Shown here: in pieces, positions 1 to 64,000 of the stretch
Numbering within the stretch: the stretch's first letter is position 1
Layout: the number at the start of each line of letters is the position of its first letter
Source: Vescimonas coprocola
Lineage (GTDB): Bacteria; Bacillota; Clostridia; Oscillospirales; Oscillospiraceae
Assembly (NCBI RefSeq): GCF_018408575.1
Contig: NZ_AP023418.1
Span: forward strand, 2,198,415-2,262,414
Length of the DNA stretch: 64,000 nucleotides
Reading direction: 5' to 3'
The notes under the pieces: model-generated
Database searches by the model: none
What the model was told of the DNA's origin: nothing
What the model saw: only the letters and a program-made list of their open reading frames with translations
Program-made: the position numbers and the translations under genes

Positions 1-1
1 T

Positions 2-3000
2 CTCACCGACGGCTGCGTCTTCGGTCAGGGCGGCGTGTCCTGCACCAGCTCCAGAAATGTGGGCGTCGAGTTCAAGCGTCTCATTATGGAAAGCGGCAAG
101 CTGGAGGGCATCTCCGGCAGCCCCGACTCGTCGTACCAGACCTGGGGCGGCCAGTTTAACGCCTACGGCCTTTACTGCACCGGCACCGCCAAGATCACCG
201 GCGGTGAGCTGATCGGCACCGCCAACGGCACGGACCGGGAACTGGACTACAGCGCCTACGGCTTCTACGGAAGCGATGAGCTGACCATGAGCGGCGGCAC
301 CCTCCGGGCCACCACCGGCGACACCCCTAACGCCAGTTCCGGGACACTGGCGGCCCTCAGCGTGGTCTCCAACAAGTCCAAGACCCAGCTCAGCGGCGGC
401 ACCATCTACGCCAGAGCCGGTGTCTCCAACGATGACCGCAGCTACGGTATGCGGATCCTCGGCACCGGCTCTACCCTCACCATGACCAATACCGAGGACG
501 CCGCCCAGCCCCTGAGTCTCTACGTCACCGGCCGGAACATGGCCCTTTACGCCACCGCTCTGGCAGACGGCAGCCTCCTGCCGGAGATCACCGCCTCCTC
601 CGCCTACGATGCCGAGGCCGACACCCTCACCGATGGCTACACCTTCTCCAACAAGCAATACCGGAAGGACGGCACGGCAGCCCTGTCCCTGTCCGCAGCC
701 GCCTGCCTCCACAGCGCCAGCGATGATACCGGCCTGTGTACCAAGTGCGGCAAGCGGGTATACGAGGCTGTGCTCCTGACGGACGGTGCCGTCACCCAGC
801 GCTATGCCGCCGCCGGCGAAGCCTTCACCGCCGCCCAGACGGAGGAGCATCAGGGCTGCACCCTGCGGCTGCTGACAGATCTCATCGACGACGGCCAGCC
901 TCTGGTCCACGACCCGGTGGTGACCATCACCGGCGGTCGCTTCACGCTGGACCTCCACAACCACACCATAGCGGGCAAGACCTCCGACGATAAGGAGGGC
1001 GTCGTCACCGTCACCGGCGGCCAGCTCCGCATCGAAAACGGCACGCTGGAGAACCTCTGCACCGGCAACGGCAGCAAGGCCCAGGCCCTGACCCTTCTGG
1101 GTACCGACACCCATGTGACGCTGGCCAATGTCACCGCCATCGGGGCCACGCCCCCCAACGGCGACACCAGCGCCTCCGTCTATGCCCCCGACGGTGCCCG
1201 TCTCACCATCGAAAGCGGCGAGTTCACCGGCCGGGTTGCCGGCACCTACGCCTCTGCTCCGGCGGAGACACCCCACGTCTCCATCGCCGGAGGCACCTTC
1301 CACAACGGCCTGTCCTACTCCATCCACGAGACGGAGGCCAACGCCGCCACCCTTCTGGCCATTCTGAAGGAGGGCTATTCGCTGGCCCACGCCGACGGCA
1401 CGCCGGTGGATCTGGGTACCGAGCCCTCCTTCAGCCGCTTCTCCGGCACCTATACGCTCAGCGGCGAGGTGCAGGTGGTGGCCCACACCCACAACGTCCG
1501 CAGCGGACGGCCGGGCTACTGCGGCTGCGGCTATGCCTGCCCCCACGACGGCCAGATACCGGACAGCTACTTTACGCTGCCGGTTTGCTCCCTGTGCGGC
1601 GTCTCCTACGGCACTCCCCTCAAGGACCTGCGCACGCCCACCGGCAAGATCATCATCGATGAAAACAACTGGTGGCAGGACTTCCTGAACACCGTCACCT
1701 TCGGCCTGTTCTTCCCCACCGGCGCCCGGTTCACCATCGAGGCTGCCGATGACAGCGTTGACCACGCCGGCTATGACCCCGAGCTCTACCCCGTGACGGT
1801 GGAGTATCTGGTGACGGATCAGCGCTATACCTCCGACAAGATGGGCGATCTTGCCCATCAGTTCCGGCCCTATCCCGGCAAGGCCGTGGCCCTGCCGGAC
1901 GATCAGACCAGCATCGTCTATGCCAAGATCACCGACTGGGCGGGCAATGTCACCTACCTCAGCACCGATGACCTGACGGTGGACGCCACCGCCCCGGAGA
2001 TCTCCTCCGATGTGGCCGAGAACCAAATTTACTGCCAGGACGGTCTCCGCATCGCCTTCCGGGATGACCATCTCAAGAGCGTCACCCTCAACGGCACGGA
2101 GATGACCTACGCCGCCGAGGACGGCTGGTATGTTCTCCGCCTCAGCGCCGTCTCCGGCTCTCAGGAGGGACAGCAGACCCTGACCGTCACCGACGAGGCC
2201 GGCAACGGCACCACCGTTCACTTCCAGTGGTACGCCGGTCACGGCTTTGACGATACCGGCCTGTGCAGTCACTGCGGCCTTCAGGCAGAGGCCCGGTGGA
2301 ACGACGCCTTCTTTCCGCATCTGGAGGATGCGCTGACCTCCGCCGATGCCGACGAGGACGGCGCCCGTTTCACGGCGGTGGTCATGCTGACCAATGCCTC
2401 TCTGCCTGCCGATGCCTTCTCTCTGGACGGCATAAGAGCCGTGCTGGCGCTGGAGGGCCACACCCTGACCCTGTCGGCTCCCATGACGCTGGAGCAGAGC
2501 TCCGGCAACCTCACCATCCGTGACAGCACCAGCTCCGGCAAGATCACCGGTCAGGCACTGACGGTAAAGGGCGGCCGCCTGACGGTGGAGGCCGGCTGCT
2601 TTGAAAACACGCTGAACCTTCAGGCCTACAACGTGACCCTCTTCGGCGGCACCTTCGCCCGCATTACGTCGGAGGATGCCGTATATCCCCGTGCGGCTCT
2701 GCCCTTCCGCACTGCCTATCAGCAGGCGGACGGCCAGCTGATCCGCCGCAGTGACATCACGCCCACGCTGGAAAATGTCGCCGTGGTCTCCTGCCCCCAC
2801 GATGAGATCGACGGCATCACCTGCCGCATCTGCGGCACCAAGATGGTGGCCAAGGTGGCTAAGGATGATACCCTCCGCTACTTCGCCGTCTTTGAGGACG
2901 CTGCCCAGTATGCCGCAGCGCTGGAGGGCTCCGCCATCACCCTGCTGAGGGATGCCCTCTGGGGCAGCATGGGCCTCCCCACCGGCACCTATACGCTGGA

Positions 3001-6000
3001 TCTCAACGGCAAGACCCTCTCCGGCTCCAACGACCTGATGATCGACGCCAGTCTCACCATCTGCGACAGTCAGGGTGGCGGTAAGCTGTGGCGGGACGGC
3101 ACCATTTTGGTGCTGGGCGGCCATGTCGCCATCACCGGCGGCCAGTTCAACCGGGTGTATCTGGCCTCCGACAGCGCTGATCTGTCCGTCACCGGCGGCA
3201 CCTTCGCCCGCATCGCTTACAGCGGCGAGGATACCTCCCGCACGCCTCTGTTCTTCCCGGCGGAGGGCTATACCTTCCAAAAGGCCGACGGCAGCTACGC
3301 CAATACCGGTGACGTGGTCATGGAGGAAAATCTCCGCTATCTGGAGGACGTCACCGTCACCACACCTCCCTTCACCATCACCCGTTACCCTGTGGACACG
3401 GACCTCTATCCCACCACCCCCGTCGGCTATCGGCCGGACTTCGTCACGGAGGTCACCTTCCACATCCCCGAGAGCAGCCCCACCATCGAGTTCCAGTGGT
3501 ATCAGGTGGGCGATCCCGACCGGATCAAGAGCTACGGCAGTGCAGTGGCCTGGCAGAACCCCTTCACCATCTACACCTTCATCGACGGGCCGGCCCAGTA
3601 CTACGGCATCTTCTCCTACAAGGGCTATTCCGTCCGCACCGACGTTCTGACAGTACGGGAGCTGACCTGTGACCACCCCGGCGTGGATGCCGACAATCGG
3701 TGCAGCCAGTGCCGTGCGGAGGTAGCCGCCTCCGTGGAGCTGAACGGCTCCACCGGCTACTATCTGTCCCTGTCGGAGGCTCTGGCGTTGGCCCGGACCG
3801 ATGCCTACCGTGGCTGCACCCTCACGGTTCTCCGCAGCAGCACCGATCCCATCTCCGTCAATAGCGGCTCCTTCACGCTGACGGCGGCGCAGGGCGTGAT
3901 GCTGGGCGGCAAGGTGACGCTGGCCAAGGATGCCGCCGTCACCCTCTCCGGCGGCAGCTACACCAGCTCCGCCAGCATCTTCGGGTCCAACCGCATCGAA
4001 GGCGGCACCTTCTACGGTGCCGTGGCCTTGCAGGACGGCTCCTCCGTCTCCGGCGGCAGCTTCCTCGGTGCCGTCACCATCTCCGACACCGTGACCGTCA
4101 CCGGCGGTACCTTCACCGGTGATGTCACCATCAACCATGGCGGCAAGCTGGTCGCCAGCGCCGGCACCTTCGGCAGCGTCAACGTCCAGTCCGGCGGAGG
4201 CGGCGCTCTCACCGGCGGCCACTTCGGCGAGATCACGCAGATCGATGGCAGCCCCTGCGCCGCCCTTCTGGCGGAGGGCTACGCCTATTCCGACGGCGGC
4301 ATCATCAACGGCTATGTCCCCATCGTCGGTGGCGTGGACGTGGTTCCCCATGCCCAGCACCAGTACGTCTGGCTGAACCAGAAGCTGCTGTGCGGCTGCG
4401 GCCATGTGGCAGATGAGGACGCCGACGCCCCGGTCATCACCGGCATCACCGACGGTGAGACCTATTACGACGACGTGACCTTCACCGTCACCGACGCCCA
4501 TGACTTCACCGTCACGGTGGACGGCCAGCCCGCCACCGCCGAGGGCAGCCTGTACACCCTCCCTGCCGACAACGTCTCCCACGAGATCGTGGCCGTAGAC
4601 GTGGCCGGCAACCGCACCACTGTCACGGTGTCGGTGTATCGGACCTATACCGTGACACCGCCCACCGGCACAGGCTTCACCTTCACCGGCGAGACCACCG
4701 TCCGCCACGGGCAGGATTACCGGTTCCGGGTGGATATCGCCCCCGGCTACTCCAAGCTGCCGGATTACTCCCTGCTGGTCAACGGCCAGACCCCCGGCGG
4801 CATGGGCGATGTGGACTTCGACGAGTGCCTGATCCCCAGCGTGGAGGGCGACCTGACCATCACCGTCACCGGCGTGGCGGATATCACCCCGCCGGAGGCG
4901 GAGCTGACCATCGCCGGGAATCCCTTCCGCCAGTTCCTGAACACCGTCACCTTCGGCCTGTTCTTCAAGAGCACCCAGACCGTGACGGTAACGGCCTCCG
5001 ACCTGGGCAGCGGCGTGGACACGGCGGCATGGATGCTGTCTGACACCGTCTTTGCCAGTCAGGACGCCATCACCGGCAGCTGGACGGACCTATCCCTCAC
5101 CGACGGCAGCGGCAGCTTCTCCATCCAGCCCGGCCAGAAGGGCTATGCGTACCTGCGGGTCACGGACCGGGCCGGGAACATCACCGTTCTGAACTCCGAC
5201 GGCGTGGTGGTCTACACCGACGCTCAGGCGGATACCCGGCAGATCACCTATGTTAAGCGCAGCGGACAGGATGTCTCCTTCCACGTCGCCCTCAACGGCA
5301 ACACCGTCACCGGCGTGCAGCTGGCGGACGGCACGCCTCTGGCGGGCTTCACCGCCGCCGAGGACGGCACCGTGACCCTGCCTGCCGCCACGCTGCAGGC
5401 GCTGGCCGCCGGGGACTACACCCTGTACGTCACCTACGCCCCCTTGGACGTGGCCTACAACGCCCGCTACGAGGCCAGCGAGGCACCGGCCATGACCTCC
5501 GTGGCCCTGTCCGTCCAGAAGGCCGAAGGCAGCGTCGCCATTCTGGATGACGTGAGCCGTGACTACAACGGCCAGCCGGTGGAAACTCCCGCCATCACCT
5601 CTCTCGGAACCGGCGCTCTCACGGTGGAATACCGGGCGCAGGGCGGCGAGTTCACCACGCAGGCCCCCAAGGCTGTGGGCAGCTACACCGTCCGGGTCAC
5701 GGCGGCGGCCGACGACGATTACGCCTCCGCCAGCGCCCAGCGGAACTTCCGCATCACCGCCAAGAGTGTCACCATCGACGGCGTCACCGTGGAGCCCTCC
5801 AAGACCTATGACGGCACCACCGACGCCACCATCGTGACGGGCGGCACCCTCAGCGCCAACTTCGACGGCAATGACCTCCGCATCGTCACCGGCTCTGCCG
5901 CCTACGACGGCAAGAACGTCGGCACCGGCAAGACCGTCTCCTTCTCCGGCTTCTCGCTGGAGGGCGACGCCGCCGAAAACTACACCCTGGCTTCCCAGCC

Positions 6001-7519
6001 TGCCGGCACCACGGCGGACATCACCGTCCGGCCGGTAACGGTGGAGGACCTGCACATTCAGGATAAGCTCTACGACGGCACGGATCGGGCGGAGTACGAC
6101 GGTGAGCCCACTCTGGGCAACGCCGTGTCCGGCGACCATGTGGCGCTGGTGAAGGGGGCTCCCTCCTTCACCTCCATCCGGACGGCAGAGGACATCGCCA
6201 TTCGTTTCACCGAGTTCTCCCTCACCGGCGCTGACGCCGGGAACTACGCCCTGACCCAGCCCACCGGCATTACTGCCTCCATCCTCCCCTACGCCCTCAC
6301 CGGCGGCGAGTATGCCGTCAACTCCAACGACTGGATCAACCACGACTTCGTGGTGACGGCGGCGGAGGGCTATCTCCTGTCCCTGACGGACACCGCCGAC
6401 GGCGTGTGGCAGCAGACCCTGCGGGCCGCCGACGAGACGGCGGAGGGCCGGCTGACCTTCTATGTGAAGGATCTGGCCACCGGTGCCATCTCCCTTCAGG
6501 TGACGGAGCAGTACCGCATCGACCGCACCCAGCCCACCGGCGAGATCCGGGTGGACGAGCGGACGGCCTGGCAGTCCTTCCTGTCCAGGATCACCTTCGA
6601 CCTCTTCTATCGGGAGGAGCAGACTGTGGTCATCACCTCTGCCGACGAGACCAGCGGCGTGGCGGCCACGGAGTATCTGCTGAGCGCCGAGGATCTGGAC
6701 ATCCCGGCGCTGGAGCAGGAGACCTTCCTGCCCTATGAAAAGGCGCTGGCGCTGGCTCCGGACGGCGCGTATGTGGTCTATGCCCGCATCACCGACCGGG
6801 CGGGCAACGTCACCTGCCTCCGCTCCGACGGCATGGTGCTGGACGCCACGGCCCCCGCCATCACCGGGGCTGAAAACGGCGGCGTGTACTGCGCCGCAGT
6901 GACCCTGACCATCACCGACGCATACCCCGTCACCGTCACCGTAAACGGCACTCCCGTGGAGCTGACAGAGGGCCGGCTGGTGCTCCGGCCCGCCGAGGGG
7001 ACGCAGCTGGTGACGGCCACTGATCCCGCCGGCAACGAGTCCCGGCTGGAGATCACCGTCAACGACGGCCATACCTGGGGCGACTGGAGCTCCAACGGCG
7101 ACGACACCCACACCCGCACCTGCACCATCTCCGGCTGCGGCGCTCTGGAGACCGAGAGCTGCACCGGCGGCGAGGCCACCTGCGTGGACCGGGCCGTGTG
7201 TGAGGTCTGCGGCGGGGCCTACGGCGACGTGGACGCCCATCGTCACGCCGATCTGCGCCATGTGGAGGCCAAGGCCGCCACCACGGAGGCCCCCGGCAAC
7301 ATCGAGTACTGGTACTGCGCCGCCTGCGGCAAGTATTTTGCCGACGCTCAGGCCAGCCGTGAGCTCCGGCAGGCGGACACCGTCACCGAGAAGCTGCCCG
7401 CCGCCCCCACCGGGGACGAGGCACCCCTGACGCTGTGGGTGATCGTGCTGGCAGCCTGCGCCGGTCTGGCGCTCCTGCTGCTGGTGCTCCGGCGGAGAAA
7501 CAGCCACCGCACCGCATAA
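2..7519 (+). CDS. Giant repeat-rich surface protein, 5' end outside window
   Basis: The frame is open from the window edge, so the true start and signal peptide lie upstream; about 2505 residues are visible. The N-terminal two thirds hold many short strand-rich TVTGGTF-like repeats, which suggest a right-handed beta-helix, separated by small Cys modules such as GLCTKCGK, GLCSHCGL and ITCRICGT. Bacterial Ig-like domains follow, then MBG/YDG-type repeats (YNGQPVETP, KTYDGTTDA, KLYDGTDRA). The motif FLNTVTFGLFF occurs at nt 1682-1714 and 4934-4966, with a diverged third copy near 6573. The C-terminus is a PTGDEAPLTLW sorting-like signal, a hydrophobic helix and RRRNSHRTA, which fits cell-surface anchoring. 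The architecture suggests an adhesin or cell-wall protein. No enzymatic motif was seen and the ligand is unknown. Confidence 0.85.
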   Translation, partial: LTDGCVFGQGGVSCTSSRNVGVEFKRLIMESGKLEGISGSPDSSYQTWGGQFNAYGLYCTGTAKITGGELIGTANGTDRELDYSAYGFYGSDELTMSGGTLRATTGDTPNASSGTLAALSVVSNKSKTQLSGGTIYARAGVSNDDRSYGMRILGTGSTLTMTNTEDAAQPLSLYVTGRNMALYATALADGSLLPEITASSAYDAEADTLTDGYTFSNKQYRKDGTAALSLSAAACLHSASDDTGLCTKCGKRVYEAVLLTDGAVTQRYAAAGEAFTAAQTEEHQGCTLRLLTDLIDDGQPLVHDPVVTITGGRFTLDLHNHTIAGKTSDDKEGVVTVTGGQLRIENGTLENLCTGNGSKAQALTLLGTDTHVTLANVTAIGATPPNGDTSASVYAPDGARLTIESGEFTGRVAGTYASAPAETPHVSIAGGTFHNGLSYSIHETEANAATLLAILKEGYSLAHADGTPVDLGTEPSFSRFSGTYTLSGEVQVVAHTHNVRSGRPGYCGCGYACPHDGQIPDSYFTLPVCSLCGVSYGTPLKDLRTPTGKIIIDENNWWQDFLNTVTFGLFFPTGARFTIEAADDSVDHAGYDPELYPVTVEYLVTDQRYTSDKMGDLAHQFRPYPGKAVALPDDQTSIVYAKITDWAGNVTYLSTDDLTVDATAPEISSDVAENQIYCQDGLRIAFRDDHLKSVTLNGTEMTYAAEDGWYVLRLSAVSGSQEGQQTLTVTDEAGNGTTVHFQWYAGHGFDDTGLCSHCGLQAEARWNDAFFPHLEDALTSADADEDGARFTAVVMLTNASLPADAFSLDGIRAVLALEGHTLTLSAPMTLEQSSGNLTIRDSTSSGKITGQALTVKGGRLTVEAGCFENTLNLQAYNVTLFGGTFARITSEDAVYPRAALPFRTAYQQADGQLIRRSDITPTLENVAVVSCPHDEIDGITCRICGTKMVAKVAKDDTLRYFAVFEDAAQYAAALEGSAITLLRDALWGSMGLPTGTYTLDLNGKTLSGSNDLMIDASLTICDSQGGGKLWRDGTILVLGGHVAITGGQFNRVYLASDSADLSVTGGTFARIAYSGEDTSRTPLFFPAEGYTFQKADGSYANTGDVVMEENLRYLEDVTVTTPPFTITRYPVDTDLYPTTPVGYRPDFVTEVTFHIPESSPTIEFQWYQVGDPDRIKSYGSAVAWQNPFTIYTFIDGPAQYYGIFSYKGYSVRTDVLTVRELTCDHPGVDADNRCSQCRAEVAASVELNGSTGYYLSLSEALALARTDAYRGCTLTVLRSSTDPISVNSGSFTLTAAQGVMLGGKVTLAKDAAVTLSGGSYTSSASIFGSNRIEGGTFYGAVALQDGSSVSGGSFLGAVTISDTVTVTGGTFTGDVTINHGGKLVASAGTFGSVNVQSGGGGALTGGHFGEITQIDGSPCAALLAEGYAYSDGGIINGYVPIVGGVDVVPHAQHQYVWLNQKLLCGCGHVADEDADAPVITGITDGETYYDDVTFTVTDAHDFTVTVDGQPATAEGSLYTLPADNVSHEIVAVDVAGNRTTVTVSVYRTYTVTPPTGTGFTFTGETTVRHGQDYRFRVDIAPGYSKLPDYSLLVNGQTPGGMGDVDFDECLIPSVEGDLTITVTGVADITPPEAELTIAGNPFRQFLNTVTFGLFFKSTQTVTVTASDLGSGVDTAAWMLSDTVFASQDAITGSWTDLSLTDGSGSFSIQPGQKGYAYLRVTDRAGNITVLNSDGVVVYTDAQADTRQITYVKRSGQDVSFHVALNGNTVTGVQLADGTPLAGFTAAEDGTVTLPAATLQALAAGDYTLYVTYAPLDVAYNARYEASEAPAMTSVALSVQKAEGSVAILDDVSRDYNGQPVETPAITSLGTGALTVEYRAQGGEFTTQAPKAVGSYTVRVTAAADDDYASASAQRNFRITAKSVTIDGVTVEPSKTYDGTTDATIVTGGTLSANFDGNDLRIVTGSAAYDGKNVGTGKTVSFSGFSLEGDAAENYTLASQPAGTTADITVRPVTVEDLHIQDKLYDGTDRAEYDGEPTLGNAVSGDHVALVKGAPSFTSIRTAEDIAIRFTEFSLTGADAGNYALTQPTGITASILPYALTGGEYAVNSNDWINHDFVVTAAEGYLLSLTDTADGVWQQTLRAADETAEGRLTFYVKDLATGAISLQVTEQYRIDRTQPTGEIRVDERTAWQSFLSRITFDLFYREEQTVVITSADETSGVAATEYLLSAEDLDIPALEQETFLPYEKALALAPDGAYVVYARITDRAGNVTCLRSDGMVLDATAPAITGAENGGVYCAAVTLTITDAYPVTVTVNGTPVELTEGRLVLRPAEGTQLVTATDPAGNESRLEITVNDGHTWGDWSSNGDDTHTRTCTISGCGALETESCTGGEATCVDRAVCEVCGGAYGDVDAHRHADLRHVEAKAATTEAPGNIEYWYCAACGKYFADAQASRELRQADTVTEKLPAAPTGDEAPLTLWVIVLAACAGLALLLLVLRRRNSHRTA

Positions 7520-7782
7520 TGGCGGCAGCCTCCTCGCTGCCATATATCTGCGGACCAAAAAACAGAGAGGCGGCCCATAGCTGGGTGTATGTAAGACAGT
7601 ATTGCGCTAAGATTGACGAAGCGGCACGAAACCGCATGAAGCTGATCGTGCGGTCACTGGCAGAGCAAAACGGCGTGACCGAGCAACTGAAAGCCGATAA
7701 TCAAATGGAATGGGTGCGGCAGATGAACGCTTGCAAGGCACAGGCAGAGGAGATTGTGAAAGCGGAATTGATTTATGATTGA
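7519..7782 (+). pseudogene. TnpV-like transposon protein, 5'-truncated remnant
   Basis: From about nt 7579 the translation (SWVYVRQYCAKIDEAARNRM, then LAEQNGVTEQLKADNQMEW and AEEIVKAELIYD) reads like the C-terminal half of TnpV, a small protein of Firmicute conjugative and transposon modules. The conserved N-terminal part is absent; upstream in frame there is only sequence overlapping the surface-protein stop (TAATG at 7517-7521). It is most likely a relic left by an integration or excision event. The function of intact TnpV is not established. Confidence 0.6.
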
Positions 7783-7788
7783 GCGAGG

Positions 7789-7820
7789 AAGTCCGGGCAG
7801 AAAACTGTTCGGACTTTTCT
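7789..7820 (+). terminator. Hairpin with T-rich tail after TnpV remnant
   Basis: Seven-base arms AAGTCCG and CGGACTT are separated by 14 nt and followed by TTCT, directly after the TnpV stop. It is a weak intrinsic terminator, probably carried in with the element. Confidence 0.5.
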
Positions 7821-7918
7821 CATATAGTCCAAAGTTGCGGTAGAACTGTTCACAAGTTTTATGGTATAATTTGAATACGAAAAGTGAGCAACAAATCGGA
7901 ATTTGATGAGGTGATTGG

Positions 7919-8222
7919 GTGAAAACTTATACAATTTGTGGAAGCATGAAATTTGCCGAAGATATGAAAAAAATTGCTTATGACCTTGAAATAAGCAAAG
8001 GATATAAGATATAATATATTACAATGTGTTTATTGTGAAGATAATATTGTTCCAACTGAAGATGAACTTTTAAAACTTGAAGATGCTCATTACAGAAAAA
8101 TAGATTTAAGTGATGGAATATATGTTGTAAATATGGATGGTTATATTGGAACATCTGTGAAAAAAGAAATTGAGTATGCTGAAAGGCATGGAAAAGAAGT
8201 GTTGTATCATTACAATCAGTAG
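7919..8222 (+). pseudogene. Frameshifted small protein, DUF4406/nucleoside deoxyribosyltransferase-like
   Basis: A GTG start preceded by GAGGTGATT reads VKTYTICGSMKFAEDMKKI and ends early after SKGYKI. The continuation (QCVYCEDNIVPTEDELLKL, then DLSDGIYVVNMDGYIGTSV) is in another frame and ends at 8222. The order ICGSMKF, then D-x-x-Y-V-V-N, then GYIG-x-S-x-x-E-I-E-Y-A resembles DUF4406 and nucleoside 2-deoxyribosyltransferase-like proteins. The break is near 8005-8015. Unlike its GC-rich surroundings the gene is strongly AT-rich, so it was probably acquired recently. Assignment is by motif memory only. Confidence 0.6.
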
Positions 8223-8276
8223 ATTTTAATTCATAAAACAGTTAGATAAATTTGAATTTGACGAGGTATTGATAGA

Positions 8277-8714
8277 ATGGTAGAAGTAAAATTTTATGAC
8301 AATGTCGCAGATGAATTTTTGAAGTTTGCAGTGATAATATCCAAAACAGATAACAAGTGGGTATTCTGTAAACACAAAGAAAGAGAGACTTATGAAATAC
8401 CAGGAGGTCACAGAGAACCTGGAGAAAGTATTTTAGAAACAGCTAAAAGAGAATTACAAGAAGAAACAGGAGCAGTTGATTTTAGAATTGAACCAATATG
8501 TGTGTATTCTGTTAAAGGAAAGACACGAGTAAATGAAAATATTGATGATGAAACTTTCGGAATGTTATTTATTGCAGACATTAACTCATTTGAGGAATTA
8601 CATAGTGAGATTGAGAAGATATTGATTTCAGATAAGTTAGTTGAAAATTGGACATATCCTTTAATTCAACCTATATTGATTGAAGAAGCAAAAAAAGAGG
8701 CTTTATATAAATAG
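8277..8714 (+). CDS. Nudix hydrolase, AT-rich and probably acquired
   Basis: 145 residues. The Nudix box is complete: GGHREPGESILETAKRELQE followed by ETGA at about residues 42-65, matching GX5EX7REUXEEXGU with the Glu residues that bind the metal. Such proteins hydrolyse nucleoside diphosphate derivatives; the substrate cannot be read from the sequence. The start ATG follows GAGGTATTGATAGA. The gene is intact but very AT-rich (AAA, GAA, ATT, TTA codons), like the broken gene just upstream and unlike all flanking chromosomal genes. The two share a similar leader (TTTGAATTTGA-GAGGT) and probably arrived together. Confidence 0.85.
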   Translation: MVEVKFYDNVADEFLKFAVIISKTDNKWVFCKHKERETYEIPGGHREPGESILETAKRELQEETGAVDFRIEPICVYSVKGKTRVNENIDDETFGMLFIADINSFEELHSEIEKILISDKLVENWTYPLIQPILIEEAKKEALYK

Positions 8715-9348
8715 ACAAGCAACGGAAACTTCCGATTTGTCGAACTGATAAAATCCCTTTAGGAACTAAAGGGCGCACTTCTATACTCTCCTATCGGGAG
8801 TATGTGCGTCCTGGGTCGCTTCATTCCCGGTCAGCAGAAGAAAACTGCCCGACCGAACATGTTTCGTCACGACCTTCCGTCAAGGTGGCTACACCCCCTT
8901 GCGCTGCTAAAGCGGCTATCCCCTGTGGACTTGCCGTCCGCAAACGGTTTTGACAAACCGTTTGCCGCCAGCAAGTTTGAAGATTAGACATAAACAAATC
9001 CTCCGCATGGTCTAAGCCATACGGAGGATCAACTGTTTTACGGACACCCGTCTATGCCGGGCCGTCTCCCTGTTTTTTCTGTTCAGAATACCATAGATGG
9101 ACGAGGGCAAGCATGGCTTTGCCGGGCAGAGATCTGCCCATCCTGCGTCAAATCCCTTGACCATCTCCCATGCAGAGCAAAACACTGTCCCGCTCAGCCG
9201 TTTTTGCGCTTGTCGCTGAGCCGCAGCGCAAAATAAAACACTGCGATCAGCTCCGCCTCCATCAGCATCTCCGGATTGACGGAGGCAGACGTCCGCATCG
9301 TATATGCGCTGGTGGAGCATCTGCGCCGGTCCCATACGGGCTCCTGAC
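8715..9348. other. Gene-poor mobile-element scar
   Basis: No convincing gene here. At 8774-8808 there is a hairpin with arms CGCAC...ATACTC and GAGTAT...GTGCG. At 8940-8965 there is a perfect 11-bp inverted repeat. At 8998-9029 a near-perfect palindrome is built on ATCCTCCG/CGGAGGAT. The 61-codon frame at 8802-8987 (ending PSANGFDKPFAASKFED) resembles non-coding tails of conjugative elements more than a protein. On the minus strand a 34-codon frame (nt about 9190-9294) reads MRTSASVNPEMLMEAELIAV and ends FALRLSDKRKNG; it has no clear ribosome binding site. Confidence 0.5.
8940..8965. repeat. Perfect 11-bp inverted repeat with 4-nt loop
   Basis: Arms GCAAACGGTTT and AAACCGTTTGC enclose TGAC. 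No T-tract follows, so it is not a standard terminator. It may be a recombination or processing structure of the decayed mobile element. Confidence 0.6.
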
Positions 9349-9390
9349 AAAAAGCAGGCACATGGCCGGATGGCCATGTGCCTGCTTTTT
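9349..9390. terminator. Bidirectional terminator downstream of the RND gene
   Basis: A perfect 19-bp stem (AAAAAGCAGGCACATGGCC and its complement) encloses GGAT, with A and T tracts on both sides. It lies 47 nt past the stop of the minus-strand RND gene and also shields it from the element relics. Confidence 0.85.
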
Positions 9391-9436
9391 GTCTATTTGC
9401 CTATCAGAGAAAGTCTCCGAAGAGTCCTCTATCTCA

Positions 9437-12400
9437 TCAGATATCCAGCGTCTGCAGGTCCGTCTCCTCCACCTTCCGCAGCTCCCGGCGGCTGAGGAGG
9501 TCATACATACACGGCACCACCAGCAGCGTCATGAGGGTGGCGTACAGCAGGCCGCCGATGCACACCAGCGCCACCGGCTGCATCAGAGCCGTACCGGCGT
9601 CGCCGCCGAAGGCCATGACCACAAGGCCCAGAACGGTGGTCATGGACGTCATGAGAATGGGCCGCAGACGGGTGACACCGGCCTCCACAATGGCCTCCCG
9701 CCGCTCCATCCCCGACAGGCGCAGCTGGTTGATGTAGTCCACCAGCACGATGCCGTTGTTGACGATGACGCCCACCAGCATCACAAAGCCGATGAGGGAC
9801 ACCACGCTCAGCTCGATGCCGGAGATCAGCAGGGCCAGAAAGCCGCCGGTAAAGGCCAGCGGGATGGTGAACATGACGATCAGCGGGGAGCGCAGCGACT
9901 GGAACTGCGCCACCATCACCAGATACACCAGCAGCACCCCCAGCCCCAGCATCAGCAGCAGCTGGCCCATGGCATCCATGATGGCCTCGTTCTCGCCGCT
10001 GAACCGGGCGGTGATGCCCTGCGGCAGGTCTACCCCGGCCACCGCCGTCTGGGCGGCGGCTGTGACCTTGGTGACGTTGTAGCCCTCGGCTACCTCCGCC
10101 GTGACGGTAACGCAGCGGCGCTGCTGCTCCCGCTGGATGCTGCCGAGGCTGACGGTCTCCTCAATGGTGGCCACGTCGCCCAGACGGAAGCTGGACACTT
10201 CCTGACCGGCAGCGTCCGTCAGGGCGCTGCCGCCGGAGAACGTGCTGCCGCCCGCCAGCGCAGACATTCCGCCCATGGAGGAGGTGCTGCCGCTCATACC
10301 ACTTATGTTACTCATACTGTCTAGATTCGTACCACTGGACGGGGTGATCTCCAGATCCATGAGCTTTTCACGGGTCATGCGGCTCTCCTCCGGGGACTGG
10401 ACGGAAACCTCCATCTCCAGCCCATCCAGCGTCAGGCCGGAGGAGGCGGAGGTGTTGGTCAGGGCAGAGGCCACCGCCATATACACCTGCGCCACGGTGA
10501 CGCCCTTTTCCATGGCGGCGTTGCGGTCCACGGAGATGTGGAGAACCGTGGTGGCCTCCTCCAGACCGTCGGACACCTCGCCGGTACCCTCCACGGTTTT
10601 CAGGGCCGCCGCCAGCGCCTTGGCGGAGGTCTGGAGGTCCTCCATGTCATCGCCGTAGACCTTCAGAGAGACGCCGCTGCCCGCCAGATAGGTGGACATA
10701 CTGTCCATGGAGCCGGAGGCCGTCACCTGACAGGGCAGGTCGGCGCACAGCTCCTTGATGGCCTTGCCTGCCTTGGCGCCGGAGGCCCCCTCCGGCATGG
10801 TGACGTAGGCGGTGACATCATAGGCACCGCCGGAGCCGCCCATCATGCTGCTCATATCCATGCCGCTGCCGGAGGACATCATGGCACCCACGGCATCCAC
10901 ATTTTCCACCGTACCGGCCCGGCGCACCACCTCGTCCGCCAGTGCCACCGCCTCCTCCCGGCTGATGCCCTCCGGCATGGTAACGGTGAGGCTGATGTTA
11001 TTCATATCGATCTGGGGCATGAACACGAAGCCCCGGCTGACGGCACCCCACGCAGAGCCAGCCAGCAGCACCACCGCCAGCAGCAGTACCACGGTCTTAT
11101 GGCCCAGCGACCAGCCCACCGCCCTGCGGTAGGCGGGATAGACCCGCTCCAGCAGGCCGGCCTTCACGGCCTTTTCCTTTTTCAGCATCCCGGAGGCCAT
11201 GGCCGGCACCAGTGTCAGGGCCACGATGAGGCTGGCCAGAAGAGAATACGTCATGGTCAAGGCCAGATCGGTGAACAGCTGCTTGGTGATGCCCTCCACG
11301 AACACAATGGGCAGGAACACGCACACCGTGGTCAGGGTGGAGGCGGTGATGGCCCCCACCACCTGCGCCGCACCGGACACCGCCGCCTGAATGACGGTGG
11401 CTCCCTTGGAGCGCAGCCGGTAGATATTCTCGATGACCACCACGGAGTTATCCACCAGCATACCCACTGCCACCGCCAGACCCGAAAGGGAGATCATATT
11501 GATGGTGACGCCGGAGAAGTACATCAGCACCACGGCGAAGATCACGCTGACGGGGATGGAGCAGAGGGTGATGAGGGTGGGCCGCAGGTCCTTCAGGAAC
11601 AGGTACAGGATCAGCACCGCAAACAGAGCGCCCCAGCCCAAGGAGGACAGGATGGAGTTAATGATGATATAGATGTAGTCCCCCTGATCCATCAGCGGCA
11701 CGAAGTGCAGGCCGTCGTACTCTTTCTCCAGCGTGTCGCAGCGGGCCTGAATGTTGTCGGACACCTCCGCCGTGGCGTAGGCAGACTGCTTGTTGAAGGA
11801 GACGATGACGCCGTTGTCGCCGTTGAGCTTGGCGTAGATCTCATCGGAGTTATCCGTCACCACGATCTCCGCCACGTCGGAGAGCTTCACCGGCTCCACG
11901 CCCTCCAGACCCAGATCAAAGAGCACCATGTCCGACAGCTCCTGACGGGAGGAGATGCTGTCGCCCACGGAAACCATGTAGTTCACACCGTTCTCCTGCA
12001 GATACCCGGCAGGCATGGAGAAGTTCTGAGCCGTCAGCAGGGCGGTGATGGTCTGGATGTTCAGAGCCCCGGAGAGGTCCGCCTGCTCCAGCGCCGAGGC
12101 ACGGGAGGACTCCAGCGTCCGGAGACCCTGCTCCAGCTGGGTCAAGGCGCTGTCCAGCTGCACATTGGCAGAGAGGAGCTGGGTGACGCCATCGGCCATG
12201 GTGATGACTCCCGATGTTACCTCATCGGCAATGGAGGCCACCTCGGAATCATCCTCCAGCCGGCGGATCTGCTCTTTTAGCTGCTCCAGCGTCTCCCGCC
12301 ACCGTCTGGCGTCCTCCGCCGCCTGCTCCCACGAGGTGTTCAGTGCGGCGATTCGCAGCTCCAGCTCCGCAAGGTCCGCCTGCAGCTGGATGTACTCCGG

Positions 12401-13336
12401 GTCGTTTTCGATGGCGGCCAGCTGCTCCGCCTTCTCCTCCTCCGTCAGGGAATCGTCCTGCCGGATGGCCTCCATCCGGGCCTGATAGACGGCGTTTTTG
12501 GCATCCAGCTGCACCTTCAGTGCCTGAATCTCCGCCAGCTCCTTCAGGTTCGCCTCCAGCCGGCTCTCGCTGCTGCGGAGGGTGGTCAGAGACTGCTGCA
12601 CGGCGGTCAGGGCCTGCATGGCGGCCTCCCGGACGGCGGACTCCTCCGTCGAGCGGATGGCCCCCTTGGCGCTCTCCAGCTGGCTGCGGGTCCCCTCCAG
12701 CTGGCTGGCCGTCTCGTCCAGTGTCTTGCCGATGGCCTCCCGCAGCGTGGCGGTGAGGGCGTCCAGCTTCTCCTGACTGAGGATGATATGGGCCTGCCGC
12801 TGCACCGTGCCGCTGACGGTGACGCTGGCTACGCCGGAGATGCCCTCCAGCTTCTGGGTGAGGGTGTTTTCCACAAAATCCGACAGCTCCGTCACATCCT
12901 TGCCGCTGTACGACACCGCCGCCACCTGCACCGGCAGCATGGAGGGGTTGATCTTCAGCACATAGGGGGTGCCGACGCCGTCGTCCCAAGAGCCTTGCAG
13001 GATGTTGATCTTCTGCTGGATATCCACACTGACGGTGTCCATGTTCACGCCGTCCTCAAACTCCAGCACCACCATGGAGACGCTGTCCTGCGAGGTAGAG
13101 GTCACGGACTTGATTTGATCCAGCGTGGACATGGACTGCTCCATGGGCCGGGTGACGGCGGACTCCACCGCCTCCGGGCTGGCACCGGGGTCGGTGGTGA
13201 CGATGACCACATAGGGGAAATCCATGTTGGGCAGCAGGTCCGGCGTCATTTTCAGATACGCCACCACGCCCAGCACCAACACAGCCAGCACCGCCACAAA
13301 GACAGTCAGCGGCTTTTTCACGCTGAATTTGACCAT
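9437..13336 (-). CDS. RND-family efflux permease with long coiled-coil insertion
   Basis: 1299 residues from the ATG at 13336, chosen for the AGGAGGAGCG ribosome binding site; an 80-codon upstream extension is spurious. The N-terminus (KKPLTVFVAVLAVLVLGVV, then TPDLLPNMDFPYV) is the RND TM1 and the start of the porter domain. TM2-6 (SLGWGALFAVLILYLFLKDL, GLAVAVGMLVDNSVVVIEN) and TM8-12 (GFVMLVGVIVNNGIVLVDY) are clear. Residues about 190-428 are an E/Q/L-rich helical insertion inside the first porter subdomain. Met/Gly/Ser-rich loops occur near 817-835 and 1002-1036. It is a proton-driven exporter of the AcrB/SwrC superfamily in the cytoplasmic membrane. No membrane-fusion protein or outer channel gene is adjacent, as expected for a monoderm. 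Substrate unknown. Confidence 0.9.
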   Translation of the reverse strand: MVKFSVKKPLTVFVAVLAVLVLGVVAYLKMTPDLLPNMDFPYVVIVTTDPGASPEAVESAVTRPMEQSMSTLDQIKSVTSTSQDSVSMVVLEFEDGVNMDTVSVDIQQKINILQGSWDDGVGTPYVLKINPSMLPVQVAAVSYSGKDVTELSDFVENTLTQKLEGISGVASVTVSGTVQRQAHIILSQEKLDALTATLREAIGKTLDETASQLEGTRSQLESAKGAIRSTEESAVREAAMQALTAVQQSLTTLRSSESRLEANLKELAEIQALKVQLDAKNAVYQARMEAIRQDDSLTEEEKAEQLAAIENDPEYIQLQADLAELELRIAALNTSWEQAAEDARRWRETLEQLKEQIRRLEDDSEVASIADEVTSGVITMADGVTQLLSANVQLDSALTQLEQGLRTLESSRASALEQADLSGALNIQTITALLTAQNFSMPAGYLQENGVNYMVSVGDSISSRQELSDMVLFDLGLEGVEPVKLSDVAEIVVTDNSDEIYAKLNGDNGVIVSFNKQSAYATAEVSDNIQARCDTLEKEYDGLHFVPLMDQGDYIYIIINSILSSLGWGALFAVLILYLFLKDLRPTLITLCSIPVSVIFAVVLMYFSGVTINMISLSGLAVAVGMLVDNSVVVIENIYRLRSKGATVIQAAVSGAAQVVGAITASTLTTVCVFLPIVFVEGITKQLFTDLALTMTYSLLASLIVALTLVPAMASGMLKKEKAVKAGLLERVYPAYRRAVGWSLGHKTVVLLLAVVLLAGSAWGAVSRGFVFMPQIDMNNISLTVTMPEGISREEAVALADEVVRRAGTVENVDAVGAMMSSGSGMDMSSMMGGSGGAYDVTAYVTMPEGASGAKAGKAIKELCADLPCQVTASGSMDSMSTYLAGSGVSLKVYGDDMEDLQTSAKALAAALKTVEGTGEVSDGLEEATTVLHISVDRNAAMEKGVTVAQVYMAVASALTNTSASSGLTLDGLEMEVSVQSPEESRMTREKLMDLEITPSSGTNLDSMSNISGMSGSTSSMGGMSALAGGSTFSGGSALTDAAGQEVSSFRLGDVATIEETVSLGSIQREQQRRCVTVTAEVAEGYNVTKVTAAAQTAVAGVDLPQGITARFSGENEAIMDAMGQLLLMLGLGVLLVYLVMVAQFQSLRSPLIVMFTIPLAFTGGFLALLISGIELSVVSLIGFVMLVGVIVNNGIVLVDYINQLRLSGMERREAIVEAGVTRLRPILMTSMTTVLGLVVMAFGGDAGTALMQPVALVCIGGLLYATLMTLLVVPCMYDLLSRRELRKVEETDLQTLDI

Positions 13337-13376
13337 AGAACGCTCCTCCTTGGGAACTGCACCGCATAATAGATAA

Positions 13377-13405
13377 AGTGTAGCACCCGGTCCCGGCGAA
13401 AGCAA
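13377..13405 (-). promoter_or_regulatory. Probable promoter of the RND gene
   Basis: On the minus strand, TTGCTT (13405-13400) and TACACT (13382-13377) are separated by 17 nt and lie about 40 nt before the start codon. Match to the sigma-70 consensus is moderate. Confidence 0.5.
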
Positions 13406-13571
13406 GCGCCCTGCCGCAGGATTCACGGAATCGTTACAAACCGAAGGGAGCTTCCCCGTGAGACAGAGCGTCGGGACCGTCAGGATGTACGGCGCAGCCG
13501 TCACCGGTATGGCGCCCCGTCGGCGGAGACGGCGGTTCTGAATCTGATACCCTTCTTTTCCCCCCTTATAG

Positions 13572-13609
13572 GGCAAGGCCCCTCAGCCAAATGACTGAGG
13601 GGCCTTGCC
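13572..13609. terminator. Strong hairpin between gap and the RND gene
   Basis: Perfect 15-bp arms (GGCAAGGCCCCTCAG and complement) surround an 8-nt loop. A second GC hairpin lies at about 13630-13663 with TTTT on the plus-strand side. Neither has a good U-tract in the minus direction, so how gap transcription ends here is uncertain. The remaining intergenic sequence 13337-13691 shows no gene. Confidence 0.55.
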
Positions 13610-13691
13610 TGTCGATGGAGCGCAGAAGGCCGGGAGCGGGGCCGAAACGGCTCCGCTCCCGGTTTTGTATGGTTTGGGTGAAAAAAGAAGC

Positions 13692-14718
<1,027 letters not shown>

Positions 14719-14949
14719 AATCCTTTTCCTTTCACCCTGTTGCGTTTTCGCCGTCCGGGACGGCTCTTTTTGTTCCGGGTATATTATACCAAACCGGCGG
14801 CGGGACTGTCTGCGGCTTTTGGGCAAAATGGTACACGAATTTTCTGTGCGTTTTCCATAAAAATTGAACATATGAGCCAAAAATATTGAAATTTTTAGCC
14901 AAATATTCCATACATTTCAAACGTTTTTGGCAGGTTTTGCGGCTCTCGC

Positions 14950-14988
14950 AAAAGGCCCCGCTGCGGCGATGCCGCAGCGGGGCCTTTT
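14950..14988. terminator. Bidirectional terminator downstream of the M23 gene
   Basis: A perfect 18-bp stem (AAAAGGCCCCGCTGCGGC and complement) with a GAT loop and terminal A/T tracts lies 44 nt past the stop of the minus-strand M23 gene and upstream of gap. A TATAAT box for gap lies on the minus strand at 14788-14783. Confidence 0.85.
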
Positions 14989-15032
14989 ATGGGTGCGTGG
15001 TTGGTCGGGGGACGATGCCCGCGCTGCACGGC

Positions 15033-15701
15033 TTAGCCGATATACTCCGACGGGTCAATGATGACGCCGTCCTTGGCCACGGAGAAGTGCAGATGGGGGC
15101 CCATGCTGCTCTCGGCGGCAGCGGTGCTGCCCACCAGACCGATGATATCCCCCGCCGCCACCTGCTGGCCCTCCGTTACCGGGGGTTCAGCCTGCAGGCA
15201 GCTATACTGGGTGGTGTAGCCGCCGGCGTGCTCGATGACCACGGTGGTTCCCATAAGCTCGTCGCTCTTGATCGACACCACCATGCCGCTGGCGGCGGTT
15301 TTGACGGCGTCACCCTCGGCGGCTTGGATATCCAGCCCGTTGTGGGTGCGCCAGTCCGCCATGGTTTCGTCATACATCAGTTCCGTGGTGCTGAACACCG
15401 TGACGGTGGTGCCGTCCAGCGGAGACACTACCTGCGGCAGCAGGTCCTCCGGCTCCGGGGCGGGCTCCTCCTCCACGGCCGGGACCTCTATGGGCTCCGG
15501 CTGGAGCACCGGGGCCGTCCACTGGGCGTCATTGCGCTCGGTTTGCCGGGTGGGCGGGGTGGGGTCGTCGATGGTGACGTTGGCGGGGCGGATCAGGGTG
15601 AAATAGCCGATGGCTCCCACTGCCGCAAGGCAGAGAGCAAGGGCTATGTAGAAGCCCTTGCCGCCGGCGGAGCGGGACTTGGAACGGTCGATTCTGCTCA
15701 T
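15033..15701 (-). CDS. M23/LytM-domain cell-wall protein, SpoIIQ-like
   Basis: 222 residues from the ATG at 15701 (GGAAAGGCAGCT upstream). A short basic cytoplasmic tail (MSRIDRSKSRSAGGKG) precedes one membrane helix (FYIALALCLAAVGAIGYFTL), then a Pro/Glu-rich linker and a C-terminal LytM domain. Zn-ligand motifs are present: HNGLD at about residues 133-137 and HLHF near 205. The short single-pass layout resembles SpoIIQ, the forespore partner of SpoIIIAH in sporulating Clostridia, some of which keep the full zinc site. A general M23 endopeptidase is the alternative. There is no spoIID next to it, so the SpoIIQ assignment is tentative. Confidence 0.75.
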   Translation of the reverse strand: MSRIDRSKSRSAGGKGFYIALALCLAAVGAIGYFTLIRPANVTIDDPTPPTRQTERNDAQWTAPVLQPEPIEVPAVEEEPAPEPEDLLPQVVSPLDGTTVTVFSTTELMYDETMADWRTHNGLDIQAAEGDAVKTAASGMVVSIKSDELMGTTVVIEHAGGYTTQYSCLQAEPPVTEGQQVAAGDIIGLVGSTAAAESSMGPHLHFSVAKDGVIIDPSEYIG

Positions 15702-15776
15702 AGCTGCCTTTCCGTTCCGGCGCAGAGCGCCGGAAGCCGCATGGTTGACGGTGTGCGGCACGCCGAAATGGGACGC

Positions 15777-15819
15777 AAAAAAGTCTCTGCCCTCAGTATG
15801 CACAGGCAGAGACTTTTTT
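15777..15819. terminator. Terminator of the trmL-pgk-tpiA-gpmI operon
   Basis: Arms AAAAAAGTCTCTGCC and its complement surround a 13-nt loop, with A/T tracts on both sides. It sits 31 nt past the gpmI stop and before the M23 gene. Confidence 0.85.
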
Positions 15820-15849
15820 AATCATTTTTTCGGCGGAAGGGCATTTTTC

Positions 15850-17361
15850 TCACCGGACGATGAGGCTCTTACCGTCCATCTCCGGCGGGCAGGCCAGACC
15901 CATCACATCCAGAATGGTGGGGGCGATATCCGCCAGACGGCCGGTCCGCAGCTCCGTGCCGGCACCGCAGAGAATGAAGGGCACGGGGTTGGTGGTATGG
16001 GCGGTCATGGGACTGCCGTCGGGCTGGCGCATCACCTCGGCGTTGCCGTGGTCGGCGGTGATCATGGCGATGCCTCCCATTTTCAGGGTGGCCTCCACCA
16101 CACGGCCCACACAGGTATCCACCGTCTCCACCGCCTTCACGGCGGCCTCCAGTACCCCGGTATGGCCCACCATATCGCAGTTGGCGAAGTTCAGGATCAC
16201 CACGTCGTAGGCCCCGGAGTTGATGCGCTCGACGCACTTGTCGCACACCTCATAGGCGCTCATCTCCGGCTGGAGGTCATAGGTGGCCACCTTGGGGGAC
16301 GGCACCAGCACCCGGTCCTCGCCGGGATACTGCTTCTCGACACCGCCGTTGAAGAAGAAGGTGACGTGGGCATACTTCTCCGTCTCAGCGATCCGCAGCT
16401 GGGTCAGGCTCAGTGAGCTGAGGTACTCGCCCAGCCCGTTCTTCACCGCCACACGGGGCCACGCCACCAGCACGTTGGGCATGGAGGCGTCGTACTCCGT
16501 ATTGCAGACGTAGGTGGTGGGGAAAAACTCCCGCTGAAAGCCGGTGAAGTCCGGGTCCACGATGGCCCGTGTGATCTCTCTGGCCCGGTCGGGACGGAAG
16601 TTGAAGAAAATGACGCTGTCGTTATCGGAGACGGTGCCGTCGCTGTCGCAGACCACCGGCTCCATGAACTCGTCGGTGACGCCTGCCACATAGGACTGGG
16701 CCACGGCGTCCACCGGGTCGGGGTTCTGGTTGCCCTCGCCGTAGACCATGGCGTCATAGGCCAGCTGCACCCGCTCCCAGCGGTTGTCCCGGTCCATGGC
16801 ATAGTAGCGGCCCATGACGGTGGCAATTTTGCCTACCCCCAGACGGCGGCAGGTCTCGGCGCAGTCCGCTACAAAGCCCTTGCCGCTGGTGGGGGACACG
16901 TCACGTCCGTCCAGAAAGGCGTGGATATACACCCGGTCCAGCCCCTTGCGGCGGGCCAGCTCCAGCAGGGCGTACAGATGCTGAATATGGGAGTGGACGC
17001 CGCCGTCGGACAGCAGGCCGCACAGGTGCAGCCGGGTCCCCTTTTGCAGGCAGTCGTCCACCGCCTTGTTATAGGCTTCGTTGGCAAAGAACGTGCCGTC
17101 CTCGATGGCACGGCTGATGCGGGGCAGATCCTGAAACACCACCCGGCCGCCGCCGATGTTGGTGTGGCCCACCTCACTGTTGCCCATCTGCCCCTCCGGC
17201 AGGCCCACGTCCAGTCCGCTGGCGGACAGGGTGGTGTGAGCATGATCCGCCCACAGGCGATCCAGCACCGGGGTATTGGCCAGACTGACGGCGTTGCCGG
17301 GGCCGGGCTGGGTCAGGCCGAAGCCGTCCATGATGATGAGAGTAGTAGGCGTTTTACCCAT
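15850..17361 (-). CDS. gpmI: 2,3-bisphosphoglycerate-independent phosphoglycerate mutase
   Basis: 503 residues, the normal length. It interconverts 3- and 2-phosphoglycerate in the cytoplasm using two Mn ions. TLIIMDGFGL near the N-terminus holds the first metal Asp, and GQMGNSEVGHTNIGGGR carries the Ser that becomes phosphorylated. ITADHGNAE near residue 440 is the second metal motif. The start at 17361 is supported by GGGAGGAACTGCT; 18 further codons upstream are not needed. It is the last gene of the glycolytic operon, 19 nt after tpiA and followed by a strong terminator. Confidence 0.97.
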   Translation of the reverse strand: MGKTPTTLIIMDGFGLTQPGPGNAVSLANTPVLDRLWADHAHTTLSASGLDVGLPEGQMGNSEVGHTNIGGGRVVFQDLPRISRAIEDGTFFANEAYNKAVDDCLQKGTRLHLCGLLSDGGVHSHIQHLYALLELARRKGLDRVYIHAFLDGRDVSPTSGKGFVADCAETCRRLGVGKIATVMGRYYAMDRDNRWERVQLAYDAMVYGEGNQNPDPVDAVAQSYVAGVTDEFMEPVVCDSDGTVSDNDSVIFFNFRPDRAREITRAIVDPDFTGFQREFFPTTYVCNTEYDASMPNVLVAWPRVAVKNGLGEYLSSLSLTQLRIAETEKYAHVTFFFNGGVEKQYPGEDRVLVPSPKVATYDLQPEMSAYEVCDKCVERINSGAYDVVILNFANCDMVGHTGVLEAAVKAVETVDTCVGRVVEATLKMGGIAMITADHGNAEVMRQPDGSPMTAHTTNPVPFILCGAGTELRTGRLADIAPTILDVMGLACPPEMDGKSLIVR

Positions 17362-17380
17362 AGCAGTTCCTCCCGCAGGC

Positions 17381-18154
17381 TTATTCCTGATTGGCGGCGT
17401 TGACGATCTCCACAAAGTCCGCCGCCTTCAGGGAGGCCCCGCCGATAAGGCCGCCGTCGATATCCGGCTGGCTCAGCAGCTCCGCTGCGTTGGCGGGCTT
17501 CATGGAGCCGCCGTACTGCACGGTGACGGAGCGGGCGATGCGGGCGCCGTACAGGTGGCGCACGGTGGTGCGGATGAAGGTGCAGACCTCCGCCGCCTGC
17601 TCGGCGGTAGCGGTCTTGCCGGTGCCGATAGCCCAGATGGGTTCATAGGCGATGACGCACTTGCGGACCTTTTCCGCCGGTACGCCGGCCAGAGCGGACT
17701 TCACCTGCAGAGCGATGAGCTCCATGGTGATGCCCAGCTCCCGCTGCTCCAGGCTCTCGCCCACGCAGATGATGGGATGCAGGCCCGCCTCCAGCGCCGC
17801 CAGCACCTTCTTATTGACGGTGAAGTCCGTCTCACCGAAGTACTGCCGCCGTTCGGAGTGGCCGATGATGACGTACTTGACGCCCAGATCCTTCAGCATA
17901 TCGGCGGACACCTCGCCGGTGTAGGCGCCGGACTTCTCATAAAATACGTTCTGAGCGCCCACGGACACCCGAACGTCCTTGAAGGCCTTCATGGCGGCGG
18001 GGATATTCACGGCGGGGACGCACACCACCACGTCGCACCACTTGGCCTTGGGCAGGATGGCCTTCAGCTCCTCGGCAAATTTCTTAGTCTCGCTGGCAGT
18101 CTTATTCATCTTCCAGTTGCCGGCGATAATGGTCTTACGGTATCTGCGATTCAT
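17381..18154 (-). CDS. tpiA: Triosephosphate isomerase
   Basis: 257 residues. It interconverts dihydroxyacetone phosphate and glyceraldehyde 3-phosphate. The substrate Lys lies in AGNWKMNK, the electrophile His in [13 protein letters not shown], the catalytic Glu and flexible loop in [15 protein letters not shown], and the phosphate-binding end in [12 protein letters not shown] and GGLIGGASL. All family signatures are present. It is third in the trmL-pgk-tpiA-gpmI operon, 68 nt after pgk. Confidence 0.98.
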
Positions 18155-18222
18155 AATTTCTCTTGCTCCTCTTTCCTTACATATCTTTCCCTATATATCA
18201 TAGAACACACAACGCTCTGTGT

Positions 18223-19416
18223 TTACTTATCCAGCAGGCACGCCACGCCCGGCAGCTCCTTGCCCTCCAGAAATTCCAGAGAGGCGCCGCCGCCGGTGGA
18301 GATGTGGGTGATCCGATCGGCAAAGCCCATCTGCTCCACAGCCGCCGCACTGTCACCGCCGCCCACGATGGTCACGGCGCCGCTGTCGGCCAGCGCCTGC
18401 GCCATGGCACGGGTGCCGGCGGCGAACTTCTCGAACTCGAACACGCCCATGGGGCCGTTCCACACCACGGTGCCGGCGCCACGGACGGCGTCGCAGAACA
18501 GCTGCACCGTCTCCGGGCCGATGTCCAGCCCCTCCATATCGTCGGGGATGGCGTCGGTGGGGACCACAAGGCTCTCGGCATCGGCGGCAAACTCCGTGGC
18601 GGCCACGGTGTCCGTAGGCAGCAGCAGCTTCACGCCCTTCTCCTGCGCCTTGGTGATCATCTGGCGGGCGTAGTCCAGCTTATCGTCCTCGCACAGGCTC
18701 TTGCCGATGGAGCCGCCCTGCGCCTTGGCGAAGGTATAGGCCATGCCGCCGCCGATGATGACGGTATCAGCCTTATCCAGCAGATTGTTGATGACATTGA
18801 TCTTGTCGGAGACTTTGGCGCCGCCCAGCACCGCCACGAAGGGACGCTTGGGGTTATCCAATGCACCGCCCATGACCTCCAGCTCACGGGCCACCAGCAG
18901 GCCGGAGACGGCGGGCAGGAAAGCCGCCACACCGGCGGTGGAGGCGTGGGCCCGGTGGACCGTGCCGAAAGCATCGGAGACATACAGCTCCGCCATGGAG
19001 GCCAGCTCCTTGGCGAAGGAGGGGTCGTTCTTCTCCTCACGGGGATCGAAGCGCAGATTCTCCAGCAGCATGATCTGGCCGCCTTGCAGGGCCGCCGCCT
19101 TGCTCTTGGCGTCCTCGCCCACGATGTCCTTGGCGAAGATGACCTCCTGACCCAGCAGCCGGCTCAGCCGCTCCGCCACAGGAGCCAGCGTCAGGCTCTC
19201 CTTCCACTGGCCCTTGGGCTTGCCTAAATGGGAGCAGGCGATGACCGCCGCCCCACGCTCCAGCAGGTACCGGATGGTGGGCAGGGCTGCCACAATGCGC
19301 TTGTCGCTGGTGATGGCACCGGTGGCCTTATCCTGTGGGACGTTGAAGTCGCAGCGCAGCAGGATCTTCTTCCCCACCACGTCTACATCCATGATGGTCT
19401 TTTTATTGTAGTTCAT
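18223..19416 (-). CDS. pgk: Phosphoglycerate kinase
   Basis: 397 residues, full length. It transfers phosphate from 1,3-bisphosphoglycerate to ADP. The N-terminal domain holds [10 protein letters not shown] and the basic patch residue in [10 protein letters not shown]. The C-terminal nucleotide domain includes [25 protein letters not shown] and [12 protein letters not shown]. The start is preceded by AGGAG in the 30-nt gap after trmL. It is the second gene of the glycolytic operon. Confidence 0.98.
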
Positions 19417-19446
19417 ATCGGTAGACTCCTTTATGAAAAATAGTAC

Positions 19447-19935
19447 TTATTCCGCCATCTCCCCCGTGCCGGTAAGGCCGGGGAAGCCGTTTTGGCGCAG
19501 GGCCTCGTAGGTGAGGATGGCCACGGAGTTGCTGAGATTCAGGCTGCGGGCCTCCCGCCGCATGGGCAGACGGATACAGCGCTCCCGGTGGGCCGTGCGG
19601 AACCACTCCGGCAGCCCTGCCGTTTCCTTGCCGAAGAAGAGCCAACTGTCCGGCGTGAAGTGGGCCTGCGTATAGTCCTGCGGGGCCTTGGTGGTGGCCA
19701 GCCACAGTTCCTCCCCCGCCTCCGGGTGTTGGGCAAAGAGGTCCGGCAGGCTCTGGTAGTCCTGCACCTGCACCAGATGCCAGTAGTCCAACCCCGCCCG
19801 CTTCACGGCCCGGTCGGAGATATCAAAGCCCAGCGGGCGGATCAGGTGCAGGCGGCTGCCGGTAGCGGCGCAGGTGCGGGCGATATTGCCGCAGTTCTGG
19901 GGGATCTCCGGCTCCACCAATACGATATTCAGCAC
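19447..19935 (-). CDS. trmL: tRNA (cytidine/uridine-34 2'-O)-methyltransferase
   Basis: 162 residues from a GTG start at 19935, chosen for its GGGAGGGAG ribosome binding site and because the family begins with LNIVLVEPEIPQNCGNIART. It is a SPOUT-fold SAM methyltransferase that modifies the wobble ribose of certain tRNA-Leu. The C-terminal knot motifs LFFGKETAGLP and IRLPMRREARSLNLSNSV are typical. It leads the glycolytic operon, an arrangement with no obvious functional link beyond co-expression. Confidence 0.93.
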   Translation of the reverse strand: MLNIVLVEPEIPQNCGNIARTCAATGSRLHLIRPLGFDISDRAVKRAGLDYWHLVQVQDYQSLPDLFAQHPEAGEELWLATTKAPQDYTQAHFTPDSWLFFGKETAGLPEWFRTAHRERCIRLPMRREARSLNLSNSVAILTYEALRQNGFPGLTGTGEMAE

Positions 19936-19990
19936 GGAGCCGCTCCCTCCCTTCCCGCCCCCGCGGGCGCATCGTTTCATCGATTCATGT

Positions 19991-20019
19991 ATTGTAATGC
20001 AATCCGCAAAAAAATGCAA
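19991..20019 (-). promoter_or_regulatory. Promoter of the trmL-pgk-tpiA-gpmI operon
   Basis: On the minus strand TTGCAT (20019-20014) and TACAAT (19996-19991) are separated by exactly 17 nt, about 55 nt before the trmL start. It diverges from the glmU-side promoter. Confidence 0.6.
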
Positions 20020-20172
20020 CTATAACTTGCAGAATCCACATATTTTTTCTTAAAAATATAAAATTTTCCTTCGCTTCACCGCAAAAACCGTCGCTTTTTG
20101 CGGCTCCCTCTCCTCCGTGGGAGAGATTTCCTGCCCTGAGAAAAATTATTGCCGGGAAAATATGTGAAAATA

Positions 20173-20201
20173 CTGGATTTCTTTGTAAAGTCTGTTATAA
20201 T
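20173..20201 (+). promoter_or_regulatory. Probable promoter of the GlmU-like gene
   Basis: A perfect TATAAT lies at 20196-20201, 33 nt before the start codon; the -35 region is poor. GAGAGGGGGAGG just before the ATG is the ribosome binding site. Confidence 0.5.
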
Positions 20202-20233
20202 AGAGGCAGTATGCAGAGAGGGGGAGGATTCCC

Positions 20234-21370
20234 ATGGATCGTAGTGTGGTATTTTTGGATCTGAAGGGCGGCTGCGCCCCCTGTGACAAACCGCTGATGC
20301 TGCGGCCGATCCTGTTTTGCCCGGTACTGACCTGGGTGGCACAGGAGTTGACGGTCTGCGGCGCTCAGCGGTTTTTTATTGTGTGTGACGAGGCGTGGCA
20401 GGATGAGGTACGGGAGGTCATGGAGGGCTTCGACACCCGGCTGTTCGCCTCCGCTCAGGAGGCGCTGGCCGATGCAGAGGGTGAGGTCATCGTGGTCCCC
20501 GGCCCCGTGGTGCCGGTGTACGGCCCGGAGGACAGCCGCAGCGTATACGCCGCCGAGGTCGGGACGCTGAAGGCCCGGCTGGAGAGCGGCATCCCTCTGA
20601 CGGACTGCCCGGCGGAGGCCTGCGGTATCCGCAGTTTGTGGCAGACGCAGACGCTGCCGCCGGTATTCCGCCCGGTGGCGGATGAGGCGGCGCTGAACGC
20701 CGCTATGCCGGATGCCCGTGAGCTGCTGCTGCGGCGCATGACGGGCGTCACCGTCGTAGACCCCGCCACCACCTATATCGACCCCCGCTGCTCCATTGCT
20801 CCCGGCGTGACGCTGCTGCCGGGCACCATCCTCCGGGGCCATACCGCCATCGGCTCCGGCTGTGAGATCGGCCCCAACGCCATGGTGCGGGACTGCATCG
20901 TGGGAAAGGACACCACCATCAACGCCTCGCAGGTCAATGAGAGCACCATCGGCAGTCACACCACCGTGGGGCCCTTCACCTATGTCCGGCCCAACTGCCG
21001 TATCGGTGACCACTGCCGGGTAGGGGACTTCGTGGAGGTGAAGAACTCCGTCATCGGAGACGGCACCAAGATCAGCCATCTGACCTATGTGGGCGACAGC
21101 GACGTGGGACAGCGGGTGAACTTCGGCTGCGGCACCGTCACCACCAACTATGACGGCCACAAAAAGCACCGCTGCACCATTGGCGACGACGTGTTTCTGG
21201 GCTGCAACACCAATCTCATCGCCCCCGTCACCGTGGAGGACCGGGCCTACACCGCCGCCGGATCCACCGTTACCGACGATGTGCCGGAGGGCGCTCTGGC
21301 CATCGCCCGTCAGCGCCAGACCAACATCCGGGGCTGGGCGGACCGGCTGCGGAAAACGTGGAAGAAATAA
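20234..21370 (+). CDS. GlmU-like acetyltransferase with degenerate N-terminal domain
   Basis: 378 residues against about 450-460 for bifunctional GlmU. The C-terminal left-handed beta-helix is complete: hexapeptide repeats from about residue 170, the catalytic His in [14 protein letters not shown], then [14 protein letters not shown] and the tail [13 protein letters not shown]. This predicts acetyl-CoA-dependent acetylation of glucosamine-1-phosphate. The N-terminal 150 residues keep hints of a nucleotidyltransferase fold ([10 protein letters not shown]) but lack the uridylyltransferase signature LAAGxGTRM and its Lys. It probably performs only the acetylation step, with a separate uridylyltransferase elsewhere. 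It is followed by prs, the usual glmU-prs order. Confidence 0.8.
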
Positions 21371-21457
21371 CGTGAGTTACGACGGCAGTCGTCTCAATAT
21401 ATCTGCACCAAGAGAGAGAAATTTTTGGAATATGATAGAAAGCGAGTGTGTAAAACA

Positions 21458-22417
21458 ATGATTTCTCATGGCAAGGACATCAAGCTCTTCACCGGCAACT
21501 CCAATCCGGCGCTGGCGGAGGAGATCTGCAAGCTTATCGGCACCAAGCTGGGTGAGGCCGAGGTCAAGTCGTTCGCTGACGGCGAGGCCTCCGTCTCCCT
21601 GTACGAGTCCGTTCGAGGCAGCGATGTGTTCCTCATCAACTCCACCTGCAAGCCCGTCAACGACAGTCTCATGGAGCTGCTCATTATGATCGATGCCTGC
21701 AAGCGGGCCTCCGCCGGTCGTGTCACCGCTGTGATCCCCTACTTCGGCTATGCCCGTCAGGATCGCAAGGCCAAGAGCCGTGATCCCATCTCCGCCAAGC
21801 TGGTGGCCAATATGCTCACCGCCGCCGGAGCGGACCGTGTGCTGACCATGGACCTCCACGCCAGCCAGATCCAGGGCTTCTTTGACATCCCTGTGGACAA
21901 CCTGCTGGGCAACCCGGTTTTCGTGGACTACTATGCCAAGAAGTTCGGCTCCAAGGCCGAGGATATGGTGGTGGTGTCCCCGGATGTGGGTTCTGTGGCC
22001 CGTGCCCGGACCTTCGCCCAGAAGCTGCATATGAACCTTGCCATCGTGGATAAGCGCCGCCAGAAGGCCAACCAGTGCGAGGTGATGAACGTCATCGGCG
22101 ACGTGGCCGGTAAGGACTGCATCCTCTTTGACGACATGGTGGATACCGCCGGTTCCCTCTGCAACGCCGCCAAGGCCATCGTGGAGGTGGGCGGCGCCAA
22201 CCGCGTGTTCGCCTGCGCCAGCCACGGTGTGCTGTCCGGCCCCGCTCTGGAGCGGCTGGAGGCCAGCTGCATCGAGGAGCTGGCGCTGCTGAATACCATT
22301 CCGGAGTCCATGGGCGAGGGGTGCAGCAAGATCAAGTATCTGTCTGTGGCCCCCATGTTTGCCGAGGCCATCGAGCGCATCTATCAGGAGATCTCCATTG
22401 CCAAGCTGTTCAACTGA
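21458..22417 (+). CDS. prs: Ribose-phosphate pyrophosphokinase
   Basis: 319 residues. It makes PRPP from ribose-5-phosphate and ATP. The ATG at 21458 gives the typical N-terminus MISHGKDIKLFTGNSNP; in-frame TTG at 21425 and GTG at 21446 are alternatives and the ribosome binding site is weak in every case. Signatures are IPYFGYARQDRK, the metal site TMDLHASQIQGFFDIPVDNL and the PRPP loop LFDDMVDTAGSL. It lies 87 nt after the GlmU-like gene and ends at a strong terminator. Confidence 0.96.
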   Translation: MISHGKDIKLFTGNSNPALAEEICKLIGTKLGEAEVKSFADGEASVSLYESVRGSDVFLINSTCKPVNDSLMELLIMIDACKRASAGRVTAVIPYFGYARQDRKAKSRDPISAKLVANMLTAAGADRVLTMDLHASQIQGFFDIPVDNLLGNPVFVDYYAKKFGSKAEDMVVVSPDVGSVARARTFAQKLHMNLAIVDKRRQKANQCEVMNVIGDVAGKDCILFDDMVDTAGSLCNAAKAIVEVGGANRVFACASHGVLSGPALERLEASCIEELALLNTIPESMGEGCSKIKYLSVAPMFAEAIERIYQEISIAKLFN

Positions 22418-22432
22418 GCGAGCTTGTGAGAA

Positions 22433-22465
22433 ACAGGCGGGTGAGGATCACCCGCCTGTTTTTTT
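22433..22465 (+). terminator. Intrinsic terminator of prs
   Basis: Arms ACAGGCGGGTGA and TCACCCGCCTGT with a short loop, followed by seven T, 16 nt past the prs stop. Confidence 0.92.
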
Positions 22466-22518
22466 GCGGGGAGGCAAAGCAGGGAAATACTCTTCTCCAC
22501 TTGAGATGCTCCCCATGC

Positions 22519-22550
22519 AAAAAGGAACGTGCCATGGCACGTTCCTTTTT
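22519..22550. terminator. Perfect 32-nt palindrome, terminator of the agmatine genes
   Basis: A perfectly self-complementary 32-nt sequence starts with AAAAAGGAACGTGCC and ends in TTTTT. It lies 82 nt past the stop of the minus-strand aguA gene and probably ends ptcA-aguD-aguA transcription. Confidence 0.75.
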
Positions 22551-22631
22551 GCTAATCATTTTCTTGCTTCAGCTGTTATTCTCCCGTTTCGGCTGCTTCC
22601 CTGTTTCAGCCACTGCCCCTTGCTTTGTCCG

Positions 22632-23729
22632 TCAGGGACGAGGCTGCTGCTGGGTGATGCAATGGATATTGCCGCCGCCGAAGGCCACCTCACGGGTCTG
22701 CACGCCCACCACCTCACGGTCCGGGAACATCTCCTGCACCTGCCGCACTGCCAGAGCGTCGTTCTCGTCGCCGTACTGGGGCAGGATCACGCCGCCGTTG
22801 ACAATGAGGAAGTTCATATAGGAGGCGATGCTCACCTCGCCGTTTTCACGGGGGACGGTACCCTCCACGGCGTCGATGGTCTCGGCGCCCTCCAGCCGGC
22901 AGGGCTCACGGGTCAGGCACAGCTTATGCACCTTCAGCCGCCGGCCCTTGGCGTCGGTGGCCTGAGACAGGGTGCGGTAGGCGTCCTGCGCCGCCTGATA
23001 GAAGGGGTTGTCCTTGTCCTCCGTCCAGATACAGGCCACCTCCCCCGGCGCCACGAAGCAGGCCACATCGTCGATATGGCCGTTGGTCTCGTCGGGATCG
23101 ATGCCGTCCCGGAGCCACAGCACCTTCTCGCAGCCCAGATACTGGCACAGCTTCTCCTCGATCTCCGCCCTGGACAGATCGGGATTCCGGCCGGGGGACA
23201 GCAGGCACATCTCCGTGGTCAGCACGGTACCCTCGCCGTCCACATGGATGGAGCCGCCCTCCAGCACGAAGCCCTCCGTGCGGTAGGAGTCCACGTCCGC
23301 CATCTCACAGATCTTCTGCGCCACCTGATCGTCCCTGTCCCACGGGAAGTACAGGCCGTCGTACAGGCCGCCCCATGCGTTGAAGGTCCAGTCCACCGCC
23401 CGCAGGCCGCCCTGTCCGTTTACCAGAAAGGTGGGGCCGCAGTCCCGGACCCATGCGTCGTTGGAGGACACCTCCACCACCCGGATCTCCTCCGGAAGGC
23501 GGGCCCGTGCATTCTGATACTGTCCGGCGCTGACGCACATGGTGACCTTTTCAAACCGGGCAATGGCACGGGCCACCTGACAGAAGGTCTCCTGTGTGGG
23601 CTTGGCCCCGCTGCGCCAGTTGTCGTTGCGCTCCGGCCAGAGCATCCACACCCCGTCCTGGGGTTCAAATTCCGCAGGCATCCGATAGCCGTCCGCCTTG
23701 GGGGTAGAGCCGATGATACGTTTTGCCAT
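22632..23729 (-). CDS. aguA: Agmatine deiminase
   Basis: 365 residues from the ATG at 23729 (AGGAGGAAGC upstream). It converts agmatine to N-carbamoylputrescine and ammonia. It is a guanidino-group hydrolase of the PPAD fold: FEPQDGVWMLWPERNDNW near the N-terminus, SNDAWVRDCGPTF, DETNGHIDD and the catalytic Cys in FGGGNIHCITQQ at the C-terminus. It is last in the ptcA-aguD-aguA operon, giving the agmatine deiminase route to putrescine and carbamoyl phosphate. No carbamate kinase gene is present in the window. Confidence 0.96.
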   Translation of the reverse strand: MAKRIIGSTPKADGYRMPAEFEPQDGVWMLWPERNDNWRSGAKPTQETFCQVARAIARFEKVTMCVSAGQYQNARARLPEEIRVVEVSSNDAWVRDCGPTFLVNGQGGLRAVDWTFNAWGGLYDGLYFPWDRDDQVAQKICEMADVDSYRTEGFVLEGGSIHVDGEGTVLTTEMCLLSPGRNPDLSRAEIEEKLCQYLGCEKVLWLRDGIDPDETNGHIDDVACFVAPGEVACIWTEDKDNPFYQAAQDAYRTLSQATDAKGRRLKVHKLCLTREPCRLEGAETIDAVEGTVPRENGEVSIASYMNFLIVNGGVILPQYGDENDALAVRQVQEMFPDREVVGVQTREVAFGGGNIHCITQQQPRP

Positions 23730-23748
23730 ATAATGCTTCCTCCTGCAA

Positions 23749-25122
23749 TCAGTGTTGGGGCCGCCGGGCTGCAATGAGCACCTCGCCCAGCAGCACGCTC
23801 AGCACGGAGCCGACGGTGATGGGCAGCACGCCGGTGAGAGTCTCCCGATCCCACGACAGCGGCACGGCGGTAAAGATGATGGATAGAATGATCAGGGCCA
23901 TAGGCACATAGGCCAGCCACTTCAGAAAGCCGCTGCGGCCCGGCACCCGGAAGGGACGTTCCCGATCCGGGAATTTCCGCCGCAGGGTCAGAAACGCCGG
24001 GAACACCGGCAGATAGCTCAGCAGCAGCATCACCAGATTCAAGGCGAAGAAGCTCCAGAACAGGGACGAGTCGGGGCTGAGCCGCTCCATCACCGCCCCC
24101 AGCAGGCACACGGCAGAGGCCACGATGCCGCTGGTGACGGCGGAACCCACGGGCATATCGTTGCGCTTCCAGCGCCGGGCGAACACCGCCGGCATATCGC
24201 CCCGATCGGCGGCGTAGGCGGCGGTGGAGTTGACGCCCATGGACCATGAGATCATATTACCAAAAAGCGTCACCAAAAACAAGAGAGCCACCACCCGCAC
24301 CAGCGTACCGCCGGCCCCGCCGGTCATCAGGGACACGGCATCGATGAGACCGGAATCCGGACTGATGTCCCGTACCGGCACGGCGGCGCCGATGCCGAAG
24401 GCGGAGAACAGGTAGATGGCGGCAATGACGATGCCGCCGGTGACGATGGCCTGCGGGATCTGCCGCCGGGGGGCCTGCATATTGTCGGCGTAGGTGCAGA
24501 CCACCTCGAAGCCCAGAAAGTTAAAGAGAATGACGGAGATATAGGACAGGCTGTTCAGATCGAAGGACGGCAGGAAGGTCCGGGCCTCCATGCTGTTGAC
24601 GAAGCCGTTTTTCGACACGTACACGATGCCCAGCACCCCCACCGTCAGCGCCAGCAGGATCTTGATGGCGGCACTGAGGTTCAGGATCAGGATGCTGTCA
24701 CACACCGGATAGGCGGCGATCCATGTGACGATCCAGATGAAGGCCAGCTGGATCACCAGTGACCACACCGGGCCGATGCGCCCGCCGAAGATCACCTCCA
24801 GCAGCTCCGGGCATACCACCGCCAGAGATGCCATCCACAGCGGGAAATTGATCCAGTAGTACCATGAGGCCCGTGCGCCCCAGCAGGTGCCGGGATAGGC
24901 GGTCTGGATCCAGTCGTACAGGCCGCCGTCACCGGGAAAGGCCGTCCCCAGCTCCGAGGCGATGAGGCCGTAGGGCAGCAGGAACGCTGCGATCATGAAC
25001 AGCCACCAGAAGTACTGGCTGTTGCCGATGGAGGCCACCGGCGCCGCCGCCTCCGCCACGAATACCACGCAGATGACGGACAGGATCACATCCGCCAAGC
25101 GGAATTTTCTGCGGTTTTCCAT
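23749..25122 (-). CDS. aguD: APC-family permease, probable agmatine/putrescine antiporter
   Basis: 457 residues with about 12 membrane segments. The N-terminus is FRLADVILSVICVVFVAEAAAPVASIG, and an amphipathic RRKFPDRERPFRVPGRSG loop is typical of the amino acid/polyamine/organocation family. It sits 6 nt from ptcA and 19 nt from aguA on the same strand. In agmatine deiminase operons this position is held by the electroneutral agmatine-putrescine exchanger; the substrate call rests on that context. Confidence 0.85.
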   Translation of the reverse strand: MENRRKFRLADVILSVICVVFVAEAAAPVASIGNSQYFWWLFMIAAFLLPYGLIASELGTAFPGDGGLYDWIQTAYPGTCWGARASWYYWINFPLWMASLAVVCPELLEVIFGGRIGPVWSLVIQLAFIWIVTWIAAYPVCDSILILNLSAAIKILLALTVGVLGIVYVSKNGFVNSMEARTFLPSFDLNSLSYISVILFNFLGFEVVCTYADNMQAPRRQIPQAIVTGGIVIAAIYLFSAFGIGAAVPVRDISPDSGLIDAVSLMTGGAGGTLVRVVALLFLVTLFGNMISWSMGVNSTAAYAADRGDMPAVFARRWKRNDMPVGSAVTSGIVASAVCLLGAVMERLSPDSSLFWSFFALNLVMLLLSYLPVFPAFLTLRRKFPDRERPFRVPGRSGFLKWLAYVPMALIILSIIFTAVPLSWDRETLTGVLPITVGSVLSVLLGEVLIAARRPQH

Positions 25123-25128
25123 AGGCCG

Positions 25129-26140
25129 TCAGCAGTAGATGCGGTCCTGCAGGAACCGCTCCAGCGTGTCCCGTGCGGCGGCGATCTCCAGCTCCGTGTG
25201 CTCCGGGCGGCAGCGGGTGAAGTACACCAGCAGGCCCCGCATGGCCGTCAGGCGGTTGCCGGCCTGCTCCCAGCACAGGGAGGAGGCGGAGTCCGCCACC
25301 TCGTCCGTCACATCCTCGCCACGGGTGGCCGGCAGACAGTGGAGGAACTTGCAGCCGATGGCTCCCAGCGCCATCAGCTCCCGGTTCACCTGATAGTCGT
25401 GGAACACCTGCACCCGCTCCTCCTTGGGCATCTCATTTTCGTACAGGCCGTACCACACGTCGGTGTAGATGAAATCGGCGTCCCGGACGGCGGAGCGGTC
25501 ATCCGTCACCAGCCAGCTGCCGCCGGAGAGCTGGCAGTTGCGCTCTAAAATGGTCTGATGCTTCTCCGTCAGCTGGTGGCCCGCCGGGCCGTAGTGGACG
25601 AAGTGCATCCCCAGCTTGGTGGTGATGAAGCCCAGCGAGGCACAGACCTGCGTGCCGTCCCCCACGAACACCACCTTCACGTCCTTCAGGCGCTTGCCCT
25701 GGGGGCAGATGCTCGAAGATGGTACACATATCCCCGATCTCCTGCGTGGGGTGGTTGTAGTCGGACATTCCGTTGAGCACCGGGATGGTGCAGGACTGGG
25801 CCAGCTCCACGACGGTCCGATGCTCGATGACACGGGCCATCACCACATCCACCAGACGGGACAGCACCTTGCCGGTATCCCCGATGGTCTCGTGGCCGCC
25901 CAGCTGGATCATTCCCGGTCCCAGATACTGGGCGTGGCCGCCCATCTGGCTCATGGCTGTCTCGAAGGAGACACGGGTACGGGTGGAGGACTGCTGGAAG
26001 ATCATGCCCAGTGTCATGTCCTGCATCAGGGGCGGATAATACCCGCTGCGGATGGCCCGCTTGATGGCAAGGCTCAGCTCGATCATATCCACCAGCTGCT
26101 CCCGTGTGAACTCATTTGTGTCGATGAAATCTTTCACCAT
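25129..26140 (-). CDS. ptcA: Putrescine carbamoyltransferase, frameshifted in this sequence
   Basis: Phosphorolysis of N-carbamoylputrescine gives putrescine and carbamoyl phosphate. The start at 26140 follows AGGAGGT. N-terminal motifs are [15 protein letters not shown] (carbamoyl phosphate), [18 protein letters not shown] and [13 protein letters not shown]. The C-terminal half has [11 protein letters not shown] and the HCLPA motif. The PTC-typical IQLGGHETI and YGLYE argue against ornithine carbamoyltransferase. The two halves are in different frames: five C (25701-25705, G on plus) instead of four. With four C the reading is [16 protein letters not shown] and a normal 336-residue enzyme. 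A sequencing error is likely. Confidence 0.9.
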
Positions 26141-26240
26141 AGCTTGCGCTACCTCCTGCGTCATAAAATGGAAACGCCCATAGTTTGCGCCGCAGGAAGC
26201 GGAATATGTACGCCATGATGCCCTCTTTTGCAATTTCCCC

Positions 26241-26269
26241 TTGTTATCTGCGGATAAATGCGATATAAT
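26241..26269 (+). promoter_or_regulatory. Promoter of asp23-fakA
   Basis: TTGTTA (26241-26246), 17-nt spacer and TATAAT (26264-26269), 70 nt before the Asp23 gene. Confidence 0.7.
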
Positions 26270-26338
26270 GCTCTGTATTAGTATCAATCGTATCATCGGG
26301 CAGTCTGCCCTTTATCCTGAACGGAAAGGAAGAATACT

Positions 26339-26689
26339 ATGATTAAGGTCCAGTCCCAGCGGGGCGAGATCAGTATCAGCAGCGCCGTATTCACCAGCAT
26401 CACCGGCGCCGCCGCTACCAACTGCTTCGGCGTCAAGGGCATGGCCTACCGCAGCATGACGGACGGCTTGGTCCATCTGCTGCGCCGGGAAGCCATGAGC
26501 AAGGGCGTAAAGGTCACCTATAACGAGGACGGCACGGTGTCCATCGAACTGCACATCATCGTGGAGAACGGTGTGAATATCGCCACGGTATGCCGCTCCA
26601 TTATGGGCGAGGTCAAATATGTGGTCACCAAAAATACCGGCGTGGAGGTCCGTGAAGTGAATGTCTTTGTGGACTCCATCACCGTTTGA
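26339..26689 (+). CDS. Asp23/Gls24-family protein (YloU-like)
   Basis: 116 residues, small and soluble. The family signature is visible: GEISISSAVFTSITGAAA at the N-terminus, then GVNIATVCRSIMGEVKYVV and TGVEVREVNVFVDSI at the C-terminus. Members are associated with the envelope and the alkaline or general envelope stress response. It is 29 nt upstream of fakA, the conserved yloU-yloV pair of Firmicutes. Ribosome binding site GGAAAGGAAG. Confidence 0.92.
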   Translation: MIKVQSQRGEISISSAVFTSITGAAATNCFGVKGMAYRSMTDGLVHLLRREAMSKGVKVTYNEDGTVSIELHIIVENGVNIATVCRSIMGEVKYVVTKNTGVEVREVNVFVDSITV

Positions 26690-26718
26690 TGAACGTCGGT
26701 AGGAGGAGAAGCAAGAGC

Positions 26719-28392
26719 ATGACAGAAAAAATCAGCGGCGGCGCCTTCAAGCAGATGGTCGCCTTCGGCGCCGCCTGTATCACCCGTGAAAAGCAGGCCA
26801 TCAACGACCTGAACGTATTCCCCGTGCCGGACGGCGATACCGGCACCAATATGAGCCTTACCATCCAGACCGCTGCGGCGGAGCTGAAAAAGTGCGAGCC
26901 CGCCACGGTGGGCGAGGCCGCCAAGATCACCGCCAGCGCCCTGCTGCGGGGCGCCCGCGGAAACTCCGGTGTTATCCTGTCCCTGCTGTTCCGGGGACTC
27001 TCCAAGTCCGTGAAGGGACTGGAGGAGATGGACGGCGTACAGCTGGCGGCGGCCATGTCCGAGGGCGTGACCACAGCCTACGGCGCCGTGATGAAGCCCG
27101 CCGAGGGCACGGTGCTGACGGTATCCCGTCTGGCGGCGGCCAGAGCTGAGGAGGCGGCGCAGGAGCAGAACTGCGCCGAATATGTGCTGGCGGAGGCCAT
27201 TGCCACGGGCTATGAGACGCTGGCCGAGACCACGGAGATGAACCCGGTGCTGAAAAAGGCCGGTGTAGTGGATGCCGGCGGCAAGGGCTACCTCATCATT
27301 CTGGAGGGGATGCTCAGCAGTCTGCGGGGCGAGCCCATGCCGGAGGTGGAGGAGGAGCCGGAGCACGACAAGGCGGACTTTGCCGCCATCGGAGACGAGG
27401 ACATCACCTTCGCCTTCGACACGGTGTTCATCGTCCGCAAGAACGATCCCAACGTGGATCTGGCCCCCTTCCGGGCCTATCTGGACAGCATCGGTGACAG
27501 TCTGGTCATCGGCGAGGACGACGAGTCCTTCAAGGTCCATGTTCACACCGACACCCCCGGTGAGGCCCTGACGGCGGCCCAGCGATACGGTACGCTGGAG
27601 TTGGCCAAGATCGAGAATATGCGGACCCAGGCCGCCGATCTGGCAGCGGGCCGCAAGGCCCAGAGCACCGACGATCTGGACGCCATCGAGGCGGAGCTGG
27701 AGCAGGCCGAGCAGGCTGTGGCCCCTGCCGAGAAGTGCTACGGCTTTTTGGCGGTATGCGCCGGAGACGGACTGGCGGCGGCCTTCCGGGATCTGGGCGT
27801 GGACCGGGTGGTATCCGGCGGCCAGACCATGAACCCCTCTACGGAGGCCATTCTGCGGGAGGTGAACCACACCCCCAGCGAAATCGTGTTCGTGCTGCCC
27901 AACAACAAGAACATCGTCATGGCGGCCCAGCAGTGCGTGGGGCTGACAGAGAAGCAGGTCATCGTGGTACCCACCCACAGCATCCCTCAGGGCATCAGCG
28001 CCATGATGAGCGTGGACACGGCGGAGGAGGATCCGCAGGCCATTCTTGCGGCCATGACCGAGGCGGCCGCCGCTGTCACCACGGCCCAGATCACCTATGC
28101 CGCCCGCAACTCCGACTTCGACGGCTTCGCCATCAACGAGGGCGACTATCTGGCCCTGCTGGACGGCAAGCTCTTCGGCACGGAGCGGGACATCACCTCC
28201 CTGCTGACCCGACTGGCGGCGCTGGCGGCGGAGCGGGAGGCGGCCTTCGTCACCCTGTTCTACGGCGAGGGCGTGTCGCAGGAGGAGGCCGAGGCGGCGC
28301 AGGCCCTGTTCACCAAGGCCTGCCCGGAGACGGAGATCTCCCTCCTCAGCGGCGGTCAGCCGGTGTACTACTACACCATCTCCATCGAGTAA
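26719..28392 (+). CDS. fakA: Fatty acid kinase catalytic subunit (YloV/FakA, DAK1-DegV type)
   Basis: 557 residues from the ATG at 26719 after AGGAGGAGAAGC. The N-terminal DhaL kinase domain carries NVFPVPDGDTGTNM and GARGNSGVILS, which bind ATP and Mg. A middle domain follows, then a C-terminal DegV-like fold (VSGGQTMNPSTEAIL, VFVLPNNKNIVMAA). It phosphorylates fatty acids held by a FakB (DegV) protein, for incorporation of exogenous lipid. A DegV gene occurs at 41227 in the same window and could be a partner. Co-transcribed with the Asp23 gene and ending at a strong terminator. Confidence 0.93.
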   Translation: MTEKISGGAFKQMVAFGAACITREKQAINDLNVFPVPDGDTGTNMSLTIQTAAAELKKCEPATVGEAAKITASALLRGARGNSGVILSLLFRGLSKSVKGLEEMDGVQLAAAMSEGVTTAYGAVMKPAEGTVLTVSRLAAARAEEAAQEQNCAEYVLAEAIATGYETLAETTEMNPVLKKAGVVDAGGKGYLIILEGMLSSLRGEPMPEVEEEPEHDKADFAAIGDEDITFAFDTVFIVRKNDPNVDLAPFRAYLDSIGDSLVIGEDDESFKVHVHTDTPGEALTAAQRYGTLELAKIENMRTQAADLAAGRKAQSTDDLDAIEAELEQAEQAVAPAEKCYGFLAVCAGDGLAAAFRDLGVDRVVSGGQTMNPSTEAILREVNHTPSEIVFVLPNNKNIVMAAQQCVGLTEKQVIVVPTHSIPQGISAMMSVDTAEEDPQAILAAMTEAAAAVTTAQITYAARNSDFDGFAINEGDYLALLDGKLFGTERDITSLLTRLAALAAEREAAFVTLFYGEGVSQEEAEAAQALFTKACPETEISLLSGGQPVYYYTISIE

Positions 28393-28415
28393 AGCCGAGT
28401 CTATCGCACCGAAGC

Positions 28416-28450
28416 ATTCCCCGGACAGTGTCCTGTCCGGGGAATTTTTT
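28416..28450 (+). terminator. Terminator of asp23-fakA
   Basis: Arms ATTCCCCGGACAG and CTGTCCGGGGAAT with a 4-nt loop followed by TTTTT, 24 nt after the fakA stop. Confidence 0.9.
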
Positions 28451-28521
28451 CTGCCGGGCGGGGTTCGGGTTTCCCCGGCAGTGGCCGGCCTTTTTCCGGC
28501 AAATGATTTTTCGGTATGATA

Positions 28522-28550
28522 TTGCAAAACGGTCGCCCTTGTGTTATGAT
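28522..28550 (+). promoter_or_regulatory. Promoter of the riboswitch transcript
   Basis: TTGCAA (28522-28527), 17-nt spacer and TATGAT (28545-28550). Transcription would start near 28557, about 45 nt before the riboswitch core. Confidence 0.65.
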
Positions 28551-28599
28551 GAGGAGGATAACGTTCCAGCCATTGAACTGGACTCCGTTTCTTTTTCAG

Positions 28600-28725
28600 C
28601 AGACGGTCCCGTCCCTGTGAGGGGACAGGTGGAATAGGGTGCAAATCCCTGCGAGTGGGTCACTGTGAAGCCCTCCCGGCGGCAAGTCCGACGGGACGGA
28701 TAAGTCAGATACACCGGGCCGTCCG
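28600..28725 (+). ncRNA. Cobalamin riboswitch aptamer
   Basis: The conserved core is readable in order: AGGTGGAAT, GGGTGCAAATCCC, GGGTCACTGTGAA (the B12-box region), GGCAAGTCCGA and AAGTCAGATAC. The closing stem pairs GACGGTCCC (28602-28610) with GGGCCGTC (28715-28723 region). It is the adenosyl- or other cobalamin-sensing class; the subclass cannot be decided by eye. A strong terminator follows at 28778, so binding probably promotes premature termination. The regulated gene is the DUF4430 surface protein at 28967. Confidence 0.85.
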
Positions 28726-28777
28726 CTGCGGTACCTGCCTGCACCGGGACTGCCTGCACAAAGAGAACGCCCTTGAT

Positions 28778-28816
28778 GCGTCCGTGCTGCCGAACCGGCG
28801 GCACGGACGCTTTTGC
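28778..28816 (+). terminator. Expression-platform terminator of the cobalamin riboswitch
   Basis: Arms GCGTCCGTGCTGCCG and CGGCGGCACGGACGC close on a short loop and are followed by TTTTGCTTT. It lies about 50 nt after the aptamer and 150 nt before the start codon, as expected for a transcription-attenuating switch. The remaining leader to 28966 shows no gene; the ribosome binding site is AAAAGGAG. Confidence 0.8.
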
Positions 28817-28966
28817 TTTGTGCCATCAGCAAAAGCCGCCCCCGGCCACGGGGGTCCGTACGGCAGACAAGAAAATCCCATCGGAGAGGAGGTGAGGGCT
28901 GCGGCCTGCACGCAGGGCCGCCGATCCCACTGACACCACGACATATTTGAGAAAAGGAGAAACGAA

Positions 28967-31900
28967 ATGCAGACAAAGAGCACGTCGTACGGAAAGAAGC
29001 TCCTTGCGCTGATGCTGTCCCTGCTGATGCTGGTGAGCGTCCTGCCGGTCTCGGCCTGGGCCGCCGCCGATGCAAAGCCCGAGAAGATCACTCTGGTGGG
29101 CAGCAGCGATGCGCTGGAGTATGAATTTGTAGACTATCTGACCTTTGCGTGGGAGGATATCCCCCACTATAAGGTCACTGTCCCCGCCGGGACCAAGACG
29201 GTCCAGCTCTACGGCACCGTCTATCTGGATAAGGCCAGCAGCTCCGGCAGCGGCTACACACAGAAGGACGGTCTGAATGATTGGCCGGCTCCCGTGGACT
29301 ACTGGTCAGCAGATGAGGTAGGCTCCTCCGCCCCCTATACCATCGAGACCCGCACCGGCGGCTACGAGAAGAACCTGTCTCTGGTCAAGACCCGGAGCTA
29401 TGCAGACACCAGCTCCGCCTATATTCTGGAGTTCGTGGAGAAGGACGACTCCCCCGCCGCCCCGGCTCCCGTTCTGACGGCGGACCTGTCCACGACGGCT
29501 GTCACCTACACCTGCGGCGATAGGGCCAACGCTCTGGCGGTGCAGGCCACCGGCAGCGGCACCCTGAGCTATCAGTGGCAGGTGAGCACCACCTCCGCCG
29601 CCGACGGCTTCGAGGACATCACCGACGCCACCCAGAGCAGCTACACCCCCTCCACCGAGGCGCCGGGCAGCTTCTGGTACCGTGTGGTGGTCACCAACAC
29701 CGTGGCGGGCAACAAGCCCACCAGTGTCACCAGCGCCGTGGCTCCCGTGACGGTCAACGTTCCGGAGGGGATGCGGCAGGTGAAGATCATCACCTCCCAG
29801 GGCCGGGGTACCGGCATGACCCTGACCCTGAAGGATGCTGCGGGCCAGCCCGTATCCATCCCCGCAGACACCAGCGGCGACTACAACGTATATGAGTTTC
29901 TGACGGCTCCCGGCGTCTATACCTATGAGGCACGGGACACTGTGCGGGGCAGCGAATATCTCCTTGGCACAGGCACCCTCACCGTCACCGAAGGCAGCGG
30001 TGAGCAGACCTTCGAGCTGTATCTGGTCTATGTCTACGCCATCGAGATCGGCTGGACGGCAGATGACTTCACCACCGAGGTCAAGGCCGCCGACGGCACC
30101 GTCATGACCCCCGGCGAGCCCCATCAGTCCGGCAGCTATGTAGGCTACCCCTACCTCATGGCCCCCGGTACCTACACCTGGTCCGTCCAGCCCTCCGAGG
30201 CCAGAGCGGCCGAGGGCTATCAGGCCTCCCAGCCCACCAGCCAGAAGCTGACGGGCTCTGCTACGTGGAGCGTCACTCTGCCCCAGATCGTGAGCACCGG
30301 CTTCGTGGTGCCTAAGGGCGGCCGTGTCGTCATGCACAGCATTCCCTCCACCACCTATGGGCAGGGTACGCTGATTCCCGGCGATGCCGATCTCACCGGC
30401 GATGACAGCGACGTCTACACCTTCCGGCTGGCGGCCGGCAGCAGCTACATCTATCAGGCCGCCGGCGACGGGCTTGTCACCGCCACCGGTATGTTCAAAT
30501 CCACCGGCGCCACCACCCGATATGACCTGACGAAAACCATGACCGGCAATCCCAAGGCCATTCTCCGGGACGAGGAGAGTGATGCGGCGGATATCCGCCT
30601 CAACGGTGTGGACTACACCGGCAGCGTCGCCCTGACCGTGGGCGGCATGAAGCAGCTGCGCCCCTGCGTATGTTCCAGATCTCCAACAGCTACGCCGCCG
30701 GCAGCAGAGGCTCCACGCTGGAGCCCGTGTTCCACTACACGGCACTGGATGTGGACGGCACCAATGTGGTCAGCGTGGATGACAGCGGCCGCATCACCGC
30801 CAACAGCGCCGGTACGGCCGTCGTTCTGGTGACCTATGACGCCATGTATGTGACGGACTGCGGCTGGGACATCAACAAGAACAAGACCTTTGGCGCCATC
30901 TGGCCGGAGAACACCGGTGTGGTGGTGGTGGAGGTAGGCGAGAACGCCGCCAACGGCCCGGATGCCAACATGACCATCAACAACGGTGACCGGAAGGTGG
31001 CCGGTAACAAGCTGGATGCTGAGGCAGACGTGCTGTACTACACCGGCGATGACGGCTGCCAGTACACCTTCCGGCCCGCCGCCGGCAGCACCGTCACCCT
31101 GCTGCGCCCCACGCTCACCGAGACGGCCATGACCTACACCGGCGGCTTCGGCACCGACGGTGTGACCACCAAGGGCGGCGACGTGACTCTGACTCTCACC
31201 GAGGGCAAAAACATCGTCAAGATCAGCAAGGATGGCGCCGACACCTATCAGGTCATCACCGTGAAGAAGGCCGGGGTAGTCATCACCAACAAGACCGACC
31301 CCACCCGTGATATCCTGCCCGGCGACACCGTCACCGTGCAGCTCACCGGCGTGTATCACCCCGCCAACACCATGGCGAACCTGTATAGCCTCTACGCCTA
31401 CGTCTCCTACACCGATCCCGGCAGCGGCGATACCGTCACCGGCGATAAGTATTTCTACCAGCGTCACCTCTTCGACCGGGCGGACGGCGACAGCTGCCGC
31501 ACCGTGGAGGTAAAGATCCCCGCCGACTGGGATGCTGATGAGCCCTATGTCCTGACGAACGGCGTTCTCAGCTTCTACGGCAACTGCAAGGATATCGGCT
31601 CGCACCGCAATTCCCTGCCCAATCTCTCCATCAGTGTTCCCCATAGCTACAGCAGCTTCAAGCTGGGCGCCCTGCCGGATATCACCATCCCTGTGGTCAA
31701 GCCCAATACGGCGGACGTCACCTTCTCCGTGAAGGATGACTCCGGAAACGCCGTCAACAGCTGCACCATCCAGCTGACCAACAGCAGCAACGATACCGTC
31801 ACCATCAACGCCACCGCTGCCTCCGCCACCCGCACGCTGGCCAGCGGCAAGTGGAGCTATGTAGTCACCAAGGAGGGCTATCTGCCCGCTAAGGGTACAC

Positions 31901-34293
31901 TGACCGTGGTGGGCGGTGAGGATCAGGCCGTGAATGTGGAGCTGCCTCTGGTCACTGCCATTCAGGTCAAGACTCTGCCCAAGAAAACCGTTTATACCGA
32001 GGGCGACACGCTGAATACCGCCGGTCTGGTGGTGCAGGCTGTCACCAAAAACGGCGCTTCCACCCTGTCCGCCGACCAGTACACCCTCTCCCCCACCCTG
32101 CTGAAAACCGTGGGGCAGCAGGCCATCACCGTGACCTTCGGTCAGCTCACCACCACCTTTGAGGTGACGGTACGGGAGGATATCGTCACGCTGGAGACCA
32201 CGCTGGAGGATGGCATCACCCAGCGCAACTCCCGCATGACCTTCGACGTCTTTGCCAAGGACGGCGACGGCAACAAGCTGCCTGCCAGCGAGGTCACCGT
32301 GCTCCTCAACGGTGATCCGGTGTCCGTCAACTGGGACGATGACACCAAGACCAGCTATACCCTGCACTTTACCAAGGAGGGCGTCAACACCGTCGTTGTC
32401 AAGGCCCACAAGGCCTCTGTAACCTATACCATCACCTATGTGAAGGCCGAGCCCGGTGATGTGGTGGGCAAGGCCGTGTTCACCGTGGAGGCCCTGTCTC
32501 TGGGCGGCGGCTACATCATTGAGCCCTGCTATGTGGACATCATCGAGGGCGAGAACGCTGCTCAGGCGCTGGCCCGTCTGCTGGAGGAAAGAGGCTTTAC
32601 CTACAGCAACACCGGCTCTCTGGAGAGCGGCTTCTATCTGTCCCACATCCAGGGCGATGCGCTGGCGGGCATTGATCCCACCGGCGACAGCATCCCCCAG
32701 GCCCTGCGGGAGAAGCTGGAGGAGAAGAACTTCGATATCCAGACCCGGACGGACGAGACCAGTCTGGGTGAATTCGACTACACCAGCGCCTCCGGCTGGA
32801 TGTACTGCCTGAAGAACGTATTCCCCAACGTGGGCTTTGCCGATTCCTATCTGTCCGAGGGCGACGTGGTGCGTGTGCAGTTCACGGTGGCCTACGGCTC
32901 CGACATCGGCGGCGGCTTTGCCATGGGCTCCGGCGACAGTGCCGGTTACTTTGACATGGCCAACAAAGACGCTTTGACCCGCCGTGTAGCGGCCATCAAC
33001 GCCGAGATTGAGGCGAACCCCTACTATCTGGAGCAGAACTGCCTGACCAAGGCCTATGACGCCGCTATGGACGTGCTGACCACTCTGTACGTCTCTCAGG
33101 CCGACGTGGATGCCGCTTTGGCGGATCTGCCCGATCCCCCTGTGGGCCACCAGCTGACCGCTGTGGAGAAGGTTCCTGCCACCTGCGAGACCGCCGGCGT
33201 GGAGGCTTACTGGAAGTGCTCCGTCTGCGGCAAGCTGTTCAGCGATGCCGAGGGCAAGACCGAGACGACGCTGGAGAAGCTGGCTATCCCCGCTACCGGT
33301 CATGCCTATGGCGCCCCGGTGTGGAAGTGGAACGATGATTTCACCGCTTCTGCCACCTTTACTTGCGGCAATGATACCTCCCATGTGGAAAACGTCACGG
33401 CAGAGGTGACCAGCGCTGTCACCACGCCCGCCGCTTGCGAGACGGACGGCGTTCGCACCTACACCGCCAAGGTCACCTTCGATGGTAAGGACTACACCGA
33501 CACCAAGACGGAGGTCATCCCCGCTACCGATCATGCTTACGGTGAGCCGGTGTGGAAGTGGAACGATGATTTCAAGGCCACTGCCACCTTCACCTGCACC
33601 AACGATGCCACCCATGTGGAAAACGTCACGGCAGAGGTGACCAGCGCTGTCACCACGCCCGCCGCTTGCGAGACCACCGGCGTCCGCACCTATACCGCTA
33701 AGGTCACCTTCGATGGTAAGGACTACACCGATACCAAGACCGAGGTCATCCCCGCTACCGGTCATGCCTATGGCGCCCCGGTGTGGAAGTGGAACGATGA
33801 TTTCACCGCTTCTGCCACATTCACCTGCGGCAATGATACTTCCCATGTGAAAAACGTCACGGCAGAGGTGACCAGCGCTGTCACCACGCCCGCCGCTTGC
33901 GAGACCACCGGCGTCCGCACCTATACCGCTAAGGTCACCTTCGAGGATAAGGAGTATACCTCCAGCAAGACCGAGGTCATTCCCGCCAAGAGCCACGACA
34001 CGGAACTGGTGGGTGCCAAGGATGCCACCTGCACCGAGGATGGCTACACCGGCAACGAGGTCTGCAAGGTCTGCCAGACTGTCGTGAAGCAGGGCGAGGT
34101 GATTCCCGCTCTGGGCCACGACTACAAGGATGGCAAGTGCAGCCGCTGCGGCGCTGAGGAGCCTACCACTCCCGTGGAGCCCGGCAAGCCCACCACCGGC
34201 GACAGCAGCACTCTGGTGCTGTGGCTGGCCCTGCTGGCCATCTCCGGTATGGCTGTGACGGTCATTCCCTCCCGCAAAAAGCGCAGCCGGTAA
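28967..34293 (+). CDS. Secreted anchored protein with transcobalamin-like DUF4430 domain, frameshifted here
   Basis: About 1775 residues once one frameshift is repaired. A signal peptide ends near VLPVSAWAAA. Ig-like domains follow (SYQWQVSTTSAADGFEDITD), later a bacterial Ig-like region (KTVYTEGDTLNTAGLVVQAV). Near residues 1165-1313 lies a DUF4430 domain (GGYIIEPCYVDIIEGENAAQ, SGWMYCLKNVFPNVGFADSY, DVVRVQFTVAYG), the fold at the C-terminus of intrinsic factor and transcobalamin. Then come a Cys module (YWKCSVCGKLFSDAEG), three 77-residue repeats and a C-terminal PTTGDSSTLVLW anchor. At 30661-30664 four C replace an expected five (KQLRPLRMFQISNSY would result), splitting the frame. With the cobalamin riboswitch upstream, a role in cobalamin capture at the surface is a reasonable inference. 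Confidence 0.85.
33301..33993 (+). repeat. Three tandem 231-bp repeats inside the DUF4430 protein
   Basis: Units begin at 33301, 33532 and 33763, each starting HAYG and running through VWKWNDDF, ATFTC, VTAEVTSAVTTPAACET, VRTYTAKVTF and ending TEVIPA. DNA identity is very high, including synonymous sites, so the units are young or homogenised. Copy number could vary and could be mis-assembled. Confidence 0.9.
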
Positions 34294-34321
34294 CAAACAA
34301 TCACTGGCTGACTCATTCACC

Positions 34322-34357
34322 GGGGAAGCTGCCTGCGGGCAGCTTCCTCGGCTTTTT
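34322..34357 (+). terminator. Terminator of the DUF4430 protein gene
   Basis: Arms GAAGCTGCC and GGCAGCTTC with a TGCG loop, then CTCGGCTTTTT, 29 nt after the stop. Confidence 0.85.
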
Positions 34358-34416
34358 ATCCCCTTGTATACGCCGGGCAGTTGTGCATCCCAGCGCACAA
34401 GGCCCAAAATTTCCGA

Positions 34417-34445
34417 GTGACAAGCGGTTTGAATTGTGATATAGT
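34417..34445 (+). promoter_or_regulatory. Promoter of the BTAD regulator gene
   Basis: GTGACA (34417-34422), 17-nt spacer and TATAGT (34440-34445). The leader of about 110 nt before the start codon shows no clear structure. Confidence 0.6.
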
Positions 34446-34557
34446 GATCGTACCACCGATGGACAAGGACGGATGCGGATCCGCCCTTGTTCCTCCATGA
34501 TATGATCGCAGCGTGGGGCCGGGACAGAGCACCGCACCCCTATAGAGGAGGCTGATT

Positions 34558-35781
34558 ATGAGAGAGATCGCACACATCCGGGCCACGATGCTGGGGTGGT
34601 TTGCCCTGCAGCAGACCGGCATGAAGGAGCCCCGGATGGTCAGTCTCGCCGGCCGTTCCGGACGGCTGTGGACGCTGGTGGCCTACCTGATCCTGCACCG
34701 GGATCGGGGCATCCCCGCTCAGGAGCTCATCGACCTTCTGTGGCCCGACGGCAGCGGCAGCAATCCTGCCAGCACTCTGCAAAATAACGCCAGCCGGGCA
34801 CGCAACGCCATGGCTACACTGGGCTTTTCCGACACCAAGGGCATGATTCGCTACGAAAACGGCCTGTACCGCTGGGTTCCCGGAACCGATACATGGCTGG
34901 ACGTGGATGTCTTTGAGGATCTGGCCCGCCGGGCGCTGGAGACCCCCGACCCGGAGGAGCTCCGGACACTGGGCCGGGAGGCCGCCGATCTGTATCAGGG
35001 GGATTTTCTGCCGGATGCGGCCGACGAACTGTGGTGTACCGATCTTCACGCCTACTATCGCTCCCTGTTTGTGCGGCTGTTCCGCAGACTGGTGCAAGAG
35101 CTGATGAGGACTCAGGAGTACGCCGAGGCGGCGGCCCTGTGCGCCCAAGCGGTGCATCTGGACCCTCTGTCGGAGGAGTTCAATCTGCTGCTGATGCAGA
35201 ATCTCACCCGGAGCCATCAGGCCCAGCAGGCGCTGGACCACTACGAGGCCCTGCAAAAGCTGTATCAGGAGAGTTACGGCCTGACCCCCTCCCCGGAGCT
35301 GGAGGCCGCCCGCCTCACCGCCTCGCAGGAACTGTACGGCGGCGGCATGGGGCCGGCGGCTCTGGAGACCTTCCTGCTGGCCGGCGACGGCGAGAGCAGG
35401 GCGCTGGCCTGCGACAACGGCACCTTTCGGGAGATCGTGCTGCTGTACCTGCGTTCCATGCGCCGTGACCCCGACCTGAAGGCCCAGCTGCTGATGCTGT
35501 GTCTGGAGGGCTGGGAGGCGCAGCCGGAGAAAAATGCCGTCTATATGCAGCAGATGAAGCTGATCCTGCAGGGCTGCCTGCGCTCCGGCGACCCCTTCAC
35601 TCAGATTGGCGCCGGGCAATACTGGGTGCTGCTGCCGGGCGCCGGGTCGGAGACCCATAGCGCCATCGCTCAGCGGCTCCAGCAGGCGATGCACCAGCGT
35701 TTTGCCCAAAGCAGCGCCGTTTTTCAGACTCGGGCCATCGATCTGCGGGGCATGGTCCATCTGGCCGAACCCAAAGACTGA
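34558..35781 (+). CDS. Winged-helix/BTAD (SARP-type) transcriptional regulator
   Basis: 407 residues; AGAGGAGGCTGATT precedes the ATG. Residues about 1-100 form a winged-helix OmpR/SARP-like DNA-binding domain (RLWTLVAYLILHRDRGIPAQ, LIDLLWPDG, NNASRARNAM). Residues about 115-260 are a bacterial transcriptional activator (BTAD) TPR-like domain (YQGDFLPDA, AVHLDPLSEEFNLLLM, YGLTPSPEL). The C-terminal 130 residues include GDPFTQIGAGQYWVLLPGAG and then IAQRLQQA, resembling the second half of a GGDEF domain without the catalytic motif. It is probably an activator responding to an unknown signal. The next gene is a small protein 50 nt downstream; the large surface protein upstream could be a target, but nothing in the sequence proves it. 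Confidence 0.85.
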   Translation: MREIAHIRATMLGWFALQQTGMKEPRMVSLAGRSGRLWTLVAYLILHRDRGIPAQELIDLLWPDGSGSNPASTLQNNASRARNAMATLGFSDTKGMIRYENGLYRWVPGTDTWLDVDVFEDLARRALETPDPEELRTLGREAADLYQGDFLPDAADELWCTDLHAYYRSLFVRLFRRLVQELMRTQEYAEAAALCAQAVHLDPLSEEFNLLLMQNLTRSHQAQQALDHYEALQKLYQESYGLTPSPELEAARLTASQELYGGGMGPAALETFLLAGDGESRALACDNGTFREIVLLYLRSMRRDPDLKAQLLMLCLEGWEAQPEKNAVYMQQMKLILQGCLRSGDPFTQIGAGQYWVLLPGAGSETHSAIAQRLQQAMHQRFAQSSAVFQTRAIDLRGMVHLAEPKD

Positions 35782-35831
35782 CACCCCACCGGACGGCTCC
35801 GCCGCCGGTTTCAGAAAGGATGGATCACTCC

Positions 35832-36188
35832 ATGCAAGAAAACCGAAGCATTACGCCGGGTCTGGGGGCCTTTCGCCTGACGCTCCAGAGCCGGGAGAAC
35901 GGCTTTTGCGGCTATGTGTACAGCGCCGCTCTGGGCTGCCGGGCGGAGTTCACCAGTCTGGCCCGGCTCATCGTCCTGCTGGAGGAGTGGATGAACACCG
36001 CCACCGACAGTCCCGTGCCGGAAAAGCCCTCCGCTGCGGCGGCCCCCGCCGATGTGGAGCTGGAGGTCCGGCTGCGCCAGCATTACAGCTGGCAGGGGCA
36101 GCTCCGTGACCTGAAGGGCGGCGCCGTTTTCTCCTTCCACAGCGCGCTGGAGCTGCTTTTGCAGCTGGAGGCGCTGTTGGAGCAATAA
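35832..36188 (+). CDS. Small uncharacterised protein with internal duplication
   Basis: 118 residues from the ATG at 35832, chosen because AGAAAGGA then sits 11 nt upstream; the ATG at 35820 would leave no spacing. Two similar halves are visible. FRLTLQSRENGFCGYVY followed by FTSLARLIVLLEEWM aligns with LEVRLRQHYSWQGQLRD followed by FSFHSALELLLQLEALL. Each looks like a beta-hairpin plus amphipathic helix, joined by a Pro/Ala linker. No known enzymatic motif. It is co-directional with the BTAD regulator and probably in the same transcript, so a regulatory partner role is possible. Function unknown. Confidence 0.7.
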   Translation: MQENRSITPGLGAFRLTLQSRENGFCGYVYSAALGCRAEFTSLARLIVLLEEWMNTATDSPVPEKPSAAAAPADVELEVRLRQHYSWQGQLRDLKGGAVFSFHSALELLLQLEALLEQ

Positions 36189-36199
36189 GCACAATACAG

Positions 36200-36236
36200 G
36201 CACGCAGGTCCCGCATGGGCCTGCGTGCTTTGCAAT
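36200..36236 (+). terminator. Terminator after the small duplicated protein
   Basis: Arms GCACGCAGG and CCTGCGTGC followed by TTTGCAATTT, 12 nt after the stop. Confidence 0.8.
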
Positions 36237-36260
36237 TTGTGCGCTATTTGTGGACAAAGA

Positions 36261-36289
36261 TTGACTTCCCGGCGGGGATACGGTAAGAT
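36261..36289 (+). promoter_or_regulatory. Promoter of the CyuA-like gene
   Basis: TTGACT (36261-36266), 17-nt spacer and TAAGAT (36284-36289), with the start codon 27 nt downstream. Confidence 0.7.
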
Positions 36290-36315
36290 GGATAAAAAAG
36301 AGCAGGAGGGATCGT

Positions 36316-37590
36316 ATGGAACGACACGATGCGTGCTACCGGCAGTATGTGCAGATCCTCCGGGAGGAGCTGCGCCCCGCCACCGGCTGCACCGAGCCCA
36401 TCGCCATCGCTTACGCCGCCGCCAAGGCCCGCAGCGTTCTGGGCGCACTGCCGGATCGGGTGCTGGTGGAGGTCAGCGGCAACATCATCAAGAACGTCAA
36501 AAGCGTGGTAGTCCCCCATACCGGCGGGCTGCGGGGCATCCCGGCAGCTGCGGCGGCGGGCATTGTGGCCGGAGACGCCGAGGCCCAGCTGGAGGTGCTC
36601 TCCGGCATGACGGAGGCGCAGAGCGCCGCCATCTCTCCCTTCCTGAAGGTCGTGCCGGTGGAGGTGCGCCATGCCGACACGCCCTATATCTTCGACATTC
36701 AGGTGACGGTTTTTCACGGCCCGGACAGCGCTCAGGTGCGCCTTGTGGGCCACCACACCAACGTGGTATCCGTCCGGAGGGACGGTCAGGTACTGCTGGA
36801 GCGGGAGATCTCCGAGGGCTCCGGCAGTCTCACAGACCGCAGCTGCCTGACGGTGGAGGGCATCGTGGCCTTTGCCGACTGTCTTTCCACGGAGGACGTG
36901 GAGGAGGTGCTGGAGCAGCAGATCCGGTGTAACATGGCCATCGCTGAGGAGGGCCTGCGCCACGATTACGGGGCCAACATCGGCAAGACCCTGCTGCGGG
37001 GGCATGAGGAGGATCTGTCCTATCGGATGCGGGCCTACGCCGCCGCAGCCAGCGATGCCCGGATGAACGGGTGCGAGATGCCGGTGGTCATCAACTCCGG
37101 CAGCGGCAATCAGGGCATTACCTCCAGTGTGCCGGTGATCGTCTGCGCCCGTGCCACGGGCCGCAGTCATGAGGAGCTGCTGCGGGCGCTGGCGGTGGCG
37201 AATCTGGTGACCATCCACCTGAAAACCGGCATCGGGCGGCTGTCCGCCTACTGCGGAGCCGTCAGCGCCGGATGCGGCGCCGCCGCAGGGCTGGCGTATC
37301 TGCAGGGCGGGGATTACGACACCGTGGCCCACACGGTGGTCAATACCGTAGCCATGGATTCCGGCATCATCTGCGACGGGGCCAAGGCCAGCTGCGCCGC
37401 CAAGATCGCCGCCGCCGTGGACGCCGGGCTGCTGGGGCTGGCCATGTATCGCAGCGGCAACCAGTTCTTTGGCGGAGACGGCATCGTGAAAAAGGGCGTG
37501 GAGAACACCATCGCCAACGTGGGCCGGCTGGCCCGACTGGGCATGGCGCAGACGGACAAGCAGATCATTCAGCTGATGATGGAGAGCTGA
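36316..37590 (+). CDS. CyuA/UPF0597-family protein, L-cysteine desulfidase-like
   Basis: 424 residues, full length. The family is related to serine dehydratase alpha subunits and includes CyuA (YhaM) and an archaeal L-cysteine desulfidase that releases sulfide, ammonia and pyruvate. Conserved Cys and Gly patches that could hold an Fe-S cluster are seen: ELRPATGCTEPIAIAYAAA near residue 25, INSGSGNQGITSSVPVI, SAYCGAVSAGCGAAAG near 320 and SGIICDGAKASCAAKI. Single-gene transcript with its own promoter and terminator. Cysteine catabolism is likely; activity on other amino acids is not excluded. Confidence 0.85.
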   Translation: MERHDACYRQYVQILREELRPATGCTEPIAIAYAAAKARSVLGALPDRVLVEVSGNIIKNVKSVVVPHTGGLRGIPAAAAAGIVAGDAEAQLEVLSGMTEAQSAAISPFLKVVPVEVRHADTPYIFDIQVTVFHGPDSAQVRLVGHHTNVVSVRRDGQVLLEREISEGSGSLTDRSCLTVEGIVAFADCLSTEDVEEVLEQQIRCNMAIAEEGLRHDYGANIGKTLLRGHEEDLSYRMRAYAAAASDARMNGCEMPVVINSGSGNQGITSSVPVIVCARATGRSHEELLRALAVANLVTIHLKTGIGRLSAYCGAVSAGCGAAAGLAYLQGGDYDTVAHTVVNTVAMDSGIICDGAKASCAAKIAAAVDAGLLGLAMYRSGNQFFGGDGIVKKGVENTIANVGRLARLGMAQTDKQIIQLMMES

Positions 37591-37622
37591 CCACAGCGGT
37601 GGGACAGCCTTATGCGTATAGA

Positions 37623-37660
37623 GCAGGCACGCAGGGTGGTTCCTGCGTGCCTGCTGTTTG
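37623..37660 (+). terminator. Terminator of the CyuA-like gene
   Basis: Perfect 13-bp arms (GCAGGCACGCAGG and complement) followed by TGTTTG. Sequence 37661-37790 holds no gene, only a Cys/Gly-type GC-rich stretch and a CACCTACGTGGTAGGT inverted repeat at 37761-37776. Confidence 0.8.
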
Positions 37661-37793
37661 TCTCCGGCGGGATGCTTTTTGCCGGCAGTTTTTCTGTTTT
37701 GCCTCCGGCGGCGTGCAAACGCCGGAAATCTCCCCCTCACGGGCGAGCCATCCTCTTTCCCACCTACGTGGTAGGTAAAATTTGAAAAAAGGG

Positions 37794-37846
37794 TTGACAA
37801 GCGCAGTTAGAGATGTTAAACTACCACCAAGTTAGATGTATCTAAC
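37794..37846 (+). promoter_or_regulatory. Promoter with DtxR-like operator, DUF2325 operon
   Basis: TTGACA (37794-37799), 17-nt spacer and TAAACT (37817-37822). A near-perfect palindrome GTTAGATGTATCTAAC lies at 37831-37846, just at or after the transcription start. A weaker copy, GTTAGAGATGTTAAAC, overlaps the -10 box. The TTAG...CTAA half-sites resemble DtxR/IdeR/MntR-type metal-repressor boxes. Together with a flavodoxin in the operon this suggests induction on iron limitation, which is inference. Confidence 0.65.
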
Positions 37847-37966
37847 CAACCGGATCATTAGAGCATCAGAACATCGCAGAACCACGAATCAGGTAAGCGA
37901 AATCAACCAGCCATCTCCCCGCCGCATATTTGTCGGCCGGGAAGCCATGATAAGAAAGGAACACCT

Positions 37967-38248
37967 ATGAGCATTGTCATTCTGGGCGGCAACGAGTGTA
38001 TGGAGCGCCGCTATATGGATCTGTGTCAATCCTACCGCTGTCGGGCCAAGGTCTTTATCAAGCCTGTGGGCGGCCTGAAAAACAAGCTGGGCGACCCGGA
38101 TCTGACCATTTTCTTCACCAGCACCATGTCCCACAAAATGGTCCAGAGCGCCCTGCGGGAGCTGAGGAGCTGCGACACGGTCATCGAGCGCTGTCACACC
38201 AGCTCCCTGTCCGCTCTACGGAACATTCTGGAAAAGCACGCCGGATAA
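37967..38248 (+). CDS. DUF2325 family protein
   Basis: 93 residues. The N-terminus SIVILGGNECMERRYMDLCQ starts a Rossmann-like domain of the DUF2325 family, with TIFFTSTMSHKMVQSALREL and a HTSSLSALRNIL end. Its function is not established. It is first in a tight operon with a Cys-rich DUF3793 protein and a flavodoxin behind a palindromic operator. Ribosome binding site AGAAAGGA. Confidence 0.85.
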   Translation: MSIVILGGNECMERRYMDLCQSYRCRAKVFIKPVGGLKNKLGDPDLTIFFTSTMSHKMVQSALRELRSCDTVIERCHTSSLSALRNILEKHAG

Positions 38249-38262
38249 GGAGGGCTTACATC

Positions 38263-38808
38263 ATGTCTGAGGAGCTTGTGGTGCGTCAGTGCGCCCCTAC
38301 TCTGGCCGGGATCAAGACCGGCAGCCTGTTCTCCTGTCCCTGCGACTCCCCGGAGGAGCTGCGGCAGGAGGTGCGCCGCATCAACCGTCTGCTGGCGGGC
38401 AAGGGCCTGTGTCTGCTGCCCCTTCGCTTTGACGGCGGCCGTGCGCTGCTGTACCTCTACCGGCCCAGCCGCCTGCGGCAGGATCTGGAGGATGCCGAGG
38501 CCGTGCGCCTGCTGGAGGAGTCCGGGTACCCATGTCACAGCGCCGGGCAGTGCGTGGCCTGTCTCATCCGTCGTCTGCGGGAAAATGACGAATTCCCCCA
38601 CGAGATCGGGCTGTTCCTCAGCTATCCTCCGGAGGATGTACGGGGCTTCATCGAGAACAAGGCCTGCCGCTTCAAGTGTGCCGGACTGTGGAAGGTCTAT
38701 GGCGACGAGGAGCGGGCCAAGGAGCTGTTCCGTCAGTATAAGCGCTGCACCGACCGGTGCTGCGCCCTGTGGCGGGCAGGCTCCGGACTGGCGCAGCTGG
38801 CCGTGTGA
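38263..38808 (+). CDS. DUF3793 family protein, cysteine-rich
   Basis: 181 residues from the ATG at 38263 after AAGGAGGGC; a longer frame starting at 37996 only overlaps DUF2325. It starts AGIKTGSLFSCPCDSPEEL. Cysteines cluster in GYPCHSAGQCVACLIRRLR, ENKACRFKCAGLWKVYG and YKRCTDRCCALW, about a dozen in total, most of them in CxC, CxxC or CC spacing. This could mean metal, Fe-S or redox function; I know no proven activity. HEIGLFLSYPPEDVRGFIEN is the most recognisable family motif. Second gene of the putative metal-responsive operon, 14 nt after DUF2325. Confidence 0.85.
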   Translation: MSEELVVRQCAPTLAGIKTGSLFSCPCDSPEELRQEVRRINRLLAGKGLCLLPLRFDGGRALLYLYRPSRLRQDLEDAEAVRLLEESGYPCHSAGQCVACLIRRLRENDEFPHEIGLFLSYPPEDVRGFIENKACRFKCAGLWKVYGDEERAKELFRQYKRCTDRCCALWRAGSGLAQLAV

Positions 38809-38842
38809 CATATTTTTCAACAGAGAAAGGAACGAAACCATC

Positions 38843-39268
38843 ATGAAAAAGACTGCGGTAGTGTATTGGAGCAGCACCGGGAACACGGAGGCCATGGCTC
38901 AGGCGGTGCTGGAGGGCATGAAGGAGGCCGGTGCCGAGGCGGTGCTGCTGACTCCCGACGCCGTGGATGCCGGCGCTCTGGCCGGTATGGATGCCATCGC
39001 CTTCGGCTGCCCCGCTATGGGCTCCGAGGTGCTGGAGGAGTGCGAGTTCGAGCCCATGTTCTCCGGCTGCAAGAACCGTCTGGGCGGCAAGAGTGTGGGC
39101 CTGTTCGGCTCCTACGGCTGGGGTGACGGTCAGTGGATGCGTGACTGGGAGAAGGACTGTGACGACGCAGGCATCAATCTGGTGTGCGAGAGTGTCATCT
39201 GCTGCGAGACGCCGGACGACGCCGCACTGGAGGCCTGCCGGGCCATGGGCAAGGTTCTGGCGGAGTGA
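38843..39268 (+). CDS. Flavodoxin
   Basis: 141 residues. The FMN phosphate loop VVYWSSTGNTEAMAQ is at the N-terminus; loops GCPAMGSEVLEECEF and FGSYGWGDGQWMRDW are the isoalloxazine-flanking regions of short-chain flavodoxins. It carries low-potential electrons in place of ferredoxin, typically when iron is scarce. Third gene behind the DtxR-like palindrome, 34 nt after DUF3793, which agrees with an iron-sparing role. Confidence 0.95.
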   Translation: MKKTAVVYWSSTGNTEAMAQAVLEGMKEAGAEAVLLTPDAVDAGALAGMDAIAFGCPAMGSEVLEECEFEPMFSGCKNRLGGKSVGLFGSYGWGDGQWMRDWEKDCDDAGINLVCESVICCETPDDAALEACRAMGKVLAE

Positions 39269-39276
39269 TTTTCTCC

Positions 39277-39363
39277 ATGTCTCATCGGCTGAAAAACCGT
39301 CTGAGCACTCTGGCGCTGGCTCTGGGCCTGTGCCTGCTGGCGGCGGCGGTGAAGCTGCTGTGA
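39277..39363 (+). CDS. Possible 28-residue membrane peptide
   Basis: It begins 8 nt after the flavodoxin stop; the sequence is MSHRLKNRLSTLALAL, then GLCLLAAAVKLL. A basic N-terminus and one short hydrophobic helix with a single Cys suggest a tiny single-pass membrane peptide. GGAG lies 14 nt upstream, a suboptimal spacing. Its position at the operon end is suggestive but coding is unproven. Confidence 0.4.
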   Translation: MSHRLKNRLSTLALALGLCLLAAAVKLL

Positions 39364-39372
39364 CCCCTACTT

Positions 39373-39530
39373 CTCCTCAAACGTAAGTGATCCCTCTCCT
39401 CAACATAAGTGACCTTTTTCCTCAGCGTTTTCTCCGGGGCCATGCCGCAAGGCATGGCCCTCAGCATGTCGAAAAGGCTTTTTCGACATGCTGAAGTATT
39501 TTTCAGAGCTTCAAAAAGCTCTGAAAAATG
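39373..39530. repeat. Intergenic tandem motif and three stacked perfect hairpins
   Basis: Two copies of a TCCTCAA-x-x-TAAGTGA motif lie at 39373-39412. Three hairpins follow: 39438-39459 (GGCCATGCC, GCAA loop), 39461-39496 (TCAGCATGTCGAAAA arms) and 39501-39530 (TTTTTCAGAGCTT arms, CAAA loop). They could end the flavodoxin operon or be a repeat-element relic. The remaining sequence to 39650 has frames but no credible gene. Confidence 0.65.
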
Positions 39531-39654
39531 GGGATCATCCTCGTGTAGGACACCCTTCCGGGTTTCCCGCACACACCCTTCCGCCCCGTTGGCGAAAGTG
39601 TCCCCCTTGGGGGGGCGGGCATGGCCCCCTCTCTTTGCAAATTGCAAAACAGCT

Positions 39655-39701
39655 TGGTTTTTTCGGGCGTTCATGGTATAATGCCATACATCATACCATG
39701 A
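39655..39701 (+). promoter_or_regulatory. mnmE promoter overlapped by a 9-bp inverted repeat
   Basis: TTGGTT (39655-39660), 16-nt spacer and TATAAT (39677-39682). Arms TCATGGTAT (39671-39679) and ATACCATGA (39693-39701) flank and overlap the -10 box, like an operator. Confidence 0.55.
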
Positions 39702-39728
39702 AACATCCCCCCAAAAGGAGTGACTCCC

Positions 39729-41096
39729 ATGCCCGATACCATTGCCGCCATCGCCACACCGCAGCTGCCCTCCGCCATCGGCATCCTGCGTCTGTCCGGC
39801 CCGGACACCCGGCGTATCCTGGACGTCGTATTCTCCCCCGCCCACGGCGGCCCCATCAGCGGACAGGCCCCCCGGCGGATGGTACTGGGAGACCTACACG
39901 ACCGGCAGGGACGCATCATAGACAGCGCTTTGGCGGTGCTGTTCCCCGGCCCCCACAGCTACACCGGGGAGGACTGCGCCGAGATCCACTGCCACGGCTC
40001 TCCGGTGGTGCTGAACGAGGGACTGGACGCCCTGTTCGCCCAAGGCGCCCGGCAGGCCAGAGGCGGTGAGTTCACCCAGCGGGCCTTCCTCAACGGGCGG
40101 ATGGACCTCATTCAGGCAGAGGCCGTGGCGGACCTCATCGACGCCGAATCTCCCGCCGCCGCCCGCAACGCTGTGGGGCAGCTGGAGGGCCGTCTCAGCC
40201 GGGGCGTAGAGGAGATCTATGACGGGCTTATGGAGGTAGTATCCCGGTTCTATGCCGTGGTGGACTACCCCGACGAGGACATCGATCCCCTGACCCAAGG
40301 TCAGCTGTCCCAGACCCTCGCCCGCAGCGAGACGGCACTGGAGACGCTGCTGGCCACCTTCCGCCGGGGACAGCTGCTGCGGCAGGGCGTCCCGGCGGTG
40401 ATTTTAGGCAAGCCCAACGCCGGAAAGTCCTCTCTGCTCAACGCCCTGCTGGGCTATGACCGGGCCATCGTCACCGACGTGGCCGGCACCACGCGGGATA
40501 CCGTGGAGGAGAAGGTGCAGGTGGGCCATGTGCTGCTGCGTCTGTGCGACACCGCCGGCCTGCGGGACACCGGAGACGCCGTGGAGCGGCTGGGGGTGCA
40601 GCGCACCCGTGATGCCGCCCGACAGGCGGCGCTGGCCCTGCTGGTGCTGGACGGCTCCCGGCCCCTGACGGCGGAGGACGAGGACGCCATCGCCACCGCT
40701 GCCGCCGTTCCCCGGCAGCTGGTCATCGTCAACAAGACGGACCTCCCCGCCGGGGTGGAACCGGCGGCGCTGTCGCAGCGCTTCGGGCAGGTCTATCCCC
40801 TGTCCGCCGCCACAGGAGAGGGCGTGGACGCCCTGTGCCGGGCCGTGGAGGCCCTGTATCCCGCCGGGAGACAGGCCCAAGGGGAGCTTCTCACCAACGC
40901 CCGGCAGGCTGACGCCGTGGCCCGCAGTCTGGAGGCTGTCCGCTCCGCCCGCAGGGCGCTGGAGGACGGCATGACCCCCGACGTCGTTCTCACCGACGCC
41001 GAGGCGGCACTGGAGGCGCTGGGAGAGCTGAACGGTAAGCGCATCCGAGAAGATCTGGTGCAGACCATCTTCTCCCGCTTCTGCGTAGGAAAATAA
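39729..41096 (+). CDS. mnmE: tRNA uridine-5-carboxymethylaminomethyl GTPase MnmE
   Basis: 455 residues from the ATG at 39729 (AAAAGGAG upstream); the GTG at 39720 overlaps that site. With MnmG it modifies wobble uridine-34. The N-terminal folate-binding domain starts DTIAAIATPQLPSAIGILRL. The central helical domain holds the G domain: G1 GKPNAGKSS, G3 DTAGLRDT, G4 NKTD. The C-terminal FCVGK keeps the catalytic Cys. MnmG, jag and yidC, its usual neighbours near oriC, are not adjacent. Confidence 0.97.
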   Translation: MPDTIAAIATPQLPSAIGILRLSGPDTRRILDVVFSPAHGGPISGQAPRRMVLGDLHDRQGRIIDSALAVLFPGPHSYTGEDCAEIHCHGSPVVLNEGLDALFAQGARQARGGEFTQRAFLNGRMDLIQAEAVADLIDAESPAAARNAVGQLEGRLSRGVEEIYDGLMEVVSRFYAVVDYPDEDIDPLTQGQLSQTLARSETALETLLATFRRGQLLRQGVPAVILGKPNAGKSSLLNALLGYDRAIVTDVAGTTRDTVEEKVQVGHVLLRLCDTAGLRDTGDAVERLGVQRTRDAARQAALALLVLDGSRPLTAEDEDAIATAAAVPRQLVIVNKTDLPAGVEPAALSQRFGQVYPLSAATGEGVDALCRAVEALYPAGRQAQGELLTNARQADAVARSLEAVRSARRALEDGMTPDVVLTDAEAALEALGELNGKRIREDLVQTIFSRFCVGK

Positions 41097-41226
41097 TTTA
41101 TGAACAAGTTGTAAATTCTATTCCGACACTTTTTTCGTCTATCCTGATATGATATATTAGATTCATCCCATCATCCCATCCGGGGCGCTGCCCCGTTTCA
41201 TCAACCACCCAAAGGAGGAGCTACCC

Positions 41227-42099
41227 ATGCAGGATTACATCATCATGACCGACAGCTGCTGCGACCTCACCGACCAGATGGCCCGTGAGCTGGAGCTGGA
41301 GGTGCTGCCCCTGACCATGACCATGGACGGGGAGGAATACCCCAACACGCTGGACGGCCGCTACATTACCAATGAGGAGTTTTACAAGCGGCTGCGGGCT
41401 GGCAAGACCTCTACCACTGCCGCCGCCAACGTGGGCCAGTTCGAGGACGCCATGCGGACCGTGCTGGGCCGGGGACAGGATATTCTGTGCCTGTGCTTCT
41501 CGTCGGCGCTGTCCACCACCTATCAGTCCGCCGTGATCGCTGCGGAGAACGTGGCTCCGGACTTCCCGGAGCGCACCATCCGGGTCATCGACACCCTCAG
41601 CGCCTCCCGTGGGCAGGGACTGCTGGTGTATCTGGCGGCTCAGAAGAAGAAAGAGGGCTTGACCCTCAGCCAGCTGGGGGATTGGGTGGAGGACAACAAG
41701 CTCCACGTCTGCCACTGGTTCACCGTGGATGACCTGAACTTCCTGAAGCGTGGCGGCCGGGTCTCCGCCGCCACGGCGCTGGTGGGCACCATGCTCTCCA
41801 TCAAGCCGGTGATGCACACGGATAACGAGGGCCGCCTGACCATGGTGGGTAAGGCCCGTGGCCGCAAGGCCAGTCTCAAGGCCCTGCTGGACGCCATCGA
41901 GCGGCTGGCTATCGAGCCGGAGAAGCAGACCATGTTCATCTGCCACGCCGACTGCCAGGAGGAGGCCAAGCAGGTGGCGGCGGAGATCCAGCGCCGCTTC
42001 GGCACCACGGATATCCGCATCCACTACATCGGGCCGGTCATCGGCAGCCACACCGGCCCCAACACCATGGGCCTGTTCTTCGTGGGAACGGAGCGGTAA
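41227..42099 (+). CDS. DegV family fatty-acid-binding protein
   Basis: 290 residues. IIMTDSCCDLT is the N-terminal DegV motif and STTAAANVGQFEDAM the second. LSTTYQSAV and the fatty-acid pocket region TVDDLNFLKRGGRVS complete the fold. Such proteins (FakB) bind a fatty acid and present it to FakA for phosphorylation; fakA is at 26719. It lies 3 nt before prmA with an AAAGGAGGAG ribosome binding site. Confidence 0.94.
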   Translation: MQDYIIMTDSCCDLTDQMARELELEVLPLTMTMDGEEYPNTLDGRYITNEEFYKRLRAGKTSTTAAANVGQFEDAMRTVLGRGQDILCLCFSSALSTTYQSAVIAAENVAPDFPERTIRVIDTLSASRGQGLLVYLAAQKKKEGLTLSQLGDWVEDNKLHVCHWFTVDDLNFLKRGGRVSAATALVGTMLSIKPVMHTDNEGRLTMVGKARGRKASLKALLDAIERLAIEPEKQTMFICHADCQEEAKQVAAEIQRRFGTTDIRIHYIGPVIGSHTGPNTMGLFFVGTER

Positions 42100-42102
42100 G
42101 GC

Positions 42103-43056
42103 ATGAAGTGGCTGGAATTGAAACTAGACACCTCCCCGGCGGGTCTGGACCCGGTGTCGCAGCTGCTGGAGGAGCAGGGCATCACGGGGCTGGTCATTGA
42201 TGACGAGGGGGATTTCCGGGATTTTCTGGAGCACAATCACCAGTACTGGGATTATGTGGACGAGGAACTGATGCAGGAGAAGCAGGGCCTCTGCCGCATC
42301 ACCTTCTACCTCTCAGACGACCCGGAGGGCTATCACCGGCTGGCGCAGGTGCGGATGGCCTTGTCGCAGCTGAAGGCGGCGCACCCGGAGTACGCTCCCC
42401 TGCTGCTGACCATGAACAATCTGGAGGACGCCGACTGGGAGAACAACTGGAAGCAGTTTTATAAGCCCATGGAGATCGGGGAACGTCTCATTGTGGTGCC
42501 GGAGTGGGAGCAGGCCAATACACAGGGCCGCATCCCTCTGATCCTGAATCCGGGGCTCACCTTCGGCACCGGCAGCCATGCCACCACCCGGCTGTGCCTG
42601 ACGGCGCTGGAGGAAACCATCCACGGCGGTGAGCGGGTACTGGATCTGGGCTGCGGCAGCGGCATCCTCTCCATCGCCGCCCTGCGGCTGGGGGCGGAGC
42701 ACGCCTTCGCCTGCGACATCGACGAGAAGTGCGTGGAGGTGGCCTATGAAAACGCCGCCCTCAACGGCATCGACCGCTCCCGATACACCGTCCGGTGGGG
42801 CGATGTGCTGTCGGATCAGCAGCTGAAGGCGGAGATCGGCGGGGGCTATGACATGGTGGTGGCCAACATCGTGGCGGACGTCATCATCGGCCTGTCCGGT
42901 CAGGTGCGTCCCTTCCTGAAGGAGGGCGGCCTGTTCCTGTGCTCCGGCATCATCGACGACCGGGCAGAGGAGGTGGCCCAGCGCCTGCGGGAAGCGGGAT
43001 GGGACATCCTCCGCACCCGCCAGAGCGAGGGCTGGTTCTCCTATCTGTGCCGGTAA
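42103..43056 (+). CDS. prmA: Ribosomal protein L11 methyltransferase
   Basis: 317 residues. SAM-dependent trimethylation of L11. The N-terminal substrate-recognition domain (MKWLELKLDT...) is followed by PGLTFGTGSHATTRLCL, SAM motif I VLDLGCGSGILSIAA and post-I FACDID. The motif MVVANIVADVI is the NIxA-type catalytic segment. The start follows degV by 3 nt and a terminator follows. Confidence 0.96.
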   Translation: MKWLELKLDTSPAGLDPVSQLLEEQGITGLVIDDEGDFRDFLEHNHQYWDYVDEELMQEKQGLCRITFYLSDDPEGYHRLAQVRMALSQLKAAHPEYAPLLLTMNNLEDADWENNWKQFYKPMEIGERLIVVPEWEQANTQGRIPLILNPGLTFGTGSHATTRLCLTALEETIHGGERVLDLGCGSGILSIAALRLGAEHAFACDIDEKCVEVAYENAALNGIDRSRYTVRWGDVLSDQQLKAEIGGGYDMVVANIVADVIIGLSGQVRPFLKEGGLFLCSGIIDDRAEEVAQRLREAGWDILRTRQSEGWFSYLCR

Positions 43057-43102
43057 TGTGGGGTTCGGGCGAAACGACCGCACCCCCTATGCTTTCCATA
43101 AG

Positions 43103-43134
43103 AAAAGAGCCGCACCTGTGGGTGCGGCTCTTTT
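43103..43134. terminator. Bidirectional terminator between prmA and the VanW gene
   Basis: Perfect arms AAAAGAGCCGCACC and complement around a short loop, with A and T ends, between convergent genes. Confidence 0.92.
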
Positions 43135-43162
43135 GCTGCTTTTGAGGCAGTATGTATGGCTC

Positions 43163-44869
43163 TCAGGGCTTTGCCTTGCCGATGCGGATGATCTGATCCC
43201 GGCTCTCGTAGTTGCTGGTGGCCTCGAAGGTGCTGGAGAGGAGGCTCCCGTCCCCGGCATAGACATTGCGCCACGTCTGCACCACATAGCCGGTATAGGG
43301 GGTCTGGATCTCCTGCTTCTCCCCCGGCGCCAGCTCATCCGTCTCCTCATAGACGGTTTCCCACGGGATGACGTCCACCGTCTCGCTGACCATCTCCACA
43401 TAGCTGTCATCCACCTTGGTGCCTAAGATCTCCACCGTCACGTTGTTGTCGTTCCAATAGGTGACGATCTTGATGGGGTAGTCGGTGTTGTTGGCGAAGA
43501 TGAAATCCGGGAAGCCATCGTACACCGTGGCGTCGCACCCCCACTTGATGTAGCCGGGGGCGTACTGGTGGCAGTAACGCATGACGATCTCCAGATCAGC
43601 CTTCAGGGTGGCGTAGTACAGGGTCGAGGACACCTGACACACACCGCCGCCGTAGACATCCACCGTCTTGCCCCCCACGTAGCCGGGGGCGGCGTAGAAG
43701 CCGTAGTCCGCCGTGGTAGGGCCTATGGCGTCGTTATAGCTGAACTGGTCGCCGCAGTTGAGCACCGTGCCGGAGATGTTCTGGGCCGCCTTGCGGACGT
43801 TCTGGATGCGGCCCCATGCGCCGCTGACGTAGGTGGTGCAGCTGGCCAGCACGTCCCGGAACAGCACCTTCTCCAGCGCCGCCTTGCTGACCTTGGGCTG
43901 CTGGATCTGGGCGGGAACGGTGATTTCCTGTCCCGGCTGAGCCTGAGCCACCAGCTTTTGGGCGGCGGCGGCATCAAAGGTCACCTGCACCGTCCCCTCC
44001 TCCACCTGATCGGCGGCGGCGTTATAGGAGGCGTTTTTCGCCGTGGCGTAGGCCTCGGCAAAGGCGTCGAAGTCCACGGGCTTGGCCTCCACCACCTCAT
44101 AGGCGCAGGTCACCGGCTCCAACGTCCCGGCGGCCAGCGCCGCCCGCAGGGCATCGGTTAACCGCGGGAGGTCTATCTTGCGGCCGTTCTTTGGCACCGT
44201 CACCAAAAAACCGTCCTCTTTTCCCTGCTCCAGCCGACAGGCCCCGTCAACAGCCGCCATATCCAGCTGCTCTGCCAGCTCCGCCGCTTTTTCCTGCAAG
44301 GCGGCGTCATCCGCCGTCCACGGCGGGGTCAGGGACGTCTCCCGGAACCAGCTGCGGAGAAGGCTCCAGCCGTTTTCCAGAAAATGGCCGCTGTGTCCGG
44401 CGTCATAGGCCAGCTGGGCCGCCGTCTCCGGGGTCACGGAGACCCCCAGCTCCCACAGGGACACCTGTCCCGCCGTCTCACCGTCCACCGTCAGGGGCAG
44501 CTGAGCCGTCTGGCATACGGCCTGTCCCTCCTGCTGCCAGCGCTCCTGCGCCTGCGGGACGGTCAGGCCGCTCATATCCACGCCCATCACGTCGGTGCGG
44601 CCGAGGATGGTGCCGTGGCTGGCGGAGACGATGCACAAAACCAGATAGAATATGCCCAGCACCGCCACGATGCCGCCGCCGATGAGGGCCGCCAGCTTCC
44701 CAGCGGTTTTTTTGGCCGGGGACTCCGGCGATGCGTCCATCTCCTCCGGGATGGGGTCCGCCTCCGGGTTCGCTGCCGGGGTACTCTCCGGCTGCGGGAT
44801 GGTAGCCGTGGGGGCCTCCTGTGGGGTGGTCTCCGGCGTTTCCTGCTCCAAGGGCTTCTGTGCTTCCAT
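43163..44869 (-). CDS. VanW-family cell-wall protein
   Basis: 568 residues. A Pro/Glu-rich cytoplasmic N-terminus is followed by one membrane helix (LAALIGGGIVAVLGIFYLVLC) and an extracellular part. Two peptidoglycan-binding-4-like repeats occupy roughly residues 90-320. The VanW domain is at about 340-480 (GTVLNCGDQFSYNDAIGP, GGGVCQVSSTLYYATL). A G5-like end follows (ETVYEETDELAPGEKQEIQ). VanW proteins occur in Firmicute envelopes and some van clusters; no vancomycin-resistance genes are near. Function unproven. Confidence 0.9.
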   Translation of the reverse strand: MEAQKPLEQETPETTPQEAPTATIPQPESTPAANPEADPIPEEMDASPESPAKKTAGKLAALIGGGIVAVLGIFYLVLCIVSASHGTILGRTDVMGVDMSGLTVPQAQERWQQEGQAVCQTAQLPLTVDGETAGQVSLWELGVSVTPETAAQLAYDAGHSGHFLENGWSLLRSWFRETSLTPPWTADDAALQEKAAELAEQLDMAAVDGACRLEQGKEDGFLVTVPKNGRKIDLPRLTDALRAALAAGTLEPVTCAYEVVEAKPVDFDAFAEAYATAKNASYNAAADQVEEGTVQVTFDAAAAQKLVAQAQPGQEITVPAQIQQPKVSKAALEKVLFRDVLASCTTYVSGAWGRIQNVRKAAQNISGTVLNCGDQFSYNDAIGPTTADYGFYAAPGYVGGKTVDVYGGGVCQVSSTLYYATLKADLEIVMRYCHQYAPGYIKWGCDATVYDGFPDFIFANNTDYPIKIVTYWNDNNVTVEILGTKVDDSYVEMVSETVDVIPWETVYEETDELAPGEKQEIQTPYTGYVVQTWRNVYAGDGSLLSSTFEATSNYESRDQIIRIGKAKP

Positions 44870-44989
44870 ACAGCCCCTCCTTTACTATACAGTGCAGCGC
44901 ACACTGCGCTATCATGCAGTATACTACGGAAAGGGGCAAAATAGGTTACAATTTCATTACAGACGCCGTTTTTTATACACTTCGCCGCA

Positions 44990-45802
44990 TTATGTCCGCA
45001 CCCGCTTGGGAATACGGATGGTCAGAAGGATCTCCTCGTCGGTATCCTGACGGCCCCAGTCGGCGTTGACTCCCGCCTGACGCATCAGGTGCAGGCCCCG
45101 ATCCACGCTGTTGAGGAACAGCCGGACATCCTTGATGATGTAGGTGGTGCGGCCCTTGGGGGGCGTCACCTGCTGGCGGTGCAGCAGATCCTCTATGTAG
45201 GCCTCGGCGGCGGCCACATTCATCCTGCGCCGGCAGAATACCTGCGCCGCCGATAGCTGCTGCTCCTCCGTCCCCAGCCGCAGCAGCGCCCGTGCATGGC
45301 GCTCCGTCAAGCCGTTTTCCTGCAAAAACTGCCGCACGGAGTCCGGCAGCCGCAGCAGCCGCAGCTTGTTGGCCACCGCCGGCTGGGAGCGGCCCAGACG
45401 ACGGGCGGCCTCCTCCTGGCTGAGCCCGTAGCGGGCGATGAGCCGGGACAGGGCCTCCGCCTCCTCCCAGCAATCCAGATCCCGGCGCTGGAGGTTCTCC
45501 ATCAGCGCCAGCAGCGCCGAGTCCTCCTCCCCTACCTGCGCCACCAGACACGGCACCTCCCGCAGTCCCGCCATGGCGGCGGCCCGCAGGCGCCGTTCTC
45601 CGGCCACCAGCTCATAGCCTGTCCCCTGACGGCGCACCGTCAGGGGCTGGAGGATGCCGTAGCTGCGGATGCTTTCCGCCAGCTCCGACAGGGAATCCTC
45701 GTCGAAGCTGCGGCGGGGCTGCTGGGGATTGGAGCGGATCTGGTTCAGGGAAATATAGCGGACACGGCTGGAAAAAAATTCGCCTTTGCGGGGATGCATC
45801 AT
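44990..45802 (-). CDS. ParB/Spo0J-family DNA-binding protein, Noc-like
   Basis: 270 residues with GGAGGGAACC before the ATG. ParB N-terminal domain: IRSNPQQPRRSFDEDSL, then the CTP/DNA motif YELVAGERRLRAA and ALMENLQRRDLDCWEEAEAL. The helix-turn-helix is LSQEEAARRLGRSQPAVANK. Then a variable C-terminus. A second ParB with a ParA partner is at 58960, so this one, lacking a ParA partner, fits the nucleoid-occlusion paralogue Noc. A real Noc call would need its binding sites, which I did not find. Confidence 0.8.
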   Translation of the reverse strand: MMHPRKGEFFSSRVRYISLNQIRSNPQQPRRSFDEDSLSELAESIRSYGILQPLTVRRQGTGYELVAGERRLRAAAMAGLREVPCLVAQVGEEDSALLALMENLQRRDLDCWEEAEALSRLIARYGLSQEEAARRLGRSQPAVANKLRLLRLPDSVRQFLQENGLTERHARALLRLGTEEQQLSAAQVFCRRRMNVAAAEAYIEDLLHRQQVTPPKGRTTYIIKDVRLFLNSVDRGLHLMRQAGVNADWGRQDTDEEILLTIRIPKRVRT

Positions 45803-46282
45803 GGCGGTTCCCTCCTTTTGCCCTCTATTTTAGCCGGGGAGGGATGAAAAATCCCCCGCAACGTGTCGGGAAATCAACTTTTTCACTTAGATGAGATTTT
45901 TCGGCAGCAGATCGCTGTGAAGGCTTGTTTTTTCTCCGGTGGGTGACTTTTTCCGGTAGCTTTTTTTGTCTCCGGCGGCATACTTTTTGTCAACAGCGGC
46001 AAAAAGTATGCAAAACCGCCGCCGGTGGCGGATGCAGCAAGGCGGTTTCGAGGAAGCGTCCCGGTTTTCACGCTGCGCAAACGGCTGGAAACCGGCTGAC
46101 ACGACGGTAAATCTTTCTTTCGCTATGGAAAGGAAGGCACCCGCCGTAGGCATAAAAAGCTGCTGGGAACCGTGCGCCGGAAAAATGAAAAACATCCCTC
46201 ACCTTAGCCAAAGGGCAGGCATCATGTGATGCCTGCCCTTTGCAGTCTGTCCTATTCTGATGCACGACGGCAGATCCAAAGC
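45803..46282. other. Intergenic region with hairpins, no gene
   Basis: A 12-bp perfect hairpin GCATACTTTTTG/CAAAAAGTATGC spans 45978-46011. A 15-bp hairpin AAAGGGCAGGCATCA/TGATGCCTGCCCTTT at 46210-46241 lies 42 nt past the minus-strand dnaI stop and is its likely terminator. Short frames between them look like GC-rich intergenic repeats, not proteins. Confidence 0.6.
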
Positions 46283-47278
46283 TTATCCCCGTTCACGCTT
46301 CAGGCGGCGGATATCCGTCCCCACAAAGGGCAGCAGCTGGTACTCCCCCTCCAGACGGGACAGCAGCGGCGCTCCATAGCGGCGGCCCAGCTCCTCCGGG
46401 TCCAGATTGGTGCTGATGACGGTGCTTTTCCCCGCCAGCAGACGGCCATTGATGAGCTGATAGAGTGCGCTCTGAACGAAGCTGGTGGTCATCTCCGTTC
46501 CCAGATCGTCCAGAATCAGCAGATCGCAGTTCATGCACCGCTCCACGTCCTCCCCGGCGGTATCACCGTCGTCGTCCCGGCGGAACTTGGCGCTTTCAAA
46601 CTGGCTGAACACATGGCCCGCCGTATCGTATACCACAGAGAAGCCATCCTCGCTGACCACCCGTGCGATGCAGGCCGAGAGGAAGGTCTTCCCCAGCCCC
46701 GGCGCACCGAACAGCAGCAGATTCTCCCGCCCCGGACGGAAGCGGGCAGCAAAGTCCCGGCACAGGTTCAGGTTCCGCTGGGCGTTTTCCCGTGGGGAGC
46801 GGGGCAGGCTGCCACGATCCGGGGAATACCAGTCCAGCTCGAAGGTATCAAAGCTCTGGCTGCCGATGTCCAGCATCCGGCTCAGCTCCCGGATCTGCTC
46901 CTGTGCATAGTATTTTTTCAGGCAGCTGCACAGGCCGTCGCCCCGGTAGCCGGTATCGCCGCACAGGGGGCAGCGGGGCTTTTCCGACAGATAATCCTCC
47001 GGATAGCCCAGCTGGGCCAGCAGCTCCGCCCGGCGCCTTTGCAGGGAGAGGTTCTTATCCCGGATCACCCGGATGGCGGGCAGAGGGTCCGTGCCACGCC
47101 GCAGGGCGGAGGCGATGATCTCGCCCATGGTGCCCCGGATCTCCCGCTGGATGCCCTCCAGCTCCGGACACTGCTGATAGACCTGCTGCTGCCGCTGGCG
47201 CTGCTGCTCCTGACGGCGCTGCTTGTCCTCGTCAAAGCGCAGGGTGGCCTGACGCAGCACCTTTCCATCGTATGCCAT
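46283..47278 (-). CDS. dnaI: DnaI/DnaC-type replicative helicase loader
   Basis: 331 residues. The N-terminal helical part is Gln/Arg-rich, followed by a zinc-binding motif (CPLCGDTGYRGDGLCSC). The C-terminal AAA+ domain has Walker A LFGAPGLGKTFLS, Walker B LLILDDLGTE and sensor STNLDPEEL. It loads DnaB helicase at replication restart or oriC. It lies 12 nt after the DnaD gene, the usual primosome pairing. AAGGAGGGA ribosome binding site. Confidence 0.93.
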   Translation of the reverse strand: MAYDGKVLRQATLRFDEDKQRRQEQQRQRQQQVYQQCPELEGIQREIRGTMGEIIASALRRGTDPLPAIRVIRDKNLSLQRRRAELLAQLGYPEDYLSEKPRCPLCGDTGYRGDGLCSCLKKYYAQEQIRELSRMLDIGSQSFDTFELDWYSPDRGSLPRSPRENAQRNLNLCRDFAARFRPGRENLLLFGAPGLGKTFLSACIARVVSEDGFSVVYDTAGHVFSQFESAKFRRDDDGDTAGEDVERCMNCDLLILDDLGTEMTTSFVQSALYQLINGRLLAGKSTVISTNLDPEELGRRYGAPLLSRLEGEYQLLPFVGTDIRRLKRERG

Positions 47279-47290
47279 GGAGTTCCCTCC

Positions 47291-48193
47291 TTACCACTTC
47301 ATGTATTTCTCCATACGGGAGTCGTCCTTCTTCTCCTCCCGCCGGGAGGGCTTGCGGCTATCGCTCTGGCGGACCTCCTCCTCCGTATGCCAGCCGTTTT
47401 CGTGCCAGCGGCGCAGGATCCCGTTAAGATATCGCCAGTTCAGCTCCTTCTTATAAAACACCGTCTTGTCGTAGGCCAGCGCCACCGTCTCCGGGGGAAA
47501 GCCCTTGTCCATCCAGTCGGTGATGTAGCGCTCCTCGCTCTCCACCGGGCGGCGGTCGCCCAGCCCCAGCACCTGCATATACCGGCTCATGGCGGAGCGG
47601 CGGACGTTCCAATCCCGCAGATACCGGGAAGCGCTCTCCTGATCGAAGAGGCCCCGCTGCGCCCAGTGATAGCCCTCCTTCTCGATCTGGCGGAGGGTGG
47701 GCCGCCGTCCGGGGCCGTAGCGCTCCTCGGAACGGGTGACACAGTGGCACACCAGCAGATAGATCACATCCGCCGGAAGGCCCAGATCATCATACAGTCC
47801 CGCCAGAATTTGCAGGTCCGCCGTTTTCAGGCGCTTGCCCAGCTTCTCCTCCGTCTGGGGCACCAGCATCCGAAAGCCGGCGTCGCCGGTGAGGAGATCC
47901 GTCAGGTCATCCGCCGTGTACACCGGGCGCTCCTGCGCCGGCTCCGGGGGCTTCTGCTCCGGGGGCCGGTCGATGAGTCCCAGTTCCTGAAGGGCCGTCT
48001 CCGCCGCATGAAGGCGCAGTTGGCTCCACTTCAGTCGACGCTGCAGCTCCTGCGCCGTGACACCACGGTCCGCCCGCAGCAGGCACAGATACAGCAGCGC
48101 CGCATCCCCGTCGCCCCGGCCGATGAGGCGGTCCGCCTGCTGGGCCGGGAGCACGATATTCGGTTGATCCTCCCGGAGGATATATCCCGCCAC
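47291..48193 (-). CDS. DnaD-domain replication protein
   Basis: 300 residues from a GTG at 48193. The N-terminus has a winged-helix-like region (ALLYLCLLRADRGVTAQEL). A DnaD-like C-terminal helical domain follows (GLPADVIYLLVCHCVTRSEE, WMDKGFPPETVALAYDKTV, and then LNWRYLNGILRRWHENGW, the YxxxI signature). Such proteins help DnaI load the helicase. Charged C-terminal tail. Confidence 0.88.
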   Translation of the reverse strand: MAGYILREDQPNIVLPAQQADRLIGRGDGDAALLYLCLLRADRGVTAQELQRRLKWSQLRLHAAETALQELGLIDRPPEQKPPEPAQERPVYTADDLTDLLTGDAGFRMLVPQTEEKLGKRLKTADLQILAGLYDDLGLPADVIYLLVCHCVTRSEERYGPGRRPTLRQIEKEGYHWAQRGLFDQESASRYLRDWNVRRSAMSRYMQVLGLGDRRPVESEERYITDWMDKGFPPETVALAYDKTVFYKKELNWRYLNGILRRWHENGWHTEEEVRQSDSRKPSRREEKKDDSRMEKYMKW

Positions 48194-48324
48194 GGCGCTG
48201 CGCCCCCTCTCTTTTCGTCCCTCTATTCTACACGAAAACCCCGTCTGCGTAAAGCGTCCCGCCGGGATTTTTTGAAAAATCCCCGTTTGGGGAAGAAAAG
48301 TCTTTTCCCGGTGGGATTTTGTGC

Positions 48325-48330
48325 TATAAT
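48325..48330 (+). promoter_or_regulatory. -10 box of the zapA promoter
   Basis: TGCTATAAT (perfect TATAAT with TG extension one base off) 57 nt before zapA; the -35 region is weak (CTTTTC). Confidence 0.5.
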
Positions 48331-48386
48331 AGATTCTGTATAGCTATCCAGAAATACTCAGTTTACATAGAAAGCAGGAGGTCACT

Positions 48387-48704
48387 ATGGCGAATCGTAT
48401 CACAATGAGCATCTGCGGCGAGGATTACACCCTGGTCGCTGATGAGAGCGCCGCCTACATGGAGAAGGTAGGTGCTCTGGTGGATGAGAAGATGACGCAG
48501 CTGCAGGAGGGCGCCCATGTGAGCCGCATTGACGCCGCCGTGCTGACGGCGGTGAATCTGGCGGACGAGCTGTTGAAGGCTCAGGAGGCGGCGGAGAATC
48601 TGCGTCGTCAGCTGAAAACATATCTGGACGAGGCGTCTCAGGCCAAGGCGGAGGCCTCGGAGCTGAAGCGGCAGCTGTTCAAGGCGCAGCAGGGTCACAA
48701 GTAA
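48387..48704 (+). CDS. zapA: Cell division protein ZapA
   Basis: 105 residues. The N-terminal globular part (NRITMSICGEDYTLVADESA, EKVGALVDEKM) and a C-terminal coiled coil (EAAENLRRQLKTYLDEA onward) are typical. It bundles FtsZ filaments at the division site. Its stop overlaps the start of the U32 gene (TAATG), implying translational coupling. Ribosome binding site CAGGAGGTC. Confidence 0.92.
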   Translation: MANRITMSICGEDYTLVADESAAYMEKVGALVDEKMTQLQEGAHVSRIDAAVLTAVNLADELLKAQEAAENLRRQLKTYLDEASQAKAEASELKRQLFKAQQGHK

Positions 48705-50815
48705 TGGCGGAGCTGCTCTCTCCCGCCGGAGGGTGGGATTCTCTGGTGGCCGCCGTGCAGAGCGGCGCCGATGCCGTGTATATGGGCTTCGGGGCCTACA
48801 ACGCCCGGCGCAGCGCCAAAAACTTCACGGAGGAGGAGTTTGCGCAGGCGGTGCGGTACTGCCATCTCCGAGGGGTGAAGGTCTATCTGACCCTGAACAC
48901 CCTGCTCACCGACCGGGAGCTTCCGGGGGCGGCGGAGCTGCTGCACAAGGCCTCCCGGCTGGAGGCAGATGCGGTGCTGATCCAGGATTGGGGGGTGTGG
49001 CAGCTGGCCCGTCAGGCGGCGCCGGAGCTGCCCCTCCACGCCAGCACCCAGATGAGCCTGCACACGCTGGGGGGCGCACGCCGGGCGGCAGAGCTGGGCC
49101 TTACCCGTGTGGTGCTGGCCCGTGAGCTGTCCCGCCGGGACATTGCCGCCATCTGCCGGGACTGTCCGGCGGAGGTGGAGGTCTTTGCCCACGGCGCTCT
49201 TTGTATGTGCTACTCCGGTCAGTGCGCCCTCAGCGCCGTTATCGGAGGACGCAGCGGCAACCGGGGTACCTGCGCTCAGCCCTGCCGCCTGCCCTATGGG
49301 GTCAATGCCCCGGCGGCGGGAGGCCATCCTCTGAGCCTGAAGGATGCCAACCTCTCCCCCTACCTACAGGAACTGGAGGACATGGGGGTGGCGTGCCTGA
49401 AGCTGGAAGGGCGCATGAAGCGGCCGGAGTACGTGGCGGTCATCACCTCCATTTACCGGCGGCTGCTGGACGAAAAGCGCCGCCCCACTCGTGAGGAGCA
49501 GCGGCAGCTGGAGCTGGCCTTCAGCCGCAGCGGCTTCACCGACGGATACTATCTGGGCCGGAAGGGGCCGCAGATGTTCGGCACCCGGCCGGAGAATGTC
49601 CCGGAGCCCAAGGAACTGTTTGCCCAGGCCCGGACACTGTACGAAAAGGGGGATCGCCGGACGGTGGCGGTGGACATGGACTGCGTCTGCCGGGCCGGTG
49701 AGCCGGTGCGCCTGACGGTGCGGGCCGGGGATCAGCGGGCGGAGGTGACAGGCCCCGTGCCGGAGACCGCCCGAAACCGGGCGCTGACGGCGGAGGAGCT
49801 GCAGGCCCGTCTGAAAAAGACCGGCGGCACCACCTTCCGCTGCCGGGAGGTGCGGGTGACGCTGGAGGAGGGGTTGATGCTCTCCGCCGGGGCGGTCAAC
49901 GCCCTGCGGCGGGAGGGACTGGCGGCGCTGGAGGATACCCTGTGTGCCGTGCCGGAACGCCGGATCGCCCAGCCGGAACCGCTGCCGGATGCCCCGGTGG
50001 AGCCGGCGCAGCCGCTGCTGACCTGCTCCCTCCAGAAGCCGGCGCAGCTGACGCAGGCGCTGGCGGACTGCCGCCCGGAGATGATCTATCTGCCGGTGGA
50101 GTGGCTGGATACGCTGGATGTGACCCCGTATCTGGACCGGACGTCCTTCTGCGCCGTGCTGCCCCGCATTTTCCGGACGGAGGACGAGGCGGTGCTGCGG
50201 GAGATGCTGGTGCGGCACCGGCAGGTGCTGGCCGCCGTGGCCGTGAGCAATCTGGGTCATCTGCCCATTGCCGAGGGGCTGGAACTGCCGCTGCGGGGCG
50301 ATCTGGGGATGAACGTATTCAACTCCCGTGCGCTGCTGTTTTTGCGGGAGCTGGGGCTCTCCACCGGCGCCGTATCCTTCGAGCTGCGGCATCAGCAGAT
50401 CCGGGATCTGAAAAAGTATCTGCCCTGCGAGGCAGTGGTCTATGGCCGCCTGCCGCTGATGCTGATGGAGAACTGCGTCATTGCCAACAGCTTGGGCTGC
50501 TGCGATGTGAGCAGCGATTACCGGAAGCGCTCCGCCGCCTGCCGCTGCACCGGGGAGAACGTCCTCACCGACCGAACCGGGGCCCGATTCCCGCTGATGC
50601 CCGCATGGGGCCACCGCAACGAGCTGGAGAACAGCCGTACCCTCTTTCTGGCGGACAAGCCGGAGTGGCGGCGGCTGGGGCTCACCTATGCCCGGCTGCG
50701 GTTCACCACGGAATCCCCGGCGGAGTGCGTGGCGGCGCTGCAGCGGTATCAGGGGCAGGGGGACTATATCCCGGCCGATCTGACACGGGGTCTGTTCTAC
50801 CGGGGGGTAGAGTGA
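48704..50815 (+). CDS. U32 family peptidase-like protein with DUF3656
   Basis: 703 residues. N-terminal TIM-barrel U32 domain: LLSPAGGWDSLVAAVQSGAD. Signature segment HGALCMCYSGQCALSAVIG continuing with a GNRGTCAQPCR motif, whose Cys residues may hold an Fe-S cluster. The C-terminal collagenase-like DUF3656 part begins near residue 320. E. coli members of this family (RlhA, TrhP) hydroxylate rRNA or tRNA pyrimidines, so RNA modification is a likelier role than proteolysis. It is translationally coupled to zapA. Confidence 0.92.
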   Translation: MAELLSPAGGWDSLVAAVQSGADAVYMGFGAYNARRSAKNFTEEEFAQAVRYCHLRGVKVYLTLNTLLTDRELPGAAELLHKASRLEADAVLIQDWGVWQLARQAAPELPLHASTQMSLHTLGGARRAAELGLTRVVLARELSRRDIAAICRDCPAEVEVFAHGALCMCYSGQCALSAVIGGRSGNRGTCAQPCRLPYGVNAPAAGGHPLSLKDANLSPYLQELEDMGVACLKLEGRMKRPEYVAVITSIYRRLLDEKRRPTREEQRQLELAFSRSGFTDGYYLGRKGPQMFGTRPENVPEPKELFAQARTLYEKGDRRTVAVDMDCVCRAGEPVRLTVRAGDQRAEVTGPVPETARNRALTAEELQARLKKTGGTTFRCREVRVTLEEGLMLSAGAVNALRREGLAALEDTLCAVPERRIAQPEPLPDAPVEPAQPLLTCSLQKPAQLTQALADCRPEMIYLPVEWLDTLDVTPYLDRTSFCAVLPRIFRTEDEAVLREMLVRHRQVLAAVAVSNLGHLPIAEGLELPLRGDLGMNVFNSRALLFLRELGLSTGAVSFELRHQQIRDLKKYLPCEAVVYGRLPLMLMENCVIANSLGCCDVSSDYRKRSAACRCTGENVLTDRTGARFPLMPAWGHRNELENSRTLFLADKPEWRRLGLTYARLRFTTESPAECVAALQRYQGQGDYIPADLTRGLFYRGVE

Positions 50816-50887
50816 ATACATCTCGTTATTTTTAATGGAAAAATTCCTATAAGTTATCAATACATTGTCCCAAAACAGGAGGCTTCG

Positions 50888-51574
50888 GTGGAAAATACGT
50901 TGGCCGGCGTGGCCGGGAAGAAATTTATCCTGTCGTACAGCTGCGGCAAGGACAGCACCCTGTGCCTGCACAAAATGCTGGAGGCGGGAGCAGAGCCTAT
51001 GGCGCTGCTGGTGATGTTCAATCCCGAAGCGGGACGCTCCTACTTCCACGGGGTGGACCCGGCACTGCTGGAGGAATACGGCAAGGCGCTGGAGCTGCCG
51101 CTGCTGGCGGTGCCTACCGGCGGCGAGGAGTACCATCTGTCCATGGAGGCGGCGCTGCGCCGGGCCAAGGAGCAGGGGGTGGAGCTGGTGTGCTTCGGGG
51201 ATATTGACATTGAGAACAACCGGGCCTGGGGCGAGGAGCGCTGCCGAAACGTGGGGCTGGAGGCGGTATACCCCCTGTGGCACCACGACCGGCAGGAGAA
51301 CGTCCGGGAGGTGCTGGAACTGGGGTATCGGTGTCTCATCAAGACGCTGGACCGCCGGGTGCTGCCCCGGCAGCTGCTGGGCCGGGTCATGGACCGGGCC
51401 ATGGTGGAGGAGATGATCGCCTGCGGCGTGGACATCTGCGGCGAGAACGGAGAATTCCACACCATCGCCGTGGACGGGCCGGTGTTCCACCGGCCTATCC
51501 CCTACTGCGTCCGGCAGCTGCTGGATCTGGGGGATTACTCCGTGGCGGATATCACGGTGCCGGAAAAGGAATAA
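50888..51574 (+). CDS. PP-loop ATP pyrophosphatase, Dph6-related
   Basis: 228 residues from a GTG after AGGAGGCTTC. FILSYSCGKDSTLCLHKML is the ATP pyrophosphatase P-loop. VELVCFGDIDIENNRAWGEE and NGEFHTIAVDGPVF are the family motifs shared with diphthamide synthetase Dph6. Bacteria lack diphthamide, so the actual substrate is unknown. Own transcript likely begins in the AT-rich gap 50816-50887. Confidence 0.88.
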   Translation: MENTLAGVAGKKFILSYSCGKDSTLCLHKMLEAGAEPMALLVMFNPEAGRSYFHGVDPALLEEYGKALELPLLAVPTGGEEYHLSMEAALRRAKEQGVELVCFGDIDIENNRAWGEERCRNVGLEAVYPLWHHDRQENVREVLELGYRCLIKTLDRRVLPRQLLGRVMDRAMVEEMIACGVDICGENGEFHTIAVDGPVFHRPIPYCVRQLLDLGDYSVADITVPEKE

Positions 51575-51641
51575 CGGAAGATTTTAGGGGACGAAAATCG
51601 ATTTTAACAATTCGTTTTTATATTTTAGGAGTAAATTTGCT

Positions 51642-52094
51642 ATGATAGAGTTGAAGGTCAAGGCGGTATCGCCGCTGATGGGAACGAAATTCCCCCTGCC
51701 CGCCTACGCCACCGCCGGTGCGGCGGCCATGGATCTGTGCGCCTGCATGGAGGAGCCGGTGACGCTGGCTCCCGGCGGGCGGCAGGGTATCCCCACAGGC
51801 ATCGCCATCGCCCTGCCGGGGCCGGAGTATGTGGCGCTGGTGTGCAGCCGCAGCGGCATGGGCGCCCGCCACGGCATCACCCTCTCCAACAGCGTGGGGG
51901 TCATTGACAGCGACTACCGGGGCGAGCTGACGGTAGGGCTGGTGAACCACGGGGACGTCCCCTACACCATCCAGCCCGGCGACCGTATCGCCCAGCTGAT
52001 GGTGCTGCCCATTCTGCGGCCCACCCTGACGGTGGTGGAGGAGCTGGACGAGACGGAACGGGGCTCCGGCGGCTTCGGCTCCACCGGGAGGTAA
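51642..52094 (+). CDS. dut: dUTP diphosphatase
   Basis: 150 residues. Hydrolyses dUTP to dUMP. Motifs: TAGAAAMDLCA (motif 1), CSRSGMGARHGI (2), GVIDSDYRGEL (3), QPGDRIAQLMVLP (4) and the C-terminal glycine-rich motif 5 ERGSGGFGSTGR. Five nt upstream of maf. AGGAG ribosome binding site. Confidence 0.97.
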   Translation: MIELKVKAVSPLMGTKFPLPAYATAGAAAMDLCACMEEPVTLAPGGRQGIPTGIAIALPGPEYVALVCSRSGMGARHGITLSNSVGVIDSDYRGELTVGLVNHGDVPYTIQPGDRIAQLMVLPILRPTLTVVEELDETERGSGGFGSTGR

Positions 52095-52099
52095 GGGTC

Positions 52100-52672
52100 A
52101 TGGCGAGGATCATACTGGCCTCCGGCTCCCCCCGGCGGCAGGAGCTGCTGCGGCGCATGGGGCTCCGTGAATTTGAAATCTCCGTGCCGGACGTGGAGGA
52201 GTGGTATCCCCCGGAGCTGGCGCCGGAGGATATCGTGGCCTACATCAGCCGGGAGAAGTCTCAGGCGGTGCAGGCGCCGGCGGATGCCATCGTCATCACC
52301 GCCGACACCATGGTCTTTCTGGACGACCAGCGGCTGGGGAAGCCCCATGACGAGGCGGAGGCCCTCTCCATGCTGACGGCGCTGTCCGGACGAAAGCACA
52401 AGGTCTGCACCGGCGTGACGGTGCGGCAGGGGGAAAAGGCCCTCACCCGCACCCAGTCCACCGACGTCTATTTCCGGGAGGCCTCCCGGCAGGAGCTGCT
52501 GGCCTATATCCGGGGCGGCGAGCCCATGGATAAGGCCGGGGCCTACGGCGTACAGGGGCAGGGAGCGCTGCTGGTGGAGCGCATCGACGGGGACTTTTTC
52601 AACGTCATGGGTCTGCCGGTGGTGCTGCTGAGCCGGATGCTGGCGGAATTCGGTGTGACGCTGCTGGCGTAA
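52100..52672 (+). CDS. maf: Maf-like nucleotide pyrophosphatase
   Basis: 190 residues. LASGSPRRQELLRRMG and the catalytic motifs ITADTMVFLDDQRLGKP and DKAGAYGVQGQGALLVERI are complete. Hydrolyses dTTP/UTP or modified nucleotides and is linked to septum control. It precedes the mre genes, as in Bacillus, but mreB is missing between it and mreC. Confidence 0.95.
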   Translation: MARIILASGSPRRQELLRRMGLREFEISVPDVEEWYPPELAPEDIVAYISREKSQAVQAPADAIVITADTMVFLDDQRLGKPHDEAEALSMLTALSGRKHKVCTGVTVRQGEKALTRTQSTDVYFREASRQELLAYIRGGEPMDKAGAYGVQGQGALLVERIDGDFFNVMGLPVVLLSRMLAEFGVTLLA

Positions 52673-52704
52673 TGGGCATTACTTTGTAATAAGGAATCAG
52701 GACT

Positions 52705-53544
52705 ATGAAGAATTTTTTCCAGAAAAACGGCATCATGATGCTGGCGGCGGTGACGGTGGTGGCGGTGCTGCTGTGCGTGGCCTCCGCTCTCAGCTCCCAG
52801 ACCGGCTTTCTCCAGAACGCCGGGGGCGTCATTGCCTCCCCCTTCCGGGCGGTAGGCTCCGCTGTCAGCGGGTGGTTCAGCTCCATAAGCCAGCGCTTCG
52901 AGGACGTAGAGGCGCTGCAGCAGGAGAATGCGGACCTGAAAAAGGAGAACGCCGAGCTGCAGCGGCAGCTGGATCAGACCAAGATCGACAGCGAGGAGAA
53001 CCAGCGGCTGCGGAACCTGCTGAATCTGCGGCAGCAGCGGCGGGATTTCACCTTTGAATCCGCTATTATCGTGGACCGCAGCACCTCCAACTGGTCCCGT
53101 GTGATGACCCTCAACAAGGGCACCTCCAGCGGCATTGCCGTGGGCAACTGCGTGGTGGACGATCAGGGCAATCTGGTGGGGGTCATCCGGGAGGCCGGAC
53201 TCAACTGGTCCACCATCACCACCATTCTGGACACGGACTCCTCCCTGGGCGCACGGGTATTCCGCACCGGCGAGGTGACGGTGGCCATGGGCGATCTGGC
53301 CCTGATGGAGACAGGGCGGCTGAAGCTGTCGTATCTGGAGGGGGAATCCAGTCTCATCAACGGCGACCTCATCGTCACCTCCGGGCTGGGGGGCTACTAC
53401 CCCTCCCAGCTGGTCATCGGCTCTGTGGAGGAGATCCGCACCGATGACAACGGCCTGACCCGCTATGCGGTGCTGGCCCCTAAGACGGATCTGGATTCCC
53501 TGTCGGAGGTGTTTGTCATCACCTCCTTCGACACCGTGGACTGA
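52705..53544 (+). CDS. mreC: Rod shape-determining protein MreC
   Basis: 279 residues. One N-terminal membrane helix (GIMMLAAVTVVAVLLCVAS), a coiled coil at about residues 68-110 (EALQQENADLKKENAELQ onward) and two extracellular beta-barrels (LNKGTSSGIAVGNCVVDDQ, NGDLIVTSGLGGYYP). It organises the lateral-wall elongasome with MreD and PBP2, encoded next. Confidence 0.95.
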   Translation: MKNFFQKNGIMMLAAVTVVAVLLCVASALSSQTGFLQNAGGVIASPFRAVGSAVSGWFSSISQRFEDVEALQQENADLKKENAELQRQLDQTKIDSEENQRLRNLLNLRQQRRDFTFESAIIVDRSTSNWSRVMTLNKGTSSGIAVGNCVVDDQGNLVGVIREAGLNWSTITTILDTDSSLGARVFRTGEVTVAMGDLALMETGRLKLSYLEGESSLINGDLIVTSGLGGYYPSQLVIGSVEEIRTDDNGLTRYAVLAPKTDLDSLSEVFVITSFDTVD

Positions 53545-53554
53545 GGGAGACACT

Positions 53555-54061
53555 ATGAGCCGACGTGATACCATCTGGAAATGGGTGTTTTACACCGCAG
53601 GTGTTTTTCTGCTGCTTTTATTGCAGGGGCTGGCGCTGGATCACATCTCCCTGCTGCACGTGCATCCCTATCTGCCCCCGGTGATGGTGGCGGTCTTAGC
53701 TATGTTCGAGGGAGCCTACGGCGGCATGGGCGTGGCGCTGGCCATGGGTCTGCTGTTTGATCTGACCCAGCCGGGGCTGATCCCCTGCTTCCATATTCTG
53801 GCATTTTTTCTGGCGGCGCTGGCCGCCGCTGCCGTGGCCAACTACCTCATTACGCCGGGGCTTCTGTGCGCCGTGCTCATGGGGTTGGCGGCGCTGGTCA
53901 TCACCGATGGGCTGCAAATTCTGCTGATGACGTATCAGCAGGGGGTGGCCTTCTCCGCCGCCTCGTCACTGGCAGGGCGGGAGATCCTGGTGACACTGCC
54001 GCTGACGGTGCTGGTCTATCTTCCCTTCCGCTGGGTGCGCCGGCGGATCTACTCCGAGTGA
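53555..54061 (+). CDS. mreD: Rod shape-determining protein MreD
   Basis: 168 residues from the ATG at 53555. Five or so membrane helices (VFYTAGVFLLLLLQGLAL, VALAMGLLFDLTQPGLIPCF). It is 10 nt after mreC and 21 nt before mrdA, the standard elongasome operon. Start chosen for the GAGGGAGACACT site. Confidence 0.92.
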   Translation: MSRRDTIWKWVFYTAGVFLLLLLQGLALDHISLLHVHPYLPPVMVAVLAMFEGAYGGMGVALAMGLLFDLTQPGLIPCFHILAFFLAALAAAAVANYLITPGLLCAVLMGLAALVITDGLQILLMTYQQGVAFSAASSLAGREILVTLPLTVLVYLPFRWVRRRIYSE

Positions 54062-54082
54062 GTCCCCTGAAAGGAGTATGCT

Positions 54083-56164
54083 ATGAAATCCTATCTGGCC
54101 AAATCCCGGCTGGTGCCGCTGGTATTGATCTTCGGGATGATCCTGCTGATCTTCTGCGGTGTACTGTACAATACACAGATCCTCAACGGATCGGACTATA
54201 AGGCTCGCTCGCTGGCCAGCAACGCCACCGCTCAGACGGTGGAGGCCTCCCGTGGCATCATCACCGACCGCAACGGCAAGGTGCTGATCTCCAACCGGCT
54301 GACCTATACGCTGGTGTTCTCCGACGAGGAATTTGAAAGCGACACGGACTGCAACGACGCCATCTTCCGGCTGCTGGAGCTGTGCCGCAGCAACAACGTC
54401 AAGTGGACGGACACCCTGCCGGTGAGCAAGGAGCCGCCCTTTACCTACACCACCCCCACCGACGAGGGTGCCTTCCGGAAATATCTGGAATCGGAGGATC
54501 TGCCCGCCATCACGGTGGGTACCCTGCGGCCCACGCAGGAGGCCCCGCTGTTCATGGCCCAACTGCGCAAGCTCTACGGCGTGGCGGACAGCTACTCCGA
54601 CACTGACGCACGGGCTATCATCGGCGTGCGCTACCAACTGGCCCTGCGGGACATCGCGGGGGGTACCTACACCTTCGCCAGCGATGTGTCGGTGGAGCTC
54701 ATCAATCAGGTGGTGGACGGCCGCTATGCCGGTGTCACCACCGGCACGGCCTCGGCCCGTGTGTATGACACTACCTACGCCGCCCATGTGCTGGGGCGGC
54801 TGAGTCCCATCTATCAGGAGGACTGGGTGGGCGATCCGGACAACGGCATCGTGGGATACCGGGACAAGGGGTATTCCATGGACGCTCTGGTGGGCGAGAG
54901 CGGCGTGGAGAAGGCCTTCGAGGAGTATCTCCACGGCGAGAACGGCACCAAACTCATTACCACCACCTCCGATGGCCAGATCACCGGTGAGTTCTACACC
55001 AAGGAACCCAAGCCCGGCAACACCGTGGCTCTGACGCTGGACATCGACCTGCAGGAGGACGTGGAAAAAGCCCTCAGCAAGACCATCGGTGATATGACCG
55101 AGAAGGACGGCATCCGCCGTGGCGGCGCCGCCGTGGTGGTGGGCGTGGGCAGCGGTGAGGTGCTGGCGCTGGCCTCCTACCCCACCTATGACATCAGCAA
55201 GTGGGACGAAATTTATGACACGCTGGCCTCCGACGACAAGGGAGCTCCCCTGTTCAACCGGGCCATTGGCGGCACCTACGCCCCCGGCTCCACCTTCAAG
55301 CCCTGCACGGCGGTGGCGGCGCTGGAATCCGGTGTCATCACCCCCTCTACCACCATTCTGGACCGGGGCATCTACGACTACTACTCCTCCCCCCAGCCCC
55401 GGTGCTGGATCTACAGCTCCTACGGCTCCACCCACGGGCGGGTGAACGTGTCGGAGGCCATCACCGTATCCTGCAACTACTTCTTCTATGAGGTGGGCCG
55501 TCTGACGGGCATTAAGACGCTGGACGACTATGCCACCCAGTTCGGTCTGGGGCAGTACACCGGCATCGAGATCGGCGGCCCCAACAGCGCCGAGGCCAAG
55601 GGCGCTCTGGCCTCCCCGGAGTACGCCGAGGCCAACGATCTGGAGTGGTCCGACGGTCAGACCCTGACCGCCGCCATCGGCCAGAGCTATAACCTGTTTA
55701 CGCCGCTGCAGCTGGCCAACTACATCGCCACGCTGGTAGGCAACGGTGAGCACTATGCGGCCCACCTGCTGAAAAACGTCAAGACCTATAACAACTCCGC
55801 CGTGGTCTATGCCTACGACAAGGACCCCGTCAACGTGGTGGAGATGCAGGACAGCACGGTGGAGGCCATCAAGACCGGTATGCACGATCTGACCACCGGG
55901 AGCCTGTCCACCTACTTTTCCAAGTGCGTGGTGCCCGCCGGTGCCAAGACCGGTACGGCGGAGACCGGCGTCACCGATGCCAACAACGGTACCTTCGTGT
56001 GCTTTGCCCCCTATGACGATCCCCAGATCGCCGTGGCGGTGGTCATCGAAAAGGGCGGCGCCGGTGCGGCTCTGGCGGAGACGGCGGTGGATATCCTCAA
56101 TGCTTATTTCAGCCGGGAGGAGATCGGCACCGCCATCATCGGCGAAAATACTCTGTTAAACTGA
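54083..56164 (+). CDS. mrdA: Penicillin-binding protein 2, elongation transpeptidase
   Basis: 693 residues. One N-terminal membrane anchor (LVPLVLIFGMILLIFCGVLY), a pedestal domain (ASRGIITDRNGKVLISN) and a transpeptidase domain. The active-site motifs are GSTFK (Ser nucleophile), SCN and KTGT. Class B PBP that cross-links new lateral-wall peptidoglycan with RodA, MreC and MreD. No rodA gene is nearby. Confidence 0.95.
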   Translation: MKSYLAKSRLVPLVLIFGMILLIFCGVLYNTQILNGSDYKARSLASNATAQTVEASRGIITDRNGKVLISNRLTYTLVFSDEEFESDTDCNDAIFRLLELCRSNNVKWTDTLPVSKEPPFTYTTPTDEGAFRKYLESEDLPAITVGTLRPTQEAPLFMAQLRKLYGVADSYSDTDARAIIGVRYQLALRDIAGGTYTFASDVSVELINQVVDGRYAGVTTGTASARVYDTTYAAHVLGRLSPIYQEDWVGDPDNGIVGYRDKGYSMDALVGESGVEKAFEEYLHGENGTKLITTTSDGQITGEFYTKEPKPGNTVALTLDIDLQEDVEKALSKTIGDMTEKDGIRRGGAAVVVGVGSGEVLALASYPTYDISKWDEIYDTLASDDKGAPLFNRAIGGTYAPGSTFKPCTAVAALESGVITPSTTILDRGIYDYYSSPQPRCWIYSSYGSTHGRVNVSEAITVSCNYFFYEVGRLTGIKTLDDYATQFGLGQYTGIEIGGPNSAEAKGALASPEYAEANDLEWSDGQTLTAAIGQSYNLFTPLQLANYIATLVGNGEHYAAHLLKNVKTYNNSAVVYAYDKDPVNVVEMQDSTVEAIKTGMHDLTTGSLSTYFSKCVVPAGAKTGTAETGVTDANNGTFVCFAPYDDPQIAVAVVIEKGGAGAALAETAVDILNAYFSREEIGTAIIGENTLLN

Positions 56165-56177
56165 GAGGTCCCTGTTC

Positions 56178-58019
56178 ATGTCTGTTTGGTTCGATTCTCG
56201 TGATGTTCGATATAAGGATCCCTTCGGCGCCGTGTCCTGCGGCGCCGAGGTACATTTTACTCTGGGGGCCGATGAGCCGCTGGAGGCGTGCTGCCTGCTG
56301 GTACGGCAGGAATTTGCCGGGCTGGAGCAGGAGGTTCCCTTCTCCCCCTCCGGCGATGGCTGGAAAGGCGTGCTGACGGCACCGGTGGAGCCGGAGCTGA
56401 TCTGGTACGCCTTCCGGGTGCGGCGGCCCGACGGCTCCCTCCTCTGGCTGGGACGCAATGGCTGCGGCGGTGAGGCGGACCGTCAGCGATGGCAGCTGAC
56501 GGTGTATGAGCCCACCCATACCCCCGACTGGTTCGGCCGGGGGGTGACGTATCAGATCTTTCCCGACCGGTTCTGCCGGTTGGCGGTGCCGGACGGCCAC
56601 GGCATGGTGGGGCAGCGACTGGTGCATCAGCGTTGGGACGACACCCCCCAATGGCAGCCCGATAAAGCGGGCGAAATTCGCAACAACGACTACTTCGGCG
56701 GAAGCCTGCTGGGAATTATTTCCAAGCTGGACTATTTGCAGAGTCTCTCCGTCTCCACGCTGTATCTGTGTCCCATTTTCGAGGCGGACAGCAATCACCG
56801 CTACAACACCGCCGATTACCGCCGCATCGACCCCATGCTGGGGACGGAGGAGGACTTCCGCCAGCTGTGCCGGGAGGCCCACCGGCGGGGCATCCGGGTG
56901 CTGCTGGACGGTGTATTCAACCACACCGGCAGCAACAGCCGCTACTTCAACGCCGAAGGCTTCTACCCAGAGCTGGGGGCGGCGCAGAGTCAGGATTCTC
57001 TCTATTTCGACTGGTACAGCTTCCATCCGTGGCCCACGGACTACGATGCGTGGTGGGGGGTAAGGACCCTGCCAGCGGTGAACGAGGAGGCGCCCACCTA
57101 TCGGGACTTCATCGTGCGGAGTCAGGACTCCGTGGTGCGGCACTGGCTGCGGCAAGGGGCCGACGGCTGGCGACTGGATGTGGCGGACGAGCTGCCCGAT
57201 GACTTCATCGCTGAAATTCGACAGGCCATGGAGTCCGAGAAGCCAGACAGCTTCCTGCTGGGCGAGGTGTGGGAGGACGGCAGCAACAAGATCGCCTACT
57301 CCCATCGGCGGAGGTATCTGCTGGGCCGGGAGACCCACGGGCTTATGAACTACCCCTTCCGTACGGCGGCGCTGGCTTGGCTGCGGGGCGGTGATGCGTC
57401 GGCTTTCCGCCGGGACATGGAGGAGGTCCGGGAGAACTATCCGCCTGCGGCCTTTCACAGCGGTCTGAACATCTTGGGTACCCATGACACGCCCCGGCTG
57501 TTGACCATGCTGGGAGCGGCCCGGACACCGGAGAGCAAAGACGACCGGGCAGCGTACCGCCTCAGTCCGGAGGAGCTGGACATGGGGCTGGCCCGGCTGC
57601 GGCTGGGCGCTTTGCTGCTGTACAGCTTCCCCGGCTCCCCCACGGTGTTTTACGGCGACGAGGCCGGAATGCAGGGCTTCGAGGATCCCCTGAACCGTGG
57701 CACCTACCCGTGGGGGCAGGAGGACTCGTCGCTGCTGGCGTATTTCCGTCAGCTGGGTACTCTGCGGAAGCAGCGGTTATCCCTGCAGTGCGGAGATATC
57801 GGCTATCTCTACGCCGTGGGCGGTGGGCTGGTGCTGCGGCGGCAGTCCGAGGACGAGGTGACGGTGGCGGCCATGAACGCCGGGATGCAGCCGCTGGAGC
57901 TGTCCATCCCCTGGGCGGGAGCGCTGGCTAAGGATGCCTTGACTGGACAGCACTTCTTCGCCCGGAATGGGATGCTGCGGCTGACCCTCCCCCCCGTGGG
58001 CGGCGTTCTGTTGGTGTAA
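56178..58019 (+). CDS. GH13-family alpha-glucosidase/neopullulanase-like enzyme
   Basis: 613 residues. The N-terminal 120 residues look like a CBM34-type beta domain, followed by the GH13 barrel. Conserved regions: DGVFNHTG (I), GWRLDVADEL with the nucleophile Asp (II), LLGEVWED with the acid/base Glu (III) and NILGTHDTPR (IV). Absence of a signal peptide means cytoplasmic hydrolysis of maltodextrins or cyclodextrins. It lies 14 nt after mrdA, an unusual partner; its stop codon falls inside an extended parS palindrome. Confidence 0.93.
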   Translation: MSVWFDSRDVRYKDPFGAVSCGAEVHFTLGADEPLEACCLLVRQEFAGLEQEVPFSPSGDGWKGVLTAPVEPELIWYAFRVRRPDGSLLWLGRNGCGGEADRQRWQLTVYEPTHTPDWFGRGVTYQIFPDRFCRLAVPDGHGMVGQRLVHQRWDDTPQWQPDKAGEIRNNDYFGGSLLGIISKLDYLQSLSVSTLYLCPIFEADSNHRYNTADYRRIDPMLGTEEDFRQLCREAHRRGIRVLLDGVFNHTGSNSRYFNAEGFYPELGAAQSQDSLYFDWYSFHPWPTDYDAWWGVRTLPAVNEEAPTYRDFIVRSQDSVVRHWLRQGADGWRLDVADELPDDFIAEIRQAMESEKPDSFLLGEVWEDGSNKIAYSHRRRYLLGRETHGLMNYPFRTAALAWLRGGDASAFRRDMEEVRENYPPAAFHSGLNILGTHDTPRLLTMLGAARTPESKDDRAAYRLSPEELDMGLARLRLGALLLYSFPGSPTVFYGDEAGMQGFEDPLNRGTYPWGQEDSSLLAYFRQLGTLRKQRLSLQCGDIGYLYAVGGGLVLRRQSEDEVTVAAMNAGMQPLELSIPWAGALAKDALTGQHFFARNGMLRLTLPPVGGVLLV

Positions 58020-58020
58020 T

Positions 58021-58036
58021 TGTTTCACGTGAAACA
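58021..58036. promoter_or_regulatory. parS: parS centromere site 1
   Basis: TGTTTCACGTGAAACA, identical to the Bacillus parS consensus. Flanking bases extend the palindrome to 24 nt (58017-58040) and include the GH13 stop codon. ParB loading site next to parAB. Confidence 0.95.
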
Positions 58037-58059
58037 ATTACCGGAGACAAGTGCATAGG

Positions 58060-58095
58060 AAAAAAGAGATGTTTCACGTGAAACATCTCTTTTTT
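58060..58095. promoter_or_regulatory. parS: parS site 2 within a terminator-like palindrome
   Basis: The consensus TGTTTCACGTGAAACA (58070-58085) is the centre of a perfect 36-nt palindrome with an A-tract on the left and a T-tract on the right. As RNA it would form an 18-bp stem followed by U residues, a plausible terminator for the GH13 transcript before parA. Confidence 0.9.
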
Positions 58096-58117
58096 TGCAA
58101 AGTATGCTCCTTCCCTA

Positions 58118-58146
58118 TTGAAAAAAATTGTGACAGTTGATATAAT
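58118..58146 (+). promoter_or_regulatory. Promoter of parAB
   Basis: TTGAAA (58118-58123), 17-nt spacer and TATAAT (58141-58146), 42 nt before parA. Confidence 0.8.
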
Positions 58147-58187
58147 ATTCTCATATTAGAGAACTCTAAGAGTGACGGGGGTTGCGT

Positions 58188-58946
58188 ATGGCGAAAATCG
58201 TTGCGATCGTGAATCAGAAGGGCGGTGTGGGCAAGACCACCTCCTGCGTGAATCTGGCGGCTGCCCTGAAGGCCGCCGGGCAGCGCATCCTGCTGTGCGA
58301 CTTTGACCCGCAGGCCAACGCCACCTCCGGTATGGGCGTGGACAAGACCGTATCCAACGGCATCTATGACGTGCTCATCAACAGCGTGGAGACGGAAAAG
58401 GCCATCGTCCGCACCTCCTATGGTGACGTGCTGCCCAGCAGCAAGGCACTGGCCGGAGCCAGTGTGGAGATGATCGACCTGCCGGAGCGGCAGTTTCGGC
58501 TGCGGATGGCGCTGGAGCAGGTGCGGGACAACTACGACTATGTATTCATCGACTGCCCCCCGTCGCTGGAACTACTGACCTTGAACGCTCTGTGTGCGGC
58601 GGACTCCCTGCTGGTACCTTTGCAGGGGGAGTACTATGCGCTGGAGGGGCTGTCCGACCTGATGAACACCGTGCGGCTGGTGCGGCGGAGCCTGAACCCC
58701 AAGCTGGAGATCGAGGGTGTGCTGCTGACCATGTTCGACGGGCGCACCAATCTGGCCATTCAGGTAGCCCAAGAGGTGAAGCGCTTCTTCCCCGGCAAGG
58801 TCTACGCCACGGTGATTCCCCGGAATGTGCGGCTTTCGGAGGCGCCCAGCCACGGAAAGCCCATCACCTCCTATGACCGCAGCTGTCGCGGGGCTGAGGC
58901 CTATGTGCAGCTGGCACAGGAGTTTTTGAAGAGAAACAACGGATGA
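58188..58946 (+). CDS. parA: ParA/Soj chromosome-partitioning ATPase
   Basis: 252 residues from the ATG at 58188 after GGGGGTTG. Deviant Walker A NQKGGVGKTTSCVNLA, Walker A' LLCDFDPQANATSG and Walker B YDYVFIDCPPSL. The C-terminus (IPRNVRLSEAPSHGKPI) is typical of Soj. It forms a DNA-bound gradient that moves ParB-parS complexes. 13 nt before parB. Confidence 0.97.
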   Translation: MAKIVAIVNQKGGVGKTTSCVNLAAALKAAGQRILLCDFDPQANATSGMGVDKTVSNGIYDVLINSVETEKAIVRTSYGDVLPSSKALAGASVEMIDLPERQFRLRMALEQVRDNYDYVFIDCPPSLELLTLNALCAADSLLVPLQGEYYALEGLSDLMNTVRLVRRSLNPKLEIEGVLLTMFDGRTNLAIQVAQEVKRFFPGKVYATVIPRNVRLSEAPSHGKPITSYDRSCRGAEAYVQLAQEFLKRNNG

Positions 58947-58959
58947 AAGGAGCGATCCC

Positions 58960-59829
58960 ATGGCGAATGCATCCAAGGGCTTAGGTCGGGGACTGGCCGC
59001 CCTGCTGGGGGACGATGTGATGACCCCCGAAGAGGAGAAAACCAGTCTGTACCTGCCCATTTCCCAAGTAGAGAGCTGCGCTTCCCAGCCACGGAAGCAA
59101 TTTGACCCGGACGCTCTGGCCGATCTGGCGGACTCCATCCGGGAGCATGGCATCATTCAGCCCCTGACGGTGCGAAAGCTGCAGTCAGGGTACTATCAAA
59201 TCATCGCCGGTGAACGGCGCTGGCGGGCCGCCCGGATGGCGGGTCTGTCGGAGGTGCCGGCCATCGTCATCGAGGCCGACGACCGCAAGGCCATGGAGCT
59301 GGCCATGATCGAGAACCTCCAGCGGGAGGATCTGAACCCCATGGAGGAGGCTGAGGGCTACCAGACGCTGATGCAGCAGTACAACATGACCCAGGAGGAG
59401 ACGGCCCAGCGGGTGGGCAAATCCCGGTCCGCCGTAGCCAACGCCATGCGCCTGCTGAAGCTGTGTCCCCCGGTGCGGGCCATGGTGGAGGACGGGCGGC
59501 TCTCCAGCGGACACGCCAGAGCTATTCTCCCCCTCTCCCCTGCCATGCAGGAGTCGGCGGCTAACGCCATCATCAAGGACGAGCTGTCGGTGCGGCAGAC
59601 AGAGCAGCTGGTGAAGAAGCTGACGGCTCCCCCCAAGCCGGAGCAGCCGGAACCGGATGGGCTCTCCGTCGATTATGCCAAGGAGGCCGCCAAGGAACTG
59701 GGTAGCCGTCTGGGCCGGGGCTGCCGCATTGTCACGGGCCGAAAAAAGGGCCGCATCGAACTGGAATACTACGGGGTGGAGGATCTGAATCAGCTGTTGG
59801 ACGCCCTCCACGCCCTGAAAACCAAATAA
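58960..59829 (+). CDS. parB: ParB/Spo0J chromosome-partitioning protein
   Basis: 289 residues. The N-terminal CTPase domain has SCASQPRKQFDPDAL, YYQIIAGERRWRAARMAG and MIENLQREDLNPMEEAEGY. A helix-turn-helix (MTQEETAQRVGKSRSAVANA) recognises parS. The C-terminal dimerisation domain ends GRIELEYYGVEDLNQLLDAL. Three parS sites flank the operon. KGLGRGLAALLGDD at the N-terminus is the usual ParA-contacting start. Confidence 0.97.
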   Translation: MANASKGLGRGLAALLGDDVMTPEEEKTSLYLPISQVESCASQPRKQFDPDALADLADSIREHGIIQPLTVRKLQSGYYQIIAGERRWRAARMAGLSEVPAIVIEADDRKAMELAMIENLQREDLNPMEEAEGYQTLMQQYNMTQEETAQRVGKSRSAVANAMRLLKLCPPVRAMVEDGRLSSGHARAILPLSPAMQESAANAIIKDELSVRQTEQLVKKLTAPPKPEQPEPDGLSVDYAKEAAKELGSRLGRGCRIVTGRKKGRIELEYYGVEDLNQLLDALHALKTK

Positions 59830-59830
59830 G

Positions 59831-59846
59831 TGTTTCACGTGAAACA
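59831..59846. promoter_or_regulatory. parS: parS centromere site 3
   Basis: Exact TGTTTCACGTGAAACA in the 34-nt gap between the parB stop and the serS start, with an 18-nt palindrome overall. Confidence 0.95.
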
Positions 59847-59863
59847 CAGAAAGAGGTCAGACT

Positions 59864-61168
59864 ATGCTTGATATCAAATTTATCCGGGAGAACCCAGATG
59901 CCGTAAAGGAGAACATCCGCAAGAAGTTCCAGAATGCCAAGCTGCCGCTGGTGGACGAGGTCATTGCGTTGGATGCCGAGAAGCGAGCCGCCGAGAACGA
60001 GGGCAATGATCTGCGGGCCCAGCGCAACAAGCTCTCCAAGCAGGTGGGGATGCTGATGGGACAGGCGAAGAAGGATCCCTCCAAGCTGGAGGAGGCCGAG
60101 GCGGTGAAGGCGCAAGTGAAGGCCGACGCCGACCGTCTGGCTCAGCTGGAGGAGATGGAGGAGAAGCTGAGCCAGCAGATCCACCACATCCTGCTGGTGA
60201 TCCCTCAGATGATCGACCCTTCCGTGCCGATCGGCAAGGACGACAGCTGCAACGTGGAGGTAGAGCGCTTCGGCGAGGCTACGGTGCCTGCCTTCGACAT
60301 CCCCTACCACACGGACATCATGGAGCGATTCGACGGCATCGATCTGGACGCTGCGGGCCGGGTGTCCGGCAACGGCTTTTACTATCTCATGGGCGACATC
60401 GCCCGGCTCCACGAGGCCGTGCTGGCCTATGGCCGGGACTTCATGATCAACAAGGGCTTCACCTACTGCATCCCCCCCTTCATGATCCACGGTAGCGTGG
60501 TGGAGGGCGTCATGAGCCAGACGGACATGGACGCCATGATGTATAAGATCGAGGGTGAGGACCTGTACCTCATCGGTACCAGTGAGCACTCCATGATCGG
60601 CAAGTTCATCGACCAGATCGTCCCGGTGGAGAGCCTGCCCCAGACCCTGACCTCCTACTCCCCCTGCTTCCGCAAGGAGAAGGGCGCCCACGGCATCGAG
60701 GAGCGGGGCATCTACCGCATCCACCAGTTTGAAAAGCAGGAGATGATCGTGGTCTGCAAGCCGGAGGACTCCAAGGCGTGGTACGAGAAGCTGTGGCGTT
60801 ACAGCGTGGAGCTGTTCCGCTCTCTGGATATCCCCGTGCGGCAGCTGGAGTGCTGCTCCGGCGATCTGGCGGACCTGAAGTGCAAGTCCTGCGACATCGA
60901 GGCCTGGTCTCCCCGGCAGCAGAAGTACTTCGAGGTGTGCTCCTGCTCCAATCTGGGGGATGCACAGGCCCGCCGCCTGAAGATCCGCTACAAGGACGAG
61001 AACGGCCGGATGCAGCTGTGCCACACCCTGAATAACACCTGCGTGGCCCCTCCCCGGATGCTCATCGCCTTTCTGGAAAACAACCTCCAGCCCGACGGCA
61101 CCGTGCTGATCCCCAAGGTGCTCCAGCCCTACATGGGCGGCTGCGAGAAGCTGGTTCCCAAACGCTGA
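59864..61168 (+). CDS. serS: Seryl-tRNA synthetase, atypical motif 3
   Basis: 434 residues. The N-terminal coiled-coil arm for tRNA-Ser is at about residues 30-105 ([20 protein letters not shown] onward). Class II motif 2 is present: [20 protein letters not shown] followed by FEKQE. Motif 3 reads [20 protein letters not shown] instead of the common LNGSGLAVGRT type; the Arg is kept. [12 protein letters not shown] adds extra Cys. This looks like a divergent SerRS lineage found in some Clostridia. Co-directional with parAB; mscL follows by 25 nt. Confidence 0.93.
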
Positions 61169-61193
61169 TTATGTAAACTCTCGGAGGATATCC

Positions 61194-61622
61194 ATGAAGA
61201 AATTTCTGAGCGAGTTCAAGGAGTTCGCCCTGCGGGGCAACGTGCTGGACATGGCCATCGGCGTAGTCATCGGCGGCGCCTTCGGTAAGATCACCACCTC
61301 TCTGGTCAACGACGTCATCATGCCTCTGGTGGGGATGCTCATCGGCGGCATCGATCTGGGCCAGCTGGATATCGTACTGAAGCCCGCCGTTATGAACGGC
61401 GATAAAGTGGTTACAGAGGCCGTGACGCTGGGCATCGGCACCTTCCTCACCACCATCATCGACTTCATTCTGGTGGCGCTGGTGATCTTTCTTATGATCA
61501 AGGCCATCAACCGCTTCCACAAGAAGAAGGAAGAGGCCCCCGGCCCGGAGGAGCCCAAGGGTCCCACCAGCGAGGAGCTGCTGACGGAGATCCGTGACCT
61601 GCTGAAGGAGAAGAACCAGTGA
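61194..61622 (+). CDS. mscL: Large-conductance mechanosensitive channel
   Basis: 142 residues. The amphipathic N-terminus [20 protein letters not shown] leads into TM1 ([20 protein letters not shown]); TM2 is [20 protein letters not shown]. The C-terminal helix is [15 protein letters not shown]. Emergency osmotic release valve in the cytoplasmic membrane. Its stop overlaps the rsmG start by 4 nt (GTGA). Confidence 0.97.
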
Positions 61623-62329
61623 CCCCGGAGCAGCTGCTGCGGGAGGGGCTGGCGGCCTACGGGCTGCCGGCGGATGCAGCGGCCATCGAGGGACTGGAGG
61701 AGTTCTCCCGGCGGCTGCTGGAGAGGAATCAGGTGATGAACCTGACGGCCATCACCGATCCCTGCGACGTGGCGGCGCTGCACCTGCTGGATTGTGCGTA
61801 CCTACTGACTGCTGCGGACTTCCAGGGGAAGTCCGTGGTGGATGTGGGGACCGGCGCCGGCTTTCCGGGGATGCCCCTGCGGATCCTGGAGCCGAACTTC
61901 GACCTGACGCTGCTGGACAGTCTGGGCAAGCGGGTGGATTTCCTCCGGGAGACCGCCGACGCCATGGGACTGCGGCGGGTGCGCTGCGTCCACGCACGGG
62001 CGGAGGAGTTCGCCCGGAAGCACCGGGAGCAGTTCGACATCGCCACGTCACGGGCGGTGGCCCAGCTGAATGTACTGTGCGAGCTGACGCTGCCGCTAGT
62101 GAAGGTGGGCGGCGTGTTTCTGGCCATGAAATCCGTGGAGAGCGACCCGGAGCTGCAAGAGGCCCGCAGCGCCATTGCCCAGCTGGGCGGCGCTGTGGAG
62201 GACGTGACGGACTACACCATTCCGGGAACGGAGGTGACCCACCGGGTCGTCCGCATCCGGAAGGAGCGTCCCACGCCGGCGGGCTTCCCCCGTGCCTTCG
62301 CCCGCATCAAGAAAGCACCCCTGCGATAA
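61619..62329 (+). CDS. rsmG: 16S rRNA (guanine-527 N7)-methyltransferase
   Basis: 236 residues from a GTG overlapping the mscL stop. SAM motif [34 protein letters not shown] and [15 protein letters not shown] are the GidB signatures. It is typically near parAB and oriC in Firmicutes, as here. Methylates helix 18 of 16S rRNA. Confidence 0.96.
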
Positions 62330-62424
62330 AGCCGGGACATAAATGTCCAGAAGTCTTGGATTTGAGAAAATTTTTCTGAAAATTTTCATTTTTTCCTTTT
62401 CAAATGACGCAAGGAGGTATAAAA

Positions 62425-63162
62425 TTGGGTAAAATCATAGCAGTCGTCTCCGGCAAGGGCGGCACAGGCAAGACCTCCTTTACAGCCAATGTGGGGCTGG
62501 CGCTGGCGGCGCTGGGGTGCAGCACCCTGTGTCTGGACTGCGACATCACCCTGCGGAATCTGGATCTGGCACTGGGGCTCAGCGACCGGGCTCTGATGGA
62601 CTTCACCGACGTCATCGCCGGGCGATGTACGCTGGAGGATGCCGTGGTGCAGCACCCCAAGTATCCCAAGCTGCACCTGCTGACAGCCCCCCTGTCGGCC
62701 CGGCCCATGCCCATTGCACCGGAGCAGATGAAAGCGCTGCTGGACCGCATCCGGCAGACCTACGACTACTGCCTGATCGACGCCCCGGCGGGGCTGGGGA
62801 TGGGTTTCCATCTGGCCAGCGACTACGCCGACCGGGCGGTGGTGGTCACCAACACCGACGCCTCCTCCCTGCGGGACGCCCAGCGCACCGTCATGGAGCT
62901 GGATCGTCTGGGACGGGGCAACCTTCATCTGGTGGTGGGCCGGGTGGAGAAGAAGCTGCTGCGAAGCCTTCACACCACCATCGACGACGCCATGGACGCA
63001 GCGGGTCTGCCGCTGCTGGGCGTGGTACCGGAGGACCGGAACGTCCCCTATGCCCTAAACACCGGCATCCCCTTGCGGGAGTGCAGCAACTACGCCGCAA
63101 GGGCTTACGAGAATATTGCACGGCGCATCATGGGGCAGCGTATCCCCCTGATGCGTATCTGA
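62425..63162 (+). CDS. minD: MinD-like septum-site ATPase
   Basis: 245 residues from a TTG at 62425, chosen for the perfect AAGGAGGT 6 nt upstream; an ATG at 62404 overlaps that site. Deviant Walker A VSGKGGTGKTSFTANVGLAL, then CLDCDITLRNLDLALGL and YDYCLIDAPAGLG. The C-terminus IARRIMGQRIPLMRI could be a membrane-targeting helix. MinD positions division inhibition, but neither minC nor minE is present. In Clostridia minD is often next to mgsA, as here, 26 nt apart. Confidence 0.85.
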   Translation: MGKIIAVVSGKGGTGKTSFTANVGLALAALGCSTLCLDCDITLRNLDLALGLSDRALMDFTDVIAGRCTLEDAVVQHPKYPKLHLLTAPLSARPMPIAPEQMKALLDRIRQTYDYCLIDAPAGLGMGFHLASDYADRAVVVTNTDASSLRDAQRTVMELDRLGRGNLHLVVGRVEKKLLRSLHTTIDDAMDAAGLPLLGVVPEDRNVPYALNTGIPLRECSNYAARAYENIARRIMGQRIPLMRI

Positions 63163-63188
63163 ATCCATAGAAGAGAGGAGCGAATAAC

Positions 63189-63605
63189 ATGAATATCGCC
63201 TTGATCGCCCATGATAACAAAAAGGAGCTGATGGCTCAGTTCTGCACCGCCTACTGCGGGATTCTGGCCCAGCATACCCTGTGCGCCACCGCCACCACCG
63301 GCCAGATCATCTCCGACGCCACGGGGCTGACCATCCACCGGTTCCTGTCCTTCTCCCACGGCGGCGGCCAGCAGATCGCTGCCCGCATCGCCTACAACGA
63401 GATCGATCTGGTGCTGTGCTTCGACGATCCCCGCAACAAGGCCCCCAACGAGGACATCGCCAACATCTATCGCCTGTGCGACCAGAACAACATCCCCTAT
63501 GCCAGCAATCTGGCCTCTGCGGAGATGCTGGTGCTGGGTCTGGCCCGTGGCGATCTGGACTGGCGCAACATCGTCAATCCCAAAACCAAGCCCTTTACCG
63601 CTTGA
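63189..63605 (+). CDS. mgsA: Methylglyoxal synthase
   Basis: 138 residues. Converts dihydroxyacetone phosphate to methylglyoxal and phosphate. NIALIAHDNKKELMAQFC is the N-terminus; TATTGQIISDATG is the phosphate loop; SHGGGQQIAARIAYNEIDLV and FDDP contain the catalytic Asp. The gene end overlaps the -35 box of the hisS leader promoter. Confidence 0.96.
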   Translation: MNIALIAHDNKKELMAQFCTAYCGILAQHTLCATATTGQIISDATGLTIHRFLSFSHGGGQQIAARIAYNEIDLVLCFDDPRNKAPNEDIANIYRLCDQNNIPYASNLASAEMLVLGLARGDLDWRNIVNPKTKPFTA

Positions 63606-63630
63606 CATTTCCCTGCATATCCCCTACAAT
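63602..63630 (+). promoter_or_regulatory. Promoter of the hisS T-box transcript
   Basis: Perfect TTGACA (63602-63607), 17-nt spacer, TACAAT (63625-63630). The -35 box overlaps the mgsA stop codon. Confidence 0.85.
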
Positions 63631-63636
63631 AGACTG

Positions 63637-63875
63637 CGTTCAAACCGCTATGACGGAGCATGAGTAGCCTGTCCCTGCCGGTGAAGAGAGGTGCGCCACG
63701 GCTGCAAGCGCACTGCGGCACACAGCGTGAAGGACGGCTTCACCAGCGGAGATGGAGACATCTGCGGCCGACTCCCCGCAACAGGAGTCTGAAAGGGCCT
63801 TACGGCCGAAATTGGGTGGCACCACGAAGCAATGCGCTCTCGTCCCAATCACGGGACGGGAGCGTTTTTTCGCAT
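63637..63875 (+). ncRNA. T-box leader of the hisS operon
   Basis: The conserved T-box core AAATTGGGTGGCACCACG lies at 63809-63826, followed by a terminator hairpin (CGCTCTCGTCCC...GGGACGGGAGCG, then TTTTTT) at about 63834-63870. Upstream Stem I structure includes the AGAGAG element near 63686. Uncharged tRNA binding would form the antiterminator. CAC triplets suitable as His specifier occur in Stem I but I cannot assign the specifier loop by eye. Confidence 0.9.
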
Positions 63876-63946
63876 CTCCCCTCCCCTGCCGTCGGTGCGG
63901 CACGCTTTTCACAAATTCCCACATTTTTCCACAAAGGAGCATGACT

Positions 63947-64000
63947 ATGGCAAAGATCACCCCCCGGACGCTGTCCGGCTTTATGGAGCTGCTGCCCGCC
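63947..64000 (+). CDS. hisS: Histidyl-tRNA synthetase, 3' end outside window
   Basis: Only 18 codons are visible (MAKITPRTLSGFMELLPA) after AAAGGAGC. PRTLSGFMELLP is the typical N-terminus of a clostridial HisRS-type protein. The T-box leader upstream supports a tRNA synthetase. The HisZ paralogue is a less likely alternative. Confidence 0.7.
   Translation, partial: MAKITPRTLSGFMELLPA

Follow-up and report, generated by a model that had tools for sequence, protein, structure and literature searches.

Intrinsic factor and transcobalamin are human B12 carriers, and a bacterial origin has reportedly been proposed for both. Together with haptocorrin, they combine an SLBB beta-domain with an alpha/alpha toroid. 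Burroughs et al. 2007 (PMC1796856) predicted B12 scavenging by SLBB (DUF4430) proteins in Gram-positives, describing bacterial transcobalamin-like proteins with signal peptides, anchors, and toroid and beta-propeller fusions, and SLBB operons with CbiO/CbiQ-like genes; the word "riboswitch" has 0 occurrences in that paper. BtuG of Bacteroides (PMC6143338) is a B12-capturing surface protein in riboswitch-regulated loci.

We analyzed a locus within a 64,000-nt stretch of the Vescimonas coprocola genome (hereafter the window). Its protein shares the predicted SLBB fold with the transcobalamin family, but is bacterial, apparently wall-anchored at its tail, and rich in Ig-like and repeat regions, and no toroid (Prenyltrans or SQHop_cyclase) was detected in the same chain (ORF1 or ORF2, E 0.01). 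With the SLBB proteins of PMC1796856, the system has in common signal peptides, putative anchors, fusions to toroids and beta-propellers, CbiO/CbiQ-like operons, and predicted B12 scavenging; the link to a B12-type RNA, the compact RNA itself, and a paralogous set are added here. With BtuG it shares a predicted B12-capture surface protein under a riboswitch-type locus, whereas BtuG is an outer-membrane lipoprotein of a Gram-negative; the two are likened by role. We consider it likely that a compact cobalamin riboswitch governs, via transcription termination, the gene for a wall-anchored cobamide-capture protein. The features of the locus are as follows.

28522..28550, +, sigma-70-type promoter-like site TTGCAA-17-TATGAT (1 found vs. 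0.1 expected from shuffles)
28598..28755, +, compact cobalamin-type riboswitch aptamer (model R2)
28628..28672, +, conserved aptamer core, 5′ half (GGTGGAAT...TCACTGTGAAGCC)
28698..28715, +, conserved aptamer core, 3′ half (GGATAAGTCAGATACACC)
28778..28820, +, intrinsic terminator, a 15-bp stem (−32.2 kcal/mol) followed by a T-rich tail
28967..30832, +, ORF1, 621 aa, encoding the N-terminal region with its signal peptide; homology to L093 extends roughly as far as the frame break
30640..30670, +, frame break between ORF1 and ORF2, approximate
30670..34293, +, ORF2, 1207 aa, remainder of the surface protein
31978..32172, +, Big_3 Ig-like domain, ORF2 residues 437–501 (PF07523, 43.3 bits)
32455..32934, +, transcobalamin-type SLBB (DUF4430) domain
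33301..33804, +, three HAYGxPVWKWNDDF repeats starting at 33301, 33532, and 33763, read from the sequence
34189..34293, +, putative wall anchor, by eye: PTTGD motif, hydrophobic stretch, basic tail

Reading frames of the window gene

The original prediction was of a single protein of about 1775 residues; we found instead two overlapping ORFs of 621 and 1207 aa. Because a single intact protein of 2272 aa in a relative (L093) aligns with ORF1 as well as ORF2, we placed a break of frame near 30,640–30,670. The window frames match the intact protein at 39% over 604 aa and at 48% and 50%, with no additional stops. Genes were called with a simple ORF picker, which set some starts wrongly and fused some neighbors. 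Spread over two frames, the gene may therefore not yield an anchored protein, and it may be a decaying copy. That the copy is indeed decaying is a serious possibility, though not the one we favor: the riboswitch would be intact but translation would stop at about residue 621, short of both the SLBB domain and the anchor, and therefore nothing would be captured from the window locus, the functional copies being the paralogues and the operon. The two frames and the intact L093 homologue fit decay, as does genome G001, where one of the eight elements also precedes a surface gene that is split; against it, both frames still match the intact relative well with no further stops, and one assembly error would give the same picture.

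Signal peptide, PTTGD motif, hydrophobic stretch, and basic tail were seen by eye in the translations, suggestive of the secreted, T-G-D-anchored protein originally noted. The Pfam anchor model PF00746 had no match at E 0.01 in the window ORFs, and the host genome has one sortase match.

The DUF4430 domain and its gene neighborhoods

The expected DUF4430/transcobalamin-like domain was recovered. PF14478 scored 26.5 bits on the isolated 160-aa domain (cut-off 23.8) and 20.9 bits, below that cut-off, when the entire ORF was scanned, the match spanning only positions 33–71 of the 72-position profile; structure prediction returned a confident transcobalamin-type fold. Cobalamin carriers are its nearest structural matches, and the matches fall off clearly after them (the VIA list is a re-examination of the Foldseek matches and no independent search). 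A phmmer search against PDB returned nothing for the domain or for the toroid protein; with sequence profiles, transcobalamin-2 ranked first for the domain, weakly (E = 0.083), and squalene cyclases were found for the toroid (E = 1e-14).

The regulation of such a surface protein by a riboswitch had been regarded as not a standard arrangement, yet the pairing recurs in the group. Across 32 genus genomes, 28 of 51 DUF4430 matches have a same-strand B12-type RNA within 12 kb upstream, whereas other placements number 5 (upstream, opposite strand), 3 (downstream, same strand), and 0 (downstream, opposite strand); this set includes the compact elements, and omits a 652-aa operon protein with approximate coordinates and the sub-threshold window element. 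The remaining 23 matches are without upstream B12-type RNA. One DUF4430 lipoprotein adjoins a thiamine-diphosphokinase-like gene. Because of these 23 matches and the one thiamine-type neighbor, DUF4430 alone is no marker of B12.

Of 57 related loci, 27 have a same-strand cobalamin RNA upstream and 4 have one upstream on the opposite strand, with 0 downstream opposite-strand matches (a tally resting on 44 RNA matches at E ≤ 1e-3, of 46 listed). No same-strand riboswitch was found upstream in the other 30, just 11 of which have <3 kb of upstream sequence. Of the 57, 46 carry a toroid and 17 have ECF T or S genes; riboswitch, toroid, and ECF are all absent in 8. At the L093 locus, an RF00174 element (74.7 bits) is followed by a toroid, a DUF4430 lipoprotein, and ECF genes. 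Alignment A4 comprises the window and 50 of the 57 loci (L111, L116, and L145–L149 excluded), and A9 contains 23 toroid proteins of the 46 toroid-bearing loci.

B12 might be merely the cue for the riboswitch, the surface proteins being adhesins or binders of other ligands and DUF4430 a general small-ligand fold. The numerous Ig-like and repeat regions would suit this reading, as would the DUF4430 matches lacking B12-type RNA and the DUF4430 protein beside a thiamine-type gene; we consider it unlikely, given that the fold comes nearest to cobalamin carriers, other folds lying clearly further off, and given the frequency of toroids and ECF genes in the related loci. It is likewise unlikely that the protein imports incomplete corrinoids (cobinamide, precursors) in place of complete cobamides. 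The host genome has salvage genes, cobT with cobU/cobS-like neighbors, but the fold matches are binders of complete cobalamin; no result of this analysis distinguishes between the two readings.

The compact RNA family

The B12-type aptamer that had been proposed was matched by R2, a model built from 3 paralogous elements with the window element outside training (28598–28755, 80.6 bits, E = 2.2e-15), and, at a sub-gathering score, by RF00174 (28587–28737, + strand, 25.4 bits, with E = 1.7e-4 both for a scan of 611 nt and for one of the whole genome). Model R1 scored 18.9 bits on the aptamer. The anticipated match to an Rfam cobalamin model thus held as an overlap but fell short of the RF00174 gathering score of 31.5 bits, because of which a default Rfam scan overlooks the aptamer: at gathering scores, such a scan returned M23 alone and zero cobalamin matches. 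The terminator platform was likewise confirmed, with a 15-bp stem at 28778–28810 and TTTTGCTTTG after it. We claim no antiterminator, since the best pairing with the 5′ arm of the terminator (−22.7 kcal/mol) was no better than that of shuffled arms (best −24.4, mean −19.8, n = 30).

Both-side changes occur at 35 of 43 pairs among 49 elements, and 91.1% of cells are paired vs. at most 45.3% when slid (alignment A7, 49 matches from 48 loci, which is not all of the 19 plus the family matches). A stem with a T-run is present in all five compact elements of the host genome, and the RNA occurs in 52 of 106 genera sampled of the host's family. Five surface genes lie under compact elements in the host, the window gene among them, and eight in a sister species; for one of the five host proteins (L208), no Pfam family was found at E 0.001. 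As to functional class, cobalamin transport and synthesis genes lie downstream of compact elements, namely two cbiK, one cbiD, and one Peripla_BP_2 gene (from ten genes chosen by eye from a longer list, not a census), and also a CbiQ/ABC/ECF-S transporter.

Compact elements resemble the RF00174 (Cobalamin) and RF01482 (AdoCbl) riboswitches in sub-threshold overlap (RF00174 at the window, L187, and L195; RF01482 at L204), but differ from them in size (~133–183 nt), in a mostly short side hairpin, and in sub-gathering RF00174 scores. In each of 20 scanned loci, the compact elements fall below the RF00174 gathering score; in another scan, 5 of 8 compact elements had no Rfam match at E 0.05. The lone gathering match in the 20-locus scan (L181:1699–1851) does not overlap the compact element at 1501–1639. 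An RF00174 match of 52 bits at L207 is a separate element on the opposite strand, and a fragment at L009 (13.4 bits, E = 0.48) was judged from its sequence to be chance. Alignment A3 holds 25 of 71 RF00174 matches, none from genome G000.

That the window RNA is a chance match or a non-riboswitch terminator region, as its sub-gathering RF00174 score might suggest, is highly improbable in view of the R2 E-value, the covariation, and the corrinoid genes downstream of its relatives. We are evenly divided on whether the compact RNA is a cobalamin riboswitch class of its own, missed at Rfam 15 gathering scores and governing wall-anchored, intrinsic-factor-like cobamide receptors. If it is, the receptor set would be what the surface capture systems of Bacteroides are, but in a Gram-positive, and the receptors would be a living relative of the proposed source of the animal B12 carriers.

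Proposed capture route and its significance

From the RNA family with its covariation, the terminator, the domain fold, and the conserved gene neighborhoods, all established by computation, we infer a route extending from ligand and OFF-type response to metabolic use. When B12 is scarce, the terminator would not form and the surface protein would be made, to be attached to the wall by sortase. The SLBB domain would bind cobamide, and an alpha/alpha toroid would form the second half of the clamp; several paralogues carry the toroid in the same chain, and for the window gene this partner would probably act in trans, supplied by the toroid gene of the second riboswitch operon, at L017:2041–3417 on the − strand. 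The cobamide would then be handed to the DUF4430 lipoprotein and ECF transporter and may feed lysine 5,6-aminomutase, the host genome having one PF02310 match, in a cluster read as that enzyme. Surface capture under B12 scarcity, as originally envisaged, agrees with the cobalamin-type RNA, the covariation, the carrier-like fold, and the context, but the window gene itself is split in two frames.

The 2007 prediction of bacterial transcobalamin-like surface proteins is now tied to B12-type RNA regulation, and is therefore testable. A widespread compact cobalamin-type RNA has been overlooked by standard annotation. The capture protein would give gut Gram-positives a surface route to B12 comparable to BtuG of Bacteroides, which bears on how gut bacteria compete for cobamides and on the proposal that intrinsic factor and transcobalamin came from bacteria.

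A compact cobalamin-type RNA and its spread

The features of the locus are:

28522-28550, sigma-70-like promoter
28598-28755 (+), compact element (short cobalamin-type riboswitch aptamer)
28967-30832, ORF1, frame different from ORF2
30670-34293, ORF2, frame different from ORF1

The Rfam scan of the window at gathering scores found no cobalamin riboswitch. Its sole RNA match at that level was M23 RNA at 15707-15765 (-) (57.1 bits, E 8e-9). At relaxed thresholds the cobalamin model RF00174 matched 28587-28737 (25.4 bits, gathering score = 31.5), so the Rfam search proposed in the original prediction returned a sub-threshold match only. Across the whole genome (G000: 2.56 Mb, two contigs), RF00174 matched three places with an E-value no higher than 1: the window element, C1:1460402-1460608 (31.9 bits) and a fragment elsewhere (13.4 bits).

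We built two further covariance models. R1, trained on 25 aptamers from genus relatives with none from G000, scored 71.9 bits on the C1:1460402 element and 18.9 bits (E 5e-4) on the window element. It also gave three further weak matches (L011: 22 bits, E 1.6e-4; L013: 17.8 bits, E 2.2e-3; L014: 15.6 bits, E 9.4e-3), each directly upstream of another anchored surface gene with DUF4430 (PF14478, the transcobalamin-type SLBB domain). Reading the sequences revealed that they share a compact layout, with GGAAT, GCGAG, GGTCACTGTGA and TAAGTCAGATAC in common. R2, trained on the L011, L013 and L014 elements alone, scored 80.6 bits on the window (E 2.2e-15). The predicted B12-type aptamer is thus supported by a model that excluded the window from training, although it falls below the Rfam gathering score.

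R2 matched 19 places in the genus (7/32 genomes) and was found in 92/300 genomes and 52/106 genera of the family. Elsewhere it matched only two places in 1.34 Mb from 84 other loci, many bearing long cobalamin riboswitches; the compact element is therefore a type distinct from the long ones. In an alignment of 49 elements, both sides had changed in 35 of 43 pairs and 91.1% of cells paired (45.3% or less in a control with the partner slid), the alignment being fitted to the model, so that these figures lean towards it. Rfam at gathering scores reached no compact element in 20 loci. At E 0.05 in eight loci, it overlapped compact elements below threshold in three (L187: RF00174, 31.2 bits; L195: RF00174, 30.6 bits; L204: AdoCbl model RF01482, 32.9 bits vs. 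gathering 50), and gave no match to those in the other five.

Each of the five compact elements of G000 finishes with a stem followed by a T-run, the predicted terminator at the window element included. The stem, T-run and promoter are consistent with an OFF switch that would act through transcription termination; an alternative fold was looked for at the window element and not demonstrated.

A broken window gene and an intact relative

The coding region had been predicted to encode one protein of about 1775 residues; it falls instead in two frames. A single intact 2272-aa protein in L093 (an uncultured Flavonifractor contig) aligns with both ORF1 (39% over 604 aa) and ORF2 (48% over 441, 50% over 399). 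RF00174 scores 74.7 bits upstream of that surface gene, and a gene for an alpha/alpha toroid, a DUF4430 lipoprotein and ECF genes lie downstream. Since both ORFs align to one intact protein under a B12 riboswitch, the window gene is a frame-broken homologue of it, through mutation or assembly error. Within the group the system probably works; for the window copy this is doubtful because its frame is broken. Another very large open frame (2-7519 (+), 2505 aa), apparently a surface protein, reaches the window edge.

Genes and domains accompanying the RNA

Compact elements precede five surface genes in G000, the window gene among them, and eight secreted-protein genes in G001 (PATGD visible in five tails, PATSD in one; one gene cut by the stretch, one split between frames). 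In G025, one such surface gene adjoins cobS/cobU-like genes, and another compact element accompanies an operon of SLBB, MoxR and DUF58-type genes. A DUF4430 match lies within 12 kb downstream of 13/19 genus elements. Elements with no DUF4430 downstream precede an anchored protein with no Pfam family at E 0.001 (L208, G000), a Cadherin-like protein (L209, G001) and a CbiQ-ABC-ECF-S transporter (G010); in G020 and G005 no surface gene was seen within the stretch, and the G026 element is a weak partial R2 match (27.3 bits). Ten family genes downstream of compact elements, picked by hand rather than as a census, comprised two CbiK, one CbiD, one Peripla_BP_2, a dehydrogenase to which 42 positions of a tetrapyrrole methylase are fused, a PQQ propeller, two SLH proteins that gave weak matches of toroid type, and two others. 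The genes under family compact elements look like a corrinoid regulon.

By eye, two nearly alike integrase-like ORFs (L208:3495-4742 and L208:9797-11044, 415 aa each) flank the L208 surface gene, and another (L013:6481-7599) adjoins a second one; both surface genes may be mobile. L088, L089 and L090 carry divergent cobalamin RNA pairs, one RNA facing a DUF4430 lipoprotein-type gene and the other transporter-type genes (genes read by eye).

The original prediction regarded the arrangement as non-standard, yet it recurs: for 28/51 genus DUF4430 matches, a B12-type RNA lies upstream on the same strand at a distance of up to 12 kb, compared with 5 upstream on the opposite strand, 3 downstream on the same strand and 0 downstream on the opposite strand. 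The extended domain occurs in 57 loci (L093-L149), and in 27 of them a cobalamin RNA precedes it on the same strand (26/45 where upstream sequence is at least 3 kb); other matches number 5 downstream on the same strand (L095-L097), 4 upstream on the opposite strand and 0 downstream on the opposite strand. Two of the remaining 30 have one at or beyond the flank (L118 of G019, about 11 kb away; L135, a compact element). The toroid, whose profile matches squalene cyclases in PDB (E 1e-14), is present in 46/57 loci; MoxR, DUF58 and transglutaminase-type genes all accompany SLBB and toroid genes in 34/57, and ECF T or S genes occur in 17/57. Compact cobalamin-type RNA before transcobalamin-type surface proteins is a real, recurrent arrangement.

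A second riboswitch operon of G000 encodes an SLBB protein (652 aa; DUF4430 17.5 bits, below cut-off), a toroid protein (458 aa; Prenyltrans E 4e-4, below cut-off), MoxR, DUF58, a transglutaminase-type membrane protein and a protein of 2388 aa (L016:9608-16774 (-)) that matches Cadherin-like and PQQ_2 propeller profiles. The propeller beside SLBB recalls BtuG. Paralogues in L013, L210, L211, L212, L214 and L215 combine DUF4430 with a weakly matched toroid in a single chain, the toroid score exceeding the curated cut-off only in L215. At L012:4078-5127, a DUF4430 lipoprotein directly follows a thiamine-diphosphokinase-like gene (by eye), and no B12-type RNA was found there; DUF4430 may also have ligands besides B12.

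Precedents and a possible use of cobamides

Burroughs et al. 2007 (PMC1796856) predicted that Gram-positives scavenge B12 through SLBB-toroid proteins, in operons with CbiO/CbiQ-like genes; their text never uses the word "riboswitch". Bacteroides BtuG, as excerpted from PMC6143338, is a Gram-negative parallel. We found no earlier report linking a cobalamin riboswitch to a DUF4430/transcobalamin-type surface protein in the open-access journal literature searched. That the RNA or the protein binds a ligand is inferred.

The survey of B12 metabolism in G000 used the PF02310 and PF02277 profiles alone. cobT is present, plus cobU-like and cobS-like genes. The single PF02310 (B12-binding) match lies within L159 (G000:C1:1252000-1270000), where genes resemble KamD and KamE. 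Read by eye, this is a lysine 5,6-aminomutase cluster with lysine-fermentation genes, which we offer as a possible reason why the cell would need B12 capture.
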